From contig NZ_BMKD01000008.1 in assembly GCF_014643835.1 (NCBI RefSeq), positions 1-64,000 on the forward strand: a stretch of 64,000 nt of DNA, in the 5' to 3' direction. Made by a program: the position numbers and the translations under genes. Below are positions 1 through 64,000 of the stretch, piece after piece; the stretch's first letter is position 1, and the number at the start of each line of letters is the position of its first letter. The DNA comes from Mucilaginibacter rubeus (GTDB taxonomy: Bacteria > Bacteroidota > Bacteroidia > Sphingobacteriales > Sphingobacteriaceae). The notes below the pieces were generated by a model. The model did not search any database and was not told where the DNA came from. It saw only the letters and a program-made list of their open reading frames with translations.

Positions 1-44
1 CTTGCATGTCCTTAATATACAAAACAAATACCTGATTGTCAAAT

Positions 45-88
45 GTTTATAAAAAAAATAACCCAATCGAACTTTATTCGACTGGGTT
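45..88 (-). terminator. Rho-independent terminator, minus strand
   Basis: The arms at 60-70 and 78-88 pair over 11 bp with one mismatch around a 7-nt loop. Read on the minus strand, the stem is followed by a T-rich tract (plus-strand A run at 50-57). Confidence 0.6.
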
Positions 89-416
89 ATTTGAAAACCT
101 CAGTTTAGTTGCGCAACGGCCACAAACGAAAGGGGCTTTTTGTTATCCATTAATGAATAATAACCTTTTTTTTTATTATTAAATGATCTAAGAGGCGTAT
201 ATCTAAAAGCTTCGCTACCTTTTTTAATCGATCTGTCGCTTGATAATGTGCCAATGATGGGCGAAGCTCTACAGATGGATTATTGTACAATTATGATATT
301 TGTTGCCATGCTGCTTAATGCAAAGGAAAGGTAAACTTTATGTCGAAATGTGTAGTATCGCTGTTGCCAGTATTTACACACCTGTCATATCACCGCTTAA
401 ACAACCTGAGCTGTTA

Positions 417-476
417 GCAGGCAAACTGTCAATGGGCGGCGATAGCCGGTTCACATGCCCTTGACGGTTTGCCTGC
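417..476. repeat. Long imperfect inverted repeat past the mob genes
   Basis: The 21-nt arm 417-437 pairs with 457-476 with one substitution and one bulge; the loop holds a small GGC-GATA-GCC hairpin. It lies downstream of the relaxase stop on that gene's strand. It could end the mobilisation transcript or be a transfer-related site; the T tract expected of an intrinsic terminator is not obvious. Confidence 0.45.
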
Positions 477-629
477 GGAGCTATCTTTGTGACAGCGGTG
501 CTGTTGACTAATCGAAAACCCGCGAGTGGGAAAGGCAGGTGTGTATGAGGAACGAATACCCTCCTGCCGCAGCCGCATGGCCATTTTCGTCTTTCAAAAT
601 GAAATATTTGTTTGTAGTAACTTCCTAAT

Positions 630-1604
630 TCAACGTGAAATGTTCCTGCCCCTGGATTTTCTCTTTCGTTTTCTCTTTTCCTCAATCTCACTTTCTGCAA
701 CGATGTTAGCACCTCCCATATACATTGGTTCCAGCATCACTTCCAGGAAGCCTGCAGCTGTATTCCCCGCTGCGGACAGCATCTCGCCCGTTGTCGTAAA
801 CAAACCATCAGCTACCCCCTGCGCAAGTTCATTCGCCACCGACCTGCTTTCATAATTCTGCGAAGCACCTTCAACCAATACGCCCAGCTGTTCCCGCTGT
901 GATATCTCGCCGTTCTTCTGTATATTGGCGTATGCCATCGTATCTTTAAGCTGCCTGTCAAATCCAAACAGACTATCAAAAAGAGACTCCCCGATTTGTT
1001 TAAATGCTACCCGATCAAATTGGCCCATCTTTTTGGAATGCGCTTCGTTCTTGCCCCTCGAAGTGTTCATTGGGCTAAGCTTGATCTTATTGGTTATGTC
1101 CTTACGGCTGACGATAACCTGCACATGCATCTGCTCGCCCTCCTTACGTTCCCCCCGCTGTTTCAAACCCTGTTTTACTTCCGGATCATTATGGCTGTAA
1201 TACCGATAGTTTTCCAGCTTGGCGAACCATAACAGGTCTTCGTTACCATTGACACCATTCCGGTTAAAGTTCCTGGCATAAGCATCCATCACCCTGACTG
1301 CAAATCCCTTCATCTGTTCTATAGAACCCTGGTCGCCAAATTGTTCTTTTAAGAACCTTATCTCTTTCTGACTCGGGCTGATATTGACCAGGAAAAACTT
1401 AGCGTCGTCTTTGCCCAGCTTGGCAACATTACCATCGATGCTGCGCATGACCTCATAAGGTTCGATCCTGATCCGCTGACCATTGAACCAGCATTCAGGT
1501 TCCTGTTTATGGTCAATCCTATTTTCTTTTTCCAGATAATTTACCAGCCCTGCGCTGCTACCTTTGTTTGCCGCTTCCTTGTTGTCTGTGATATTGATAA
1601 ACAT
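630..1604 (-). CDS. DUF5712-family mobilisation protein (MobB-type relaxase)
   Basis: Predicted DNA relaxase that would nick the origin of transfer during conjugative mobilisation. The 324 residues match the Bacteroidota DUF5712 family: an N-terminal KGSSAGLVNYLEKEN block (residues 14-28), a central FAKLENYRYYSHND region (128-140), the MHVQVIVSRKD strand with H160 (159-169), and a strongly basic C-terminus (310-324). Some databases name this family after the unrelated molybdopterin MobB; the phage- and plasmid-like context here argues for mobilisation. It is the second gene after the BfmA/BtgA protein at 1647-2204, 42 bp away and on the same strand, the usual order of such modules. No metal-binding HUH motif is certain by eye, so catalysis is inferred from the family. 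Confidence 0.8.
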   Translation of the reverse strand: MFINITDNKEAANKGSSAGLVNYLEKENRIDHKQEPECWFNGQRIRIEPYEVMRSIDGNVAKLGKDDAKFFLVNISPSQKEIRFLKEQFGDQGSIEQMKGFAVRVMDAYARNFNRNGVNGNEDLLWFAKLENYRYYSHNDPEVKQGLKQRGERKEGEQMHVQVIVSRKDITNKIKLSPMNTSRGKNEAHSKKMGQFDRVAFKQIGESLFDSLFGFDRQLKDTMAYANIQKNGEISQREQLGVLVEGASQNYESRSVANELAQGVADGLFTTTGEMLSAAGNTAAGFLEVMLEPMYMGGANIVAESEIEEKRKRKRKSRGRNISR

Positions 1605-1646
1605 AAGTCTCCTTATACCCTAAAAAATAATTAAGATTAATGATGA

Positions 1647-2204
1647 TTAAAGCAAACTGACCTGTGATCTGGTAAGCGCGATCAGCTCATCCTTTTCCCG
1701 GCCTGAGGTCATCATACCGAAAGCGTCCCTGGATCTGATGTAACTGTCAAGAATAAACAGGAATTGCTTTTTTAAATGTTCCTTACTTTTTTGGCTTTTC
1801 GAGATCGTATTCATCAGGGCATCTATGCCGGTTAGCCTTTGCGCCAAAGCATGCTGATTATTCAACAAATCCGTATTTGCCTTGAGAACTTGGGCATTGA
1901 AACTTTCTATGATCTTGCCTTGCGACACAAATATCCTGTCCATTTCCGTTTTGATCGGAATGAGCAGCATATTCTCCTGGTTTCTGATAAAACCGATATA
2001 TTGCTGATGATTCTTCATTAAAGCATTCTTTAATAATTCATCATTCAGGTCCAGCGGATCTTTCTTGCTTTTATAAAAATAGTCTACCATCTGGATAAAA
2101 ACCTGCCGCTTCGTCCTTCCCAGTTTAAGGGCGATCTTTTCAAACTTCTGGTCTACCGCGACCGGATACCTCACTGATCTTACATTGATATCTTCTACAC
2201 TCAT
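1647..2204 (-). CDS. BfmA/BtgA-family mobilisation protein
   Basis: Accessory mobilisation protein expected to bind the origin of transfer and help the relaxase encoded just downstream. It has 185 residues if started at the ATG at 2202-2204 (MSVEDINVRSVRYP); an upstream in-frame ATG at 2240 would add 12 residues without family character. The N-terminal third (VDQKFEKIALKLGRTKRQVF) resembles a ribbon-helix-helix type DNA-binding segment followed by YFYKSKKDPLDLND, which is typical of BfmA/BtgA proteins of Bacteroides mobilisable elements; the rest looks helical. The region in front of it contains several perfect inverted repeats suitable as its binding sites. Confidence 0.8.
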   Translation of the reverse strand: MSVEDINVRSVRYPVAVDQKFEKIALKLGRTKRQVFIQMVDYFYKSKKDPLDLNDELLKNALMKNHQQYIGFIRNQENMLLIPIKTEMDRIFVSQGKIIESFNAQVLKANTDLLNNQHALAQRLTGIDALMNTISKSQKSKEHLKKQFLFILDSYIRSRDAFGMMTSGREKDELIALTRSQVSLL

Positions 2205-2256
2205 ATTTTCAAACCGACTAAATGGCTGTCTATGCAGCAATACCTTTACCTCTATA

Positions 2257-2420
2257 TGCAGGATACTCCGAAGTATCCTCTTTTCTTTTATTTCTTTGGC
2301 GTAAACGCCCTAAAGTATCCCTGGAGGATACGTAAATCCCCCGTAGCGAAGCGTAGGGCAAGCAAAGTAGGGCTCTGCCCAACTTCCGCTTGCTCCCTTG
2401 CTCCCTTGCTCCCTTGACTC
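2257..2420. other. Candidate oriT / mob promoter region with hairpins and short tandem repeats
   Basis: Directly upstream of the mob operon. It contains a perfect palindrome with 8-bp arms (2260-2267/2272-2279, AGGATACT/AGTATCCT), a GGCGT/ACGCC hairpin (2298-2309), a second GTATCC/GGATAC inverted repeat (2315-2320/2326-2331) that reuses the same half-site, and at 2389-2416 tandem copies of an 8-bp unit (GCTCCCTT). The repeated half-site next to the BtgA gene fits an origin of transfer or its autoregulatory operator. Inferred from position and symmetry; no nick site is identified. Confidence 0.45.
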
Positions 2421-2421
2421 G

Positions 2422-2502
2422 TCCTGAAATACGTTGACAGTTTTTTCTTATTCGTCCTGCAATAGATTGACAGCAGTACGGTAATCCTGAAATGGATTTA
2501 CA
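2422..2502. repeat. Three direct copies of the IS end sequence
   Basis: Copies at 2422-2439, 2455-2472 and 2485-2502, 33 and 30 nt apart, each 15-16 of 18 bases identical to the complement of the right IS end (4019-4036). Likely a transposase-binding array or the scar of nested end insertions. Confidence 0.7.
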
Positions 2503-2594
2503 AGTGTACCGTTTTTTTCAGGACATCTCAATGAGACTGCCTCGGGATTTTCTTTTCTCATTATTAAATGATTAATTGTTGTTTGTTTGTCGTG

Positions 2595-2640
2595 TTGATA
2601 TGTGGGGAACGCGTAGCGTTGTCCACATATCAATGCGTTT
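2595..2640 (+). terminator. Long hairpin inside the IS
   Basis: Outer arms 2595-2605 and 2623-2633 (11 bp, perfect) and inner arms 2608-2612 and 2616-2620 (5 bp) with a GTA loop form a near-continuous stem of 16 pairs. Read on the plus strand it is followed by a T-rich tract (2638-2660), so it would stop transcription entering the IS from the left; it also lies past the end of orfB. Confidence 0.6.
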
Positions 2641-2682
2641 TTCTTTTTTTGCTTCTTTTTTTCTTTTTACAAAACCTCCTTT

Positions 2683-3606
2683 TTATGTTGATAAATCATG
2701 GGCCTGGCTTCGGTTATAGTAATTCTTCCATAGTTGCTCTGGCTTTGCTTTTTCTTCATGAATGGTATTCGGCGTCAGGTTGCCCAAGCTCATATGAGGC
2801 CGCTCGTCGTTATAAAGGCCGATCACGAAATCCAGCACCTGTTTACCTTCCTCTATGTTGTGTACGTTATAACTGCTGAGATACTCGTTCTTAATGATAC
2901 CATTGACCCGTTCGGCAATCGCGTTGTCCCTGGGGTCGCTGCTCTCGGTCATACTGATCCTGATATTGTTCTCTTCCAGGATCTGCAGGTATTCCTTACA
3001 GCAATATTGCAGCCCCCGGTCAGAATGGCGCGTTAAAAAGGATGCATCATCTATCGTTGTCAGGGCCATTTTGAGCGCATTGACCGTTTGTACCGCTAAC
3101 AAGTTCTCCGCCAGGTTGTAGCCAACGATCTTCCTTGAATAAGCATCTGTAATGAAGCTGATGTAAAGGAAGCCGCCATTGATCCTCCAGTAGGTTATAT
3201 CGCTCACCCAAAGCTGGTTTGGCCTGCGCGGCACAAAACCTTTTATCTGGTTTGGGAACTTTCGGTACATATGAAAAGAGTCGGTGGTCGATACACGCCG
3301 TTTATATCTTTTCACCAGTAGCTTGTGGGAGGCTAAGAGATCAAACAAAGCATCTCTGCCTATTTTGATCTGGTGCTCCAACAGAAAGGGCTGAAGCAGC
3401 TCATATAGCTTCCTGGTGCCCATATGGCGATGATCTTTCCTAAGTTGTATGACTTGTTTGATCACCAGTTCCTGCTCGATGTTCACTATTTCATTGTGCT
3501 GCCAGTGCTGGTAATAGGCTTGCCTGGTGATACCAAGCAACCGGCAGATCCTGGCCAGGCTTAAATCCTTGTTGCTTTCTTTCATTTTATAGATTACTTG
3601 GTACAT
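2683..3606 (-). CDS. IS3-family transposase OrfB (DDE integrase core)
   Basis: Catalytic half of the transposase that cuts and joins the IS ends. 307 residues: an HTH_21-like N-terminal part (KMGTRKLYELL-type segment near residues 60-70), then an rve integrase core with the DDE triad visible as VSDITYW, SDRGLQY and IAERVNG. The end of the core has the usual YNDERPHMSLGNLTP motif. It lies in the -1 frame relative to orfA, and its ATG falls just after the slippery heptamer, so the active protein is probably the OrfAB fusion. The gene is intact. Length and motifs are normal for IS3 elements. Confidence 0.92.
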   Translation of the reverse strand: MYQVIYKMKESNKDLSLARICRLLGITRQAYYQHWQHNEIVNIEQELVIKQVIQLRKDHRHMGTRKLYELLQPFLLEHQIKIGRDALFDLLASHKLLVKRYKRRVSTTDSFHMYRKFPNQIKGFVPRRPNQLWVSDITYWRINGGFLYISFITDAYSRKIVGYNLAENLLAVQTVNALKMALTTIDDASFLTRHSDRGLQYCCKEYLQILEENNIRISMTESSDPRDNAIAERVNGIIKNEYLSSYNVHNIEEGKQVLDFVIGLYNDERPHMSLGNLTPNTIHEEKAKPEQLWKNYYNRSQAHDLST

Positions 3607-4001
3607 GACTTTTTTCTAATGCTGATTTTAAGTTCATTCTCTGCTATCTCTATCATGGTCAAATAGTATTGTTCACGTATGTGGCAATCCTGTAACTCAT
3701 TTTTGAGCTTATCGATCTCAACGTCTTTTTCATTTTTTGGTGGCAATGGCACCGGCTTACTGGCTGTTTTATCTTTCATGTAAAATGTGGCCGGCTTCTT
3801 TTTAACCGTAGCTTAAAGGTAGCCCAATTGCCTCATATACTTTATGATCTGCCCTTTCTCTTCTTCGTCACCGGTAAACTCCTGCCATACCTGCTGCTTT
3901 GATTTGCCGCCTTCCAAATAGGCTTTGATGATCTCATGCTTCTGTTTTACACTGAAAAACTTACTGGGTCGCTGTTTCGATTTGAATCTTTTTTCTTCCA
4001 T
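3594..4001 (-). pseudogene. IS3-family OrfA, interrupted by an in-frame TAA
   Basis: Helix-turn-helix partner of the transposase, needed for end recognition. The reading frame starts at 4001, runs 62 codons with an HTH segment (FFSVKQKHEIIKAYLEGGK), meets TAA at 3813-3815, and continues in the same frame without further stops to 3594, with a leucine-zipper-like helix (VEIDKLKNELQDCHIREQYY). An ATG at 3779 could restart translation. The whole frame would be 135 codons, normal for OrfA. I infer a nonsense mutation that probably disables the copy; recoding or genuinely split OrfA cannot be excluded. Confidence 0.7.
3609..3615 (-). promoter_or_regulatory. Programmed -1 frameshift heptamer A AAA AAG
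   Basis: On the minus strand the orfA codons AGA AAA AAG contain A_AAA_AAG in the zero frame, the classic slippery site of IS3 elements. A -1 slip here gives KK-V-MYQV and joins the orfB frame directly; without slipping, orfA ends five codons later at 3594-3596. Confidence 0.85.
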
Positions 4002-4025
4002 GTTTTGTCCTTGTTAGGTGTAAAC

Positions 4026-4205
4026 CTATTTCAGGACAAGACAGTATTTATATAGTTGATCAAATTCTTGTTCACTCTTGCGATAAAGCAGGTTAAGAAA
4101 GTGATTGTCCTCTACCTTCTTATTCCAAAACAATGGGCGGCCTATATCATTAGAGCTTTTGTTAAAATCAAAAGGTGCCCGGTGTTTAAAGTATTGTTCT
4201 CGCAT
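4026..4205 (-). pseudogene. N-terminal fragment of an unknown gene cut by the IS
   Basis: An open frame of 59 codons starts at ATG 4203-4205 and ends at a TAG inside the right IS repeat (4026-4028). Its last residues are therefore encoded by the IS. The composition (MREQYFKHRAPFDFNKSS, then many K, E, F, Y and N) looks like a genuine soluble protein, and a TAACTTTA box lies about 25 nt upstream. Directly before the ATG is an inverted repeat (4206-4222) like that in front of the histidine kinase gene. I do not recognise the family. The matching remainder is not visible left of the IS, so a deletion probably came with the insertion. Confidence 0.5.
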
Positions 4206-4222
4206 AGGTTAGACTTTAACCT
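4206..4222 (-). promoter_or_regulatory. Start-codon-adjacent inverted repeat AGGTTA-N5-TAACCT
   Basis: Perfect 6-bp arms (4206-4211, 4217-4222) abut the start codon of the truncated gene. The same arms with a 4-nt spacer sit at 7341-7356 next to the TTG start of the histidine kinase. Could be an operator or a translational hairpin. Confidence 0.45.
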
Positions 4223-4392
4223 AAAGTTAACAATTTAAATAAAATTCGCATTTCGAAAACGGAGAATATCGAAGTATCTGTATCATTGTGGTAAATAAAA
4301 AAATACAATGAAAGTTGAAGTAAGAGAATATGAGCATTTGTTCATTGCCTTACTAAAAACTAAAAATTTTAGCATTTATTCATGTACTTGTT

Positions 4393-4400
4393 TACATTTG
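4393..4400 (+). promoter_or_regulatory. -7 promoter box TACATTTG
   Basis: A perfect Bacteroidota TAnnTTTG box ends 4 nt before the ATG of the S1/P1 nuclease gene. Transcription starting some 5-8 nt further would give a leaderless or nearly leaderless mRNA. Confidence 0.55.
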
Positions 4401-4404
4401 CCCC

Positions 4405-5517
4405 ATGAGAAAAACAGTATTGAGCACCGCGTTAATAACTATATCGATTGCTCTCATATCATGGGGCTATAAGGGACACAGGGCCGTAGCTACCATTGCG
4501 CAAAAACACCTCACCGCCAATACAGCTTATGCTGTATCTGCCTATCTTAATGGTGAAGGCATGGCCGACGTCAGCACCTGGGCTGACGAACACAGGAACC
4601 CGACCACCGGTAAATGGCATTTCCTGAATCTTCCGTTAGGTTTGAACCACCAGCAATTTGTGGACTTCGTTAACCATCAAAGCAACGATAACGTTTATGG
4701 CGCCATCCTAAAAGAAGAGGCCATCCTGAAAGACAACGGATCAACATCTGAACAAAGAACCCTCGCGTTAAAGTATCTTATACACCTTATTGGCGATGCC
4801 CATCAACCCATGCACATCAGCCGTGCTGAAGACAAAGGCGGAAATACTATCCAGCTGCGCTTCGATAACAAAGGAACGAATCTGCACAGCCTTTGGGACA
4901 GCAAACTAATCGACCATGAAGGATTGAGCGAAGAAGAAATAGCGAAACAATACGACTGGGCGAACGAGACCCAGATCAAAAAATGGCAGGCCTCAGGCCC
5001 GATAGAATGGCTTTGGGAAAGCTACGAGATCAGCAGCGAACTATACGCGGATGTGAAACCCGGCCAGAATATAGATGAAGCATATTATAAAAAGTACATC
5101 CAGACCATTCATTTAAGGATCGACCAGGCGGGCATCAGGCTTGCCGGTGAATTGAATAAATTATTTAATGACACCAAAGTCAACCTACCCAAACCAGAAG
5201 CAGTGACGCCGCCAGCAACCGCCAATACAGTTCAACCTCAAAAGGTCAAACTGGAAAACAGCGCAGCCAGCGTCGGAAAAGAGGTCATCGTCACAGGCAA
5301 AGTATACAGCAGTAAAGACATCGGAAGCATGGTACTGGTAAATTTGGGGGCCGCTTACCCCCATCAACTACTGACCATCGCGCTCAAAGGGGAGGCTAAA
5401 CAATTGGCCACCCGGTTAAGCGACAAAACCATTACCGTAAAAGGAACAGTGATTGACTTTAAAGGAAAACCGGAAATTGTAGTTAATGAGCCAAGCGCTG
5501 TCAGCATCAATAAATAA
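4405..5517 (+). CDS. S1/P1-type nuclease (phospholipase C/P1 fold) with C-terminal OB-like domain
   Basis: Secreted zinc-dependent nuclease expected to degrade single-stranded nucleic acids or remove 3' phosphates. 370 residues: signal peptide 1-19, then a mature chain starting at W20 as in P1. The trinuclear zinc set is complete by spacing: W20, H25, D61, H72, H127, D131, H137, H161 and D165; the last five follow the P1 pattern (+4, +6, +24, +4). Residues about 265-368 form an extra domain (VGKEVIVTGKVYSS onward) with the look of an OB-fold, absent from P1 itself and perhaps a nucleic-acid-binding addition. The gene stands alone and is followed by a strong terminator. Confidence 0.87.
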   Translation: MRKTVLSTALITISIALISWGYKGHRAVATIAQKHLTANTAYAVSAYLNGEGMADVSTWADEHRNPTTGKWHFLNLPLGLNHQQFVDFVNHQSNDNVYGAILKEEAILKDNGSTSEQRTLALKYLIHLIGDAHQPMHISRAEDKGGNTIQLRFDNKGTNLHSLWDSKLIDHEGLSEEEIAKQYDWANETQIKKWQASGPIEWLWESYEISSELYADVKPGQNIDEAYYKKYIQTIHLRIDQAGIRLAGELNKLFNDTKVNLPKPEAVTPPATANTVQPQKVKLENSAASVGKEVIVTGKVYSSKDIGSMVLVNLGAAYPHQLLTIALKGEAKQLATRLSDKTITVKGTVIDFKGKPEIVVNEPSAVSINK

Positions 5518-5539
5518 ACGGAGGTGCTCAAATACAGGT

Positions 5540-5577
5540 AAAACCGGGCTTGCCAACAGCAGGCCCGGTTTTTTTAT
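5540..5577 (+). terminator. Rho-independent terminator after the nuclease gene
   Basis: GC-rich arms at 5541-5549 and 5563-5571 are followed by a run of T to 5575. It is 23 bp past the stop codon. Confidence 0.85.
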
Positions 5578-5585
5578 TAACGTAT

Positions 5586-5792
5586 TCAATCGAGTTTACA
5601 AAGCTCAAGCTTTCTTTTCTTCGCTTCCTCAAGCGATATTTCTATGATCTTATGCGTGCAGTTGCTCAGCCCGCGGCAGTCATTTCTAAGGTGGTACTTT
5701 TTGGCCTTAGGGCTGTCGCAGATATATACCACTGACTTGTGAGTTTTCTGGACATGCAGTAATAAAGCAAACAATAAAAAAAGAGGTCTCAT
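5586..5792 (-). CDS. Small secreted Cys/His protein
   Basis: 68 residues with an N-terminal hydrophobic segment (MRPLFLLFALLLHV) that acts as signal peptide or anchor. The mature part has the pattern YIC-x9-YHLRNDCRGLSNC-x-H ending in LELCKLD, a small Bacteroidota family with an H-x4-C motif followed by a helix containing EEAKK. The spacing suggests a metal or disulfide-stabilised fold. The 71-residue protein at 10331-10537 has the same plan (H-x4-C, A-x-AK, C-x-x-C), and both genes carry the same upstream operator-like repeat. Function unknown. Confidence 0.7.
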   Translation of the reverse strand: MRPLFLLFALLLHVQKTHKSVVYICDSPKAKKYHLRNDCRGLSNCTHKIIEISLEEAKKRKLELCKLD

Positions 5793-5815
5793 GATCGGTC
5801 CGGTTATTTTTTATT

Positions 5816-5858
5816 CAAAATTAAATGATCAAACCCATTTTCTTTAAGGTTTCCCGTA
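5816..5858 (-). promoter_or_regulatory. Operator-like repeat A plus TAATTTTG box
   Basis: On the minus strand, TACGGGAAACCTTA (5845-5858) precedes TAATTTTG (5816-5823) by 21 nt, and the box lies 23 nt before the ATG of the 68-residue protein. The same layout occurs at 9707-9750 and 10259-10302. Confidence 0.55.
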
Positions 5859-5876
5859 ATCCATTATTACCACTCA

Positions 5877-6779
5877 CTAATGATGATGGCTACGGCAAAC
5901 ATTCACCACGTAATCGGTCACTTTCTTGAGCTTTTTATCAGGGTATAAGGGATGGATCCCTCCTGCCGAAAATACCTCAATGCTATCAGCGACCCGGACA
6001 TACCAAAATCTGCCTACCGCATAGGCAGTAAGCGTATCCACCCGTTTGATCCTCCGAAAACTTTTCAAGCGGGCCTCGTCAAGAAGGATGAACGAAGTAT
6101 CTGGTTTAGGGATATTGCAGGAAGTAGCCACATAATGATCATCGTTCCAATACATACATTCTTTATTGCCAGGGGCGAGCATCCAAATTAGCCCAACCAG
6201 TAAAATGACCATTGCTATTCCTATATATAGGCGCCAGTCTTTACTAACCGATTTCTTTTGACTTATTATTTCTTCTTGCCCAATAATTTCTGTATTCGTC
6301 TCATTCCCTTCCGTTTTACTGCCTGTCGCATCATTATTATCAATGACGTTATCAAGCACCTCTTCTATTGGACTACTTGAGACATTTTCTTCAATTACGT
6401 CAGGATCAACTCCCCCACTTTTGATATATTCCTGGAACGGCCGGGCCGGGAAATCAATAAGCCACGCCAGCAATTCCACATTTTTTTCAGCGGTACTTAT
6501 CGAAGTATTTAACAGGAATTTCTCAAACCCTCGAAAATCATCCGCATCTGTATCTTTTATTGCAGCTAAATAATCATTATCACCGGCATTCATCTCGAGA
6601 TAACGAACCAACATAGGCACGTCACGCCGTCCAATCCCATCCTCCATCAGCTTTAAAAGCCGTTGCCTGATCCTGCCCCTTGTCGGCCTGATCAGCCAGT
6701 CTTCATCGGCTAACAATTGCCGCTGGTGAAAAGCATCTACAACTTCCTTCTTATAAGCAGCAAATCTATCAGTATACAT
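5877..6779 (-). CDS. One-TM protein of unknown function
   Basis: 300 residues. Residues 1-120 are helical and soluble (WLIRPTRGRIRQRLLKLMEDG, later NVELLAWLIDFPARPF). A low-complexity acidic linker rich in E, N, T and S follows (120-178), then one membrane helix (184-202). The 98 residues after it (KECMYWNDDHYVATSC, ending CRSHHH) are probably extracytoplasmic or periplasmic. This plan is that of an anti-sigma-like or sensor protein, but I do not recognise a family and the N-terminus has no clear anti-sigma motif. It is divergent from the nearby kinase and is preceded by two tandem 15-bp repeats (6812-6855), so it is probably regulated on its own. Confidence 0.72.
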   Translation of the reverse strand: MYTDRFAAYKKEVVDAFHQRQLLADEDWLIRPTRGRIRQRLLKLMEDGIGRRDVPMLVRYLEMNAGDNDYLAAIKDTDADDFRGFEKFLLNTSISTAEKNVELLAWLIDFPARPFQEYIKSGGVDPDVIEENVSSSPIEEVLDNVIDNNDATGSKTEGNETNTEIIGQEEIISQKKSVSKDWRLYIGIAMVILLVGLIWMLAPGNKECMYWNDDHYVATSCNIPKPDTSFILLDEARLKSFRRIKRVDTLTAYAVGRFWYVRVADSIEVFSAGGIHPLYPDKKLKKVTDYVVNVCRSHHH

Positions 6780-6798
6780 CCCTCTAAAAATAAGCTAT

Positions 6799-6855
6799 TT
6801 CCGGAAATATCAAGGAATTAACGGAAGAATTCCGGAACAAAAGGAATTAACGGAA
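6799..6855 (-). repeat. Two tandem operator-like units upstream of the one-TM gene
   Basis: The unit TTCCGGAA plus AAGGAATTAACGGAA occurs twice: 6799-6806 with 6812-6826, and 6830-6837 with 6841-6855. The 15-bp part is identical in both and the repeat period is 29-31 bp, about three helical turns. It begins 20 bp before the start codon of the gene at 5877-6779. Confidence 0.6.
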
Positions 6856-6956
6856 CAACCTGATGTCAAGCGAATTAGCCACTATACCTTTGCTTCATAA
6901 ATCAAAACAACCCCGGTCGGCCGGTCGGGACAGTGCACGAAACTGATTTAAACAGC

Positions 6957-7082
6957 GAAAGGAAAGCGGGGCCATAAACTGGCTTGGGAGGCAGCTAAAA
7001 GCTCCCGTTTTCCAAACGCTCACTTCCCAAAAATTAACCTGCGAAAGCTCACGGGATAGTCCCGTGTGGCCCTGCAGAAATC
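6957..7082 (+). ncRNA. Possible structured RNA
   Basis: A closing helix between 6966-6973 (GCGGGGCC) and 7068-7075 (GGCCCTGC) brackets two internal hairpins: GGGAG/CTCCC with a nested AGCT/AGCT (6986-7006) and a perfect 7-bp stem with a TAG loop (7050-7066). An alternative pairing TTGGGA/TCCCAA (6984-6989/7024-7030) could switch with the first hairpin. No ORF covers the stretch. It ends about 30 nt before the lipoprotein gene at 7107, so it may be a leader or cis-regulator. It does not match tRNA, SRP RNA or RNase P by eye. Strand is inferred from the downstream gene. Confidence 0.4.
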
Positions 7083-7106
7083 TTCAACCATTTAATTTTT
7101 TGAGAA

Positions 7107-7262
7107 ATGTTTAATTTATTCCTTGCAATATTTATGGCATTCGCATGCCCTAAGCATAACAACCAGAACCACAATACCACTGCTGTAAACGCAACAGCAA
7201 CCAACGATACCGGCGGCGACAAAGGACACTTTCCTCCTCCGCCTCCGCCACCGGGGAGTTAA
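7107..7262 (+). CDS. Small proline-tailed lipoprotein or secreted peptide
   Basis: 51 codons from ATG 7107. The N-terminus MFNLFLAIFMAFACPK has a short hydrophobic stretch ending in Cys14, a plausible lipobox. The rest is rich in N, T and A and ends in seven consecutive prolines before PGS. It is followed by a strong terminator, which supports it being an expressed gene. Function unknown. Confidence 0.55.
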   Translation: MFNLFLAIFMAFACPKHNNQNHNTTAVNATATNDTGGDKGHFPPPPPPPGS

Positions 7263-7271
7263 TCTATTCCT

Positions 7272-7299
7272 AAAAGGCGGGCTTAGGTCCGCCTTTTTT
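7272..7299 (+). terminator. Rho-independent terminator
   Basis: Arms AAAGGCGG (7273-7280) and CCGCCTTT (7289-7296) with a T run to 7299. Confidence 0.85.
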
Positions 7300-7340
7300 G
7301 TTAGCTGAACTTGTTGCTTTCCAAATGCTTTTCTATTTTT

Positions 7341-7356
7341 AGGTTAAATATAACCT
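7341..7356 (+). promoter_or_regulatory. Inverted repeat AGGTTA-AATA-TAACCT before the kinase start
   Basis: Perfect 6-bp arms end one base before the TTG start codon. It would cover the ribosome entry region or serve as an operator. The same arms occur next to the start at 4205. Confidence 0.5.
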
Positions 7357-7357
7357 G

Positions 7358-9022
7358 TTGAAAAAGTTACTTTTTTTCCTTTACCTTTTATCGTTTTTTT
7401 CCTGTCGCCAAGCGCTGAAGCCAGCACCTAAAGAGGATTGGGGCACTTATAAAAAAGCCTATAGTTTATTAAGTCAACAAACGGACTCGGCGTTTTACTA
7501 CTTTAACAAAGTAACCTCAAATTCTAAGGATAGCCTACCTATAGCACTCGCCTACAATAATATGGCGATGATCCAGTCAGATGCAGGTGATTATTATGGG
7601 GCACAGGAGAGCCTTACCCAATCCCTGAAGTTTTTAAATGAAAATAACCCCAAGCACTACCCTTATCTCGCCAGTGACTATAATGAACTGGGAATGAATA
7701 GTTCTAATCTCAAAAACTATGAAGCCGCTATCGGATATTACAATAAGACCCTTCATTTTACGAATGACAGTAACCTCATAGCGCTGGCCTTAAATAATCA
7801 GGCGATCGCGTTTCAGGAAACTAAAAACTATCGCCGGGCTATAGCACTTTACACAACTATAATCAGGCAGTCAGGTAACGACAGCGTCGCTTATGCCCGT
7901 GTACTGACCAACCTTGCTTTCACCCGATGGCTTCAATCTACGGCATTCAACGCAAAAACTGATTTGCTGAAAGCATTACGCATTCGGCTGGAGAAGAACG
8001 ATCAATGGGGGCAAAATTCCAGTTATGCCCATCTGTCCGATTACTATGACCGTTCTCACCCGGATTCCGCTTTATTTTACGCCCGTGCGATGTACGCCGT
8101 CGCCAGACAGCTAAATAGCCCCGATGATCAGGTCCAGGCGCTCGAAAAGCTGATCAGGAATAGTCCGGTTGCCCAGACAAAAAACTATTTTGCGCGCTAC
8201 CGTGCACTAAATGACAGCATACAGACGGCTCGTAATTCGGCTAAAAATCAATTCGCGCTGATCCGCTACAACGTGGAAAAAAATAAAGCTGAAAACCTCA
8301 AATTGCAAAAAGATAACTCAGAAAAACAATATCAGATCGCGAGACAAACCATCCGCTTTTACATTACGATTTCAGTTTTTATAATTCTGGGAATAGTTGC
8401 CATTCGCTGGTACAGGAATAAAAAACACAGGCAGGAGCATGAAAAAAAGGAGGCTATTCTTGAAACCCAGCGAAAAGCATCAAAGAAAGTGCATGATACC
8501 CTGGCTAACGACATATACAGCATCATGAAAAAAGTACAGCACGTTCCCGAATTGAACCAGGACTGGCTCATTGATGATATAGATGACGTTTACCAGCGCG
8601 CACGTGATATCTCACACGAAATGATCCCCGGTTCAGATATCGATTTTCATAAAACCATATCAGGCCTTTTACAATCATTCGGATCAGAAAACACCAAGGT
8701 GGTTATCGTTGGCAACAGCGCCGAGATTTGGCAAAAGATCAATACTGTTTACAAGTTTGAGCTAAAATACATCCTGCAAGAACTGATGGTTAACATGGAA
8801 AAACACAGCCGGGCTAATAATGTCGTTATCAAATTCGAAGAACGTGGCGATCTCTGCCTCATTACCTATTTTGACAATGGCATTGGCCTGTCAGACGGGC
8901 ATGCCCGGCAAAATGGGCTGATAAATACGGGAAACCGTATAAATTCGATTAAGGGCACTATTACTTTTGAAAGCAGTGCAGGTAGTGGCCTTGAAATCAA
9001 GATCACCTTCCCCATCGCCTAA
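7358..9022 (+). CDS. TPR-containing sensor histidine kinase (NarX/NreB-like), TTG start
   Basis: Membrane sensor kinase for the response regulator encoded next. 554 residues from a TTG start, chosen because it yields a lipoprotein-like signal (MKKLLFFLYLLSFFSC, Cys16); the next Met is only at residue 69. Residues 40-270 carry tetratricopeptide-like helices (YNNMAMIQSDAGDYYGAQE, YNELGMN...YEAAIGYY), exposed outside the cytoplasm. One TM helix at 335-349 follows a coiled coil. The cytoplasmic part has a HisKA_3-type helix with H379 (KKVHDTLANDIYS) and an HATPase domain with N box QELMVNMEKHS and G box DNGIGL (506-511). The stimulus is unknown. The stop is 10 bp before the regulator's ATG. Confidence 0.88.
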   Translation: MKKLLFFLYLLSFFSCRQALKPAPKEDWGTYKKAYSLLSQQTDSAFYYFNKVTSNSKDSLPIALAYNNMAMIQSDAGDYYGAQESLTQSLKFLNENNPKHYPYLASDYNELGMNSSNLKNYEAAIGYYNKTLHFTNDSNLIALALNNQAIAFQETKNYRRAIALYTTIIRQSGNDSVAYARVLTNLAFTRWLQSTAFNAKTDLLKALRIRLEKNDQWGQNSSYAHLSDYYDRSHPDSALFYARAMYAVARQLNSPDDQVQALEKLIRNSPVAQTKNYFARYRALNDSIQTARNSAKNQFALIRYNVEKNKAENLKLQKDNSEKQYQIARQTIRFYITISVFIILGIVAIRWYRNKKHRQEHEKKEAILETQRKASKKVHDTLANDIYSIMKKVQHVPELNQDWLIDDIDDVYQRARDISHEMIPGSDIDFHKTISGLLQSFGSENTKVVIVGNSAEIWQKINTVYKFELKYILQELMVNMEKHSRANNVVIKFEERGDLCLITYFDNGIGLSDGHARQNGLINTGNRINSIKGTITFESSAGSGLEIKITFPIA

Positions 9023-9032
9023 ACGATTCATT

Positions 9033-9698
9033 ATGTTTAATAAAGTAATTATAGCTGAAGACCATCAAAGTGTCAAGATCTCTGTCGAACACACCCTTAA
9101 AGAACTGGATATTTCCGGTACACAATACGCTTACTATTGCGATGACGCCCTGCTCAGGTTAAAAAAAGCGATCCAGGAAAACGACGCATTCGAACTGCTT
9201 ATTACTGACCTTTCTTTCGCAGAAGACGGGCGGGAACAAAAGATCAGTGACGGCGCGGCACTTATTGAAGCAGCGAAAAAACTACAGCCCGATTTAAAAT
9301 TAATCGTATTCTCCGCGGAATCCAGCCCCGCAGTTGTCAGCAAACTATTCCAGGAACTCGATATACATGCATATGTTTACAAAGGGCGCCGCGATACCAT
9401 CGAACTAAAGGAAGCGATTGAAGCCCTGCAGAACGGTAAAAAATACCTATCCCCTGAATTCCGCATGGCCCTGAGAACCAAAAACGCACATGACTTCAGT
9501 GCCTATGACCTGATGATCGTTACGCAGCTCGCAGAAGGAACACGGCAGAAAGATATCCCCGCTTACCTCCAGCAGAACGGCGCGAAAGCTTCCAGCTTGA
9601 GCAGCGTGGAAAAACGGCTAAACCAGATTAAGGAAGCACTGGGCTTCACCAAAAACGAGCAACTTATTGCCTATTGTAAGGATAACAAGATCATTTAA
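9033..9698 (+). CDS. Response regulator (NarL/LuxR-like)
   Basis: 221 residues from ATG 9033, ten bases after the kinase gene; the longer frame from 8967 overlaps the kinase and is not needed. The receiver domain has the acidic pair E9-D10, the phospho-acceptor D59 (LLITDLSF), the S/T position in VFSAESS and the lysine in VYKGRR. The C-terminal 70 residues (DLMIVTQLAEGTRQKDIPAYLQ...SSVEKRLNQIKEALG) form a LuxR-type helix-turn-helix of somewhat divergent sequence. With the TPR kinase it makes a two-component system. It probably binds the 14-bp inverted repeats found next to it (9707-9720) and at two other small genes. Confidence 0.87.
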   Translation: MFNKVIIAEDHQSVKISVEHTLKELDISGTQYAYYCDDALLRLKKAIQENDAFELLITDLSFAEDGREQKISDGAALIEAAKKLQPDLKLIVFSAESSPAVVSKLFQELDIHAYVYKGRRDTIELKEAIEALQNGKKYLSPEFRMALRTKNAHDFSAYDLMIVTQLAEGTRQKDIPAYLQQNGAKASSLSSVEKRLNQIKEALGFTKNEQLIAYCKDNKII

Positions 9699-9706
9699 AT
9701 CCGGTG

Positions 9707-9750
9707 TACGGGAAACCGTAAAAATTAGTATATACAGAATGTCATATTTG
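9707..9750 (+). promoter_or_regulatory. Operator-like repeat B plus CATATTTG box
   Basis: TACGGGAAACCGTA (9707-9720, 5-bp arms around GAAA) is followed after 22 nt by CATATTTG (9743-9750), one base off TAnnTTTG. The box lies 25 nt before the ATG at 9776. Confidence 0.6.
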
Positions 9751-9775
9751 TTCAACAGAAATTAAATATCACATT

Positions 9776-9916
9776 ATGGAAAAAATTCAGGCAATCAAAC
9801 CGGGCCCAAAGCCAAAGAAACAGGACGGCTCTGACGACAGGAGAAGAAGGGTCGACCCGGTTACCAAACCGAAGCACCCGGATCTAAAACCCCACATCCA
9901 CAAACCCAAAGATTGA
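9776..9916 (+). CDS. 46-residue basic, proline-rich small protein
   Basis: ATG at 9776 after the AT-rich leader, stop TGA at 9914-9916. The protein is full of K, P, D and R (MEKIQAIKPGPKPKKQDG, a DDRRRR block, then PKHPDLKPHIHKPKD) and is likely disordered. It has its own promoter-like elements at 9707-9750 and the coding frame shows no stops. Function unknown; too short for family assignment. Confidence 0.55.
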   Translation: MEKIQAIKPGPKPKKQDGSDDRRRRVDPVTKPKHPDLKPHIHKPKD

Positions 9917-9939
9917 TAATCGAAATTAAATAAAGAATC

Positions 9940-10179
9940 ATGGCTCTTTATAATGATAGCAAATTTTTAGCTCATAACACAGACAAAGCTTTTACAGTAG
10001 AGCATAATCCGGGAGCAAAACCGCCACATTCGGGAATATACCGATGCATGGGCTGCGGCAAGGAGATCGTTGCAGAAGAAAGTCGTCAATTTCCTCCTCA
10101 GAACCATCACGAACACAGCCCAGCACAAGGAAAAATCAGATGGAGGATGATCGTCTACGCGGATCATGATCCGAAATAA
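9940..10179 (+). CDS. Small zinc-ribbon-like protein
   Basis: 79 residues with a KPPHSGIYRCMGCGKEIV motif: a C-x-x-C knuckle in the SGIYxCxxCGxEI context known from a small Bacteroidota family, followed by FPPQNHHEHSP with additional histidines that could complete a metal site. It starts 23 bp after the preceding 46-residue gene and may be cotranscribed. A strong terminator follows at 10213. Role unknown. Confidence 0.72.
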   Translation: MALYNDSKFLAHNTDKAFTVEHNPGAKPPHSGIYRCMGCGKEIVAEESRQFPPQNHHEHSPAQGKIRWRMIVYADHDPK

Positions 10180-10212
10180 CAGAGTAAAAAAGGATATCAT
10201 GTAAAATCCTTT

Positions 10213-10244
10213 AAAGGGCACGAAATTAAACGTGCCCTTTTTTA
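10213..10244 (+). terminator. Rho-independent terminator
   Basis: Perfect 10-bp arms (10213-10222, 10231-10240) around an 8-nt loop, followed by T to 10243. Confidence 0.9.
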
Positions 10245-10258
10245 TAAGAATCACCATT

Positions 10259-10302
10259 TACGGTTTCCCGTAAAAATCCACTCCTCAGCCTCCCTACATT
10301 TG
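10259..10302 (+). promoter_or_regulatory. Operator-like repeat C plus TACATTTG box
   Basis: TACGGTTTCCCGTA (10259-10272) is the exact reverse complement of site B and is also followed by AAAAAT. After 22 nt comes a perfect TACATTTG box (10295-10302), 28 nt before the ATG at 10331. Confidence 0.65.
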
Positions 10303-10330
10303 ATACAACATCATTATTAGTTTGACAACA

Positions 10331-10537
10331 ATGAAAAAGTATTATGTAAACAATCGCCCTCAAAACAACGGCGACCACGAAGTTCACAGCGAAAGCTGCC
10401 CTTATCTATCAAGTATACAAAGCAGATCTTACCTAGGTGAGTTCTCCTCTTGTTACCCCGCTGTCGCCAAGGCAAAACAAACTTATCCAACAGCGGACGG
10501 CTGCAAGACTTGTTCGCCTGCTTGTCACAACAGCTAA
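10331..10537 (+). CDS. Small Cys/His-rich protein
   Basis: 68 residues from ATG 10331 (an upstream TTG is possible but unneeded). The sequence has H-S-E-S-C-PYL near the N-terminus, AVAKAKQTYP in the middle and GCKTCSPACH at the end, a pattern like that of small bacterial proteins with an H-x-x-x-C and a C-x-x-C knuckle joined by an Ala/Lys helix. There is no signal peptide. It shares this plan and its promoter architecture with the protein at 5586-5792. Function unknown; metal binding is a guess from the spacing. Confidence 0.68.
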   Translation: MKKYYVNNRPQNNGDHEVHSESCPYLSSIQSRSYLGEFSSCYPAVAKAKQTYPTADGCKTCSPACHNS

Positions 10538-10619
10538 AACCAATACCTGAAAAGCACTTTATTTCTTTTTCTTGTCTTTCGACATATTAATCAAATAAGT
10601 ACCAAGCATCAATAAGCAC

Positions 10620-11000
10620 ATGCAAACTCCCCGCTACACAGACGTTACCAGGTCCGGCAACAAGCGCATTAGTAACGAATTCGACGATCAGCTAACGAAT
10701 CCCGCAAGCATGGATAACTCCCAAGAGAAAGCCCCTGGACACGGAAGCTACGGGGCACTCTTGTTTGATCCAAAATGGAAATCCAAACGTGCGGAAATTA
10801 TAAACCGGGACCAAGCTCGTTGTGTCATTTGCAAGAGCGCAGATGAACTGCTCGTCCATCATCGCCAGTACCATTTTGTTAAAGCGGAGCAGGCATTTAA
10901 AATGCCCTGGGATTATCCCGGGCATCTCCTCATCACCCTCTGCCAAAATTGCCATCAGCGGGGCCACAGTAAATTCAAAGTACCAACCTTATTTATTTAA
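10620..11000 (+). CDS. HNH endonuclease-like protein
   Basis: 126 residues. Residues 48-116 carry an HNH domain: FDPKWKSKRAEIINRD, C68-x-x-C71, the VHH (H80, H81) of the beta-beta-alpha-metal motif, then LITLCQNCHQRGH with C108, C111, H112 and H116. The 45-residue N-terminal part has no recognisable domain. It would cut DNA non-specifically or at a structure. It is the first gene of a tight cluster: 5 bp separate it from the next gene, which is 1 bp from the DUF4407 gene. HNH genes of this small type are widespread; the link with the membrane proteins is what is uncommon. Confidence 0.78.
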   Translation: MQTPRYTDVTRSGNKRISNEFDDQLTNPASMDNSQEKAPGHGSYGALLFDPKWKSKRAEIINRDQARCVICKSADELLVHHRQYHFVKAEQAFKMPWDYPGHLLITLCQNCHQRGHSKFKVPTLFI

Positions 11001-11005
11001 AGATC

Positions 11006-11590
11006 ATGTTCAACTTTTTCAAAAGCACCGCAAAAAACGGTTCTCACACCTCCTTTAACGGGTCTGGGACAGCGACTGTTCCCCTACCGGAAATCGACGA
11101 GAAGGTATTTATTGAAACGTTACCGGCATCACCCGCCCCCGCGACAAGCAATTTTACTGAAAGCCGCCAATCGCCCGTGGACCACAATATCGCATTACTA
11201 TTTTCATTTTTAGACCGTAACCACGAAGCAAAAGGATATGATGACGCTTTACTTAACCCGGATAGCAGCCATTTGAATCAAAACTTGGATGCACTTAAAA
11301 ATGAGCTTAGCCGGACAATAAATAAAGTAAAAACCTTTTATGAGGATTTTATAAGGGAAACGGAATATCATATCACAAGCAGGGGACGAAGCGGTATGGT
11401 CGACATGGTAGAAGAACTTGAAATGAAAAAGAATATCGCATTGGGTCATATTGAAAAAGTAAAAGCCGTTGAAGATAGTTTGATGCAGGAAAATGGTGAT
11501 TGTAAAGGCATTTTGATTAGCTACACACGCGGGTTTAAAAATGGGCTGGCAGCTATTTCACATCATCATATTTTAACAAGGAGGTTTTGA
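11006..11590 (+). CDS. Unknown soluble protein in the HNH/DUF4407 cluster
   Basis: 194 residues, no signal peptide and no membrane helix. The first 70 residues are low in structure (rich in T, S, P and A); the rest is predicted helical with a coiled-coil-like run (LKNELSRTINKVKTFYEDF, then EELEMKKNIALGHIEKVKAV). It ends one base before the DUF4407 gene, so the two are probably translated together. No family recognised. It could be a cytoplasmic partner or regulator of the membrane protein. Confidence 0.68.
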   Translation: MFNFFKSTAKNGSHTSFNGSGTATVPLPEIDEKVFIETLPASPAPATSNFTESRQSPVDHNIALLFSFLDRNHEAKGYDDALLNPDSSHLNQNLDALKNELSRTINKVKTFYEDFIRETEYHITSRGRSGMVDMVEELEMKKNIALGHIEKVKAVEDSLMQENGDCKGILISYTRGFKNGLAAISHHHILTRRF

Positions 11591-11591
11591 A

Positions 11592-12590
11592 ATGAAAAAC
11601 TGGTGGATTAAATCCGGTTGTTTTTTGACCGGTTACAAATATGAGATCTTAGCAGGTTGCAGCGAAATTGCGCAGCGGGCCGTGAAACGCTACACTTCAG
11701 CCTTGTTGATTATATGTGTGTTATGGGCTTTTATTGGCTATTGTTTCGTAAGCAAATACCTTAAAGGCGAATGGTATATCAGTATCTTCGGTGCCATTCT
11801 GTTCATATTGATTATTCTGCAGGTCGAGCGTCAGATCATTCTCGCGGACGCAAAGGGCAAGGCCAAGTATTGGATCAGAGGATTGATCGCGGTTATTATG
11901 GCAATTATCGGCTCTATCGTGATAGACCAAATCATTTTTCAGCAAGATATTGCGCACAAGCAAAAACTCGAACTGAATACAGAAGTGGATGTAGTGCTGC
12001 CAGCTAAACAAGCGGAATTACGTAGGCAAACTACTGAAATTGACTCAAGCATATCAAAAAAAGAGGCAGAACGAGCAGTGTTACTGGACGAGCTATCAAA
12101 GCATCCGACCATTCAAATGGTGACAAAGGAAAAAAACAATGTGCCGATAACTTCGACTACTATTGATTCCAATAAATTATCCAAGACAAATACGGTATTG
12201 GTCAAAACAAGAGCTGTCACTGTGACTTCTGTACCTAATCCTAAAATGTCAATAGTACCGTCGTTAGACCAGCAGATCAAAGAACTGCGAACAATCAAAA
12301 CCGACCAAGAGAACAGATTGATCAAGCTAAGGAATGAAGTAGAACAAGATGTTAAAGCTGACAAAGGCTTTCTATACGAATTACAATTGATGTACCGTAT
12401 CCTTCACGACTCCGGGCCGGCATTGTTCGTTTGGGCACTTTGGTTTCTTCTGTTACTTGGCATCGAGATCTTTATTATGGTCAACAAACTATCACACCTC
12501 GAAACAGATTACGATGTCTGTATTCATCACCATATGGAACTGCAAAAAAGGAAACTTAAACTCTTGGCCATGCAGGTTCCTGAAGTTTAA
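11592..12590 (+). CDS. DUF4407 membrane protein
   Basis: 332 residues. Three membrane helices lie near the N-terminus (about 36-54, 62-78, 94-115), followed by a long coiled-coil segment (about 120-270) and a fourth helix (about 277-299) before a short basic tail. The NWWIKSGCFLTGYKYEIL opening, the QVERQIILADAKGK segment and the IGSIVIDQIIF block fit DUF4407. The coiled coil would lie on the far side of the membrane or span the periplasm. Function of the family is unknown. A second DUF4407 protein is at 35836-36954 but is only distantly similar. Confidence 0.82.
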   Translation: MKNWWIKSGCFLTGYKYEILAGCSEIAQRAVKRYTSALLIICVLWAFIGYCFVSKYLKGEWYISIFGAILFILIILQVERQIILADAKGKAKYWIRGLIAVIMAIIGSIVIDQIIFQQDIAHKQKLELNTEVDVVLPAKQAELRRQTTEIDSSISKKEAERAVLLDELSKHPTIQMVTKEKNNVPITSTTIDSNKLSKTNTVLVKTRAVTVTSVPNPKMSIVPSLDQQIKELRTIKTDQENRLIKLRNEVEQDVKADKGFLYELQLMYRILHDSGPALFVWALWFLLLLGIEIFIMVNKLSHLETDYDVCIHHHMELQKRKLKLLAMQVPEV

Positions 12591-12624
12591 GATAGTACAC
12601 ATACACCTAAACCTTACCACAATA

Positions 12625-13995
12625 ATGGGCTTATCATTTCGTAAATCATTCGGTTCCGGTCCCTTCAGGGTCAATTTCTCAAAAAGTGGCGTCAGTTATT
12701 CCGTAGGTGTCAAAGGTGCCCGCGTTAACTTTGGCCCCAAAGGAACCTATGTCAGCCTGAGTTCTCATGGCATCAGCTATCGTCGTAAAATATCGGGCCC
12801 GCAAGCCTCTATCCCCCAGGTTCAACCGCAGCTTACACCCGCTTTCACAGCAGAAACACATAACATCGCTTCAGCCTCCATCGGGCAGCTAACAGACACC
12901 GATTCCAGGGACTTTATTGCTGAGCTGACCAAAAAAGCAGGCCAAATATCTTACCTGAACTGGTTTGGCATTTTCCCGCTGATCGCTTTCCTTTCAGTCA
13001 TCCTGTTTACATCTTTTGGGAGCAGGACGCAGGTTACCCATCCAGCTACGGACAGTACACTCGTTAGAGTAACCAACTTTGAAGGCGTAAATATCCGGGC
13101 GACAGCTGACGCCCGGTCGGCGGTCTTAAAAGCCGCCTCTTACAGGCAAACTTTCAATTTATTGGATTCCTCGGATCCCAAATGGTTAAAGGTAGGCTTT
13201 AACGATTCTATAGGTTATATCAATCGCCGTTTTGCGGATTCTGAACACGTGCATCATGACGAAGAATCCGCCGAACAGACTTTCCTCGCCAATCCCTATG
13301 CCGCTTATGAGCTTAGTGCCGGACTGCTGATCTTTATCCCGCTGATCATCAAATTAAAAAAATCGGACAAAAAAAGATTTGAGATGGAACTACATTACGA
13401 CATGGATGAACAGTTCAAGCAAATCTATCAGCAATTTAATAATCATTTCGGTACATTCTCAAGATCAGCAAGGATATGGCAGTACCTTAACGCGAGTCCG
13501 ACCAATGATTATAAAAGGACCGGTGGTGCAGGTAAACTGATCAAAAGATCCCCGGTCCGAGGTATTTACGGCAACCGTTTACCTTTACCGTACTTTATCA
13601 CCAATGTTGCCATCCCACACCTCAAACTCAGCAACCTTGAACTATATTTTTTACCTGAAAGAATGCTTATAAAGCAAGGGGGCACCTTTGCAGCAGTTTT
13701 CTACAAAAACCTGTATATTACAGGTTATACCACCCGTTTTATTGAAGACGAAATGGTTCCGGCTGACGCGCAGATCGTCGATCGAACCTGGCGCTTTGTC
13801 AACAGAAGCGGCGGCCCCGACCGTCGCTTCAACAACAACCGCCAAATCCCCATCTGTGCCTATTCAGAATATACCCTGAGATCTGACACCGGGATCTATG
13901 AAGTGATTACGACCTCAAAAAAAGGCGCGATGGATACATTCAGTGACTTTCTCAGACAGATCGGGGATTTACAGGCCAGAATGGCCATTAGTTAA
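12625..13995 (+). CDS. DUF4236 / bacterial SH3-like two-TM protein
   Basis: 456 residues from ATG 12625; the in-frame extension to 12457 overlaps the DUF4407 gene and lacks family sequence. Residues 1-55 are a DUF4236 domain (MGLSFRKSFGSGPFRVNFSK, GPKGTYVSLSSHGISYRR). A membrane helix (111-131) leads to an SH3-like domain (147-203, FEGVNIRATADARSAVL...KVGFNDSIGYIN). A second helix (226-243) returns to a C-terminal domain of about 200 residues with repeated aromatic beta segments, which I do not recognise. It starts 34 bp after the DUF4407 gene and closes the cluster. Confidence 0.8.
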   Translation: MGLSFRKSFGSGPFRVNFSKSGVSYSVGVKGARVNFGPKGTYVSLSSHGISYRRKISGPQASIPQVQPQLTPAFTAETHNIASASIGQLTDTDSRDFIAELTKKAGQISYLNWFGIFPLIAFLSVILFTSFGSRTQVTHPATDSTLVRVTNFEGVNIRATADARSAVLKAASYRQTFNLLDSSDPKWLKVGFNDSIGYINRRFADSEHVHHDEESAEQTFLANPYAAYELSAGLLIFIPLIIKLKKSDKKRFEMELHYDMDEQFKQIYQQFNNHFGTFSRSARIWQYLNASPTNDYKRTGGAGKLIKRSPVRGIYGNRLPLPYFITNVAIPHLKLSNLELYFLPERMLIKQGGTFAAVFYKNLYITGYTTRFIEDEMVPADAQIVDRTWRFVNRSGGPDRRFNNNRQIPICAYSEYTLRSDTGIYEVITTSKKGAMDTFSDFLRQIGDLQARMAIS

Positions 13996-14186
13996 GTTTT
14001 AATGTGATTCGTTAACCCTATAATGCAAGAGGCCACGCGGTTCCAGGTATTGACAATTAACAGTGCTTCATCAAGTATTTTTCGAAGCAACTCATTGGAG
14101 AGATCTATCGATTTGTCAGTACGTAGATGAAGTAGCGATAGTACAAGTTTATCTTTTTCCTTTTGATTACGCTTTTTCTCCGCCAT
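13992..14186 (-). CDS. Possible small protein, convergent to the DUF4236 gene
   Basis: 64 residues, overlapping the end of the DUF4236 gene by 4 bp on the other strand. Sequence is charged then amphipathic (MAEKKRNQKEKDKLVLSLLH, LLRKILDEALLIVNTWNRVA), compatible with a small helical protein or the remains of one. No family recognised. Confidence 0.35.
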   Translation of the reverse strand: MAEKKRNQKEKDKLVLSLLHLRTDKSIDLSNELLRKILDEALLIVNTWNRVASCIIGLTNHIKT

Positions 14187-14558
14187 ATGGGCGTAAATAT
14201 ATCAAGCCACTGCTGAGAAAAATGATAATTTGGAAATTCCGTAGTCGTGGATCGAGACGTTCCGAAAAAGTGTACATCGAGTTCTATTACACTTTGACCA
14301 CGATATCTACCTGAACCAGACGTTTAAAATTTGATCTCATAAACACAACTCACCGGTGAAATGGGCGCGGAACGGCATGGTCAAGCAAAATGGGATATCT
14401 AAGTGAAGGAAATTTGGTTGTCAATCAAGATTCCTTCAACCATCTATTATATAATCATAGTCAGTCACCTAATCAAAATAAGTATATCTTAGTTAAATCC
14501 TTAATCATACATAAACAATAATCGATAATGTCGCGCACCGGCATTAATTAGACTTAAA
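14187..14558. other. Intergenic stretch, nothing assigned
   Basis: 372 bp before the two-gene operon. A 30-codon frame from ATG 14222 has no support. The last 100 bp are AT-rich and should hold the promoter of the operon; no convincing TAnnTTTG box stands out. No terminators or repeats seen. Confidence 0.4.
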
Positions 14559-15584
14559 ATGGAAGAAAGACAACTTATACTGCTCAATACATCTATATTT
14601 AAGATAGATTTAAAGGGAAACACAGTTTCCGAAACAGCATTGACAGCAGAAGACACAGATTTTTATAAATATATCAGAAGCTCAATCAATGAAGTTTCGT
14701 TGGCACCGGGAGGTCGAAAGTTCAAGCTCCGCAGTACCAATACAGAGGTAGTTAGTACCATGCTCCCGATCGCGATCAATCCAGTCGGCACTTCGTTCGG
14801 ACAAACTATTCCAAATCGCCTATTGAGGGAGGAGATCGCCGTTCAGGATAGGGTCGCCAGAATGGGTATAGAAGTTCACGAAGGCTTACTGATCATTTCC
14901 GTGATTGAGGATCGTGGCGTTAAAAAAATTGTGCTGTGCAAAGTAGAAGACATTCAATATATCGATAAAGTTGATTTGAAGCTAAATAGTGGGTATCCTA
15001 TCAGAAGAAAAATCTTCAGATCGGCGCAGTTTCATTTAAGCCAAGTGGACCTCGTTGAAAACATTGTCGTACATGATTTAAACAGTAAGGGCGCGACTTA
15101 CTGGTGGGATGATTTTCTGGAAATAGATCAATTCTGGGACGATATTTATAATACCAAAACAGCGTTTAATATTATTGACTCGAAAGTGCTTTCAAAATTG
15201 AAAAAGGAGTCGCCAGCCGACCATACCTATTTAAGAAATGCCACCATCAGATTTTTTCGTACGAACCAAGAATTTACTATTGAGAAGCTCATTGAAGCCT
15301 GTTTTGATAATTACGAAGCTGTGAATGCGACAAAAGTCGATATAGATAAAATAAAGGAGTCAATTAGAAAGCTCCCGGAAAAACATTCGTTCGATGAGCG
15401 GTTCAATTTAAAGCCTTCGGAAATAACAGCAAAAATAAAATATTCGATTAATCTAACAGAAAATATAGATTTGGTCATTAAGGATGAGATTAATATTGAA
15501 AGTACGATAACACCGGAACTACACAACAACAGAAAGTATATAAAGATTCGAAGTGACGCGGGTTATGACGCCTTCAAGAAATAG
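14559..15584 (+). CDS. Unknown soluble protein, first gene of a candidate defence operon
   Basis: 341 residues, no signal peptide, no membrane helix. The middle (DRVARMGIEVHEGLLIISVIEDRGVKK..., VLCKVEDIQYID) has the look of nucleoid-associated NdpA/YejK-like proteins or of the DUF4868 (KwaB-like) type, in which an early block is followed by alternating beta strands and a WWDDFLEIDQFWDD-type segment. This is resemblance by eye only and may be wrong. The gene is 15 bp from the next, which has a clear AGGAGG ribosome site, so the two form an operon. The position beside an IetAS pair suggests a nucleic-acid-sensing or effector role in phage defence. Confidence 0.6.
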   Translation: MEERQLILLNTSIFKIDLKGNTVSETALTAEDTDFYKYIRSSINEVSLAPGGRKFKLRSTNTEVVSTMLPIAINPVGTSFGQTIPNRLLREEIAVQDRVARMGIEVHEGLLIISVIEDRGVKKIVLCKVEDIQYIDKVDLKLNSGYPIRRKIFRSAQFHLSQVDLVENIVVHDLNSKGATYWWDDFLEIDQFWDDIYNTKTAFNIIDSKVLSKLKKESPADHTYLRNATIRFFRTNQEFTIEKLIEACFDNYEAVNATKVDIDKIKESIRKLPEKHSFDERFNLKPSEITAKIKYSINLTENIDLVIKDEINIESTITPELHNNRKYIKIRSDAGYDAFKK

Positions 15585-15599
15585 GAGGATTGGTATAAG
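15583..15599 (+). promoter_or_regulatory. Strong Shine-Dalgarno AGGAGG
   Basis: TAGGAGGA lies about 10 nt before the ATG at 15600. Such strong sites are uncommon in Bacteroidota, where most genes here lack one; it supports this start and may hint at foreign origin. Confidence 0.6.
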
Positions 15600-17075
15600 A
15601 TGATTTTTACAGATAACATTTTAAAACTATTTAGCAATGAATTCAAAATCACCTCGACAAGAGAGGATTTTGAGCGAGCTGAAGTTGTTTATCAATTGAA
15701 GTCAATCAATATACCCGATGCTGTAATATTAGAAGGACAATTAAAGAAAGTTTACGGATCGGATAAGTGCATAATTTACGTCAACATTGATGAGGCGACG
15801 GATGTCATTACGCATTCATTAAAAGGAGATTTTGAGCAATTCAAGAGTGAATTACAAGTAGGTATCGGAGGTATTGATGAGGATTCATCGATCATTATCA
15901 AGGTAGTGATAGAAAAAGCTATCGTTGACAAAAGACTGTTTTTATATTCCTTAGATAATATAAAAATATATCTGAATGATTTTGATGTTGCTGGGGCGGT
16001 ACTCTTCTTTGCAGACTTAATTAAGACACATGAGACAATCGTCCTTGTTTCGAATGATATCAAAAGCTCCTTCAATTCTGCATCCATAGCTTTTCAGCCA
16101 GAATCTGCTAATTGTGAACAGATAGGTTTTCTTGGTGACGCCACGAGGCAAAAACGCTTACGAAACATTCAGTCTACGACACACGCAATCGCTTTATCGG
16201 ATAAGCAAATCATCCCTGAGGATTTTCAATTCAATACGGAGCCGAGAGGCATCATCAAGAATGTTTTGTGTAAGATCGAGTTCGCTCTGTTGATTGTAGC
16301 CATTTTCGACAACAGCAGTATTAAGGAAAGCGAACTTACATTCCGGTTAAATGGATATAAAAGCATCGACGGGACAGTTAACCTGGAGGCGTTTCCGTTT
16401 GAAAATTATGTAGAGGAGTACCGAAAAATATACAATTGGATCCACGAGTCCGGAAATCTTACGGACAAACTTGGCCTCGCGAGAAACATCGTTTCCCTTC
16501 ATTTAAATTCGCAACATGATCTATCTTTTAGCGGTAACATGTTCAGTTCAATCTTGTCCGCTTATAAGGTTTACGAAAAACAGAATATCAAACAATACAT
16601 AGAAATACGAAACAAGATGTCGGACCAACTACTTGACTACAACAAGCGGGCAAATGCTATAGTAGAGGGGTTTGCGAGCACTTTTCAAAAAAGCGCCCTC
16701 TCTGTCTTAACTTTATTCTCATCGATGGTAGCTGTAAAAATACTGAGTACTTCAGCGATCTCACCAAAGTTTACAATGTACAGCACATGGTTCGCCATTC
16801 TGATACTAGTTATATCTTTCGTTTATATGATGATTTCCAGAAACGATACTATAGGACAGAAAAAACGTTATAAAAAGAGTTACAAAAACTTCAAACTACG
16901 TTATAGCGATCTTTTGAATGCGGATGATATAGACCGAATTTTGATCGGTGATAAAGAGTTCAAAGCGGATAAAGCTTTCATCAATAAAAAGATTAGTATC
17001 TACACCATTCTTTGGGTAGTGGTATTAGTTGCACTATCTGCATTTGTCGCTAGTTATTACCTCAGCCAGAAATAG
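15600..17075 (+). CDS. Unknown three-TM membrane protein, second gene of the candidate defence operon
   Basis: 491 residues. The first 350 are cytoplasmic-type sequence without a recognised domain (repeated hydrophobic strands such as CIIYVNIDEATDV and ETIVLVSNDI, then a helical part). Membrane helices lie at about 362-382, 394-413 and 466-487, with a basic 50-residue loop (RNDTIGQKKRYKKSYKNFK) between the second and third. A large soluble sensor domain plus C-terminal membrane helices is the plan of several abortive-infection effectors that damage the membrane, so that role is plausible but only inferred. The downstream gene on the opposite strand is IetS. No homologue is known to me by name. 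Confidence 0.6.
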   Translation: MIFTDNILKLFSNEFKITSTREDFERAEVVYQLKSINIPDAVILEGQLKKVYGSDKCIIYVNIDEATDVITHSLKGDFEQFKSELQVGIGGIDEDSSIIIKVVIEKAIVDKRLFLYSLDNIKIYLNDFDVAGAVLFFADLIKTHETIVLVSNDIKSSFNSASIAFQPESANCEQIGFLGDATRQKRLRNIQSTTHAIALSDKQIIPEDFQFNTEPRGIIKNVLCKIEFALLIVAIFDNSSIKESELTFRLNGYKSIDGTVNLEAFPFENYVEEYRKIYNWIHESGNLTDKLGLARNIVSLHLNSQHDLSFSGNMFSSILSAYKVYEKQNIKQYIEIRNKMSDQLLDYNKRANAIVEGFASTFQKSALSVLTLFSSMVAVKILSTSAISPKFTMYSTWFAILILVISFVYMMISRNDTIGQKKRYKKSYKNFKLRYSDLLNADDIDRILIGDKEFKADKAFINKKISIYTILWVVVLVALSAFVASYYLSQK

Positions 17076-17554
17076 CCAAATCTTGTGCAATCGAATAAAT
17101 TGAAGAGATTGGCGTTTTTGATTTCCTCCCGCCAGAGATAGTAGCGGCATCCTGCAAAGCAAATAAAGCGCAGAACACGGATGAGGGGCGACAGCAATCT
17201 TTGCTACTTGGTTGTAATTATCTCTCGCGACTAATGTTGTCAGTATCCTTCCTCCGCAGAATAAAAGGTTTTTCCAAAATAAAAATGGGATGTACTTTTT
17301 GAATACCCCCTTTTTGGCCAGTTGGACGGAACGATCACGGTTGTACGGAATCGTTGAATGATCTTTTAAAATTTTATAACACATTATAATTTAAGGACTT
17401 ACAAGCGAAGTTCGATTCCCGTTCTAAAACATCTTCGTGTCCCGATGATCCGCGCTTCAAAAAAGGTGATTTATTCAGCTCATCCGACGCACATAACTCA
17501 TAGCGGTCGCATATAATAGAGCTTGCTTTTTTTTCCTCAGCAAGACTTAGTTCA
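17076..17554. other. Intergenic stretch between convergent operons
   Basis: 478 bp between two convergent gene pairs. An imperfect stem GCCAAATCTT/AAGAGATTGGC (17077-17114) followed by TTTTT may end the plus-strand operon. Small open frames on the minus strand here have unlikely composition. At 17404-17425 a GTTCGATTCCC string resembles a tRNA T-loop but lacks the stem. Confidence 0.4.
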
Positions 17555-20098
17555 TTAACTGCTAGGAACCGGTACTGTGATCTGATTGAGCACACTGTTG
17601 TAGATGTTCACGTTTGTCTCATCGGTATCAATGGACACGATCAAGCTGTATCGCACCGTATCATTTGCTCTCTTTAAAGACTTCCTTGTTTTATACCAGC
17701 CATTTTTGGGATAAACTGCGATGACGTTTTGTAGCGCCAAGTCCGCGCCGGAGGTGGTAACGAAATCCTTTTTCAAGCTGCCCCGATTTCTTGAAGTTTT
17801 AAGCGACCACTGCTCGCCTTTTCGGTCAACAGCCTCAGCTTCCTCAGATTCTTCTTCTGATGCTTTGGAAACTCGTTTTTTAAAGGTATCCAAATCTTCA
17901 GTAGCCTTTATCAACATAAAGTCAAGCCCATGCGAATGATATTGAAAATTATTCGCCCATCGGCGGTCTCCCGGATTGGGTTCGATAAAATAAGAGAGCG
18001 TAATTTTCAGTCGGACATTTGCTGCTGCCAGTTCGTTCATCAGAATTTCCGCAGGCCAGGGTAACTGATAAAGATGATAATCGTTGTATTTAGGATCTTT
18101 GGTTCCTTCCTGTTCGAATGGCTTGATCGATCTTTCCATTACAAGATTAAGACTATTTGATGCAGAGTAAAGCGCTCTTTCCAAATTTGGAACCCCATAA
18201 CCAAATCTCCTTAACAACAAGCGCTTTTCGTTGGTCGAAGCAGGAAAGGTCCTTTTGTTTCCCAGCATTCGCGGTGAGTAATCCGCGGAATGAACCATAA
18301 GTGCACGAATCGTTTCCGGCCACAATTCTGGATATTGAGTCGCTATCTCTGCCGCCATTTTTGACGCCAGGGCGGCAGCACCACTAGTGTCCCCGAACAG
18401 TTGAAATCCCTGGTCAAGCCTTTTGCTGGTACTAATCAACTGGAGAGAATCCGAATTTGAGACATTTTTCTTATTGGTAGTCAGGTTGCCGCCCTCCATG
18501 ACGATATCAGGTTTGATTGGCCATTGGTTGTCCCAAATCAGCGAAGTCGAATTGGAAGGCGACATTCCTCCTCTCGGCGCGAGCAAAGTGAACCCGGGAT
18601 CTTCGTCCGGATCGAGTCGATCTTTCATAGTGTAAGTGCCTACCGTTAGGGCATTATAAGATTGTCCGGGATCGTGGATACTCGAAGTATCATTCAAATC
18701 GGTGTAGTCGTCGTGGTTGTTCGTAAAAACATTGCCACTGCTGATAATAAACAATTGTTCCTGTTCGAAATTCTCAGCGTTGCCGAAAGCCAATTTATCG
18801 ATCATAGCCGACCAGGAAGATGGACGGCCACGCTGTGCGGTATCAGGATCACAGATACTAAGGCAGAAAATGCGCCTGTTGTCCGGTTCAACACTAGCGG
18901 GTAGGTTTACGGCATTTTGCATGATTACGCCATATAATTCTGGATCGTTCACAACGTCAAATTGTTTGACCTTAAACGATTCCAATCCATATTTGATGGT
19001 AATCCTTGATGGCGTAGTAAAGGCATCGGTAAGGTCGCCATACAACGCTAATCCGGCCATTCCTGTACCATGACCTCCCTGATGCCAGCTGTCATGATTT
19101 CCCCAGGCCGAATTATAGGAATACATTCGGTTATTGGGTAAAAAAGGCTCAATTAATGGGTGGAGATTATTAACGCCGGTATCAAGTAAGCAAATCAATA
19201 CGGCATTGTCGTCGAGCTCGACATTCGTCCGGTTAACCAGATCCTTCACCCAATCCTTCTTACTGGTGTATCCCTCACGGGTGAAACAATCAGCAGTTTC
19301 CTGAGGATTGCGTAATTCCGCCAGGTTATCCAATAACAATAACGAGGATGACAGCTGATTTGCCGTAGCCTTGACTAACCTAACCGTGTGTTCCGGAAAA
19401 GTCAATATTGAACTACCGACCTGAGCGCCAATCTCGCGCAGGTTATCCATAACACGTCTTGTTCTGAACACATCATTATCTGTGCGCCTGAACCAAACTT
19501 CCCACCATCGGTTTTCCTCAGGATCAGGGAACGGCATTAAGAACTCGTCACTCCAAAACTCACGCAGGGTTGCCATTTGGATCAGGCTAAGGTTCGCAAA
19601 AAGCTTATTGTTCTTAGGTCCGTTATTTACTAATTGCCCGTCTTTATTGGTTTTGATGTTATCTTTCGCGGGGTCCAGATAATCCTCCACATACTTGATA
19701 AAGTGGCTGATACCACCTTTGGTCATCATAACAAGCGTTTTAAATCGCTCAGAAGGAACTTCATCATCAGAGACTTCTTTCGTAACCTTTAAAATCTGGT
19801 ATTTAGGTTTCGCGGTATCACTATGAAGACTTGAAAAACTTAGCGGGAAATTCCATTCGGAAACAAACTCCACGTAAATGGATTCATCCTGTACGATATT
19901 GGAGGGCAAAACTTCATTTTGAAGTTGCTCAAAATCTTGCTGAAGCTGATTTAACTGATTTAGAATTTGACCACCGTGAATGGCGCGATTCTGACTGGCA
20001 ATTTTGGCGGGATCGACAACGGTATGTGGGTATTGGTAATCTTGGTCGGAGGAAAATCCTTCGAGTTTGATATGCGGTAAATTCGGAATAATTGGCAT
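17555..20098 (-). CDS. ietS: IetS-like subtilisin (S8) protease of an IetAS defence system
   Basis: 847 residues. An N-terminal part of about 290 residues without recognised motif (with a coiled-coil-like GGQILNQLNQLQQDFEQLQNE) is followed by an S8 subtilase domain with the catalytic triad D306 (CLLDTGVN), H343 (GGHGTGMAGL), S572 (GDTSGAAAL), and oxyanion N456 (ISSGN). About 200 further residues follow, with a second beta-rich region (AANVRLKITLSYF). No signal peptide, so it acts inside the cell, as in IetAS. It overlaps the AAA ATPase gene by one base (TGATG), implying coupled translation. IetAS protects against certain phages in published work; protease targets are unknown to me. Confidence 0.85.
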   Translation of the reverse strand: MPIIPNLPHIKLEGFSSDQDYQYPHTVVDPAKIASQNRAIHGGQILNQLNQLQQDFEQLQNEVLPSNIVQDESIYVEFVSEWNFPLSFSSLHSDTAKPKYQILKVTKEVSDDEVPSERFKTLVMMTKGGISHFIKYVEDYLDPAKDNIKTNKDGQLVNNGPKNNKLFANLSLIQMATLREFWSDEFLMPFPDPEENRWWEVWFRRTDNDVFRTRRVMDNLREIGAQVGSSILTFPEHTVRLVKATANQLSSSLLLLDNLAELRNPQETADCFTREGYTSKKDWVKDLVNRTNVELDDNAVLICLLDTGVNNLHPLIEPFLPNNRMYSYNSAWGNHDSWHQGGHGTGMAGLALYGDLTDAFTTPSRITIKYGLESFKVKQFDVVNDPELYGVIMQNAVNLPASVEPDNRRIFCLSICDPDTAQRGRPSSWSAMIDKLAFGNAENFEQEQLFIISSGNVFTNNHDDYTDLNDTSSIHDPGQSYNALTVGTYTMKDRLDPDEDPGFTLLAPRGGMSPSNSTSLIWDNQWPIKPDIVMEGGNLTTNKKNVSNSDSLQLISTSKRLDQGFQLFGDTSGAAALASKMAAEIATQYPELWPETIRALMVHSADYSPRMLGNKRTFPASTNEKRLLLRRFGYGVPNLERALYSASNSLNLVMERSIKPFEQEGTKDPKYNDYHLYQLPWPAEILMNELAAANVRLKITLSYFIEPNPGDRRWANNFQYHSHGLDFMLIKATEDLDTFKKRVSKASEEESEEAEAVDRKGEQWSLKTSRNRGSLKKDFVTTSGADLALQNVIAVYPKNGWYKTRKSLKRANDTVRYSLIVSIDTDETNVNIYNSVLNQITVPVPSS

Positions 20099-21075
20099 CA
20101 GATCTGTTTCTTGTGAAGGGCCTGGTTAAGTAAAGATAAAGATAACGAATTTCTATCGTTCAAAATCATATACTTAATGACCTCTTCACAGGCTTTAACC
20201 AGATCAGAATAGTTTAAGTTTTTGGCGACTTCAGCAAGAAGGTCGAAGTCGGGAGTTTCGTCAAAATCAAAGAATGCGGTTTTGTCGCGCAGGATCTGTG
20301 CCGCTTCGTCGATTGTTGGTAACGGATATTTGATCACTTCATCGAAACGGCGGAACAAAGCCTTATCCAGCGAATCCGGAAGATTGGTCGCCGCAATAAT
20401 GATGCTTTCGCTCTGATCCTTCTCAATGTTGATCAAAAAGCTGTTGAGTACTCGTTTTACTTCACCAACGTCCTGGCTCAGGTGACGGTGAGATCCGATA
20501 GAATCAAATTCATCGAACAGGTACACCGCACGTTGTGAGGGCATGGAATCGAAAATCATTCGAAGCTTGACAATGGATTCGCCCATGAACTTCGACATGA
20601 TCCCATCCAGCCTTACAATAAATACAGGAATGCCCAGTTCACCCGCAATGGCTTCCGCGGTCATGGTCTTCCCGCATCCGGGAGGCCCCATCAACAGCAG
20701 TTTGCGCTGTGGAGCAAGGTTGTGTTTCCTTAATATTTCAGACTTGCGCTGCTCATCGATCACCCGGGTAAGGGTCGTACGTAACTCAGGCTCGAGGATC
20801 ATGTCCTTCAGCGTGACCTGCGGTTGGAAAATATCGATGAGCTCCGCGAGTTCGCGTTTTTGCGGAGAAAGATGAACGGTTTTATTCCGGTCCAGTACAT
20901 GATGTGACCGTTTCTTTTTGGCCAGATCAATGAGATCCCTTAGCTCGGCTGCGATGTTATTGTGGCCCTGGCGCGCTTCAGAGGCAGCTATTTGTATAGC
21001 CGAAGAGAAAAAACGATCCTCATCACCCTCACCGAATGATTTGATCAAACTCTTTATTTGTTCCGCAGCCGCCAT
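20098..21075 (-). CDS. ietA: IetA-like AAA ATPase of an IetAS defence system
   Basis: 325 residues. A helical N-terminal region (1-90) precedes one AAA domain: Walker A GPPGCGKT (130-137), Walker B VYLFDEFD (184-191), sensor-1 N231 in AATNLP, and arginine-finger region FRRFDEV (241-247). The N-terminal part may sense the infection signal, and the ATPase would regulate or feed the protease encoded just after it, as proposed for IetAS. Same operon with a one-base overlap. The AAA core is typical and complete. Confidence 0.87.
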   Translation of the reverse strand: MAAAEQIKSLIKSFGEGDEDRFFSSAIQIAASEARQGHNNIAAELRDLIDLAKKKRSHHVLDRNKTVHLSPQKRELAELIDIFQPQVTLKDMILEPELRTTLTRVIDEQRKSEILRKHNLAPQRKLLLMGPPGCGKTMTAEAIAGELGIPVFIVRLDGIMSKFMGESIVKLRMIFDSMPSQRAVYLFDEFDSIGSHRHLSQDVGEVKRVLNSFLINIEKDQSESIIIAATNLPDSLDKALFRRFDEVIKYPLPTIDEAAQILRDKTAFFDFDETPDFDLLAEVAKNLNYSDLVKACEEVIKYMILNDRNSLSLSLLNQALHKKQI

Positions 21076-21610
21076 CGCGCAAAGTTAATGATAAAGTAGG
21101 ATTGTTGCCGGAATATACGTAATTTATACAATAACAAGCCCTAAACCTACTAATTTATTTAGTTGAACGCAATTCCGCCCCATTTTGTTGTACCCGCGTG
21201 CGGACGTGCATAGCGAAATTTACGAAAATGAATTTCAGAGGATCTAAAACAGGCCGAGCTCGCCTAATTTCGTGGATGACGGCAAAGGAAGCGATTCAAA
21301 ACTCCGGCAAAAAATCAATCTATGGGGACAGTTTTACCCGGCGTAATTGAGGAAATGATCATTGCGGCTAATGCTAATGTGGATGATTATAAGAATGCTC
21401 GAACCATACACGCTATCAATAAAGAATAACTGAACATTATCTATCTGTTGATTGACAAATAATGTTTATATGAAGAATATTGTGACGTAGTTTCTTTGTA
21501 ATAACCTCCTCATTCCTTACTTTTACATTAATCATTTGAAATCAAACAGCCTATAAATAAAAGTGAGTTTTAGGAGAGTTGCTTTTATAAGAGTTAGTAA
21601 AATATTGACA

Positions 21611-21655
21611 ATGAGCGAGTAGTGAACGTAGTTCATGTCCCGTCCATTCCGCAGA
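21611..21655 (+). other. Degraded tRNA 3'-end-like sequence, candidate att site
   Basis: The string GTTCATGTCCCGTCCATTCCGCA resembles the T-loop and 3' acceptor of a tRNA that would begin GCGGAA, but the T-stem and the 5' part are missing. It is followed 21 bp later by a strong terminator, as intact tRNA genes often are. It lies where accessory DNA gives way to metabolic genes, so it may mark the insertion boundary of an integrative element. Confidence 0.3.
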
Positions 21656-21675
21656 AAAGCATTTTAAAAATGTTC

Positions 21676-21714
21676 AAAAGCCTTTAAATCATGCGATTTA
21701 AAGGCTTTTTGTTT
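21676..21714. terminator. Perfect bidirectional terminator
   Basis: Arms 21676-21690 and 21695-21709 pair over 15 bp without mismatch around ATGC; A and T runs on both sides allow use in both directions. Confidence 0.9.
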
Positions 21715-21749
21715 ACCTCAAAATATTAAATTATCCCTGTTTTGATGCC

Positions 21750-21772
21750 TTGGTTTGATTTTTGTAACTTTG
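21750..21772 (+). promoter_or_regulatory. Operator-like repeat overlapping the araC promoter
   Basis: TTGGTTTGATTTTTGTAA (21750-21767) overlaps the TAACTTTG box (21765-21772), which ends 4 nt before the ATG of the AraC regulator. The same 18-mer with two changes is at 22692-22709. Confidence 0.55.
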
Positions 21773-21776
21773 CTTT

Positions 21777-22679
21777 ATGTCGAAAGCGGAAACACTTCAA
21801 GATTTTTATCAAAGAAAGGTTAACTGGCTGCCCGGTAACCTTCAGCAAAGCATCGGTCACTTTAATGTGTTCAGGATTGAGGATTGTATTGGCCCTAATG
21901 CAAAGCAGGTAACCTACAGCCGCCGTACTTTTTATAAGATCAGCCTGATGCGCGGCGATAACATTATTCATTATGCCGATAAAAGTATCAAGCTTTCGGG
22001 TTCAACGCTGATGTTCTTCAGTGCCATGGTACCTTATACATTTGAGCACATGTCTGATGACCGCACTGGTTTCTTCTGCATATTTACCGAAGAGTTTTTT
22101 CTGGAGAAATTCAGGACAGGCTTAAGCGAGTTTCCGATGTTTGGGCTTAATGCCAAGCCGGTTTATGCCTTAAATGATGAACAGGACGCTTATGTAACCG
22201 CTCTTTTTCAGAAAATGCTGTCTGAGATTAATACCGAGTATGCTTTTAAATATGATCTGCTCCGTAATTATGTTACGGAAGTAATTTATTATGCGCTTAA
22301 AACGGAACCATCCGAAAATGTTTATAAGCATGTAGACGCTAAATCGCGCATAACATCAGTATTTACCGAGCTGCTTGAAAGGCAGTTCCCTATTGAAACC
22401 CCTTCACAGCGGTTTGTATTGCGATCGGCCAATGATTTTGCACAACGGCTTTCGGTGCATGTAAACCATCTGAACAGGGCAATTCGCGAAACTACCGGCA
22501 AAACCACTACCGATCATATTGCCGACAGGCTGCTGAGCGAAGCCAAATCATTATTAAGGCATACAGACTGGAACATTTCTGAAATTGGTTATTGCCTGGG
22601 CTTTGAGGAGCCGACACATTTTAATAACTTTTTCAAGAAACAAACCCAACAAACACCAAGCTCGTTCCGAAATGTTTGA
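21777..22679 (+). CDS. AraC-family transcriptional regulator
   Basis: 300 residues. The N-terminal two thirds are a cupin-like sensing region (YSRRTFYKISLMRGDNI, KLSGSTLMFFSAMVPYTFEH). The C-terminal 100 residues carry the two helix-turn-helix motifs of AraC/XylS proteins (FAQRLSVHVNHLNRAIRETTGK, then WNISEIGYCLGFEEPTHFNNFFKKQ). It probably controls the SDR gene 93 bp downstream, because both promoters contain the same repeat, and itself by overlap of that repeat with its promoter box. The ligand is unknown; in this family the regulator often responds to a redox-active or aromatic compound metabolised by the neighbouring oxidoreductases. Confidence 0.9.
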   Translation: MSKAETLQDFYQRKVNWLPGNLQQSIGHFNVFRIEDCIGPNAKQVTYSRRTFYKISLMRGDNIIHYADKSIKLSGSTLMFFSAMVPYTFEHMSDDRTGFFCIFTEEFFLEKFRTGLSEFPMFGLNAKPVYALNDEQDAYVTALFQKMLSEINTEYAFKYDLLRNYVTEVIYYALKTEPSENVYKHVDAKSRITSVFTELLERQFPIETPSQRFVLRSANDFAQRLSVHVNHLNRAIRETTGKTTTDHIADRLLSEAKSLLRHTDWNISEIGYCLGFEEPTHFNNFFKKQTQQTPSSFRNV

Positions 22680-22691
22680 ATTTTGTAACCT

Positions 22692-22739
22692 TTGGTTTGA
22701 TTAATGTAATGTGCCCCCTTTGTTGCTGCTGTAACTTTG
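22692..22739 (+). promoter_or_regulatory. Operator-like repeat and promoter of the first SDR gene
   Basis: TTGGTTTGATTAATGTAA (22692-22709) is 22 nt upstream of TAACTTTG (22732-22739); the ATG follows at 22773. The upstream position suits an activator site, whereas the copy at araC overlaps the box. Confidence 0.55.
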
Positions 22740-22772
22740 TTTTATCTCAAATAAACAAAGCAAACAATTTTT

Positions 22773-23606
22773 ATGGACAACAACAAAGTATGGTTTATTA
22801 CCGGGGCTTCGAAAGGTTTTGGCCTCAGCTTAGTAAAACAACTACTGGATGCAGGACAGCTTGTTGCCGCTACTTCCAGAAATTTACAGGAATTAACCGC
22901 TGCGGTTAATACAACAAGCAATAATTTTTTACCCCTACAAGTCGATCTGGTAAGCGATAGCAGTGTATCGCTTGCATTACAACACACCTATGAAGCTTTT
23001 GGCCGTATCGATGTAGTGATCAACAATGCCGGCTATGGCATTGGTGGAGCTATTGAGGAACTTAGTGATGCCGAAACCCGTATGGCATTTGATGTAAACG
23101 TATTTGGTATGCTGAACGTGATCCGTGCGGCAATGCCATACCTGCGCAAACAGCGCTCAGGCCATATCATCAATATTTCATCTATCGCAGGTATTACAGC
23201 TAATACCGGCTGGGCAATTTATGCAGGGGCCAAATATGCGGTGATCGGTATTTCGGAAGTGCTTGCTGCTGATGTTAAGGAATTGGGCATTAAGGTAACC
23301 GTGGTCGCTCCCGGCGCTTTCCGCACCAGTTTTCTTACTGCAGGATCGCTTTCAATTACTGGCAACCAAATTGATGATTATACAGAAGTGCGCGCCATTC
23401 ATAACAAATACCTCAAAATGGACGGCAAGCAAGCCGGTGACCCGGAAAAGGCTGCAACTGCTATTATCAACACAGTTTATGAAGAGAACCCGCCATTGTA
23501 CCTTTTATTAGGTGGCGATGCATACAATCGCGCTTTGGCAAAGCTTGATACTTTACACAATGAAATCAGGCAGTGGGAGGATGTAACCTGCTCAACTGAT
23601 TTCTAA
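22773..23606 (+). CDS. SDR-family oxidoreductase 1
   Basis: 277 residues. Classical short-chain dehydrogenase: nucleotide-binding TGASKGFG (10-17), NNAG (84-87), catalytic S137, Y150 and K154 (YAGAKYA). The NADP-type sequence (TSRN after the second strand) suggests NADPH use. 68 percent-like resemblance to the third SDR here is visible by eye along the whole length (same KVWFxTGASKG start, same QIxDYxxVR block), so the two probably arose by duplication. Substrate unknown. It carries its own promoter with the AraC-type repeat. Confidence 0.9.
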   Translation: MDNNKVWFITGASKGFGLSLVKQLLDAGQLVAATSRNLQELTAAVNTTSNNFLPLQVDLVSDSSVSLALQHTYEAFGRIDVVINNAGYGIGGAIEELSDAETRMAFDVNVFGMLNVIRAAMPYLRKQRSGHIINISSIAGITANTGWAIYAGAKYAVIGISEVLAADVKELGIKVTVVAPGAFRTSFLTAGSLSITGNQIDDYTEVRAIHNKYLKMDGKQAGDPEKAATAIINTVYEENPPLYLLLGGDAYNRALAKLDTLHNEIRQWEDVTCSTDF

Positions 23607-23646
23607 ATTTTATTCCGTTTACCCTATATCTACCTATAAACACCAA

Positions 23647-24378
23647 ATGGAAAGTATCAAGGATAAAGTGATTGTAGTAACCGGTGCCAGCAGTGGCATC
23701 GGCGCATCTGCTGCCCGCAAACTGGCACAACTTGGCGCTAAAGTGGTTTTGGCTGCCCGCCGGGAAGATCAATTGAAAAACCTGGCACAGGAAATTGGCG
23801 AAAATGCAATTTATGTAGTAACCGATGTTGCCAGGCGAACTGATCTGGATAACGTCATTCTGCAGACCATAGCCAAATTTGGCCGAGTTGACGTAATGTG
23901 GAACAATGCCGGCATCATGCCCATCTCTTTTTTTGAAGAAGGTCATGTTGATGAATGGGACAAAATGATCGACATTAATATTAAGGGCGTATTGTACGGG
24001 ATTAATGCTGTGCTGCCCCACATGCTTGAACGCGGCCAGGGGCATATCCTCTCCACGTCATCGGTTGGTGGTTTAAAAACGTCGCCGGGCATTGGCGTTT
24101 ACAGCGGTACCAAGTTCGCGGTTAAGGCTATTATGGAAACCCTGCGTGAGGAAGTTGCCCAAAACATTAAGGTAACCACCATTTACCCCGGCGCAACTAA
24201 ATCCGAATTAGGACATGATATTACCAGCCCTAAGATTAAGGGCTTGTACGGCAACCTTGCCAACATGCCAAAACTTGATGAGGAGGCTATAGCCAACGCG
24301 GTGATTTACGCTATAAGCCAGCCGGATAATATCTCCGTTAACGAGGTGGTGGTACGGCCGCTCGGACAAACACGATAG
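23647..24378 (+). CDS. SDR-family oxidoreductase 2
   Basis: 243 residues, TGASSGIG (12-19), NNAG (86-89), Y152 and K156 (YSGTKFA). It is a shorter classical SDR of the YdfG/serine dehydrogenase-like type, clearly distinct from the other two. 40 bp after SDR 1, on the same strand and likely cotranscribed. Substrate not deducible. Confidence 0.9.
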   Translation: MESIKDKVIVVTGASSGIGASAARKLAQLGAKVVLAARREDQLKNLAQEIGENAIYVVTDVARRTDLDNVILQTIAKFGRVDVMWNNAGIMPISFFEEGHVDEWDKMIDINIKGVLYGINAVLPHMLERGQGHILSTSSVGGLKTSPGIGVYSGTKFAVKAIMETLREEVAQNIKVTTIYPGATKSELGHDITSPKIKGLYGNLANMPKLDEEAIANAVIYAISQPDNISVNEVVVRPLGQTR

Positions 24379-24510
24379 AGCAGGTTGAATTCATCATAAA
24401 TCGGTGGAGTCATAGCCTATCGGTGAAATCCCAAAAGGCAAAATAGGTGAAAATCATAAACAATCATTGAAATAGTAACAAGTAAAATCAAAATCTATCA
24501 AATACAACAT

Positions 24511-25356
24511 ATGGAAAACAACAAAGTATGGTTTGTAACTGGTGCCTCAAAAGGACTGGGACTTGCCTTAGTAAAAAAACTATTGAATGAAGGCTATAAA
24601 GTAGCCGCTACATCGCGCAATTTAAGCGATTTGACCAAAGCAGTTGACACGCAAAACGAGCAGTTTTTACCCCTCTCCGTTAACTTGACCAGCGAAGACA
24701 GTGTGCAGGAAGCCGTTGAGCTTACTGTAAAAACTTTCGGAAAAATTGACGTTATTGTCAACAACGCCGGTTACGGCTTATTAGGCGGTATTGAAGAGCT
24801 TACCGACCGCGAGGCCCGTGATAACTTTGAGGTTAACGTATTTGGATCATTGAATGTGATCCGTAAGGCGTTGCCTTATTTGCGTGCTCAAAAATCAGGT
24901 CATATTTTAAATGTATCGTCGATAGGTGGTTTCACCGGCGCGTTTGCAGGCGGAGGTATTTATTGCGCCACCAAGTTTGCCGTTAATGGTTTCTCCGAAA
25001 CATTATCAGCCGAAGTTGCACCGTTTGGCATAAAGGTTACCATTGTACAGCCGGGTTATTTCAGGACCAACTTCCTGTCGGCCGGTTCATTGGCGGTCCC
25101 TCAAAACCAGATAGCCGACTATCAAAACGTTCGCGATACAGTAAATTTTCACCAAAACGACATGGACAAGCAACAAGCCGGCGACCCTGAAAAAGCAGCC
25201 GAGGCTATGATCAGCATAACTAACGAAGCTAACCCACCGCTAAATTTATTTTTGGGCGAGGATGCTTACGGTCTGGTTGAAAAGAAGCTTGCCTTCGTTC
25301 AAAACGAATTAGCAACATGGAAAGAACTAACGCTTTCAACAGCAATACAACAATAA
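24511..25356 (+). CDS. SDR-family oxidoreductase 3
   Basis: 281 residues, TGASKGLG (10-17), NNAG (84-87), Y151 and K155 (YCATKFA). A close relative of SDR 1. 132 bp separate it from SDR 2, so it may have its own promoter. Its 3' end overlaps the small Atu4866-type gene by 40 bp. Substrate unknown. Confidence 0.9.
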   Translation: MENNKVWFVTGASKGLGLALVKKLLNEGYKVAATSRNLSDLTKAVDTQNEQFLPLSVNLTSEDSVQEAVELTVKTFGKIDVIVNNAGYGLLGGIEELTDREARDNFEVNVFGSLNVIRKALPYLRAQKSGHILNVSSIGGFTGAFAGGGIYCATKFAVNGFSETLSAEVAPFGIKVTIVQPGYFRTNFLSAGSLAVPQNQIADYQNVRDTVNFHQNDMDKQQAGDPEKAAEAMISITNEANPPLNLFLGEDAYGLVEKKLAFVQNELATWKELTLSTAIQQ

Positions 25357-25595
25357 ATGCTCATCATTATATAGGTGTATGGGTTACCCGCGATGGGTTT
25401 ATACGTCACGAATTTTTGCCTAACGGGCGCTACACTGAGGCCCGAGGCGACAAACAAAATGCCTACACAGGTTACTACAGTGTATTAGGGAACCACGTTG
25501 AATATCTTGACGATACCGGCTTTACTGCCGAAGGCGATTTCAGGGACGGGGTGTTTTACCATGCCGGCATGGTATTGTACAAGGAAACGGCATAA
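25317..25595 (+). CDS. Atu4866-type small protein
   Basis: 92 residues matching the Atu4866 family: GVWVTRDGFIRHEFLPNGRY, then EYLDDTGFTAEGDF and DGVFYHAGMVLYKE. The family is a small beta-barrel of unknown function often encoded beside SDR or AraC genes. The only good start, ATG 25317, lies inside the 3' end of SDR 3 in another frame (40-bp overlap), which implies coupled translation or an internal start. Confidence 0.82.
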   Translation: MERTNAFNSNTTINAHHYIGVWVTRDGFIRHEFLPNGRYTEARGDKQNAYTGYYSVLGNHVEYLDDTGFTAEGDFRDGVFYHAGMVLYKETA

Positions 25596-25652
25596 CGAAT
25601 ATATTAAATCAGTTATCATTTCTGCCAACCCGGCCCGGAAATGTATCTAAAC

Positions 25653-25704
25653 AGAAATCTCCTGCACCATGCCTTATAAAGTATGCATGGTGCAGGAGAT
25701 TTCT
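25653..25704. terminator. Perfect 20-bp hairpin terminator
   Basis: Arms 25653-25672 and 25685-25704 are perfectly complementary with a 12-nt loop. It sits between convergent genes and can stop transcription from both sides. Confidence 0.9.
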
Positions 25705-25779
25705 CTTTCATGTGACTTACAAGGGGCATTCCTTACACTGTCGCAATTATTAATGATATGTGTGGTTCCGATAATCTGC

Positions 25780-26709
25780 CTATCCTTTCAAATCGGCCAG
25801 CTTTTCGGCCATTACCTCGCTGATCTTCCGGTATGAATCAAATGTCCAGCCGGCAACGTGAGGGCTTAACAGCACTTTGCCGCTTCGTTTTAATTCCTCA
25901 AACCATTGTTGCTCGGCAAGGGCCGGGAATTTTTCAACCTCCAATACATCCAACCCTGCCCCTAAAATTTTGCCTTCGCGTATGGCGTTTAGCACGGCAC
26001 TTACTTTAGCAGTTTTGCCGCGTGAGGTGTTTAAGAAAAAGATAGGCTTTTTAAAATGGAACAGGTATTCATCATCCACCAGCCCGTCGGTTTCTGCAGT
26101 TAGGGGGATATGCAGGCTCAGTACATCGCTGTGCTTTACAATTTCTTCCATGCTTACCTCGCGCGCATATTTATCACTGAAGCCGGTTTTGTATTTATCG
26201 TAAGCAATAACATTTACCTGGAAGCCCGAAAGTTTCCTGGCAAAGCTGCTGCCCATATGGCCGTAGCCGATAATACCTACTGTTTTACCTTTTAGCTCGT
26301 AACCCCGGTTAGCCTCGCGCAGCCACTTCCCCCCGCGAATTTCGGCGTCGCCGCGGTTTAGGTTGTTCATTAATGACAGCAGTAAACCTATGGCATGTTC
26401 GCCTACGGCATCTGAGTTGCCTTCGGGTGCGTTGATGAGTTTTATACCTTTTTGAGTAGCATAATCTTCATCAATATTATCCATACCAGCGCCGGCGCGG
26501 GCTATGAATTGTAGGTTGGTAGCTGCATCAAGCACGGCTTTATCCACCCTGAATTTTGAGCGGATCACCAACCCTGCATAGTCGCCTATGATTTGCATGG
26601 CTTCGTCAGGCTTAATCAGCGGACGGTAATCGCAGGTGTAACCCTTGGCCTCGGCCATCTCCATGAAAATGGCATGCACATCATCAACAATAAGAATATT
26701 ATTTTTCAA
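25780..26709 (-). CDS. D-2-hydroxyacid dehydrogenase (phosphoglycerate dehydrogenase-like)
   Basis: 309 residues, the catalytic and NAD domains only, without the C-terminal ACT domain of full SerA. NAD motif GYGHMG (148-153, in GIIGYGHMG), catalytic R230 (NTSRG), E257 (LDVLEVE) and H284 (SPHVAGW). The GAGMDNID start of the cofactor half fits D-3-phosphoglycerate dehydrogenases, so serine synthesis is the likeliest role; the substrate can be another 2-hydroxyacid. The gene stands alone and uses the start at 26709 next to a poor leader. Confidence 0.88.
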   Translation of the reverse strand: MKNNILIVDDVHAIFMEMAEAKGYTCDYRPLIKPDEAMQIIGDYAGLVIRSKFRVDKAVLDAATNLQFIARAGAGMDNIDEDYATQKGIKLINAPEGNSDAVGEHAIGLLLSLMNNLNRGDAEIRGGKWLREANRGYELKGKTVGIIGYGHMGSSFARKLSGFQVNVIAYDKYKTGFSDKYAREVSMEEIVKHSDVLSLHIPLTAETDGLVDDEYLFHFKKPIFFLNTSRGKTAKVSAVLNAIREGKILGAGLDVLEVEKFPALAEQQWFEELKRSGKVLLSPHVAGWTFDSYRKISEVMAEKLADLKG

Positions 26710-26823
26710 CGTTGTATCGATTTTTATAAGAGGCCAAATTTACAAAATGCCGGGGTATTAGCCGGCAGGGTTTTATAACAGGGAGGTGATTTTTAAGAAT
26801 ATGACACTAATTCCCCGAATTAA

Positions 26824-26889
26824 ATCGAATTACACGAATTTTATTTTTTGATGTAAGGCATCTAAGTATATCAATTCGTGAAATTCGAT
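26824..26889. repeat. GAATT-rich inverted repeat
   Basis: Arms 26824-26840 and 26873-26889 pair over 17 bp with one mismatch. The intergenic AATT-rich element may be a dispersed repeat. Confidence 0.5.
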
Positions 26890-26923
26890 AAAATCCTTCT
26901 TAACCAGTAATGCATTTGTGTAT

Positions 26924-26958
26924 AAATAAAAACGTCCGGCATCTTTCAATGCCGGGCG
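26924..26958 (-). terminator. Rho-independent terminator of the Prc-type protease gene
   Basis: Arms 26933-26942 and 26949-26958 pair over 10 bp (one G-T pair). On the minus strand the stem is followed by a T-rich run. Confidence 0.75.
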
Positions 26959-26980
26959 CTCAATATTATTAATAATTTGC

Positions 26981-29122
26981 TTAGTTAGCCGGTTGCGATA
27001 CGCTTGTATACTTATTATCAAGGCTGATATAATCGGTCATGATTTGGCCGGCTTCGCGTTTTACAAAGTCAAGGTCTTCGTTTTTAGGTTTGGTTTGACC
27101 CTTTTTAAGGGCTGGCAAACCTAATGCTATCCGACGCAGGTTGTTACGCTCAAATGATTTCGCTTCATCATCGTCACGTTGTTTCTTCAAATCAGATTCT
27201 TTTAACGATACGCTGTCATCGGCATCATGTTTTTTGAAATCAGCAATATCTTCAAGCAGGTATTTATAGCTGTCGCTGCCGGCCATGCGTTGGTCGTGCA
27301 GTTTTTTTAGCTGTGGCAGTACGCCGGTAAAATCGCCTGTTTTGGTATAATCTGTTTTGGCAATGATGTCAAAAGGCATTGCTGATGGTTCGGTATCTTC
27401 GCCATATTTATCCAATGGAATAACCGATGGGAATGAAATATCAGGTGTTACCCCTTTGTGCTGGGTTGAATTACCGCTGATACGATAGAATTTAGCTATG
27501 GTAAGATTAAGTTGTCCGTAAGTGCTTTGGCTGCCCGTTGAGGTTGTTTTTTTACCGCCGCCAACAACGCCTGCAATTTTTTCACGAAGTGAAGAACCAA
27601 TCACCCTGTCAAGATCGATAGCGCTTTGTACCGAGCCTTTACCATAAGTTTGGGTTCCCAATATTAACCCGCGACCGTAATCCTGGATAGCGCCTGAGAA
27701 GATTTCAGAGGCCGAAGCGCTGAAACGGTCAACCAGTACCGCCATAGGGCCGCTATAGGTGATGTCCGCATCTTCGTCTTTATCAATTTCCACCTGGTCT
27801 TTAGTGTCACGCACCTGTACTACAGGGCCGGTTTTAATGAACAGACCGGTAAGCTCAATAGCTTCCATCAATGAACCACCACCGTTTTCACGCAGGTCGA
27901 TCACCAGGCCATCTACATTTTCTTTCTTTAACGAGTCAAGGATTGCCTTAACATCGTGGGTGGTACTTTTATAGTTAGGATTACCTGCTTTATAGTCGTT
28001 AAAGTCAATGTAGAAGGCAGGGATAGATATTACACCTATCCTAACCGTTTTACCATTGCTGTTGTAAGTGCGGATCTCTTTTTTGGCCGATTGGTCTTTC
28101 AGGATGATCTTCTCACGTACCATTTCAACCACTTTGGGCTTGCTTGATGCATTTGCACCGGCAGGCAATATTTCAAGCCTTACCGTTGTGCCTTTAGTAC
28201 CGCGGATGATAGCGATGGCATTATCAACACGCCATCCCACCACGTTCTGGAATTCGCCGGTTTTACCCTGTGCTACTGCAACAATACGGTCATCGACGCT
28301 TATCTGGTGGCTTTTATCTGCAGGGCCGCCCGGTACAATGGTTTTAATGGTTACATACTCGTTTTCCACCTGTAGTGAAGCACCGATCCCCTCAACCTGG
28401 CGCGACATTTCGATATTGAAATTAGCTGCGTTTGACGGGTTAAAGTAATTAGTATGCGGATCGATAGCCTCTGTAAAGGCGTCCATAAAGTATTGAAAAA
28501 CGTCCTGGTTTGATAGCTTGTTGGTTTGTGTTAACAGGTTTTCGTAACGTTTCTTAAGTGTTTCCTTGTTTTTGGCCATATCTGCATTGGCCAGTTTCAG
28601 GTTTAGCAAATCGTATTTTACGCGCTTGGTCCACATGGCATCCATATCGTTTTGCGAAGCAATCCATGGCAATTTATCACGATCATAAACAAAGGTTTCG
28701 GTTTTATTGAAATCGAAGTTTTTATTGATCTGCTCAATTGAATATTTTACGTGTTCGATATACCTTTTTTGAAAAACGTTGAAGATATAAAAAGCATCGG
28801 CCAGGTTGCCGGCTTTAATATCATCATCAAGTACAGTTTTATATTTTTCAAAATCCTTGATATCTGATGCTAAAAAATAGCTGTGGTTCTCGTCGAGCGA
28901 TTTGATATACCGGTCGTAAATGATGGCGGATACTGAATCGTTCAGCGGAACTTTTTTATAGTTGTAGTTAGAGATTAATGATGCTACCTGCTTACAAACA
29001 AGGCTTTGCTGTTCATCGGGCTGTAAATCATTTGAACCTGCTACTTTAACAGGTTTGGATGGTGATGCTTTACAGGCGAGGGCTGCGCCCAGCACCAATA
29101 ACAAATATACTTTCTTAAACAT
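26981..29122 (-). CDS. prc: Tail-specific protease (Prc/CtpA, S41)
   Basis: 713 residues from ATG 29122; the longer frame to 29164 lacks a signal peptide. The N-terminus MFKKVYLLLVLGAALACK is a lipoprotein signal (Cys17), placing the enzyme in the periplasm, anchored in a membrane. A long N-terminal domain (about 35-220) is followed by a PDZ domain (about 240-330), the S41 protease domain with nucleophile S470 (DRFSASASE) and general base K495 (TYGKGSVQ), spaced 25 residues as in E. coli Prc, and a C-terminal helical domain. It would trim or degrade periplasmic proteins at their C-termini. Confidence 0.92.
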   Translation of the reverse strand: MFKKVYLLLVLGAALACKASPSKPVKVAGSNDLQPDEQQSLVCKQVASLISNYNYKKVPLNDSVSAIIYDRYIKSLDENHSYFLASDIKDFEKYKTVLDDDIKAGNLADAFYIFNVFQKRYIEHVKYSIEQINKNFDFNKTETFVYDRDKLPWIASQNDMDAMWTKRVKYDLLNLKLANADMAKNKETLKKRYENLLTQTNKLSNQDVFQYFMDAFTEAIDPHTNYFNPSNAANFNIEMSRQVEGIGASLQVENEYVTIKTIVPGGPADKSHQISVDDRIVAVAQGKTGEFQNVVGWRVDNAIAIIRGTKGTTVRLEILPAGANASSKPKVVEMVREKIILKDQSAKKEIRTYNSNGKTVRIGVISIPAFYIDFNDYKAGNPNYKSTTHDVKAILDSLKKENVDGLVIDLRENGGGSLMEAIELTGLFIKTGPVVQVRDTKDQVEIDKDEDADITYSGPMAVLVDRFSASASEIFSGAIQDYGRGLILGTQTYGKGSVQSAIDLDRVIGSSLREKIAGVVGGGKKTTSTGSQSTYGQLNLTIAKFYRISGNSTQHKGVTPDISFPSVIPLDKYGEDTEPSAMPFDIIAKTDYTKTGDFTGVLPQLKKLHDQRMAGSDSYKYLLEDIADFKKHDADDSVSLKESDLKKQRDDDEAKSFERNNLRRIALGLPALKKGQTKPKNEDLDFVKREAGQIMTDYISLDNKYTSVSQPAN

Positions 29123-29203
29123 ATCTTTTACTGTAGTTAAATCGGGGTTGGTGTAAAACATCAATACTTGTGCCTATTATTAATTTGCTAATGTAAAATA
29201 AAA

Positions 29204-29229
29204 AAGAGACAGTCAATATGCTGTCTCTT
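29204..29229 (-). terminator. Terminator behind the 209-residue protein
   Basis: Perfect 9-bp arms (29204-29212, 29221-29229) with a T run on the minus strand. Confidence 0.75.
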
Positions 29230-29311
29230 AATTACTAATAACAATAATACGATTATGTTTTACTAATAGTATGCAGGCAGCACCATTTTACGTTTTTGTT
29301 ACAAAAAAATA

Positions 29312-29941
29312 CTATTTGTTAACCGGTTTGGTAATTGTACCTGCATCGGCGGTTTCGGCAAAGTGGGTTTCGGTGTGCAGCGTATTAAATTTATTGTCCT
29401 GTAAATAGCGCGTTTTTTTCTCTACAGTAGCCAGGTCAAAAGTCAAACCGCGGGTAACAGCCAGTTGGCGGGCTTCGGCCAGATCTTGTTTAGCTTGTGC
29501 GTAATCGCCGTAATCGGCTTTTACAGTTGCCAGGTCAAGCAGGTTGGCTATGGTATGCCTGTCGTCGTTTTGCTGGCGCGATATAGAAATACTTTGCAGC
29601 AGGAACCATTTGGCCTCGGCCAGGCGGTTTTGCTTCATATACATCTGGGCCAGGTCGCTAAAGTTGTAGCTGGCGGCATTATATACGTGAAAACGCATGT
29701 TGTGCTGCGCGGTTTTCATAACCGATTCCTCGATCATGGCCAGCACATATGGGGTATGTTCAATAGTAAACGGGCGGATCTTTACTTTAGCCAATGCAGG
29801 AGCGGGCAGCCTTTTAATAGAGTGGCTTTGTGCATAAGCCATTTGCGGAGACCGGGTACGCTTATTGAACGGCTTGTAATACCATTGCGCTGATGCATCG
29901 AACCCAACAGCGCATAAAATAATAAGTAGGAAATATCTCAT
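29312..29941 (-). CDS. Secreted protein with a TPR-like helical region
   Basis: 209 residues. Signal peptide 1-18 (MRYFLLIILCAVGFDASA). Residues 90-175 contain two or three tetratricopeptide-like helices (YNFSDLAQMYMKQNRLAEAKWF, ANLLDLATVKADYGDYAQAKQD). The ends are low-complexity. Probably a periplasmic or outer-membrane-associated adaptor; no specific function inferred. Confidence 0.72.
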   Translation of the reverse strand: MRYFLLIILCAVGFDASAQWYYKPFNKRTRSPQMAYAQSHSIKRLPAPALAKVKIRPFTIEHTPYVLAMIEESVMKTAQHNMRFHVYNAASYNFSDLAQMYMKQNRLAEAKWFLLQSISISRQQNDDRHTIANLLDLATVKADYGDYAQAKQDLAEARQLAVTRGLTFDLATVEKKTRYLQDNKFNTLHTETHFAETADAGTITKPVNK

Positions 29942-30121
29942 TTAATCTTTTTCCTGGGTTTAAACTGTTTATTTTAAATTAATCAGCTTAACAAATGTAA
30001 TTATTTGTTAACGGGAAAACAATACCTGTAAAAAGCAGTAAATACGTAAACGCCTAAATGCCACCGTTATTTTACAGGTGCTTAACTTATACCCTTTCTA
30101 CGGGAAAAATAAATTTAGGTT

Positions 30122-30964
30122 TTAGTTAAAAACTTCAATATCTCCGTCATGCAGGGCCCATACCATGTAAGGGTGGGTGTCTGAGTGATAAATCTGCCCA
30201 TCAGTAGTAATGCCTATCACACCGGCAAAGCCATCGTAAGGTTTCATTTCATCGAGGGTTTTTTCGGTAGCGGCCATAAGGGGCATGCCATCGGTTACTC
30301 GCGTAACAATTTTAACAGCTACCGAGCCACTTACAATATCTTCACCTACGCCGGTACATGAAACGCCGGCAAACTCATTGGCATAATTTCCTGCAGTAGT
30401 GGCCGAATCACTAACACGGCCGGGAATTTCAAAACCTTTGCCCCCGGTACTCGTTGCGGCTGCCAGGTTTCCATGCACATCCAATGCAACGCAGCCCACG
30501 GTGCCAAGCCTTATAGAATCGCTTAGTTTTTGTTCGTATTCGTGACGTCGCTGCGGGATTTCGGGGTTATAATATTTATGACCGTTTTCTATAGCAAAAT
30601 CGCATGCTCCTTTGCCGCTCAATACACGATCATCATAGGCTTGAAGTTTTTCGGCTACACAGATAGGGTTTTTAACATCTTCAATGTTGATGACGCCCGA
30701 AAAGCGTTGGGTTTTGCCATCCATCAAAGAGGCACTGAGGCGGATCTTGCCATCGCTCTGGATCTGTGATCCCGTTCCGGCATTAAAAAGTTCGCAATCT
30801 TCAAGCAGCCTTACGGTATAAACGGCCGTTTCGGCAGCAGTGTGATGTTGCAGGTGTTTGTATCCTAACTGCACTATGCCGTTCAGGGCTTCCTGTTTGG
30901 CCAGCTTTACTTCCTGGTTGGTATGCGATTCGCTAAAAAAACCGCCGTGAATAATTATTTTCAT
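30122..30964 (-). CDS. Isoaspartyl peptidase / L-asparaginase (Ntn hydrolase)
   Basis: 280 residues, cytoplasmic. N-terminal-nucleophile fold with auto-cleavage before T155 (LGTVGCVALD), with the NAGTGS (61-66) and TSTGG (171-175) motifs. In cyanophycin metabolism this enzyme cleaves the beta-Asp-Arg dipeptides released by cyanophycinase. The next gene upstream on the same strand is the cyanophycinase (72 bp away), which supports that role. Somewhat shorter than plant-type enzymes. Confidence 0.9.
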   Translation of the reverse strand: MKIIIHGGFFSESHTNQEVKLAKQEALNGIVQLGYKHLQHHTAAETAVYTVRLLEDCELFNAGTGSQIQSDGKIRLSASLMDGKTQRFSGVINIEDVKNPICVAEKLQAYDDRVLSGKGACDFAIENGHKYYNPEIPQRRHEYEQKLSDSIRLGTVGCVALDVHGNLAAATSTGGKGFEIPGRVSDSATTAGNYANEFAGVSCTGVGEDIVSGSVAVKIVTRVTDGMPLMAATEKTLDEMKPYDGFAGVIGITTDGQIYHSDTHPYMVWALHDGDIEVFN

Positions 30965-31036
30965 AATTATAAATTAAAGTAGATGTCCCTGCATAAATAA
31001 GGCCAGGCTATTTATAAGAACTTTATGCAGTTTAAA

Positions 31037-31957
31037 TTATTGTAGAAGTTTGCTGCCTGGTGCATTTATAAAAACACCTTCTTCAACTTTTACGCTCTTT
31101 TTTATGATTAAACGGTGCTGCACCAGATCGTACTTATCAAATATCGACATGACGTGTACCCTCAGGTTTTCGATAGATATTGGCGAACCAAGCTCCACAT
31201 CGTATATATTAGTTGATACGATGTTGCGTCCGTCAACCAAAATAATCAGGCCCGAGCCGATAGCTTCCATCATATAACCTTCGGTAATAAGTAAACCTGT
31301 ATCCTCGCCTAAACCTATCCCTAAAATACCAGGATTAGTTGCCACGGCATACATTAACCGGCCTATGCGGCCACGCTGTACAAAGTGAGTATCAACAATC
31401 ACCGAATCGATAAAGCCAAGGCCGGCGGTTATCTGCACTTCGCCTTTAACCAGGGCTTCGTTACTTTGCCCGCGGTAGATCATGTGTGTTGAAGCCGCTG
31501 CAGCGCCTGCCGATGTTCCGGCAATAACGAAATTCTCTTTTTGGTAACGCTGTTTAAGGATCTGTAAAAATTCGGTGCCGCCAAAAATGGCTGTTAGCCT
31601 GAGCTGGTCGCCGCCGCTGAACATCACTACATCGGCTTTACGGATCCTGTCTAAGTATGCCTTGTTCCCCGCATCTTCGCGGCTTTTGATGTGCAGTACG
31701 TTAACATTGGTAACGTTGAGCTGGCCAAACGCCTTGATATACTCGGCGCCGACAAGCTCGGGGATTTGAGAGGCGGTGGTGATCACTTCAATTTGTGAGC
31801 CTTCGTGCTTAGCAGATTCGTTAATTATGCGCCTTAATATGCCTTGTTCAAAAAATTTGATATAATCGGGCTGCAAAATATGCTCCTGGAGGGTAACATT
31901 GCTCCCCATATCAACCGCGCCGCCTATAATTATTAGCTTACCTTTCGGGACAATCAT
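31037..31957 (-). CDS. cphB: Cyanophycinase (S51 peptidase)
   Basis: 306 residues, no signal peptide. Exopeptidase that releases beta-Asp-Arg dipeptides from cyanophycin. Key features: IIIGGAVDMGS start, SGGDQ (114-118), and nucleophile S149 in GTSAGAAA. It is divergent from the cyanophycin synthetase gene (173 bp apart) and upstream of the isoaspartyl peptidase, so storage and mobilisation are encoded together. Confidence 0.92.
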   Translation of the reverse strand: MIVPKGKLIIIGGAVDMGSNVTLQEHILQPDYIKFFEQGILRRIINESAKHEGSQIEVITTASQIPELVGAEYIKAFGQLNVTNVNVLHIKSREDAGNKAYLDRIRKADVVMFSGGDQLRLTAIFGGTEFLQILKQRYQKENFVIAGTSAGAAAASTHMIYRGQSNEALVKGEVQITAGLGFIDSVIVDTHFVQRGRIGRLMYAVATNPGILGIGLGEDTGLLITEGYMMEAIGSGLIILVDGRNIVSTNIYDVELGSPISIENLRVHVMSIFDKYDLVQHRLIIKKSVKVEEGVFINAPGSKLLQ

Positions 31958-32129
31958 GATTATTTCACACTATCTTAATACAACTATATACAAATTACGA
32001 TAAAAACATGCACAAACACAGGAACTAATAATAAATAATGGCTTTTTGCCATCAAAAATTTTATTCCCGTGTTATGTTTTATAGTTTTAAGGGGAAAATC
32101 AGACTGACAAAAAAATAGCATTCTACATA

Positions 32130-34757
32130 ATGAAGATCGAGAATATCCAGGTACTACGCGGACCCAACATTTGGAGCATCAGGCGCAAAAAATTAATACA
32201 AATGCGGCTTGATCTGCAGGAGATGGAGCACCGCCCCTCCAACGAAATAGATGGCTTTTATGAACGGCTTGAAAAGCTGCTGCCATCGTTATACAGCCAC
32301 CGCTGCTCGCCCGGTGTACCCGGCGGTTTTTTTCAGCGGGTGATTGCCGGCACCTGGATGGGACACGTTGTTGAGCACATTGCCTTAGAGATCCAGACCC
32401 TTGCAGGTATGGATACCGGCTTTGGCCGCACCCGCGAAACCAAAACAAAAGGCGTATACAATGTAGTATTTGCCTACCTGGAAGAAAAAGTTGGCGTTTT
32501 TGCAGCCGAATCGGCCGTGCGCATAACCGAAGCGCTGATAAAAGGTGAGGATTACAACCTGGATGCTGATATTCAGCAAATGCGCGAGATCAGGGAAAAT
32601 ACCCGCCTGGGGCCAAGTACCGGGTCAATTGTAGAAGAAGCGATCGCAAGGGATATCCCATGGATCAGGCTTAACAACCAATCATTGGTGCAGTTGGGTT
32701 ACGGCAAAAACCAGGTACGTTTCCGCGCTACCATGACCGAAAAAACCAGCAGCATTGCCGTTGATATTGCCAGCAACAAGGAAGAAACCAAACGACTTTT
32801 ACAGGAGCAGGCCATCCCCGTTGCTAAAGGCGTAACTATTTCATCGGCATCGGCTGTGCCCGATGCCATCCGCAAAGTGGGCTTCCCGCTGGTGTTTAAA
32901 CCGCTTGATGGCAACCACGGCCGCGGCATTTCTATCAACATAAAAACTGAAGAAGAGGCGATTGAAGCTTATGAGCACGCCGCCAAAATATCGCGCCGGG
33001 TAATTGTAGAGCGTTATGTTACAGGCTTTGATTTCAGGGTGTTGGTGATTGATAATAAAATGGTTGCTGCCGCCCTTCGTAAACCGGCCCATGTTACAGG
33101 CGATGGCAAGCTAAATATCCAGGAATTGATAGACCTGGAAAACGCCGATCCGCGCCGCGGCTACGGGCATGAGAATGTGCTTACCGAGATAACGGTCGAC
33201 CGTGATACCCTCGATCTATTGGCAAAAAAAGACTACACGCTTGAAACCGTGCCCGAAAAAGATGAGGTGGTTTATGTAAAATCAACTGCTAACCTAAGCA
33301 CCGGCGGCACCTCTGTTGATGTTACCGACCATGTGCACCCGCAAAATATTTTTATTTGTGAGCGCATTTCTAAAATCATCGGCCTGGATATTTGCGGCAT
33401 CGACATCATGGCGCAAAACCTTACCGAGCCGCTTACCGATACAGGTGGAGTGATACTGGAAGTTAATGCCGCACCGGGCTTCAGGATGCATATTGCGCCG
33501 AGCGAAGGCCTGCCCCGCAACGTAGCCGGACATGTGATTGATATGCTTTACCCGGCCGGTAAATCGGCCCGCATCCCTATCATAGCTATTACCGGGACTA
33601 ACGGTAAAACCACTACCACCCGTTTGATAGCACACATTGTTAAAAATAACGGTCACCGGGTAGGTTTCACCACCTCGGATGGGATTTACGTACAAAACAA
33701 TATGATGCTGAAGGGCGATACAACCGGCCCGGTAAGCTCGGAGTTTATACTGAAAGACCCAACAGTTGATTTCGCGGTATTGGAAACAGCCCGCGGGGGT
33801 ATCCTGCGCTCGGGCCTCGGTTTTGGCTTTTGCGATATAGGGGTAGTTACTAATATCCAGGAAGATCACCTGGGTTTGTCGGACATTCATTCATTGGAAG
33901 ACCTTTCGCGCGTGAAAAGCGTAGTGCTTAACTCGGTTAAGAAGGATGGCTGGGGCGTTTTAAATGCCGATAACGAGTATTGCGTACGCATTGGCAAAAA
34001 GGCCGAATGTAACATCGCCTACTTTAGTCGTAATGAAAATAACCCCATCATTAAATCACATTGCAAAAAAGGGGGCATCGCCGCTATTTGCGAAAATGGA
34101 TTTATCACCATTTTAAAAGGCGACTGGAAGATCCGCGTACAGCGTACCATCCTGATCCCGCTTACGTTTGGCGGTACTGTGCCCTTTATGATCGAGAATG
34201 TGCTTGCCGCAACACTGGCTACGTTTTTATGGGGATTTAAAACAGAAGACATCAAAATCTCGCTCGAAACTTTTATTCCATCGGCCTCACAAACGCCTGG
34301 CCGCATGAATATTTTTGAGTTTAAGGATTTCCGTTTCATGATTGATTTTGCCCACAATCCGGATGGATACACTGGCATCAAGGAGTTTTTAAGACATATC
34401 GATTCGCCGCTTAAAATTGGCATCATAGCCGGCACGGGAGACAGGAGGGATGACGATATCCGCGAACTGGGTAAAATATCGGCCGAAATGTTTGATTATA
34501 TCATCCTGCGCCAGGAAAAACACCTGCGCGGCCGCACCGCCGAAAATATTATTGGTTTACTCAGGGAGGGAATTGAATCAGTTGATCCTAACAAGCAGGT
34601 TGAAGTAGTGCCTAAGGAAGTTGACGCTATTAAACACGCCATGAGCCTGGCCCGCCCCGGAACATTTATTACGGCCCTGAGTGATGTGGTTGATAATGCC
34701 ATTGAAACCGTACAGGATTACCAGGAGCAGGAAAGGAATGGCCTATTTAATGTTTGA
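32130..34757 (+). CDS. cphA: Cyanophycin synthetase
   Basis: 875 residues. It elongates cyanophycin, a poly-Asp backbone with Arg side chains, using ATP. N-terminal domain (1-160), then an ATP-grasp domain (about 215-475, QVRFRATMTEKTSS, FKPLDGNHGRGISI) and a C-terminal Mur-ligase-type domain with the P-loop TGTNGKTTTTR near residue 490 and later HLGLSDIHSLEDLS and FAHNPDGY. Length and order match CphA1. Cyanophycin as nitrogen store is known in several heterotrophs; presence in this group fits. Confidence 0.95.
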   Translation: MKIENIQVLRGPNIWSIRRKKLIQMRLDLQEMEHRPSNEIDGFYERLEKLLPSLYSHRCSPGVPGGFFQRVIAGTWMGHVVEHIALEIQTLAGMDTGFGRTRETKTKGVYNVVFAYLEEKVGVFAAESAVRITEALIKGEDYNLDADIQQMREIRENTRLGPSTGSIVEEAIARDIPWIRLNNQSLVQLGYGKNQVRFRATMTEKTSSIAVDIASNKEETKRLLQEQAIPVAKGVTISSASAVPDAIRKVGFPLVFKPLDGNHGRGISINIKTEEEAIEAYEHAAKISRRVIVERYVTGFDFRVLVIDNKMVAAALRKPAHVTGDGKLNIQELIDLENADPRRGYGHENVLTEITVDRDTLDLLAKKDYTLETVPEKDEVVYVKSTANLSTGGTSVDVTDHVHPQNIFICERISKIIGLDICGIDIMAQNLTEPLTDTGGVILEVNAAPGFRMHIAPSEGLPRNVAGHVIDMLYPAGKSARIPIIAITGTNGKTTTTRLIAHIVKNNGHRVGFTTSDGIYVQNNMMLKGDTTGPVSSEFILKDPTVDFAVLETARGGILRSGLGFGFCDIGVVTNIQEDHLGLSDIHSLEDLSRVKSVVLNSVKKDGWGVLNADNEYCVRIGKKAECNIAYFSRNENNPIIKSHCKKGGIAAICENGFITILKGDWKIRVQRTILIPLTFGGTVPFMIENVLAATLATFLWGFKTEDIKISLETFIPSASQTPGRMNIFEFKDFRFMIDFAHNPDGYTGIKEFLRHIDSPLKIGIIAGTGDRRDDDIRELGKISAEMFDYIILRQEKHLRGRTAENIIGLLREGIESVDPNKQVEVVPKEVDAIKHAMSLARPGTFITALSDVVDNAIETVQDYQEQERNGLFNV

Positions 34758-34793
34758 CAGCCCTAAAGTGGGGCTTTTGATGAGCATATTTTG

Positions 34794-34822
34794 AATGCGT
34801 TGGCGAAGCCAGCGCATTTTTT
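34794..34822 (+). terminator. Terminator after cphA
   Basis: Arms 34796-34804 and 34808-34816 around GAA pair over 9 bp (one G-T) and are followed by six T. A weaker AGCCC/GGGCT stem is 20 bp closer to the stop codon. Confidence 0.8.
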
Positions 34823-35027
34823 GTTTATATACTTTTGCAGGTTAAAGCGTAATAACACCGACCATGGACAGCACCAACAGGGGGTTAACAGGGTTAACAC
34901 AATTTCGAATGTTTCAAGTGTAATAATCTGAATATCAATTTTTTAATAAAATTGAGAGGTTGCGCGAAGGATCTGATAAAAATATTCGGCTTGTATTCGG
35001 TGTTATCACTTGAGCCTCCGAAGATCT

Positions 35028-35690
35028 TTATTTTTTAACGCCTTGCCTGGAGGGTTTGGGTAGTGCCGGTACTCTTTGGCTCAGATAATAATGCCACAAA
35101 ATCATCGCAGCTACCGTACGGTATGGTTCCCATTGTTCGGTCACCGCTAACAACTCTTCTTTGGTAATATCTTTTGGCAGATTTTTTACCTGTTTAAGGG
35201 CATTCACTGCGGCCAGATCCCCGATAGGGAAAACATCGGTGTGCTGTAATACAAACATCAGGTAAACATCAACTGTCCAGTTGCCAATGCCTTTGAGGGC
35301 GGTTAGTTTGGTACGGATAACATCATCCGGCATTTGTTCCATTTCGGCGAGGTTGATCTGCCCGCTTACAATGGCTTCTGCAAGGTATTTTATATAGATG
35401 GTTTTTTGGCGGCTTACATAACATGCCCTGAATTCTTCATCGGTAAGCAGTAAAACCCCTGCCGGGGCAATCTGCTGTACCCGCTCCCGGAGTTTATTTA
35501 AGGCAGATAATGCTGAAGCCAGCGATACCTGCTGTTCCAGTATAATATGAACCAGCGTTTCAAAGCTATTTGGGCGTGACCATAAAGGCGGATAACCATG
35601 ATTTTGGATGATCAGGGCCAGATCCGGATCGCTCACGGCGAGCTTATCGCAAATAGTATGGAAGTTTGAATGGGAAAATTGCTCAAACAT
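35028..35690 (-). CDS. alkA: DNA-3-methyladenine glycosylase II-like (AlkA family)
   Basis: 220 residues. Base excision repair glycosylase removing alkylated purines. HhH-GPD motif with the hairpin LTALKGIGNWTVDVYLMF (129-146) and catalytic D158 (FPIGDLAAVN); the EQQVS segment (52-56) is typical of AlkA. The N-terminal AlkA domain is absent, as in many short bacterial forms. Single gene. Confidence 0.9.
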   Translation of the reverse strand: MFEQFSHSNFHTICDKLAVSDPDLALIIQNHGYPPLWSRPNSFETLVHIILEQQVSLASALSALNKLRERVQQIAPAGVLLLTDEEFRACYVSRQKTIYIKYLAEAIVSGQINLAEMEQMPDDVIRTKLTALKGIGNWTVDVYLMFVLQHTDVFPIGDLAAVNALKQVKNLPKDITKEELLAVTEQWEPYRTVAAMILWHYYLSQRVPALPKPSRQGVKK

Positions 35691-35751
35691 AGGTTGATGA
35701 TCTGTTTCGCAAGATGAGGGATTAGGTTGGAAATCGCAAATTGAGGTTTTT

Positions 35752-35826
35752 GTAGAGACGCATCACATGCGTCTTTGTTAAACAGGCTTTACACGCATGT
35801 GAAAGACGCGTGTGATGCATCTCTAC
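35752..35826. repeat. Dispersed inverted repeat, 25-bp arms
   Basis: Arms 35752-35776 and 35802-35826 pair with two mismatches. One arm recurs in part at 40193-40212, so this is a repeat family in intergenic DNA, REP-like. Confidence 0.7.
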
Positions 35827-35835
35827 GTTGAAAAT

Positions 35836-36954
35836 TTACTCGTAACTATGCCGCTCAAAATCATAATCAGATTGCGAGGTAATGATCTTTTTTCGCCGCT
35901 CGATATCCGTATCCAGGTTGTGATCGTAAATATTATCGGTAACCGCTATATCACGTTCTTTATCACGTTCGGCAAGGTGGATATTGGCTTCGGCTGTTTT
36001 GGCGATAGCCGTATCATAAGGCCCTTTGGGCGACATCAGCTTTACAAATACCGGCAAACATTCAAACAAAATGAATAGGTAGCCGATAAACGAAATAGCG
36101 AGATAGGTATCGAGGTCGCGCTTACCATTTTCAGTGTAGGTGAGCTGGCCTAATGCCCAGTTACGGTCCGAGAAGCCGGCTATGCTGGCCAAGCTGTCCA
36201 GTTGATGCTCTGTAAACAAACGGGTGCTGTTCAGTCCCTCATAATCTTTACGGGCACTCAGGTATTGGTCCATCTGCCCTAAATTATCAGTAACGGATTT
36301 AAGCCGGGCTTCCTTTTCTTCCAGTATGGCCTGCTTTTGCTTGGCATAAGTGCCATAACCGGTAATGCCCGATGTTTGGTTGGTTTTATCACCGAAAACT
36401 TCCTGGTTAAGCTGATAACGTGAGCGGTTAATATCCCGCTCCAATGAATCTTTTTCCTTTTTCAAATCGGTGTTTTTACCCAGTTCCATGGCATACTTCT
36501 GCATGTAGGTTTTTTCGAGGGTATCAATTTTACTGCGTTGCCCTTTTAAATAGGCAGTTTTTAGTTTCTGGCGAATTTCTTTATCGAAGATCTTGAGTTC
36601 AAGCGGGCGTGATATCACAATACCTATCATAATGGCCAGCAAAATACGGGGCGATGCCTGCAGGATCTGCTGGTTGGTTGTGCCTTCTTTGTTGATACTG
36701 GATACAATGTAGCGGTCCATGTTAAAAATGGCCGTTCCCCATAGTAAACCGAATAGTATAGCAAAGCCTACAGCAAAGGCATCGCCATTAAAAACAAAGT
36801 ACATGGCATAACCGCCGGATAACGCGGCAAACAGTGCAGTGAAAAATATAGTTGCCCCAATACCAACATACTTATTATGCTCAATTGGGTACTTTTTTAA
36901 GGTATCGATATGTGCTCCTGAACAGAACCAGAAAAAGCGTGTAACTTTTTTCAT
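35836..36954 (-). CDS. DUF4407 membrane protein
   Basis: 372 residues. Membrane helices at about 29-54, 59-84 and 103-122, a coiled-coil region (about 125-280, KKEKDSLERDINRSR) and a last helix at about 292-314. The FNMDRYIVSSINKEG and PRILLAIMIGIVISRPLELKIF blocks are typical of DUF4407. It is more distant from the protein at 11592-12590 and lies in core-like context without an HNH partner. Function unknown. Confidence 0.88.
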   Translation of the reverse strand: MKKVTRFFWFCSGAHIDTLKKYPIEHNKYVGIGATIFFTALFAALSGGYAMYFVFNGDAFAVGFAILFGLLWGTAIFNMDRYIVSSINKEGTTNQQILQASPRILLAIMIGIVISRPLELKIFDKEIRQKLKTAYLKGQRSKIDTLEKTYMQKYAMELGKNTDLKKEKDSLERDINRSRYQLNQEVFGDKTNQTSGITGYGTYAKQKQAILEEKEARLKSVTDNLGQMDQYLSARKDYEGLNSTRLFTEHQLDSLASIAGFSDRNWALGQLTYTENGKRDLDTYLAISFIGYLFILFECLPVFVKLMSPKGPYDTAIAKTAEANIHLAERDKERDIAVTDNIYDHNLDTDIERRKKIITSQSDYDFERHSYE

Positions 36955-37070
36955 TAAGTAATTATTGTGTAAACATATATGAAACGCTCATACACTTTGA
37001 TTGTTACAAATAACAAGCCTAAATATTTGATTAAGAAAAAAACTACCTTTGGATTATAATTACATTTAAC

Positions 37071-37385
37071 ATGAACGAGATAACCGTACAGGAACTAAAA
37101 GAGAAAATTGACAAAGGCGAAGATTTTCAACTGATTGATGTTAGGGAAGATTTTGAATACGAAACTTCAAACCTTGGCGGGCAGCTTATACCGCTTGGCG
37201 GCGTGCTGATAGAATCGGAAAAGATAAGTAAAGACAAGCCGGTAGTAGTAATGTGCCGCAGCGGTAAACGCAGCGCGGCTGCTATTATGCAACTGGAGCA
37301 GCAGGGTTTTACCAACCTGTCAAACCTAAGAGGAGGGATCCTTGCATGGCAGGCCGAAATTGACCCTGAATTAAACGTATACTAA
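37071..37385 (+). CDS. Rhodanese-like domain protein
   Basis: 104 residues, one rhodanese domain with active-site C62 (VVVMCRSGKRSA) and the LIDVREDFEY substrate-loop motif. Single-domain bacterial rhodaneses transfer sulfane sulfur. The next gene begins 2 bp after its stop. Confidence 0.92.
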   Translation: MNEITVQELKEKIDKGEDFQLIDVREDFEYETSNLGGQLIPLGGVLIESEKISKDKPVVVMCRSGKRSAAAIMQLEQQGFTNLSNLRGGILAWQAEIDPELNVY

Positions 37386-37387
37386 TA

Positions 37388-37603
37388 ATGGGCTTTAAAC
37401 TGGTGCTCAATGTGCTTTACACCATGGGCGTAGCTTTGTGCTTTATTGTAGCTTATAAAATGTTTACCGAAAAAAACTACCTGATCATGGCCGGTGCCAT
37501 GGTTGTTGGCGTAGTTGTGATTTTCATGAAGCTGAGGCTTTTGAAACAGGTTAAAGAGACCCAGCAAGCCCCGCAAAATAAAAAAGGCAAAGGGGCTAAG
37601 TAA
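37388..37603 (+). CDS. Small two-TM membrane protein (DUF6358-like)
   Basis: 71 residues: two membrane helices (about 5-25 and 30-50) and a basic C-terminal tail (NKKGKGAK). Encoded 2 bp behind the rhodanese gene, so cotranscribed. The family name is a recollection of such Sphingobacteriaceae proteins, not checked. Confidence 0.7.
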   Translation: MGFKLVLNVLYTMGVALCFIVAYKMFTEKNYLIMAGAMVVGVVVIFMKLRLLKQVKETQQAPQNKKGKGAK

Positions 37604-37622
37604 CCCGATATTAATTAGTCTA

Positions 37623-37660
37623 AAGACTTACGAAGTTTCTAAAACTTCGTAAGTCTTCTC
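37623..37660 (+). terminator. Terminator after the rhodanese operon
   Basis: Arms 37623-37638 and 37642-37657 pair over 16 bp around a 3-nt loop, with T and C-rich sequence after. Confidence 0.8.
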
Positions 37661-37848
37661 TACTTCTAATAGCGCAAGTTTTGTGTAAAGGAACAAGCGC
37701 CGGCTAACTTGTGCCGTTATGCTAAGTCGGCAAAAAAAATACGCCCCTTTCGCATCCATCTAATTCCCGGCAATAACAGCCTTAATCCTCTAAAAAACAT
37801 TCTTTTATAATAAGCTTGCAGCATGCAAAAAAAGCTTAACTTCATTGC

Positions 37849-38757
37849 ATGTTTATAGCAGTATTAGGAGTTATTGTACTCATTGTGGGTATAGTGCTCA
37901 AACGTTCGCCCGAACCGGCCGGCCGCTTTAACGGCGTGGTAACCGCGGTAGGTATAGCCATGGTGGTACTTGGCTTATTACTCAATATATTTAAAGTTAT
38001 TGAGCCGGGCAAGGTAGGGGTTCAAACCCTTTTTGGCAAGGTGCAGGACCAGGTGCTTGAAAGTGGCTTACACATTATAAACCCTGTTGTAGAGATCACC
38101 ACTTTTGATGTGCAGACCCAAACCTATACTATGAGCGCGGTTAATAATGAAGGCCAAAAGGAAGGCGATGATGCTATCCGGGTGCTGTCATCAGATGGGC
38201 TTGAGGTTACTATTGACCTGTCAGTACTTTATAAGGTGAAGCCCGACAAAGCCCCTTACATTATGCAGAACATAGGCGAAAACTATGTGGATAAGATCGT
38301 TCGCCCGGTTTCGCGCACGGCCATCCGCGATAACGCGGTTGCCTATGCTGCTGTCGACCTGTATTCGACCAAACGACAGGAGTTTCAGGATAAAATAAAC
38401 CGTTACATTACCGCCAGTTTTGAAAAACGCGGACTGGAACTACAACAAATCCTTGTGCGCAACATTACCCTGCCAGCCTCGGTACGCGCCAGTATCGAAT
38501 CAAAGATCAATGCCGAGCAGGACGCCCAGAAAATGCAGTTCATATTGCAAAAAGAGCGCCAGGAAGCCGAACGTAAGCGGGTGGAAGCGCAGGGTATTGC
38601 CGATTATCAGCGTATCCTTTCAACCGGGTTATCGGATAAGCAACTGCAATACGAAGCCATAAAAGCACAAAAGGAAATAGCGCTTTCGCCCAATGCCAAG
38701 GTGATTATTATTGGCGGCGGAAAGGGAGGCAACCCGATAATGATCAGCGATAAATAG
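37849..38757 (+). CDS. SPFH/prohibitin-like band 7 protein
   Basis: 302 residues. N-terminal membrane segments (about 1-20 and 30-48) and a band 7 domain (about 52-200, IEPGKVGVQTLFGKV, TYTMSAVNNEGQ), then a long charged helical tail (NAEQDAQKMQFILQKERQEAERKRVEAQ) that mediates oligomerisation. Organises membrane domains or protease complexes. Ends in a glycine-rich C-terminus (IIIGGGKGGNP). Confidence 0.9.
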   Translation: MFIAVLGVIVLIVGIVLKRSPEPAGRFNGVVTAVGIAMVVLGLLLNIFKVIEPGKVGVQTLFGKVQDQVLESGLHIINPVVEITTFDVQTQTYTMSAVNNEGQKEGDDAIRVLSSDGLEVTIDLSVLYKVKPDKAPYIMQNIGENYVDKIVRPVSRTAIRDNAVAYAAVDLYSTKRQEFQDKINRYITASFEKRGLELQQILVRNITLPASVRASIESKINAEQDAQKMQFILQKERQEAERKRVEAQGIADYQRILSTGLSDKQLQYEAIKAQKEIALSPNAKVIIIGGGKGGNPIMISDK

Positions 38758-38798
38758 TGCGTGATTAATGTACCTTGTTTCGGGCGGGCATAAATGGA

Positions 38799-39356
38799 TT
38801 AGTCCGCCCTGTAGGCTTTCAATACTTTCCTTTCCCTGCCTTCCCCGGGCCAAAGGGTAATCTTATAGTGATCGGTACCTTCGTCCTCATCGGGATTTAC
38901 GTTTTTTACAGCATACGAATAAATGCGTATGCGATATCTTGCCGGGGTAACAATGGCTTTTAAGATAATTTTAGTATCCGGAAAATTCAGGACCTCCATA
39001 ATGCCCGAACTTAGTTTTACGCTGCCCTCAACAACATGGTCGTATTTGCTGAAATCTTTTTCTGCGTCGGCTGTGTTGAGCACATTAAGTTCGGCCCGTA
39101 CGTGGCCATAGCTGGCTATTTTTATGCCGATGATATCTTCGGTAGTCCCTAAGCGCGCATTTTGGGCGTCGGTGTTCCAAAAGGTAGTATCACCGGTGGT
39201 ACCGGTAAAGGCCGAATCGCAGAGGTAAAATTGGTTATGGGTAGTGAAAAAATCGAGGTTGTATTTGCCGGAGGGGTGTAAGGAAAAAGCTAATATCGCA
39301 GGCAGCGCCAAAAGACATACGAGTAAGACCGAAACGTTTGTTTTTTGGCTTTTCAT
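38799..39356 (-). CDS. Secreted protein of unknown function
   Basis: 185 residues with a signal peptide (MKSQKTNVSVLLVCLLALPAIL). The rest (DFFTTHNQFYLCDSAF, DTTFWNTDAQNARLG, then YDHVVEGSVKLSSGIMEV) is beta-rich with no recognised domain. Faces the SPFH gene tail to tail. Confidence 0.65.
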   Translation of the reverse strand: MKSQKTNVSVLLVCLLALPAILAFSLHPSGKYNLDFFTTHNQFYLCDSAFTGTTGDTTFWNTDAQNARLGTTEDIIGIKIASYGHVRAELNVLNTADAEKDFSKYDHVVEGSVKLSSGIMEVLNFPDTKIILKAIVTPARYRIRIYSYAVKNVNPDEDEGTDHYKITLWPGEGRERKVLKAYRAD

Positions 39357-39440
39357 TGATAAGGCAAGTTACAAAAAAGATAAAAGTAAATTACCAATTA
39401 AACGTAAACAACCCCGAATATCTGCTTAAAAACCATATTC

Positions 39441-40076
39441 TTATTGCTTTTGCCTGGCTTTATTCACAACCTCTTTAAAATCGGCATAATAAGAATCTAT
39501 TGTTTCTTTTTTGATACCTGGCCAAAGGCTTTTATCAACGCTTAACTTATCTATGTCTTCGTCTTTTACCTTATCATGTGCTGTTAAAACGTTGATCCAT
39601 CGCTGATCATATAACTCGTCATTTGCAGTTACATAAGCTACAACCTGGGGAACAACCTTTTCTAAGGTATCCAGATGCTCAAAGGCATATTGGTTTATCG
39701 ACATCCCGATTGGGCCGTTCCAGTTGGCTGCCGATACCGTTTTATCTACACTGCGGTTTACATCGTATCTTGATCTTAATTGCGCTACATAAAACCAAAA
39801 ACAGGCATCGCTATATTTTTCCTGCCCAAATAAAACTATAGCCATAGTAAATAATACCGGAGGGATATGTTTATTGGCGTTGGCCTGCACAGAGGCAATA
39901 AGTTTATTTTGAGTTTTGTTGGCGCTGGGATCATAAAATGCCATCATCACCTTCCCGTCTTCATCATTCAATATGATCTGTTCGGCCTTTGATTGTCCCG
40001 CCTTTAAAGCCGCAAAATCCTGCGCTTTAACAATACAGGTAGTTGTGATAAGTACGAAAAGTAAAAGATATTTCAT
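39441..40076 (-). CDS. Secreted protein of unknown function
   Basis: 211 residues with a signal peptide (MKYLLLFVLITTTCIVKA). Helical, with TPR-like HIPPVLFTMAIVLFGQEKYSDACFWFYVAQ. The family is unrecognised; perhaps the same type of periplasmic protein as the one at 29312. Confidence 0.65.
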   Translation of the reverse strand: MKYLLLFVLITTTCIVKAQDFAALKAGQSKAEQIILNDEDGKVMMAFYDPSANKTQNKLIASVQANANKHIPPVLFTMAIVLFGQEKYSDACFWFYVAQLRSRYDVNRSVDKTVSAANWNGPIGMSINQYAFEHLDTLEKVVPQVVAYVTANDELYDQRWINVLTAHDKVKDEDIDKLSVDKSLWPGIKKETIDSYYADFKEVVNKARQKQ

Positions 40077-40192
40077 GGTTTAGCGTTGATTGCTAAATGT
40101 AGGTAAAACAAAACTTTTAGATGGCATATCTAAAACAAAAAACGCATAACCCGCATCTCCCATCATGCATGTTTGATCTGCATAGCGGGAGA

Positions 40193-40212
40193 CGGCATGT
40201 GATGCGTCTCTG
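40193..40212 (+). repeat. Partial copy of the dispersed repeat at 35752
   Basis: GGCATGTGATGCGTCTCTGC matches the arm at 35796-35826 of the other element, here without its partner arm. Confidence 0.5.
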
Positions 40213-40242
40213 CAAAAAATAAAAAAAGGACGGGAATGTGCG

Positions 40243-40351
40243 ATTCCCCTCTTGAGAGGGGCGGAGGGGTGTGTTTCTGCTTTGATAATCAAATCGCACA
40301 AACACACCCCTGCTCTCGCTCATTCCCGCCGCGCCCCTCTCAAGAGGGAAT
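40243..40351. repeat. 109-bp inverted-repeat element
   Basis: Outer arms 40243-40263 and 40332-40351 (CCCCTCTTGAGAGGGGCG type, one indel) and inner arms with ACACACCCC/GGGGTGTGT. Located downstream of the GH92 gene. Similar pyrimidine/purine-rich elements lie at 42722-42840 and 51505-51535. Confidence 0.6.
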
Positions 40352-40367
40352 TTTTAAGGAGGGGTGT

Positions 40368-42644
40368 TTATTTCTCGTTACTCATTGAATAAGGCACATC
40401 GGCATCTTTGGTACCGCGGTCTTTATTCGGAGTGGCCTGCATATCAAAATCAAGTACTGCACCATTTAGTAAACCTTTATGGCTTAACCAGTTATTAGTG
40501 TATGGTTTGCCATCAACTGTAAGTGTGTTTACATACTTGTTATCTGCGCTGTTTTTTGGCGCGTTGATGGTGATGGTTTTGCCATTCTCTAAATTAACAG
40601 TTACTTTTTTAAACAGCGGGGCACCTAAAACATACTGGTCGCTGGCCGGGGTTACCGGGTAAAAGCCCATTGCTGAGAAGATATACCATGCAGAAGTTTG
40701 ACCGTTATCCTCGTCGCCGCAGTAACCATCAGGAGTTGCCCGGTAAAGCCTGTTCATTGCTTCACGAACCCAGTACTGGGTTTTCCATGGTTGATTTGCG
40801 TGATTGTAAAGATAGATCATGTGCTGGATAGGCTGGTTACCGTGCGCGTATTGGCCCATACCTGCAATCTGCATTTCGCGGATCTCGTGGATCACACCAC
40901 CATAGTAGCTGTCATCAAATACCGGCGGCATTTCAAATACGGAATCCAGTTTGGCTGCAAATTGCTGCTTGCCGCCCATCAGGTTTATTAAACCCTGAAT
41001 ATCATGGAACACGCCCCAGCTATAGTGCCAGCTGTTACCTTCGGTAAAGGCATCGCCCCATTTAAACGGATTGAATGGTGTTTCAAAAGTGCCATCCTGA
41101 TTTTTACCGCGCATCAGTTTAGTTTGCGGATCAAAAATATTACGGTAGTTCTGGCTGCGTTTTTTGTAGATCTCTATTTCCTTTTTAGGTTTGCCCAAAG
41201 CCTTACCCAACTGGTAAATAGCAAAATCGTCATAAGCATACTCTAACGTACGTGCTGCGTTTTCGTTGATCTTTACGTTGTATGGCACATAGCCTAAAGT
41301 GTTATAATACTGCACACCCCGGCGACCGGTAGCATTCGGGCCTTCATTATTAGCACCGTGTTTAAGAGCTTGATACAAAGTTTCGATATCATAACCACGC
41401 AAACCTTTCAGATAAGCTTCAGAAACTACCGACGCAGAGTTATTACCGATCATACAATCAGCGTAGCCCGGGCTCGACCACTCTGGCAGCCAGCCACCTT
41501 CTTTGTAATCATTGATGAGGCCTTCCTGCATTTCTTTGTTGATAGATGGGTAAACCAAATTCAGGAAAGGATACAATGCCCTGAAGGTATCCCAGAAACC
41601 TGTACCGGCAAAAAGGTATCCCGGTGCAACTTTACCGTTGAAAGGGCTGTAATGTACATTTTGCCCATTGGCATCAACCTCATACATCTTGTTTGGGAAA
41701 AACAGCATACGGTAAAGGCTGCTGTAAAAAGTACGGGTTTGGTCAATAGTACCACCTTCAACATTTAAACGACTTAACGTTTTGTTCCAGGTATCTTTTG
41801 CTTTTTGGCAGGTAGCAGCAAAATCATCGTTGCCCAACTCGCGTTTCAGGTTAAGTTCGGCCTGCTCAATGCTGATGAATGATGAGGCTACTTTAAGATG
41901 AACTTTTTCACCTTTAGCGGTTTTCAGTGTGATCACCGCACCAGCATGATCGCCGGTGTATTCCAGTTGCCCGGCATCCTGTTTCCAATCGTGCCATGCA
42001 GAGGCCAGCGCGAATGGTTTATCTACATAAATAACAAAATAGTTTTTGAAGTTGGCAGGTACAGCGCCGCTATTTTTAGTGCTGTAGCCAATAATCTTTT
42101 GCTCGCCGGGCATGATCTTTACGTATGAGCCTTTGTCAAAAGCGTCGATCACGATATGAGAGTTGTCACTTTTAGGGAAAGTGAATTGGAAGCTGGCAGC
42201 GCGTTCGGTTGGCGTTATTTCAGTTGTTACGTCATAGTCGGCCAGGTAAACGCTGTAATAGTATGGTTTCGCTGTTTCAGCTTTATGCGAGAACCAGCTG
42301 GCGCGATCTTTTTCATCCAGTTTTAACTTACCTGTTTCGGGGAACACAGAAAACATACCATAATCATTCATCCAGGGCGATGGCTGATGGGTTTGTTTAA
42401 AACCGAGGATCTTATCGGCATCATAAGTGTACTGCCACCCATCGCCCATTTTACCGGTTTGCGGAGTCCAGAAGTTCATACCCCATGGCAGGGCTACTGC
42501 CGGGTAAGTATTACCGTTGGATAACGACGGCTTTGATTGTGTACCCATAAGCGGGTTGATGAGATCGACAGGTGACGGCACCTTTTCTTGTGCCGAAAGT
42601 GCTGCCGGTAAAAAGGCAAACGCCAGGAGAAGTAATTTTTTCAT
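40368..42644 (-). CDS. GH92 family alpha-1,2-mannosidase
   Basis: 758 residues. Secreted exo-mannosidase, probably acting on alpha-mannans or N-glycans in the periplasm. Signal peptide MKKLLLLAFAFLPAALSAQ, an N-terminal beta-sandwich with VALPWGMNFWTPQTG and GWQYTYDADKILGFKQTHQPS, then an (alpha/alpha)6 catalytic domain (GTGFWDTFRALYPF...GYADCMIGNNSASVV) with the GDEDNGQTSAWYIFSAMGFY motif that carries the calcium and catalytic region. It ends the glycan utilisation gene set on the minus strand but is separated by a terminator from the preceding gene, so it has its own transcript. Confidence 0.93.
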   Translation of the reverse strand: MKKLLLLAFAFLPAALSAQEKVPSPVDLINPLMGTQSKPSLSNGNTYPAVALPWGMNFWTPQTGKMGDGWQYTYDADKILGFKQTHQPSPWMNDYGMFSVFPETGKLKLDEKDRASWFSHKAETAKPYYYSVYLADYDVTTEITPTERAASFQFTFPKSDNSHIVIDAFDKGSYVKIMPGEQKIIGYSTKNSGAVPANFKNYFVIYVDKPFALASAWHDWKQDAGQLEYTGDHAGAVITLKTAKGEKVHLKVASSFISIEQAELNLKRELGNDDFAATCQKAKDTWNKTLSRLNVEGGTIDQTRTFYSSLYRMLFFPNKMYEVDANGQNVHYSPFNGKVAPGYLFAGTGFWDTFRALYPFLNLVYPSINKEMQEGLINDYKEGGWLPEWSSPGYADCMIGNNSASVVSEAYLKGLRGYDIETLYQALKHGANNEGPNATGRRGVQYYNTLGYVPYNVKINENAARTLEYAYDDFAIYQLGKALGKPKKEIEIYKKRSQNYRNIFDPQTKLMRGKNQDGTFETPFNPFKWGDAFTEGNSWHYSWGVFHDIQGLINLMGGKQQFAAKLDSVFEMPPVFDDSYYGGVIHEIREMQIAGMGQYAHGNQPIQHMIYLYNHANQPWKTQYWVREAMNRLYRATPDGYCGDEDNGQTSAWYIFSAMGFYPVTPASDQYVLGAPLFKKVTVNLENGKTITINAPKNSADNKYVNTLTVDGKPYTNNWLSHKGLLNGAVLDFDMQATPNKDRGTKDADVPYSMSNEK

Positions 42645-42721
42645 TTATTATTGGGGGACTTTATTTTCAAATCAATACAGTATTATCGGTACTCAAAGAA
42701 ATTTAAAACGGGGATTGCGCG

Positions 42722-42840
42722 ATTCCCTCCCTCTGGAGGGTGTAGGGAGGGGTTAATCACCATGCATATTCATTAGCAAAGCCTACAAACCCCTCCCCGC
42801 CACAACACTTTCCACCGCACCCCTCCCAAGTGAGGGAATT
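42722..42840. repeat. Inverted-repeat element of the same type
   Basis: Arms 42722-42754 and 42787-42840 contain ATTCCCTCC/GGAGGGAAT-type complementary runs interrupted by about 30 nt. The motif is shared with 40243-40351. Confidence 0.55.
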
Positions 42841-42910
42841 AAAAAATCTTCCGAATAGCCGTTATCAATACAAGGACAAATTTTTTGAGCGAATTACGGA
42901 ATCTCTTTTC

Positions 42911-42947
42911 AAAAAAACTTCCGCACGTGAAATTTCGCGTACGGAAG
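42911..42947 (-). terminator. Terminator of the 728-residue glycosidase-like gene
   Basis: Arms 42918-42932 and 42933-42947 pair over 15 bp with two mismatches; a T run follows on the minus strand (A run 42911-42917). Confidence 0.75.
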
Positions 42948-42980
42948 CATAAATCAACTCTCTCTCAAAAAAGACTCTTT

Positions 42981-45167
42981 TTACCATTTAATGCTCACCT
43001 TAATACCATCGGGACTGTTGGCAAAGCCCAGGTACAGGGTTTTTGATGATTTATCCCACGAGGATTTTACATCAGCAATGGTTTTTCCTGTATTATCGGT
43101 AACTACTGTTTCTTTCGGTTGCGCCGGCAATAAGATCCGGGCGCTGTTTAATGTATTAATCGGGCTTTTGGCTACAAAACTGTAGCTGTTTTCTGTTATA
43201 ACTTCATTATAAACCCTTGAGGCCGAAGCCAATACTTTTGGTTGCTTTTTATCTTCAACACGTTTAACTACGTATAACAAGGCCTGCTCATTAGGATTAA
43301 TGATTTTTTTATCCAACACAGGTAACTGCGGATCAAAAAGGTCGATAACGGGGCCTTTAACAGTGTATGATTTGCTGTCAGTGTTTTCGTCCATTACCGA
43401 AATAATATCATACGGGCCGCGCTCCAGGTACATGCTATTTTTAAATTTTAGCTTACCACCATCGGCATCTTTTTCATAAGCATGTTTTACAGTTTTGATG
43501 AAATTATCATCATTATTAGCCTGCATTACATACTCTTTGGGGTTTTGCCTCAACACATAAACCGTACCTTTGCCAACAGCAAAACGCTGATCATTCCCGG
43601 TTGGGTTTATACCCAGCAGTTTAAACAGGTGCTGTGATGGCGCTTTAAAATTATTGCCTTTGGTATCCCACCATTCCATTACCGATTGATAGGGATCATC
43701 ATCGCGACCGGTGTAGATCAGTACACCGCCATTTTTAATCCATTCGGCCAAATGCTCATGAACTTCTGCTGATACCGGTTTCATGTTGGAGTAGCTCATC
43801 ACCAAAACTTTGATATCCTTAAGCGATGCCGCATAACCCAGGTTTTCCATGTGTACGGTTTGTACCGGAACGCCGCGCTTTACCAGTGGCAGCGTTTGAC
43901 CATAGAAGTTAGAGAACTGCGGATCTTCAAAGCCGTTATGTGTTGGGAAACGCTGGAACATTAGTGTGTTGCTCATCAGCACGCCGATTCCATTAACACC
44001 AGATACTTTGTTGGTTGAAACAGGCATATCATTCAGCGCATTCACCATGATCTGCATCTGGGTGGAGTAAAATTGCGGGATCAGCGTTTTTTCATTAGTG
44101 CCCAATACCGGGTATGGATGCGTGTAGATACGTTCTGGCCATGGCATTACCTCGTAATCGGCAACCATCGGGTACAACAGCTTGGCGGTAAAAGTAGCCT
44201 GGTAGTTGCGTTTGTAATCGCTCCAGTCATGCACACGGTCTTCAATCGGGTCGGTCAGGAAAAACACCTTACGACCTGTCGGCGCTGTCATGGATACTAC
44301 CGAACCATATTCCAAAAACGCGTTCTCAAATACACGCTCCTTTTCTAAGCCATTAAAGTAAGTAGGCTCGCGTGAGGTACCCGTCCAAACCTGGGCGATG
44401 TAACCATCAATACCCGGTAGTGATGCCAGACTTGCCTCCGGACTAACGATTTGCCATGACGAATAATTTACCAAGGAGTGTGTAGCAATAAACACCTTAA
44501 TGTTCATCCCTTTGCTTTTGCCATACTCCTTGGCGTATGATGATACCTGTTTGATGGTTTCATAGTACAGGTTATATTTTAGCTTGTTGGATAAGTAAGT
44601 ATTTTCAGGAGATGCATCCTGTGGTTTCCATGGGAAGCCGTAATATTTTTGCCATTGGTTTTTAAAGCCGGCGCTATAACCTGCGCGGGCCCAAAACTCA
44701 GGTTCTTCTAAAAAAATGTTGGTGATCCCTACGTCTATTACCCGTTTGACGACGGCAGTTTTCATGTATTCGATAAACGAATCATCGGGCACAACATAAG
44801 GCATATCCTTCCCGTGGAAAATTGTATCGCCTCTTTGGGTTACCTGCCCTACGCCAAGGTGGTTTTTACCATCCCATTTACCCAAAAAGTAATCTTTGTA
44901 GTCGCCCCAGGCAATACCGGTCATGAAATTTACGTCATAGCCACGGTCGCGCCATGATTTAACGCGTTGCTCAAAGGTCATATTAGGATGATCATTAGTG
45001 CCGTAAACAATGGCAATATCTGATCGCACATCAATTTCGGGCCTCCAGGGACTGCTGGTTTGGAAAGCCGTTTTCTCTTTCAGGGAAGCCGGTTTGGGGT
45101 TAGCATCCTGCGCATAGGCGCCGGCAGCGAGGGCAAGTCCGCAACAAAAAAGCAGCGTATTCTTCAT
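42981..45167 (-). CDS. Uncharacterised glycoside-hydrolase-like protein
   Basis: 728 residues, signal peptide MKNTLLFCCGLALAAGAYAQ. Residues 40-330 look like a TIM barrel (RGYDVNFMTGIAWGDYKDY, VIDVGITNIFLEEPEFWARAG with acidic residues at the end of a strand, then MNIKVFIATHSLVN). Residues about 400-500 resemble the flavodoxin-like trimerisation domain of GH42 beta-galactosidases (LKDIKVLVMSYSNMKPVSAEVH, GGVLIYTGRDD). The C-terminal 130 residues are beta-sandwich. This combination fits clan GH-A enzymes but I cannot place it in a family. It lies between DUF3823 and GH92 and shares the locus' likely mannoside substrate. Confidence 0.65.
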   Translation of the reverse strand: MKNTLLFCCGLALAAGAYAQDANPKPASLKEKTAFQTSSPWRPEIDVRSDIAIVYGTNDHPNMTFEQRVKSWRDRGYDVNFMTGIAWGDYKDYFLGKWDGKNHLGVGQVTQRGDTIFHGKDMPYVVPDDSFIEYMKTAVVKRVIDVGITNIFLEEPEFWARAGYSAGFKNQWQKYYGFPWKPQDASPENTYLSNKLKYNLYYETIKQVSSYAKEYGKSKGMNIKVFIATHSLVNYSSWQIVSPEASLASLPGIDGYIAQVWTGTSREPTYFNGLEKERVFENAFLEYGSVVSMTAPTGRKVFFLTDPIEDRVHDWSDYKRNYQATFTAKLLYPMVADYEVMPWPERIYTHPYPVLGTNEKTLIPQFYSTQMQIMVNALNDMPVSTNKVSGVNGIGVLMSNTLMFQRFPTHNGFEDPQFSNFYGQTLPLVKRGVPVQTVHMENLGYAASLKDIKVLVMSYSNMKPVSAEVHEHLAEWIKNGGVLIYTGRDDDPYQSVMEWWDTKGNNFKAPSQHLFKLLGINPTGNDQRFAVGKGTVYVLRQNPKEYVMQANNDDNFIKTVKHAYEKDADGGKLKFKNSMYLERGPYDIISVMDENTDSKSYTVKGPVIDLFDPQLPVLDKKIINPNEQALLYVVKRVEDKKQPKVLASASRVYNEVITENSYSFVAKSPINTLNSARILLPAQPKETVVTDNTGKTIADVKSSWDKSSKTLYLGFANSPDGIKVSIKW

Positions 45168-45240
45168 AGTTATATTTTATAAAACTGTGTTGGAAGGAAC
45201 CACTCCTACGGCCCCTCCCTCACACAGGTATTATTTGTTT

Positions 45241-45990
45241 TTACGGAACCTTTACCTCTTTAACGTCGGTATAATTATAATAATTAAGGCCATAGGAAAC
45301 CCTTGCACCTACGCGGATAAAATAGCTCCTTTTACCCGGCAATGCGCCACCAAGCGTGGTAAGACTAAGAGTTTTACCAACCGAGTTATTTGCATCATTA
45401 CCGCTCAGCTTAGGTGTGTAGCGGTTATCGTAGTTATTATTGCCTACGTAGTTGTTTGAATTAACAAATACAGCCACATCGCTCACGTTTTGCTGAAAAT
45501 TAGGATCGGCAGTACCCCGGGTAACTTTAAAGCTGGTAGTTATGGTGCCATCAGCATTCAAAACCGGATCACCAACCCACTCTATCCGTAAAAATGGCTC
45601 AACCGAAAAATTTACGGTAGTTACGTCTTTTACGTCAACTGTCTGACTTTTATCAACAATGGTTTTGCCGGCATCGTCAACCTGTACCAATGGTACAAAA
45701 GCGCCCTCTGCCGAAATTACGTTTTTGCCTGCAAACAGTTTGGTGTTTTGGTAAGTACCATCCTGGAATGAGGATACATAAAACGGAGTAGGGTTTGAGC
45801 TCCAGCTTATCTCCAATAATTTGATGCGGGTGCCTGAACCTTGTTCTGTTTGCAGGCTTTTGCCTGTACCTGCATCCGTTACGGTGCCTTTTAAGGTAAC
45901 ATTGGGAGCGGCATAATTATCAACTTTTTTGCATGAGCTGCCTGCGGCAACCAATACACTTAATGCTATGCTATAAAATAGTTTTTTCAT
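45241..45990 (-). CDS. DUF3823 lipoprotein
   Basis: 249 residues with lipobox SSCKK (Cys20). DUF3823 domain with CarboxypepD_reg-like start (PNVTLKGTVTDAGTGKSL) and VYVSSFQDGTYQNTKLF. Surface lipoprotein that in many SusCD loci takes part in glycan binding. It is 13 bp downstream of the susD gene on the same strand. Confidence 0.85.
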   Translation of the reverse strand: MKKLFYSIALSVLVAAGSSCKKVDNYAAPNVTLKGTVTDAGTGKSLQTEQGSGTRIKLLEISWSSNPTPFYVSSFQDGTYQNTKLFAGKNVISAEGAFVPLVQVDDAGKTIVDKSQTVDVKDVTTVNFSVEPFLRIEWVGDPVLNADGTITTSFKVTRGTADPNFQQNVSDVAVFVNSNNYVGNNNYDNRYTPKLSGNDANNSVGKTLSLTTLGGALPGKRSYFIRVGARVSYGLNYYNYTDVKEVKVP

Positions 45991-46003
45991 CTCTCTCTTA
46001 AAA

Positions 46004-47914
46004 TTAATAACCCGGATTTTGAATTAAATTCTGGCTTTTCTGGATCTCGTCCTGCGGGATCTGCTCGTAGTACCAGCGCACATCAAAAGTGTATCTTGAA
46101 TTACGCTCGTCTAAACGGGCATCAAAGAAATACTTACCATCATTGGCCGAATAGAAAGGCATCAACGTACGATAGATTGTGCTGTTTTGCTCTTTATCGG
46201 CAACTCTCCAGCGGCGCATATCCCAGTACTGTTTGTTTTCAAAACCAAGCTCTTTTTTACGCTCTTTACGAACTACGTCGATAGTTAAATTGGCTGTACC
46301 GGTTAACAGGTCGGCACCACCACGTTCACGGATAGCGTTAATCTGGGTAAAGGCATCCTGTAAATAGCTTTTATCCGACTGGCCTAACGAGTTTAACTCT
46401 ACAGCAGCCTCGGCACGGTTAAGTAATACCTCAGCATAACGCAATTCTATCCAGGTTTGATCAGAACGGTTTTCCAATACTTCAGATGTAGGTTTATCCG
46501 GTACGATATATTTACGGATAGAGAACCCCGAAACAGAATTGGTACCATCGCCTGTGAAATAACCGCTTAAACCGGCAGGGTTCATAGTTGTACCATTTGG
46601 CAATTTGTATGGAGTTTGGCTGGCGTTGGCCGATTGCACAATATTATCAGTAGGATAATGAGCAGTTGAACCTGCAGGCAACAGCGGATTGATTCCACCA
46701 ACTGAAGAACCGGTATAAATGCCCCTGCGGATCTCGATGCTTACACCTTTCATCACATCCCCCGGCAAAACTACGGTTGCCCTTAGCCTTGGTTCGGCAT
46801 TGGCAAATATATCCATGGTGTTGGTGTACAGATCGTATTTGCCACCGGTTGTAGTTTTGATAGTACCATCTGCATTTTTAGGAAAACCGTCAAACAGCTC
46901 CACAAAATCCAATGTCGGGTTAACTTCTGATGAGTAACCGTTAGCGCCCATTAACTGGCGTGGCACATTATAAGCATCATATCCATGTACCGATTCAGGG
47001 TAGTGATACTGGCGTACAAATATGTTTTCAGGGCTTGATGCATCAAAAAACATATTCACGTAGTTTAGGTACTGCGCGTTTTTATCGCCCGCAGCCCATG
47101 CTTTTTTGTACAAGCTGTATTTGCCGTCAAGCAGTGCCGCGGCATCATAAGCTGCTTTAAAATAAGTAACCGCCTTTGCAACCGGGATACCACAAAGCCT
47201 GTTGCCGCTGCCATCAACCAATGAAATCTGGTTATATTTAGCTACTGTACCGGCGTAAAGCATTGCCCTTGATTTGAAACCGGCAGCCACATACTTATTG
47301 GCCCGGCCAACCTGATTAGTTTCAGGAAGATTAGCGTAAGCATAATCCAGGTCGGTGCCAATAAAATCATAGATCTTTTCTTCAGAATTACGTGGTATTT
47401 TTAACTCCTCGATGCTTTGCTCCGGGTATTTAAGCACCTTATCAACCAACGGAACGCCGCCGTAGCGTTTAACTAAAGCAAAATAGGTAGCAGCACGAAT
47501 AAAGCGGGCTTCACCTAACCAGTTGTTTACCTGATCGTTGGTGAAGTTGCCGGCGTATTTGCCAATGTTCTCGGAAAAATAGTTAGCATCGCGAATGGTG
47601 CGGTAACAATCGCTCCAGGTTGACAACCCGGTATTTTCCTGCATTGAACCATTCTGGTCGCGGCTAAGTGCTTCGCCAGTGGTAGCGCTTGTTGGGCTGA
47701 TAATCCAAAACATGTTTAAGCCACGTTCAGGTGAATATCTAAAATCCTCGATAGGGAGCTCGCTGTACATGCGGGCCATATAGGCAGTTACCCCGGCCGC
47801 GCTTGAAAATACATCCTGATCGCTAATGATACTTGGAGGCAGGGTGTCAAGCTTTTTACAGGCTGTTGTCCAGCAAAGTAAAAAAGTGAGTATGATATAT
47901 GGGAACTTTTTCAT
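46004..47914 (-). CDS. susD: SusD/RagB nutrient-binding lipoprotein
   Basis: 636 residues. Surface lipoprotein that caps the SusC pore and binds the glycan. Lipobox at C19 (LLCWTTACKK), SusD-like N-terminal TPR helices (VTAYMARMYSELP) and C-terminal RagB region with RYAEVLLNRAEAAVEL and KKELGFENKQYWDMRRWR. It begins 15 bp behind susC. Confidence 0.95.
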   Translation of the reverse strand: MKKFPYIILTFLLCWTTACKKLDTLPPSIISDQDVFSSAAGVTAYMARMYSELPIEDFRYSPERGLNMFWIISPTSATTGEALSRDQNGSMQENTGLSTWSDCYRTIRDANYFSENIGKYAGNFTNDQVNNWLGEARFIRAATYFALVKRYGGVPLVDKVLKYPEQSIEELKIPRNSEEKIYDFIGTDLDYAYANLPETNQVGRANKYVAAGFKSRAMLYAGTVAKYNQISLVDGSGNRLCGIPVAKAVTYFKAAYDAAALLDGKYSLYKKAWAAGDKNAQYLNYVNMFFDASSPENIFVRQYHYPESVHGYDAYNVPRQLMGANGYSSEVNPTLDFVELFDGFPKNADGTIKTTTGGKYDLYTNTMDIFANAEPRLRATVVLPGDVMKGVSIEIRRGIYTGSSVGGINPLLPAGSTAHYPTDNIVQSANASQTPYKLPNGTTMNPAGLSGYFTGDGTNSVSGFSIRKYIVPDKPTSEVLENRSDQTWIELRYAEVLLNRAEAAVELNSLGQSDKSYLQDAFTQINAIRERGGADLLTGTANLTIDVVRKERKKELGFENKQYWDMRRWRVADKEQNSTIYRTLMPFYSANDGKYFFDARLDERNSRYTFDVRWYYEQIPQDEIQKSQNLIQNPGY

Positions 47915-47928
47915 GATCTGATGCTTAA

Positions 47929-50900
47929 TTAAAATTTAACATTTAAGCCAAGTGAGAATATTTTATCCAACGGATACAGGTAACCGTAATTTGCGGATGG
48001 GTGTTCGGGATCGAGATATTTGAGGCCGGTAACGGTAAGGATGTTGTAACCGTTGGCAAAAATCCTTGCACCCTTTATTCCGAGCACTTTTGCTGCACTT
48101 TGCGGGATTGTATAACCTATCTCGGCTGATTTAAGCCTTACATAAGCAGCACTGTGGATGTTTGATAGCGAGTTTGTATTGGCAGTTGTACCTGTAAGAG
48201 CGAATGTGCCTGGTGTCCATACCGTATTAGGGTTATATGGGTCGGCTTTAGGATCAGTTGGGTGGTACCTGTCCATAAACATGGCCAATGCACTTCCGCC
48301 ACCCCATAACGGGATATTTAACTGCTCAATGTATGATACGTTAATACCAGCAGCGCCTTGTAGTACCGCGTTAACATCAAAGCCTTTGTATGATGCGCCC
48401 AACGTTAAGCCAAAAGTTGTAGCCGGCGTACTGTAGTTGTTATTGCTCACGTTTTGAGCTATAGGGTGTACGTCCTGATCGTTAATTACACCATCACCGT
48501 TCCAATCCTGCAAAATGTAATCACCAACCACGGCGTTACGGGATACAAATTGAGGGCTATTCAAGATCTGCTGATAGTTTTGGAACTGTCCATCCGCACC
48601 ATAACCCCAAAAAATATTGTTGTAGCGGTTGTCATTATTGTTATGCCAGTTTAGCTGTGAGTTACCATAAGCTCCATGAATTTTGCTTACCCATTTGCTG
48701 CGTGTATAACCGAATGTACCTTTAACCATATAATTTACATTGCCTATATGATTACGGTGGTTTAATTCGATATCAAAACCCTGAGTTTGATCACTATTTA
48801 AATTTTCCTGCGGCAGGCCAGCACCTACAACGCCTGGCAACGCCTCAATCCGGGTATCAAGCAAACCGCTCCTGTCGCGTCTGAAAACATCTACGGTTAA
48901 TCCCAATAAACCATTCCAGGCCTGTAAATCAACACCGGCGTTATAAGTTTTGGCAACCAGCCAAAATATGTAAGGGTTATTAATACCCCTGCTTTGTGCA
49001 GCGTTAATGAACGTGCCATCAAACACCGATCCCGGTGGCAGTCTATTATTGTCGCCGGAAGCAGGATAATTGTAACCAGCCAGATAATTGAAATTATCAA
49101 GATTTGAGTCATCACCCAATTTGGCATATGATAACCTGATCTTCAGATCATCAACAAATGAAAGAGCTGAGGAGTTTTTCCAGAATTTTTCCTGCGATAC
49201 TCTCCAGCCTAATGATGCTCCAGGGAAAAAGCCCCATCTTTTTAATGGCGAGTTTTTTGAGTTGGCATCATTCCTAAAACTAAATTCGGCCAGGTATTTG
49301 CCGTTATAATCATAATTTAATCTGCCAACATATGATTTTGAAATAAACTCAGATGGCAAGCCGTCATCGATAGATGCCTTTTGGTTAAGTGAGTTTCCGG
49401 CCCCAAGCTGATCAACCGGTAATGACAACTCTTTCATAGCGTTAAAGTTATCAACCCCCTGTGACCTTTCTTCATACAGGAATAAGCCCGTTAAAGTGTG
49501 TCCACCTTTTAATGCCTTGTTATAATTTAGCGACAACTGCATTAAGCTATTAGGCTTTTCATAAAACTGCCTGGTAATTGAGCCTGGGGTTTGATTGGCT
49601 ATAGGAGAATAGGTGTCTTTATTTGCATCATAAGTGTACTGGTTGTATGAACGCTGATACAGCTTGTTGTTTGACATGTAATAATCATAATTATACAAGC
49701 CTTTTACACTTAAGCCCGGCACAAAAGGCACGGTATAGGTTGCCGACATTGATGATTGAAACCATTTATTCGCAATCTTTTTATAACCGCTGATGCCTGC
49801 ATCTGATAAAGCGACAGGGTTTGAACCATCAACCTCGCCATTATTTAAATACGACGGGTTATTATTGGTATAAACAGTTTGGGTTGGTACCTGGCGCCAA
49901 AATGAACGGATAATCCACCATGCATCATTATAAAGCTGATTTGTTTGCTCGATAGTTGCAGCCAGGTTCAGATCAACAGTAAGGTCTTTGGTTACTTTAG
50001 AACTGATGTTTGAGCGTACATTGTATTTTTTGTAGTTCAAATCATTGCTTTTGAAAAAGCCGTTCTGATCGGTAGTACCCAAACTCAAAAAGTAGTTAGT
50101 GTTTTCACTGCCTCCCGACGCGTTCAGGTTATGCTGCTGTTGCGGCGAACTGTTGGCAAAAACCTGCGAATACCAATCGGTGCTTTTTCTTGAACCATTT
50201 CTGAAAGCTTCAAAATCGGCGTCTGTGTATTTTACCTGTCCTCCATTAACATTGTGCAATAATTGCTCGTTTACCAATGTCATGTAATCAATAGCACCAA
50301 CCGGTTTTGGCATATAAGCCGGAACCTGCCACCCATACGAACCCGAATAATTGAGATCGATAGCACCTTTTTTACCTTTTTTTGTGGTAACCAATACAAC
50401 ACCGTTAGCAGCACGAATCCCGTAAACAGCAGCCGAAGCGTCTTTCAATACCGAAACACTTTCGATATCGTTAGGATCGAGCCTTGAAATATTATCGCGA
50501 GGAACACCGTCGATAATCACTAATGGGTTACCGAAACCACGGATATCAAATGAGTTGCTGAATGAACCCGGCTCAGAAGTATTTTGAGTGATTCGCACAC
50601 CGGCTATTTTACCGGCAAGCATATTGAGCGCGTTCTCGTTTTTGGTGGTCACAATCTCAGAGTTGGTAACCGAAGCCACCGAACCTGTCACCGATGCTTT
50701 TTTCTGCGTACCGTAACCTACTACAACCACCTCGTTGATGTTGGTGGCATTTGGCAATAATTTAACAGTTACACTTTTTTGAGAACCCACAGCAACTTCT
50801 TGCTGTATATAACCCAAAAAGCTAAACACTAAAGTTTGGCTTGGTTCGGCATTGATGCTGAACTGACCATCTATATTAGTAGTAGTTCCATTGGGCGTAC

Positions 50901-51102
50901 CTTTAAGCTTAACGCTAACGCCAGGCAGGGGCTGCCCATGCTCGTCATTTACTACACCGGTTATTTTGCTGCCCTGAGCAAAAGCCGAAGTACACATGGC
51001 TAAAAATAAAAGGGCGGTTATGCAGCATTGAAGCATCCCTTTAATTTTAGCACGATAACGGATGCGATGGCATCCATCATAATTGGTAAAATTTTCGTAC
51101 AT
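47929..51102 (-). CDS. susC: SusC/RagA TonB-dependent outer membrane transporter
   Basis: 1057 residues from ATG 51102 (MYENFTNYDG...), as in related SusC proteins; the ORF extends further to 51156 without family character. Signal peptide ends about residue 43, CarboxypepD_reg-like domain (about 46-120), TonB plug (about 130-250 with VVVVGYGTQKKASVTGSVASV) and a long beta-barrel to the C-terminus (FSLGLNVKF). It imports the oligosaccharides processed by GH92 and the 728-residue enzyme. No anti-sigma/sigma pair adjoins it, so regulation is probably by a distant system. Confidence 0.95.
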   Translation of the reverse strand: MYENFTNYDGCHRIRYRAKIKGMLQCCITALLFLAMCTSAFAQGSKITGVVNDEHGQPLPGVSVKLKGTPNGTTTNIDGQFSINAEPSQTLVFSFLGYIQQEVAVGSQKSVTVKLLPNATNINEVVVVGYGTQKKASVTGSVASVTNSEIVTTKNENALNMLAGKIAGVRITQNTSEPGSFSNSFDIRGFGNPLVIIDGVPRDNISRLDPNDIESVSVLKDASAAVYGIRAANGVVLVTTKKGKKGAIDLNYSGSYGWQVPAYMPKPVGAIDYMTLVNEQLLHNVNGGQVKYTDADFEAFRNGSRKSTDWYSQVFANSSPQQQHNLNASGGSENTNYFLSLGTTDQNGFFKSNDLNYKKYNVRSNISSKVTKDLTVDLNLAATIEQTNQLYNDAWWIIRSFWRQVPTQTVYTNNNPSYLNNGEVDGSNPVALSDAGISGYKKIANKWFQSSMSATYTVPFVPGLSVKGLYNYDYYMSNNKLYQRSYNQYTYDANKDTYSPIANQTPGSITRQFYEKPNSLMQLSLNYNKALKGGHTLTGLFLYEERSQGVDNFNAMKELSLPVDQLGAGNSLNQKASIDDGLPSEFISKSYVGRLNYDYNGKYLAEFSFRNDANSKNSPLKRWGFFPGASLGWRVSQEKFWKNSSALSFVDDLKIRLSYAKLGDDSNLDNFNYLAGYNYPASGDNNRLPPGSVFDGTFINAAQSRGINNPYIFWLVAKTYNAGVDLQAWNGLLGLTVDVFRRDRSGLLDTRIEALPGVVGAGLPQENLNSDQTQGFDIELNHRNHIGNVNYMVKGTFGYTRSKWVSKIHGAYGNSQLNWHNNNDNRYNNIFWGYGADGQFQNYQQILNSPQFVSRNAVVGDYILQDWNGDGVINDQDVHPIAQNVSNNNYSTPATTFGLTLGASYKGFDVNAVLQGAAGINVSYIEQLNIPLWGGGSALAMFMDRYHPTDPKADPYNPNTVWTPGTFALTGTTANTNSLSNIHSAAYVRLKSAEIGYTIPQSAAKVLGIKGARIFANGYNILTVTGLKYLDPEHPSANYGYLYPLDKIFSLGLNVKF

Positions 51103-51540
51103 AAATAATTGGTTAATGGGTTTATAACTCTTGCCAAAAAGGGAAGCAAAAACCATTAAACAGGGATGGTTAAACCCGCTTAATACATATCATGTTTTCC
51201 ATTTGGCACAGCAATGATATAGCGGGTGGTATTAAAACGGGGGTTAAAAAAGGGGTTAATTGGACTAAAATTTTATTAACCGCTCAAAAATTAACCGCTT
51301 TTTTAAGCGGAGAAGGGTTAATTAAAGAAAACTACCGCAGGTTTAGCGGTAGCGTAACCTGTGGGCTCTATCGGGTAAGCTTCCAGCTTACGTGGAATGC
51401 GGTTCAGCTGAAAGCTGAAATCATGGTAACCACGGGTTGAAAACCCGAGGTAGATTGTAGATTGCATAAATGCCGAAGGCCTGCTTTGCTTAGCAAAACA
51501 GGCCTTCCACAAAAGTTCCCCCTTTAGGGGGGTAGGGCGA
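51103..51540. other. Intergenic region with multiple hairpins
   Basis: Stems at 51295-51300/51305-51310 and 51332-51338/51346-51352, then three consecutive perfect hairpins 51375-51391, 51413-51429, 51443-51457, and a longer one at 51475-51507. Past 51507 a CCCCTTTAGGGGGG palindrome lies in front of the rlmI stop. The susC promoter should be near the left end. Confidence 0.6.
51375..51507. repeat. Array of three 7-bp triloop hairpins and a 16-bp hairpin
   Basis: GTAAGCT-TCC-AGCTTAC (51375-51391), TTCAGCT-GAA-AGCTGAA (51413-51429) and CGGGTT-GAA-AACCCG (51443-51457) are perfect; the fourth (51475-51490/51492-51507) has one mismatch. The array looks like a dispersed RNA or DNA repeat element. 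Confidence 0.6.
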
Positions 51541-52728
51541 CTAAAACACCCGGCAAAGCAAACCTTTCAGATACTCGCCTTCGGGGAAGGAAGCACGTAC
51601 CGGATGGTCTTCGGGTTGATGGAACTGGTAGATAAACTGAACCTGTTTACCCGCATCAAGCGCGGCCCAGGCAATTACCTGTTTAAAGGTTTCCATATCC
51701 ATAGCACCCGAGCAGGAATAGGTTGCCAGCAAGCCGCCCTCATTAAGCAGCAGCATACCCAAACGGTTCAAATCTTTATAAGCACGTGATGCACGGGTGA
51801 GCGCCGAGCGTGATGGCGCATATTTAGGCGGATCGAGTACGATTACATCGAACTTCTCGCCCTCATCCCTGAATTTGCGTAACTGCACATTCACGTCAGA
51901 TTTAATAGCCGTGTGTTTGGTTGCATCCAGTTTATTCAGCCTGATATTTTCGGCCAGCGTTTCAATAGCTAACGCCGAGCTGTCTACACTGGTTACTGAT
52001 GCGGCACCTTCTTTAAGGCTGTTCAGCGTAAAGCCGCCGGTATAACAAAAGCAGTCCAGTACCTTTTTATCTTTAGTATGTACAGCCAACACATGACGAT
52101 TATCGCGCTGATCGCAATAAAAGCCGGATTTTTGGCCTTCGGTGATATTGATACCGTAAATAACGTTGTTTTCTAATACCTCAACCAGCTCAGGCGGCGG
52201 ACTGCCAGCAAGTACTTTATTCTCAGCTTCGGCCAGCCCTTCGTGGGCACGTGAAGCATTATCGCTTTTATCCGAGATACTTTCGGGATCGAGCAATTTT
52301 TTTAGTTCATCAATAATAACAGGCATTACATTTTGAATACCCGAGGTAAGTACCTGCACTGCCAAATGGCCGGCATATTTATCAACAATTAGCCCCGGCA
52401 GATAATCCGATTCACTAAAAATTAAACGACAGGTATTGGTACCGTTAGCCAATATGTTAGCACGGCTTTTAACCGCGGTTGCTACTTTTTCACGAAACCA
52501 CGCTTCGTTTACCTGTACATCCTTGTTCCACTCCAGCAAACGTAAAGTAACTCTCGACTGATCGTTATAAAAGCCATAGGCCATGAATTCGCCTTGCGCA
52601 TTCAGCAGTTTTATTACATCGCCATTGGCAGGCTTGCCTTTTACTTTTTCAATCGCTCCTGAAAACACCCAGGGGTGCCTTTGCAAAACGGCTTTTTCTT
52701 TGCCTTTCTTTAATATAACGTCAATCAT
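51541..52728 (-). CDS. rlmI: 23S rRNA m5C methyltransferase (RlmI-like)
   Basis: 395 residues. N-terminal PUA domain (1-75, HPWVFSGAIEKVKGKP) and a Rossmann methyltransferase domain with SAM motif LDCFCYTGGFTL, motif IV IVLDPPKYAPS and YSCSGAMDM with the catalytic Cys (YSCS). Matches RlmI, which methylates C1962 of 23S rRNA. Single gene on the minus strand. Confidence 0.92.
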   Translation of the reverse strand: MIDVILKKGKEKAVLQRHPWVFSGAIEKVKGKPANGDVIKLLNAQGEFMAYGFYNDQSRVTLRLLEWNKDVQVNEAWFREKVATAVKSRANILANGTNTCRLIFSESDYLPGLIVDKYAGHLAVQVLTSGIQNVMPVIIDELKKLLDPESISDKSDNASRAHEGLAEAENKVLAGSPPPELVEVLENNVIYGINITEGQKSGFYCDQRDNRHVLAVHTKDKKVLDCFCYTGGFTLNSLKEGAASVTSVDSSALAIETLAENIRLNKLDATKHTAIKSDVNVQLRKFRDEGEKFDVIVLDPPKYAPSRSALTRASRAYKDLNRLGMLLLNEGGLLATYSCSGAMDMETFKQVIAWAALDAGKQVQFIYQFHQPEDHPVRASFPEGEYLKGLLCRVF

Positions 52729-52893
52729 GTGTGCAAAGGTAATAAAGCGCTGGCAATTTTAGCTTTACAGCAACGCGGCCTTCATTTATTACGTATTTGT
52801 ATTAAGGCTTCTAAACCTTGAAAATATTTTTAGGTCATACACAATAATATCCGCATTAAAACATTTGGTATCTTAGATTCGAAAACTATAATC

Positions 52894-53748
52894 ATGAAAA
52901 AAACCTACGTACTCCTGTTCAGTATGCTGATAGCGTGCTGTTGTTTTAGCTCAAAGTCATACGCCCAGATTCCCCGCATACCTGAGGCCAGCTCAACTCA
53001 AACCATTATCCAGGATTTCGGATTAGGGAAAATAACCATCACTTATTCCCGTCCAAATGTTAAAGACCGCAAAATATTCGGGGGCATTATCCCTTACGGC
53101 GAAGTTTGGCGTACCGGCGCCAACGCGGCAACAACCATCACTTTTACCGAAAAAGTTGTTATTGAAGGTAACCCCGTGCCTGCGGGTACTTATTCCCTGT
53201 TCAGTATCCCTAATAAAGGCGAGTGGACCATCATCCTCAATAAAGTGGTAAAACAATGGGGCGCTTATAGTTACAAGCAAGACCAGGATTTTCTGCGTTT
53301 TAATATCAAGCCAATCCGCGTGAGCGAAAAACGCGAAACGTTTACTATGGCTTTTGTTAATACAACTACCAAAGCAACCGACCTTGTTTTGGTTTGGGAC
53401 AAAACCGCGGCCTATATCCACATGGAAACTGATGACGATGCCAAAATCACAGCCAATATTGATGAGCTGATGAAAGGCGACCGCAAACCATACTATTTCA
53501 ACGCCATACAATACTACTACGAAAACCATAAAGACGTTGATAAAGCCCTTGGCTGGGTTTATGAGGCTGAAAAAATTGAGCCTAAAGGCCCATGGTATAA
53601 GCTTTGGGAATCGCGTTTGTTACTGCGTAAAGGCGATAAAGCTGGCGCAATTGCCGCTGCCGAAGCCGGTATCGCTTTAGCCAACGCCGACAAAGATGAA
53701 GAATACGCCCGCTTAAACCAGGAAGCCCTGGATCAGGCTAAGCGATAG
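52894..53748 (+). CDS. DUF2911 domain secreted protein
   Basis: 284 residues with signal peptide (MKKTYVLLFSMLIACCCFSSKSYA). DUF2911 (ITITYSRPNVKDRKIFGGIIPYGEVWRTGANAATT, VPAGTYSLFSIP), followed by a helical C-terminus with TPR-like segments (DKALGWVYEAEKIEP). Function of the family is unknown. Confidence 0.88.
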   Translation: MKKTYVLLFSMLIACCCFSSKSYAQIPRIPEASSTQTIIQDFGLGKITITYSRPNVKDRKIFGGIIPYGEVWRTGANAATTITFTEKVVIEGNPVPAGTYSLFSIPNKGEWTIILNKVVKQWGAYSYKQDQDFLRFNIKPIRVSEKRETFTMAFVNTTTKATDLVLVWDKTAAYIHMETDDDAKITANIDELMKGDRKPYYFNAIQYYYENHKDVDKALGWVYEAEKIEPKGPWYKLWESRLLLRKGDKAGAIAAAEAGIALANADKDEEYARLNQEALDQAKR

Positions 53749-53789
53749 CCCTAAGCTCCACCCAACCCTCCCCGGAAGGGAGGGCTTTA

Positions 53790-53833
53790 AAAAGAAAATC
53801 GCTGTTTTTTATACGAAATGGCGATTTTCTTTT
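53790..53833. terminator. Bidirectional terminator
   Basis: Perfect 13-bp arms AAAAGAAAATCGC (53790-53802) and GCGATTTTCTTTT (53821-53833). A shorter CCCTCCC/GGGAGGG stem precedes it at 53767-53784. Confidence 0.8.
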
Positions 53834-53848
53834 ATGAATTGATAATAT

Positions 53849-55558
53849 TCAGAAAGTCTCCCCAACCGTGGGAGATTTAGAGGGGGCTCCTGCACTAATT
53901 AACCACGCAATCACAATCAATAAAACAGCACCGATAGCATTGAGCCACAAATAAGCGATTACATCAAAATAGCCCAGGATACAAATAATTGCTTCCGTTA
54001 TAACTGCCGCTATAAATACCGCAGTCCCTTCTATTTTTTTAAGATAGAAGGCCACTATGAACACTCCAAGGATGGTTCCGTAAATATAAGAGCCCAATTG
54101 ATTTACGGCTTCTAACAGATTACCTATGCGGCTGGCGTAAAGGGCCATCCCAATGCAAACCAGGCCCCAGAACACGGTTGCCAGGCGCGATGCATTTAAA
54201 TAATTCTGATCTGTAGCGTTGGGATTAACAATGCGTTTGTAAATATCAACCACACTGGTTGATGCTAATGAATTTAAAGCACTTGCGGTTGAGCCCATTG
54301 AGGCCAGAAAAATAATGGCTATCAGTAATCCTATCAAGCCTTTGGGCAGATACTGGGTAACAAAGGTAAGGAATACATAGTTGGTATCGTTATCATCGGC
54401 CTTAGGGTTGTTCTTTTTCATCAGTTCAATGGCGTTTTGCCTGATGAGGCGGGCCTTAGTGTCGGCCACCTTTAATTGATCTTTGGCATGACTGATCCGA
54501 TCTTCATTTTTACTGTCGATGGCTTTTATCAACTCATTAGCCTTGATCTTTTTTTGCTCAAAAGCCTGGCCATATTGCTGATTGAGATGGTCATATTCCG
54601 TAGCGTAAACGCTTTTTTGAATTTGTTTAACCTCATACTGGTTAAAAAACATGGGCGGGCGGTTAAACTGGTAAAACGCAAAAACCAGCACCCCTATCAG
54701 CAGGATCAGGAATTGCATCGGGATCTTGATCAGGCCATTCATGATTAGCCCGAGGCGGCTTTGCCCTACCGAGCTGCCGGTTAAATAACGGCCAACCTGG
54801 CTTTGATCTGTACCAAAATAGGAAAGCTGTAAAAAGAAGCCCCCGATCAATCCGCTCCAAACGGTATAACGGTTATTGGGGTCGAATTTCCAGTCTATCA
54901 CGTTCATACGGCCCATTTTACCGGCCATTTTGAGCGAGCTCATGAAACTTACATTGCCGGGCAACAGGTAAACAACCAGTACTCCTGCCAAAAACATCCC
55001 CGTAAAAATAATGCTCATTTGCAATAGCTGGGTATATGACACAGCCTTACTGCCGCCATAAACAGTATAAACAATTACCAGCCCGCCTATAAACAGTGTA
55101 GTGTAAACCGTATTAATATTTAATATGGTTGAGAGGATGATAGACGGAGCATAAATGGTAATGCCGGTTGAAAGGCCGCGCTGAACCAGGAAGAGGAACG
55201 ATGTAAGCGCCCGGGTTTTCAGGTCAAAACGCTGTTCCAGAAATTCGTAAGCAGTATAAACCTTAAGGCGATGGAAAATGGGGACAAAGGTGATACAAAG
55301 TACGATCATGGCCAGGGGCAGCCCGAAGTAGAACTGCACAAAACGCATTCCGTCTGAGTAAGCCTGGCCCGGCGCCGAAAGAAAGGTAATGGCACTTGCC
55401 TGGGTAGCCATTACCGATAAGCCCACATGGTACCAGGGTAATGAACGGCTGCCCATCAAAAACTGGTCGATATTTTTATTATTGCCGCTTTTCCATATGC
55501 CATAAAGCACTATAGAAAATATGGTAAGGCCTAAAACAATCCAGTCGGTTAAACTCAT
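53849..55558 (-). CDS. Sodium:solute symporter (SSS family)
   Basis: 569 residues, about 13 membrane helices. SSF motifs: GSRSLPWYHVGLSVMATQASAITFLSAPG near the N-terminus, and SMGSTASALNSLASTSVVDIYKR (after the long cytoplasmic charged insert, residues about 310-380). Substrate unknown; likely a sugar, a myo-inositol-type solute or a carboxylate. Start ATG 55558 overlaps the stop of the upstream micro-protein gene by ATGA. Confidence 0.92.
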   Translation of the reverse strand: MSLTDWIVLGLTIFSIVLYGIWKSGNNKNIDQFLMGSRSLPWYHVGLSVMATQASAITFLSAPGQAYSDGMRFVQFYFGLPLAMIVLCITFVPIFHRLKVYTAYEFLEQRFDLKTRALTSFLFLVQRGLSTGITIYAPSIILSTILNINTVYTTLFIGGLVIVYTVYGGSKAVSYTQLLQMSIIFTGMFLAGVLVVYLLPGNVSFMSSLKMAGKMGRMNVIDWKFDPNNRYTVWSGLIGGFFLQLSYFGTDQSQVGRYLTGSSVGQSRLGLIMNGLIKIPMQFLILLIGVLVFAFYQFNRPPMFFNQYEVKQIQKSVYATEYDHLNQQYGQAFEQKKIKANELIKAIDSKNEDRISHAKDQLKVADTKARLIRQNAIELMKKNNPKADDNDTNYVFLTFVTQYLPKGLIGLLIAIIFLASMGSTASALNSLASTSVVDIYKRIVNPNATDQNYLNASRLATVFWGLVCIGMALYASRIGNLLEAVNQLGSYIYGTILGVFIVAFYLKKIEGTAVFIAAVITEAIICILGYFDVIAYLWLNAIGAVLLIVIAWLISAGAPSKSPTVGETF

Positions 55559-55680
55559 TCAAAGAATTTGGTAATGAGCCAGAATACTAAAACTAAAAAA
55601 ACCAGCCATGCGGCAACAATGCCGTAAAACTGGTTCCAATTTTTTATAAATGAAGGGAGGTCAGGATCAGGCCTCTTCAT
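55555..55680 (-). CDS. 41-residue one-TM micro-protein
   Basis: MKRPDPDLPSFIKNWN, then a single membrane helix rich in L, V and F (about 18-36) and a short KFFE tail. Its stop codon overlaps the start of the symporter gene (ATGA), and its start lies inside the end of the 63-residue gene (14-bp overlap). Coupled translation with the symporter suggests a small accessory subunit. Too short for most gene finders. Confidence 0.75.
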   Translation of the reverse strand: MKRPDPDLPSFIKNWNQFYGIVAAWLVFLVLVFWLITKFFE

Positions 55681-55858
55681 TACGGCCACGAACTAACACG
55701 GCGATATATGCAGCAGCAGTTAACAAGCCTAAAACACCACCTACAAAAATCCAGGTAAAGCCTTTTTCAATAATACCGCCTACAAATAAGCCAGAGATTA
55801 ATCCTACCAAATAGTATATGTAATCAAAGTTTTCTTTTTCTTCTTTATGGTGTCCCAT
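55667..55858 (-). CDS. 63-residue two-TM micro-protein
   Basis: Starts with charged MGHHKEEKENFDYIYY and has two hydrophobic helices (about 18-33 and 37-56) in a glycine-rich context (GLISGLFVGGIIEKGF, VGGVLGLLTAAAY). It is the first gene of the symporter operon. Probably an accessory membrane protein; function unknown. Confidence 0.75.
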   Translation of the reverse strand: MGHHKEEKENFDYIYYLVGLISGLFVGGIIEKGFTWIFVGGVLGLLTAAAYIAVLVRGRNEEA

Positions 55859-56068
55859 GATGTTATGTATATGATTGCAGCAAAAATAGGTGATTAATTG
55901 AATTTTACCAAAGTTTGTTTTGTAAAAGGATTGTGCGGTTTAAAAGCTCATAAATGACACCAATTATTCAGTCGGTGTCCGGTTGGTTTTAAATGCACTA
56001 TCGTTGTAAATATGCCAGCAGCTTTGCGGTATGCATGAACCAATACCTTTTCAACTATTGTAAGGAGG

Positions 56069-57310
56069 CTATTCCTGCAAGTTTTTTAACCGCTCAACAT
56101 TTCCCGCCATAGTTGCCTTATCATTTGCAGAAGTAGCCAGGTTCATAGCTGTTTCGTAATGCCCTAAGGCTTTTTGATTATCTATGCCGGTATACAGGTT
56201 GCCCAGCAGCGAATAATAAAAGTGGTTACTGCTCAGGTTCAGTTTTTCGGCTTCGGCTATTGCAGCCGGTTTTCCATTGGCTTTGGCAAGGGCAAATGTC
56301 CGGTTCAGCGCGGCGATGGGCGAATACTCCAAGATGAGGAGGCTATTGTACAGTTGTAATATATTTTCCCATTTTTCGGCAGCATCCTCCTTAATGGTAT
56401 GCCAGTAAGCTATGCCGGCCTCAAGGTGATATTTAGTTATTGAAGTTCCGGTTGAGGCCTGGTTCAGGTAGTAAATGCCTTTATTAATCAGGTCCCTGTC
56501 CCAAAGTAATTCATCCTGATCCTCATAGAGGATCATTTCACCATGATCATTGGCGCGGGCCTCAAACCGCGACGCGTGGAAACACATCAGCGCAAAAAGT
56601 GCATTTACGGCAGGAATATTGGTGGCCGGATTTTCAATAAGCAGGTAATTAAGCCGCATAGCTTCAGTACAAAGATCACGGCGAAGGGTGACGTTTTGGG
56701 AGGTTGAGTAATATCCCTCAGAAAACAGCAGGTAAATGGTTGTTAAAACAGTTTCCAGCCGGTTGCCGATCTCGCTCAGGCTTGGCTGCTGAATCCGGAT
56801 CTCCGACTCTTTCAGTTTTTCCTTTGCGCGGTTTATCCGTTTGTATATCACCTCCTTGTTTGCTAAAAAAGCATCGGTAATTTCCTGTATACCAAAACCA
56901 CAAAGCAGGTTAAGGGCAAGCGCCACCTGCGACTCGGCCGAAATAACCGGGTTGCAAACCGTAAAGATCATGGCCAACTGGCTATCAGCTATGTTTTTGG
57001 CAGACAGGTCGATCTCTATTTCGCCTGTGCTGTCGGTAGTATATTTTATTTCGGGCAAAAGCTTTTGCTTAAAAATCGTATCCCGTTTCAGGTAATTTTT
57101 GGTTTTATTTTTTGCAACGGTATAAAGCCATGCCGTCGGATTATCAGGTAAACCTTTCAGGCTCCAATTTTCAGTGGCTGAAAGGAAGGTGTCGCTCACA
57201 ATATCTTCGGCAATTTCAATATGTTCAATACCAAAAAGGCGGCAAAGCACTGCTGCAATTTTCCGGTACTCGGTGCGGAACAGGTGAGGTAAAAGTTCTT
57301 GGGGTTGCAT
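56069..57310 (-). CDS. ECF42-type sigma factor with TPR-like C-terminus
   Basis: 413 residues. Sigma-70 region 2 (AEDIVSDTFLSATENWSLKG, AWLYTVAKNKTKNYLKRD) in 35-80, region 4 HTH (IQEITDAFLANKEVIYKRINRAKEKL) in about 125-165, then a long C-terminal extension (DUF6596 and TPR-like helices, about 185-413) that is the mark of ECF42 proteins, which lack a separate anti-sigma factor. Upstream on its operon are the DGPF/YCII and AhpD-like genes, the known targets of this group. Confidence 0.9.
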   Translation of the reverse strand: MQPQELLPHLFRTEYRKIAAVLCRLFGIEHIEIAEDIVSDTFLSATENWSLKGLPDNPTAWLYTVAKNKTKNYLKRDTIFKQKLLPEIKYTTDSTGEIEIDLSAKNIADSQLAMIFTVCNPVISAESQVALALNLLCGFGIQEITDAFLANKEVIYKRINRAKEKLKESEIRIQQPSLSEIGNRLETVLTTIYLLFSEGYYSTSQNVTLRRDLCTEAMRLNYLLIENPATNIPAVNALFALMCFHASRFEARANDHGEMILYEDQDELLWDRDLINKGIYYLNQASTGTSITKYHLEAGIAYWHTIKEDAAEKWENILQLYNSLLILEYSPIAALNRTFALAKANGKPAAIAEAEKLNLSSNHFYYSLLGNLYTGIDNQKALGHYETAMNLATSANDKATMAGNVERLKNLQE

Positions 57311-57321
57311 AGGTTAAAATA

Positions 57322-57353
57322 AAAATGCCTTTGCAAAAGTACAAAGGCATTTT
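57322..57353 (-). terminator. Bidirectional terminator
   Basis: Arms 57322-57333 and 57342-57353 pair over 12 bp. On the minus strand a T run follows. It separates the sigma gene from the DGPF gene. Confidence 0.8.
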
Positions 57354-57356
57354 ATT

Positions 57357-57701
57357 TTATACGGCAGGCACAGCCATTCGTACTTCAACGGTGGCCCCCC
57401 ATTGCAATATCGGGCAGCCTTTGGCAATTTCAACGGCCTCATCGTAATCTTCGGCCCTGATTATAAACAACCCGCCTATCGATTCCTTAATTTCGGCATA
57501 AGGACCATTGATCACGGTATTTTGCTTAATTGTACGGCCATCGCCATCCCAGCGTTTGGGAGCACCAACCAGTTTGTTTTGGGCCGCGATGCCGCCTATC
57601 CAATCCTGGAAAGGTTTTATAGCTGCCTGCATTTGTTCGGGCGAGGGACTGGCATCTTTACTTTTCAGATCCCTGTGGATCACTAACAAAAATTCATTCA
57701 T
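57357..57701 (-). CDS. DGPF (YCII-related) domain protein
   Basis: 114 residues from ATG 57701 (MNEFLLVIHRD...); the ORF extends to 57752 without family sequence. YCII-type fold with the NGPYAEIKESIGG motif (DGPF relatives) and WGATVEVR end. DGPF proteins are the usual neighbours and targets of ECF42 sigma factors; their catalysis is unknown. Confidence 0.88.
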   Translation of the reverse strand: MNEFLLVIHRDLKSKDASPSPEQMQAAIKPFQDWIGGIAAQNKLVGAPKRWDGDGRTIKQNTVINGPYAEIKESIGGLFIIRAEDYDEAVEIAKGCPILQWGATVEVRMAVPAV

Positions 57702-57735
57702 AAGGCTATGTTTTAATGGCGTTAATATAAGCTGT

Positions 57736-58188
57736 TTATGCAAACTGGCCAACCTGGTATGTGCCGGGCGTATTTGGGAACGATAGGTTGATGCGGTTCC
57801 AGGTGTTAATGGTGGTAACGGACAGCGTAAGGTCTATCAGTTCTTCATCACTAAACTGCGCCTTGGCTATGTTGTACACTTCGTCGGTTACATGGCAGGC
57901 GGTAACGGCTTCGGCCCAGGCAAAGGCGGCCCTTTCACGATCGGTATAATAAGGCGATTCTTCCCAGGCGCTCAGGCCGTATAAACGTTGTTCAGTTTCG
58001 CCTTTGGCACGTGCATCTTTATAGTGCATGTCAAGACAATAAGCGCATTTATTGATCTGTGATACCCTGAAATTTACCAACTCACGAAGGGATAACTCAA
58101 GGGGCGACTTTTTAAGATAAGTATTAATACCGAATAATGGTTTTAAGGCATTTTGGCCTTTTTCCCACATGCTGATTCTCTGTTCCAT
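57736..58188 (-). CDS. AhpD-like carboxymuconolactone decarboxylase family protein
   Basis: 150 residues with redox pair C48-x-x-C51 and H55 (NKCAYCLDMHYKDAR). Members act as alkylhydroperoxidases. It starts the minus-strand operon with the DGPF gene (34 bp apart), so it is probably under ECF42 control and helps with peroxide stress. Confidence 0.88.
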   Translation of the reverse strand: MEQRISMWEKGQNALKPLFGINTYLKKSPLELSLRELVNFRVSQINKCAYCLDMHYKDARAKGETEQRLYGLSAWEESPYYTDRERAAFAWAEAVTACHVTDEVYNIAKAQFSDEELIDLTLSVTTINTWNRINLSFPNTPGTYQVGQFA

Positions 58189-58400
58189 TTTGTTTTAAAT
58201 TTATGTTGTTAAAACCCAATGACAACCGTGCTTAGCAGATTGGACAAAATGAAAAATATTTTTTATTTTTTATAAGATCGGAATTCATATCGGGAATTTT
58301 TGTTGGGCGGCATCTAATGCATCGCCCGCTTCGCAGATTTTCCGGTTTAACTACATATACATATAATACGTCTCTGTATAAAAATACCTATCTTTCCCTC

Positions 58401-58859
58401 ATGGCCTTACCCAATATTTTCACTGCAGAGGTAGCTGATGATGTAATCAGCCGGATCAACAAGCTCACGCCGTAAACCTCACCGAGGTGGGGTAAAATGA
58501 ACGTAGCACAAATGTTGGCACACTGCTGTGTAACGTACGAAATGGTGTATGAAGATAAGCACCCCAAACCCGGCTTGTTCATGAAACTCATCCTGAAAAT
58601 GCTGGTTAAAAACAAGGTGGTGAGCGAAATTCCATATAAACACAACAACCCTACAGCGCCTGCATTTCTTATTACCGGCGAAAGGGATTTCAATACCGAA
58701 AAAGCCCGGTTGATAGCCTACATCCAAAAAACACAGCAGCTGGGCGAAAAAGCTTTTGATGGCCGCGAGTCGCATTCGTTTGGCTCCTTAACCATTACCG
58801 AATGGAGCAATATGTTCTATAAACATATTGACCATCACCTCACCCAGTTTGGCTGTTAA
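58401..58859 (+). pseudogene. DUF1569 (DinB-like) gene interrupted by an in-frame TAA
   Basis: ATG 58401 begins MALPNIFTAEVADDVISRIN, which is the normal start of the DUF1569 family (IF-x-x-V-x-x-D-V-I-x-R-I-N-x-L), followed by KLTP and TAA (58473-58475), then in the same frame TSPRWGKMNVAQMLAHC, the usual continuation. The C-terminal part (58497-58859, 120 codons) keeps the family histidines (MLAHC, YKHIDHHL). One base change explains it. The ATG at 58497 would give a shortened protein without the first helix, so it might still be made but is likely inactive. Confidence 0.8.
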
Positions 58860-58927
58860 GCGCATAGTTTGAACATACGGTTAAATTTTCCTTTCTTTAC
58901 CGGCATATAGGTAAATCGATATAGTGC

Positions 58928-60016
58928 ATGGAAAAACTAAGCCCCGCCATCCTTAAAACCAAACAGCATTTTGAAATTCTTGACGGCCTTCGGGGCATAG
59001 CAGCTATTGCAGTTGTTACTTTCCATTTTATGGAGATTGCTTATTCCGACTACAGCAAGGATTTTATAGGTCATGGCTTTTTAGCGGTTGATTTTTTCTT
59101 TTGCCTGTCGGGCTTCGTAATTGGTTATGCTTATGACGACAGGATCGGCAAAATGGGCATAAAGGAATTTTTCAAATCGAGGTTGATCAGGCTGCACCCG
59201 CTTGTTGTTTTTGGCTCGGTATTGGGCTTGTTAGGGTTTATATTTGATCCATTTAATGCCCAACCCATAGCCCGTAGTGCGGGCAGTATACTACTATTAT
59301 TTCTCAGCTCCATATTAATGATTCCTAACCCGACAATGAATGAACGGTATTTTAACTTGTTTGGGTTTAATGCACCTGCTTGGTCATTGTTTTGGGAATA
59401 TGTAGCTAACATTGTTTATGCACTTGTGCTTTGTCGCCTTCAGCGGCGCTACCTGATTGTCCTTGCTGCAATTTCTGCTGTAGGTATTTGCTATGTGGCA
59501 GCTCACTCAGGTAATTTAATGGGCGGCTGGAGCGGCGGAACTTTCTGGGATGGAGGTGTACGTATAGCTTATTCTTTTACTGCTGGTTTGCTGGTTTACC
59601 GTTATAACCTTATCGTCAAAAATAAGCTTGGTTTTATCGGTCTTTCTATTTTATTGATGCTGGCTTTCCTGTCTCCGTTCTCAACATGGAACTGGCTTAC
59701 CGAGCCTTTTATAGTTATAATTTATTTCCCGTTAATGGTTTCGCTGGGAGCAGGCGCTGTTCTTAACAACAGCTTACGTAAAATATGTGTTTTTTCGGGG
59801 AGTATCTCTTATCCTTTATACATGACCCATTATGCAGGAATGTGGATGTTTGGTAATTATTATGCGGCAAATAAACCCGATGCTGTTCACCTGGCATATA
59901 TCATTATACCCGGATTAGTTGTATTAGTTACATTTGCTTACCTGGTTATGATAGGTTACGATATCCCCCTGCGTCGTTACCTAACCGAAAGAAGAAAAAA
60001 ACAGGCTGTCAAATAA
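58928..60016 (+). CDS. Acyltransferase 3 family membrane protein
   Basis: 362 residues, about 10 membrane helices. N-terminal catalytic motif GLRGIAAIAVVTFHF (His41) with the DFFFCLSGFVIGY and RLIRLHPL segments of acyltransferase 3 proteins such as OafA. It would acylate a surface sugar or lipid. The C-terminus is basic (RRKKQAVK). Substrate unknown. Confidence 0.9.
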   Translation: MEKLSPAILKTKQHFEILDGLRGIAAIAVVTFHFMEIAYSDYSKDFIGHGFLAVDFFFCLSGFVIGYAYDDRIGKMGIKEFFKSRLIRLHPLVVFGSVLGLLGFIFDPFNAQPIARSAGSILLLFLSSILMIPNPTMNERYFNLFGFNAPAWSLFWEYVANIVYALVLCRLQRRYLIVLAAISAVGICYVAAHSGNLMGGWSGGTFWDGGVRIAYSFTAGLLVYRYNLIVKNKLGFIGLSILLMLAFLSPFSTWNWLTEPFIVIIYFPLMVSLGAGAVLNNSLRKICVFSGSISYPLYMTHYAGMWMFGNYYAANKPDAVHLAYIIIPGLVVLVTFAYLVMIGYDIPLRRYLTERRKKQAVK

Positions 60017-60197
60017 CTGAATGGCTATTCGTTTGCTTAATTAAAGATTAAGGAGGGGGTTAGCCAACGGTTAAATTAAAACCTGTATGTTTAAAATGCC
60101 GGAAAAGTGTTTTTTATACACTAAAAATAATTATTTTTACAAATGGTTTTGTGCTGATTTTCAGTTGTTCTGTTGAAGTATGCCAACCTTTGGTACA

Positions 60198-60794
60198 ATG
60201 AAAAAAACGTTAGTTATTGGTTGGCTCGTGATACTTTTAATCGCTGTTGGCGCTTTGTTTTGGTATAATGAGCTGCAATACCAGTTGCCTACTCCTGTAC
60301 CCGAAAACTATAAAGCAGTAAAGCAGGGTACGATAGTGTCCATCAACCCCAGGCACTACCAGGATCGCAGTAAACCGCTGTTCCTGCATTTTTTTAATCC
60401 GGATTGTCCCTGTTCAAGATTTAATATCAAACAGTTTAAGGCTATTGCCCAGCAATATCACAGACAGGTGAATTTTGCCATCGTGATCATGAGCAGTAAA
60501 CACTTCACCGAAAGCGAAATCCAGGACAAGTTTGGGATGAAACTCCCCGTTATATTTGATCCCTCGGTTGCTGAGGCCTGCGGGGTTTACTCAACACCCC
60601 AGGCTGCCCTTATTGATACAGGCAGCAAGCTGTATTACCGCGGCAATTATAACATAAGCCGTTACTGTACCGATGAAAAAACAAGCTTCGCCAAAGTAGC
60701 GATCAACGGTTTACTGAACGACAATACACGCCTAACATTTAATAAACTTGCATTAACCTCATACGGCTGTCGACTGCCCGACTGTCATAATTAA
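60198..60794 (+). CDS. Thioredoxin-fold membrane-anchored protein (DUF6436-like)
   Basis: 198 residues from ATG 60198 (MKKTLVIGWLVILLIAV, a membrane anchor); an in-frame ATG at 60180 adds six residues. A thioredoxin-like fold follows with FFNPDCPCSRFN in the place of the CxxC site (C-P-C here), FAIVIMSSK, and AACGVYSTPQAALID with the cis-proline region. It ends with two extra cysteines (YGCRLPDCH). Probably a periplasmic redox or copper-handling protein. Confidence 0.78.
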   Translation: MKKTLVIGWLVILLIAVGALFWYNELQYQLPTPVPENYKAVKQGTIVSINPRHYQDRSKPLFLHFFNPDCPCSRFNIKQFKAIAQQYHRQVNFAIVIMSSKHFTESEIQDKFGMKLPVIFDPSVAEACGVYSTPQAALIDTGSKLYYRGNYNISRYCTDEKTSFAKVAINGLLNDNTRLTFNKLALTSYGCRLPDCHN

Positions 60795-60818
60795 TATTAC
60801 CCCTAAATATCAATCATT

Positions 60819-63074
60819 GTGACCGCAGACATAGTTCAAAACATTAATTTTCAAACCGAGATCAAAGACCGCTCAGACAGGTTGATGGATTATTTCCTGC
60901 CTGTGCATTTTGTAGTTGGTTTAGCATTGGCCTATTTTTATGATACATGGCTTATTGCCTTTGGCGTTGGCGGCCTGTGCCTGTTGGCGTACTATACTGC
61001 TAAAATAGCCCTGCCTAATTCTTCCTTATACCAATATGTGCTGGCAGCTGTATTAGGTATTTTTATGGCCCAGTATATTTACCAGATGCACGGCTTGTTT
61101 GAGATGCACTTTTTTGCTTTTATTTCGAGTGCGCTGCTGATCACCTACCAAAACTGGAGGCTACAATTGCCATTGCTTTTAGTTGTTATTGTACACCATG
61201 CTGTTTTCAGCTATATGCAGGATATTGGCTATGGCGGCATATTTTTTACCCAGCTCAATTACTTTGATCTTCAAACGTTTACCATACATGTGTTGCTTAC
61301 CGGGGTTATCATGTTCATATGCGGACTTTGGGCCTATCAGTTGCGCAAGTATAACGAACTAAGAATAGTACAAACCCTGCAAATGGCCGATCTGCAGCGG
61401 GAAGCTCAGTTATCGCTCGAGCGTAAACATAATGAAGAGGTTTTGGCAGCTGCAAACCAGGAACTAAACTATTCAAACCAGGAACTTCAAAAGGCACGCC
61501 TCGCGGCTGATCAGGCTAATCAGGAAAAAAGTATTTTCCTGGCCACCATGAGCCACGAAATCCGTACGCCTATGAACGGGGTTATCGGGATGTCGGCTTT
61601 ATTGAATGAAACTGAGCTTAACGATGAGCAGCGTATGTTTAACGAAACCATCATCAGCTGCGGCGAAACGCTCATCCATGTGATCAATAACATTCTTGAT
61701 TTTTCAAAGATAGAAGCAGGGAGTCTTGATCTTGAACAGGATGATTTTAACCTGCGACAGTGTATTGAAGATGTGATGGATATGTTTGCCATTAAAGGCG
61801 GACAATTGGGGCTCGACCTGGTTTATGAAATTGCCGAAGATATATCTCCGGGTATCATCGGCGATCCGCTGCGGCTTAAACAAGTACTTATAAACCTGGT
61901 AAGCAACGCCATAAAATTTACGGAGAAAGGTGAGGTTGGTATTAAGGTTAGCTGTGTTGACAAACAATCTGATGGCTTGCTGAAATTAAGATTTGATGTT
62001 TGGGATACAGGCATAGGCATTCCGCATGATAAGCTGCACCGGCTGTTCAAGGCATTTTCGCAGGTCGATTCATCTACTACGCGCAAATACGGGGGCACCG
62101 GTTTAGGCTTGGCTATTTGCCAAAAGCTTGTTGCGCTAATGGGCGGCAGTATAGGCGTTGAAAGTGAGCCCGGTGCCGGTACCAGGTTTTTCTTTACCAT
62201 AAACGCCTATCCCGGCGAGATTTCCCACCGGCAGCCTGCCAGTTTTGATCTTGAGGAACTGCGCGGCAAAAAGATCCTTATAGTTGATGACAACCATACC
62301 AACCTGTCTATTTTAAACCGCCAGTTTGAAAACTGGAACCTTAAATCGGTACCGGCAGAGTCTGCCGCCGAGGCTTTAGTGATCCTGCAGAGAAACAAAG
62401 ACATTGACCTGGTTATAACCGACATGAACATGCCCGTTATGGATGGGGTTATGCTGGCCCGCATCATCAGGGAAGGGTACAGCCACATTCCTATTATACT
62501 GCTAAGCTCGGTTGGCGAAGAATTTATAAAAGATCAGCGAATGCTGTTTACCTCAGTTATGAGCAAGCCGATAAAACAACAGGTACTGGGCAAACAGGTT
62601 TTTATGGCGCTCAGGAATAAATCGGTCCAAAACGATGATAAACAAACTAAGAGCAAGCTCTCGGTTGATTTTAGTGATAAATATCCCTTCAATATCCTTA
62701 TTGCCGAAGATAATGAGGTTAACCAGCACGTTATTAAACACATTTTAAACAAAATGGGCTATAAGCCGGGTATGGCCCAAAACGGGCTCGAAGCAATAGA
62801 GGCCCTGTACAAAAACGATTACGGGCTTATTTTAATGGATATGCAGATGCCTGTTATGGATGGGCTTGAAGCAACCCGTGTAATCCGCAAAGACGACATT
62901 AAGCAGCCTGTTATCATTGCATTAACAGCCAACGCCATGGCCGGCGATGAACAGGATTGTTTGCAGGCCGGTATGAATGATTACCTGAGTAAGCCTGTAA
63001 AACTGGATGAGCTGATGAATAAGCTTTCGAAATGGCACACTTTAGTTAATAAAGCCGCAGTTCGCCAGGGTTGA
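60819..63074 (+). CDS. Hybrid sensor histidine kinase with two receiver domains
   Basis: 751 residues from GTG 60819; the next in-frame Met (residue 23) would remove part of the N-terminus. N-terminal membrane domain with about 6 helices (25-180), a coiled-coil (188-235), HisKA with H246 ([12 protein letters not shown]), HATPase ([19 protein letters not shown]), receiver 1 with D535 ([12 protein letters not shown]) and receiver 2 with D674 ([12 protein letters not shown]). No output domain; the signal is probably passed on to another protein. Encoded 24 bp after the thioredoxin-fold gene. Confidence 0.92.
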
Positions 63075-63295
63075 TGCAACCGCACTCCTGTTGTTAGTTG
63101 GTTCTTGGTTCGCTCATGTTTAATAAAAGAAAACGTTACTTAGAACCTCCGGAGGGCAAGACAATTACCTGGCGGGGGGCTACCTTGACTTAATAGTAGT
63201 GAAGTTTCCTCATCCCGGTATGCAGAATATAAATGCAACAATACTTTTGCAAAACAATTAGGTTATTTTTTTCATTTTTGTACAACATAAGCAAT

Positions 63296-63694
63296 ATGTT
63301 GAATAAGCGAAATACTGAATTTTTGAGATCGTTGCGGATATTATCGGTAATGGCCTTTTATTTGGTCATCGCGAGCAGTCATGTTTTTTTCCTTCCCCGC
63401 TTGACGCAACCAGGCCCTACACGTTCAACAGGATTCAATTCGGTTTTTAAACGAAAGATGGAGAACCTGCACAGCAGCTTCAGCGAATCAAGCTACGTTC
63501 AAAGACCAGACAAATCAACCCTTGAGGAGAAAAAGTCTGTTACCGATTTGATCAGCGCTGTTATAGGCAGTTTTATCCTGTTGTTTTTTGCATTGCAGCT
63601 ATGGAAATTAAATCCGAAGCCATTAATCCGAAACTTCAGGATTATACCCGGGTATCGATACTCCTATCTTTCCCTTTGCACTTTTCGCATTTGA
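63296..63694 (+). CDS. Small membrane protein of unknown function
   Basis: 132 residues from ATG 63296. A membrane helix near residues 15-33 (MAFYLVIASSHVFFLP), a soluble middle (KRKMENLHSSFSESSY), and a second helix (about 82-105, VIGSFILLFFALQLWKL). It precedes the TolC-type gene and may be linked to it. No family recognised. Confidence 0.55.
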   Translation: MLNKRNTEFLRSLRILSVMAFYLVIASSHVFFLPRLTQPGPTRSTGFNSVFKRKMENLHSSFSESSYVQRPDKSTLEEKKSVTDLISAVIGSFILLFFALQLWKLNPKPLIRNFRIIPGYRYSYLSLCTFRI

Positions 63695-63848
63695 TTTGAA
63701 TGATTAAAGGCGCTCTGCCTTTAGATACATCATCGATCATTTTTTCAATTAATTATCCATCGTTTACCGGCATTTTTTGCAGTACTTACTGATCTGTAGC
63801 GATTAGTGTGCGGGCATTTCCCGGTAAGCATATTCCGTACATCAAGAT

Positions 63849-64000
63849 ATGCGAATTTCAAAGAAGTTCTGCTGCCTGTTTATAGGCCTGCTAATAACAG
63901 CCTGTACTTATGCGCAGCAACAAGGTAACACACCGGTAAGCTTAAAAACGCTGCTCAACAGCGTAAACCGAAACGCACCCACATTGCTAACCGATTCAGC
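63849..64000 (+). CDS. TolC-type outer membrane efflux protein, 5' end only
   Basis: The frame from ATG 63849 reaches the edge of the window. It encodes a signal peptide (MRISKKFCCLFIGLLITAC, then TYAQQQ) and the typical start of TolC proteins (VSLKTLLNSVNRNAPTLL, where the L-x-x-A/S-L-x-x-A-L-x-N-N-P type helix begins). It would continue beyond 64000. Confidence 0.7.
   Translation, partial: MRISKKFCCLFIGLLITACTYAQQQGNTPVSLKTLLNSVNRNAPTLLTDS

Follow-up and report, generated by a model that had tools for sequence, protein, structure and literature searches.

A conserved gene pair encoding a remote YejK relative and a membrane protein, probably an uncharacterized anti-phage defense system

The gene pair and its surroundings

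The window analyzed here is a stretch of 64,000 nucleotides from Mucilaginibacter rubeus. It contains two neighboring genes on the same strand, 15 nt apart, whose features and surroundings are as follows:

14559–15584, + strand: gene 1, ATG start, 341 aa, soluble, a remote NA37/YejK/NdpA relative by profile and predicted fold
15583–15588, + strand: Shine-Dalgarno-like sequence AGGAGG, overlapping the gene 1 stop codon, with the gene 2 start 11 nt on
15600–17075, + strand: gene 2, ATG start, 491 aa, predicted membrane-anchored partner
17555–20098, − strand: IetS, a subtilase (PADLOC IetS, E 1.1e-32; Peptidase_S8, 1e-56), convergent to the pair and outside it
20098–21075, − strand: IetA, an AAA ATPase (PADLOC IetA, E 8.8e-70), a neighbor outside the pair
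2683–3606: ORF for an rve-type transposase
630–2240: mobilization ORFs, a name assigned by eye

The original prediction of two closely spaced ORFs with a strong Shine-Dalgarno sequence before the second agrees with these coordinates, and the convergent neighbors that it had named as IetAS are genuine IetS and IetA by PADLOC; the insertion sequence it placed in the region corresponds to the rve-type transposase. Its description of the two products also holds: no hydrophobic segment of gene 1 passes the threshold applied, and gene 2 has three at its C-terminus (residues 369–387, 395–413 and 465–483).

From position 21676 on, the window matches the nearest genome, G001, at 91–96% in two long pieces of the queried stretch. 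The G001 stretch across the junction carries neither the gene pair nor IetAS, but other genes instead, and the locus is therefore a variable accessory region. The junction between this region and the chromosome common to G001 lies at 21414–21676 of the window, and the two pieces, contiguous in the window, have roughly 10 kb of other genes between them in G001, which by eye resemble efflux and oxidoreductase genes. For the ORFs at 630–2240, matching ORFs are present in G001, at the distal end of its equivalent variable region. Over the three kilobases of the pair, the GC content is 0.35–0.39, compared with 0.41–0.49 in most of the first 40 kb. Upstream of the pair, positions 10620–13995 hold a run of accessory ORFs, including a DUF4407 protein (11592–12590, E 1.9e-45) and a DUF4236 protein (12457–13995, E 1.2e-15). 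The IetA and IetS of the window reach 173 of 510 bits and 54.6 of 900 bits, respectively, far under the NCBIfam equivalog cut-offs, and thus belong to a divergent IetAS branch. Scans for promoters and terminators gave matches no more frequent than in shuffled sequences, and Rfam and tRNA scans found none.

Conservation and linkage of the two genes

Searches with gene 1 of the window yielded eight full or near-full homologs, found in Chitinophagaceae, Marivirga, Flagellimonas, Flavobacterium (two), Chryseobacterium (cut by the contig end), Moheibacter and on a Photobacterium replicon; one further homolog, on a viral contig, was found with the gene 1 of a relative. At all nine loci, the next gene is a homolog of gene 2, even if that of Photobacterium is very distant (E 0.033 against the window protein alone). 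Among plasmid records, the single match was Photobacterium pDA100, and no phage record matched gene 1 or gene 2 of the window or gene 1 of L063. In IMG/VR, single-protein scans and one alignment scan found one contig, whose three entries (L063, L064 and L065) are the same and are counted once.

A profile search with gene 2 added three loci (two in 397 genomes and one in 251, the latter refound as one in 100), two of which have gene 1 immediately upstream. In the third, in genome G638, the 128 nt between gene 2 and the contig end do not encode gene 1, and gene 1 is absent from this genome by a search that was positive in the controls G781 and G1053; this gene 2 is counted as an orphan. A further survey gave 0 of 395, with a query alignment that lacked a positive control.

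Thus, the homologs are neighbors at 11 of the 12 loci other than the window, which speaks against the possibility, raised with the original prediction, that they are never adjacent. The same two-gene order is kept in 12 loci, window included, and both ORFs are therefore real rather than chance. This order persists across identities of 22–66% for gene 1 and 13–57% for gene 2, with gene gaps over the 12 pairs of −14 to +15 nt and overlapping genes in eight of them. The distance matrices of the two genes over these pairs are correlated (r 0.914, Mantel p 0.0002), which is what genes moving as a pair should show. We conclude that gene 1 and gene 2 form a conserved, linked and co-inherited unit. 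Weak gene 1 matches in 34 of 100 relatives and in 25 of 395 Bacteroidota genomes were rejected as family members and left out of this count as superfamily relatives, since the six that were checked are NA37 proteins.

Relationships of the two proteins

Neither protein matches Pfam, NCBIfam or PADLOC above chance level. Nine members per gene gave only chance-level matches to PADLOC 2023: a single gene 1 member matched Cas2 (E 0.019), and one of the nine gene 2 members matched RTasSLATT, a model of the SLATT-type membrane effectors (E 5, residues 359–445 of the window protein). The Iet models do not match the pair either. Pfam scans of single members gave scattered one-member matches, the best being ING (0.0032), T26-6p (0.005) and Phage_holin_3_6 (0.0076), and in the PDB, searches with single sequences and with profiles retrieved calcium-channel beta subunits, adenylate kinase (E 0.009) and SIFV0014 (0.049); all were set aside, the PDB matches as chance. 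In PHROGs, gene 1 corresponds to phrog_30064 (E 8.9e-26) and gene 2 to phrog_32650 (E 5.2e-39), both labeled as of unknown function, and neither name occurs in the literature searched, which mostly excludes subscription papers.

More sensitive comparisons place gene 1 as a remote relative of the NA37/YejK/NdpA superfamily, by profile and by predicted fold. Profile-profile alignment (hhalign) against 39 NA37-like proteins gave probabilities of 97.1 and 97.8 (E 5.2e-11 and 1.1e-12) over 300 and 310 columns. This set was itself collected with the gene 1 profile, and all six of its members checked by Pfam are NA37. Both groups share a motif of the type YW-x-x-DFL, present in its strict form in 28 of the 39 NA37-like proteins and as YWWDDFLE or close to it in 12 gene 1 members. 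Moreover, the top fold match of the predicted gene 1 structure is the solved structure of YejK (PDB 9be2), over residues 4–341. Unlike the NA37 proteins, gene 1 stays below Pfam detection (no PF04245 match in nine of nine members scanned, E up to 10). It is also an accessory gene linked to gene 2. The NA37-like proteins, by contrast, were found once in each of 25 genomes, with no gene 2 in the 2–4 kb around them.

The original prediction had noted a vague resemblance of gene 1 to NdpA- and KwaB-like proteins. The first is borne out as remote kinship in profile and fold. Of the second, there remains that KwaB is the next solved protein after YejK in the fold ranking, but below significance. No profile match was obtained with 12 KwaB sequences (hhalign probabilities 0.3 and 0.1), and the KwaB domain PF16162 gave no match in nine gene 1 members at E up to 10.

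For gene 2, the predicted structure (pLDDT 74.5, pTM 0.62) has a mixed alpha/beta part up to about residue 326, followed by long helices (about 331–490) that contain the three transmembrane segments; a fourth hydrophobic stretch (218–236) is modeled as a helix within the soluble part. Fold searches returned nothing significant, only look-alikes of the long helices, and the family is one without a named relative in the libraries searched.

Genomic context and proposed function

Flanking genes were compared with PADLOC at 10 loci, using hand-picked flank proteins (four in the window, then 10 and 10); the flanks of L021, L059 and L063 lie outside this test. Known or candidate defense genes were found at seven of the 10, with E 1e-30 or better, as a raw count without a background rate:

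Window: IetA and IetS
L026: type IIG restriction-modification directly upstream; IetS and IetA downstream
L060: AbiEi and AbiEii upstream; GajB and GajA downstream
L025: OloA, about 6 kb off
L024: HKD+Snf2 helicase fragment
L029: PDC-S02, a candidate only
L058: SoFic, adjoining the orphan gene 2

L023 (one protein) and L028 (three proteins) gave no match and L027 only a weak AAA match. At L026 and L060, known systems flank the pair on both sides, an arrangement that chance would hardly explain. Although the loci were tested in part, these neighborhoods argue against a conserved core location. IetAS, which adjoins the pair in the window and in L026, is nevertheless a separate system.

Some of the flanks have features of their own. 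In L026, from Flavobacterium branchiophilum (6459–9943), IetS (+) and IetA (−) stand tail to tail with a 4-nt overlap and are not in a single operon, unlike in the window; both are good PADLOC matches. Directly past gene 2 in L025, from Flagellimonas, a 1623-aa protein (11585–16456) has partial PADLOC matches, methyltransferase-like (6.4e-12) and helicase-like (1.1e-6), and is possibly a fused restriction system. A PADLOC ‘dCTPase’ match at L029:243–1739 (6.5e-113, model positions 200–552 of 630) was not relied on.

In L063, the pair is flanked by a terminase large subunit and a late activator on one side and by a Rha-like regulator and a head maturation protease on the other, which places it as cargo within a prophage-like genome. 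This copy, together with integrase-like ORFs (by eye) within about 5 kb of the pair in L028, L029, L059 and L060, is what one would expect of a module for the maintenance or transfer of mobile elements, with gene 1 acting like NdpA2 of PAPI-1 and anchored by gene 2. Indeed, NdpA-type genes occur on mobile elements (PMC10561277, PMC9927451, accessible text), and NdpA2 stimulates the conjugative transfer of PAPI-1 (PMC9927451, accessible text). We nevertheless regard such a role as quite improbable: the carriers are dissimilar (accessory regions, a prophage-like contig and a 2.1-Mb replicon), the recurring recognized neighbors are defense genes (transfer genes having had no systematic search), and the same elements also carry defense systems.

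Given that the two genes are passed on together and often neighbor known defense genes, the pair is probably an uncharacterized anti-phage defense system. The only directly relevant report found in the literature searched, again mostly without subscription papers, is DefensePredictor (PMC13092281), which in its accessible text describes a validated anti-phage system with a YejK nucleoid-associated domain in E. coli. This tempers an objection raised with the original prediction, namely a clear match to a non-defense family: NA37/YejK proteins are indeed nucleoid-associated, but a YejK-type domain has been validated in defense. The pair might even be a distant branch of that E. coli system, given that, of the 11 systems in which that study validated new domains, nine have homologs in at least two bacterial classes (PMC13092281, accessible text). 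This appears unlikely, as the partner of the YejK system is unnamed in the accessible text (PMC13092281), gene 1 falls short of Pfam NA37, and the pairs of L063 and L021 have no DNA match in the E. coli collection, a comparison that would miss distant proteins.

A parallel in layout is Kiwa, which likewise consists of two genes, a soluble protein of 300–350 aa and a membrane partner. According to the accessible text of PMC12904381, KwaB binds injecting DNA at the membrane protein KwaA and stops replication and late transcription without cutting DNA. The differences are that gene 1 lacks a KwaB profile match and a PF16162 match, and that the membrane gene here lies downstream and encodes 491 aa, whereas the small kwaA is upstream of kwaB: at all 12 KwaB loci examined, the gene directly upstream encodes 144–280 aa as called, with two to four hydrophobic segments.

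We therefore favor, with a probability of roughly 0.4, a mobile two-gene anti-phage system in which a DNA-binding gene 1 protein docks on a membrane-held gene 2 protein, because a YejK-fold protein with a membrane protein among defense genes fits the Kiwa plan. The three C-terminal helices of gene 2 would hold it in the inner membrane, and the protein would carry a cytoplasmic domain, on which gene 1 may dock as the DNA-binding part; YejK is known to bind double-stranded DNA and to modulate topoisomerase IV (PMC10561277, PMC9927451, accessible text). By analogy to Kiwa, gene 2 may sense a membrane event of phage entry or just bring the complex to the membrane, while gene 1 would bind incoming or replicating phage DNA, such that replication or transcription is blocked. 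The gene 1 protein is not basic, which makes simple DNA binding slightly less likely.

The main alternative, in itself a somewhat unlikely one, is abortive infection, with gene 1 as a sensor or regulator responding to phage DNA or nucleoid changes and gene 2 as an effector whose three helices, once released, would open or depolarize the inner membrane and kill the infected cell. A soluble sensor was also the role foreseen in the original prediction; we consider it more likely that gene 1 is the DNA-binding part. In the membrane-tethered arrangement that we favor, the plan of a membrane partner and a DNA-binding protein is already known, while the combination of the YejK fold with a new membrane family is new. 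On a wider and more doubtful view, a YejK-fold DNA-binder with a new membrane anchor or sensor would be a DNA-trapping defense paralleling KwaB, perhaps of deep common ancestry, and the NA37 fold the root of several non-cutting, DNA-binding immune proteins.

Any structure of gene 2 would tell us something new, because its family lacks a named relative in the libraries searched. If the proposed system is real, foreign DNA would be bound at the membrane without being cut, in a second design beside Kiwa with a possible fold link between both. Locked to a membrane protein and set among defense genes, the YejK fold would thereby acquire a defined role and a mechanism open to experiment.
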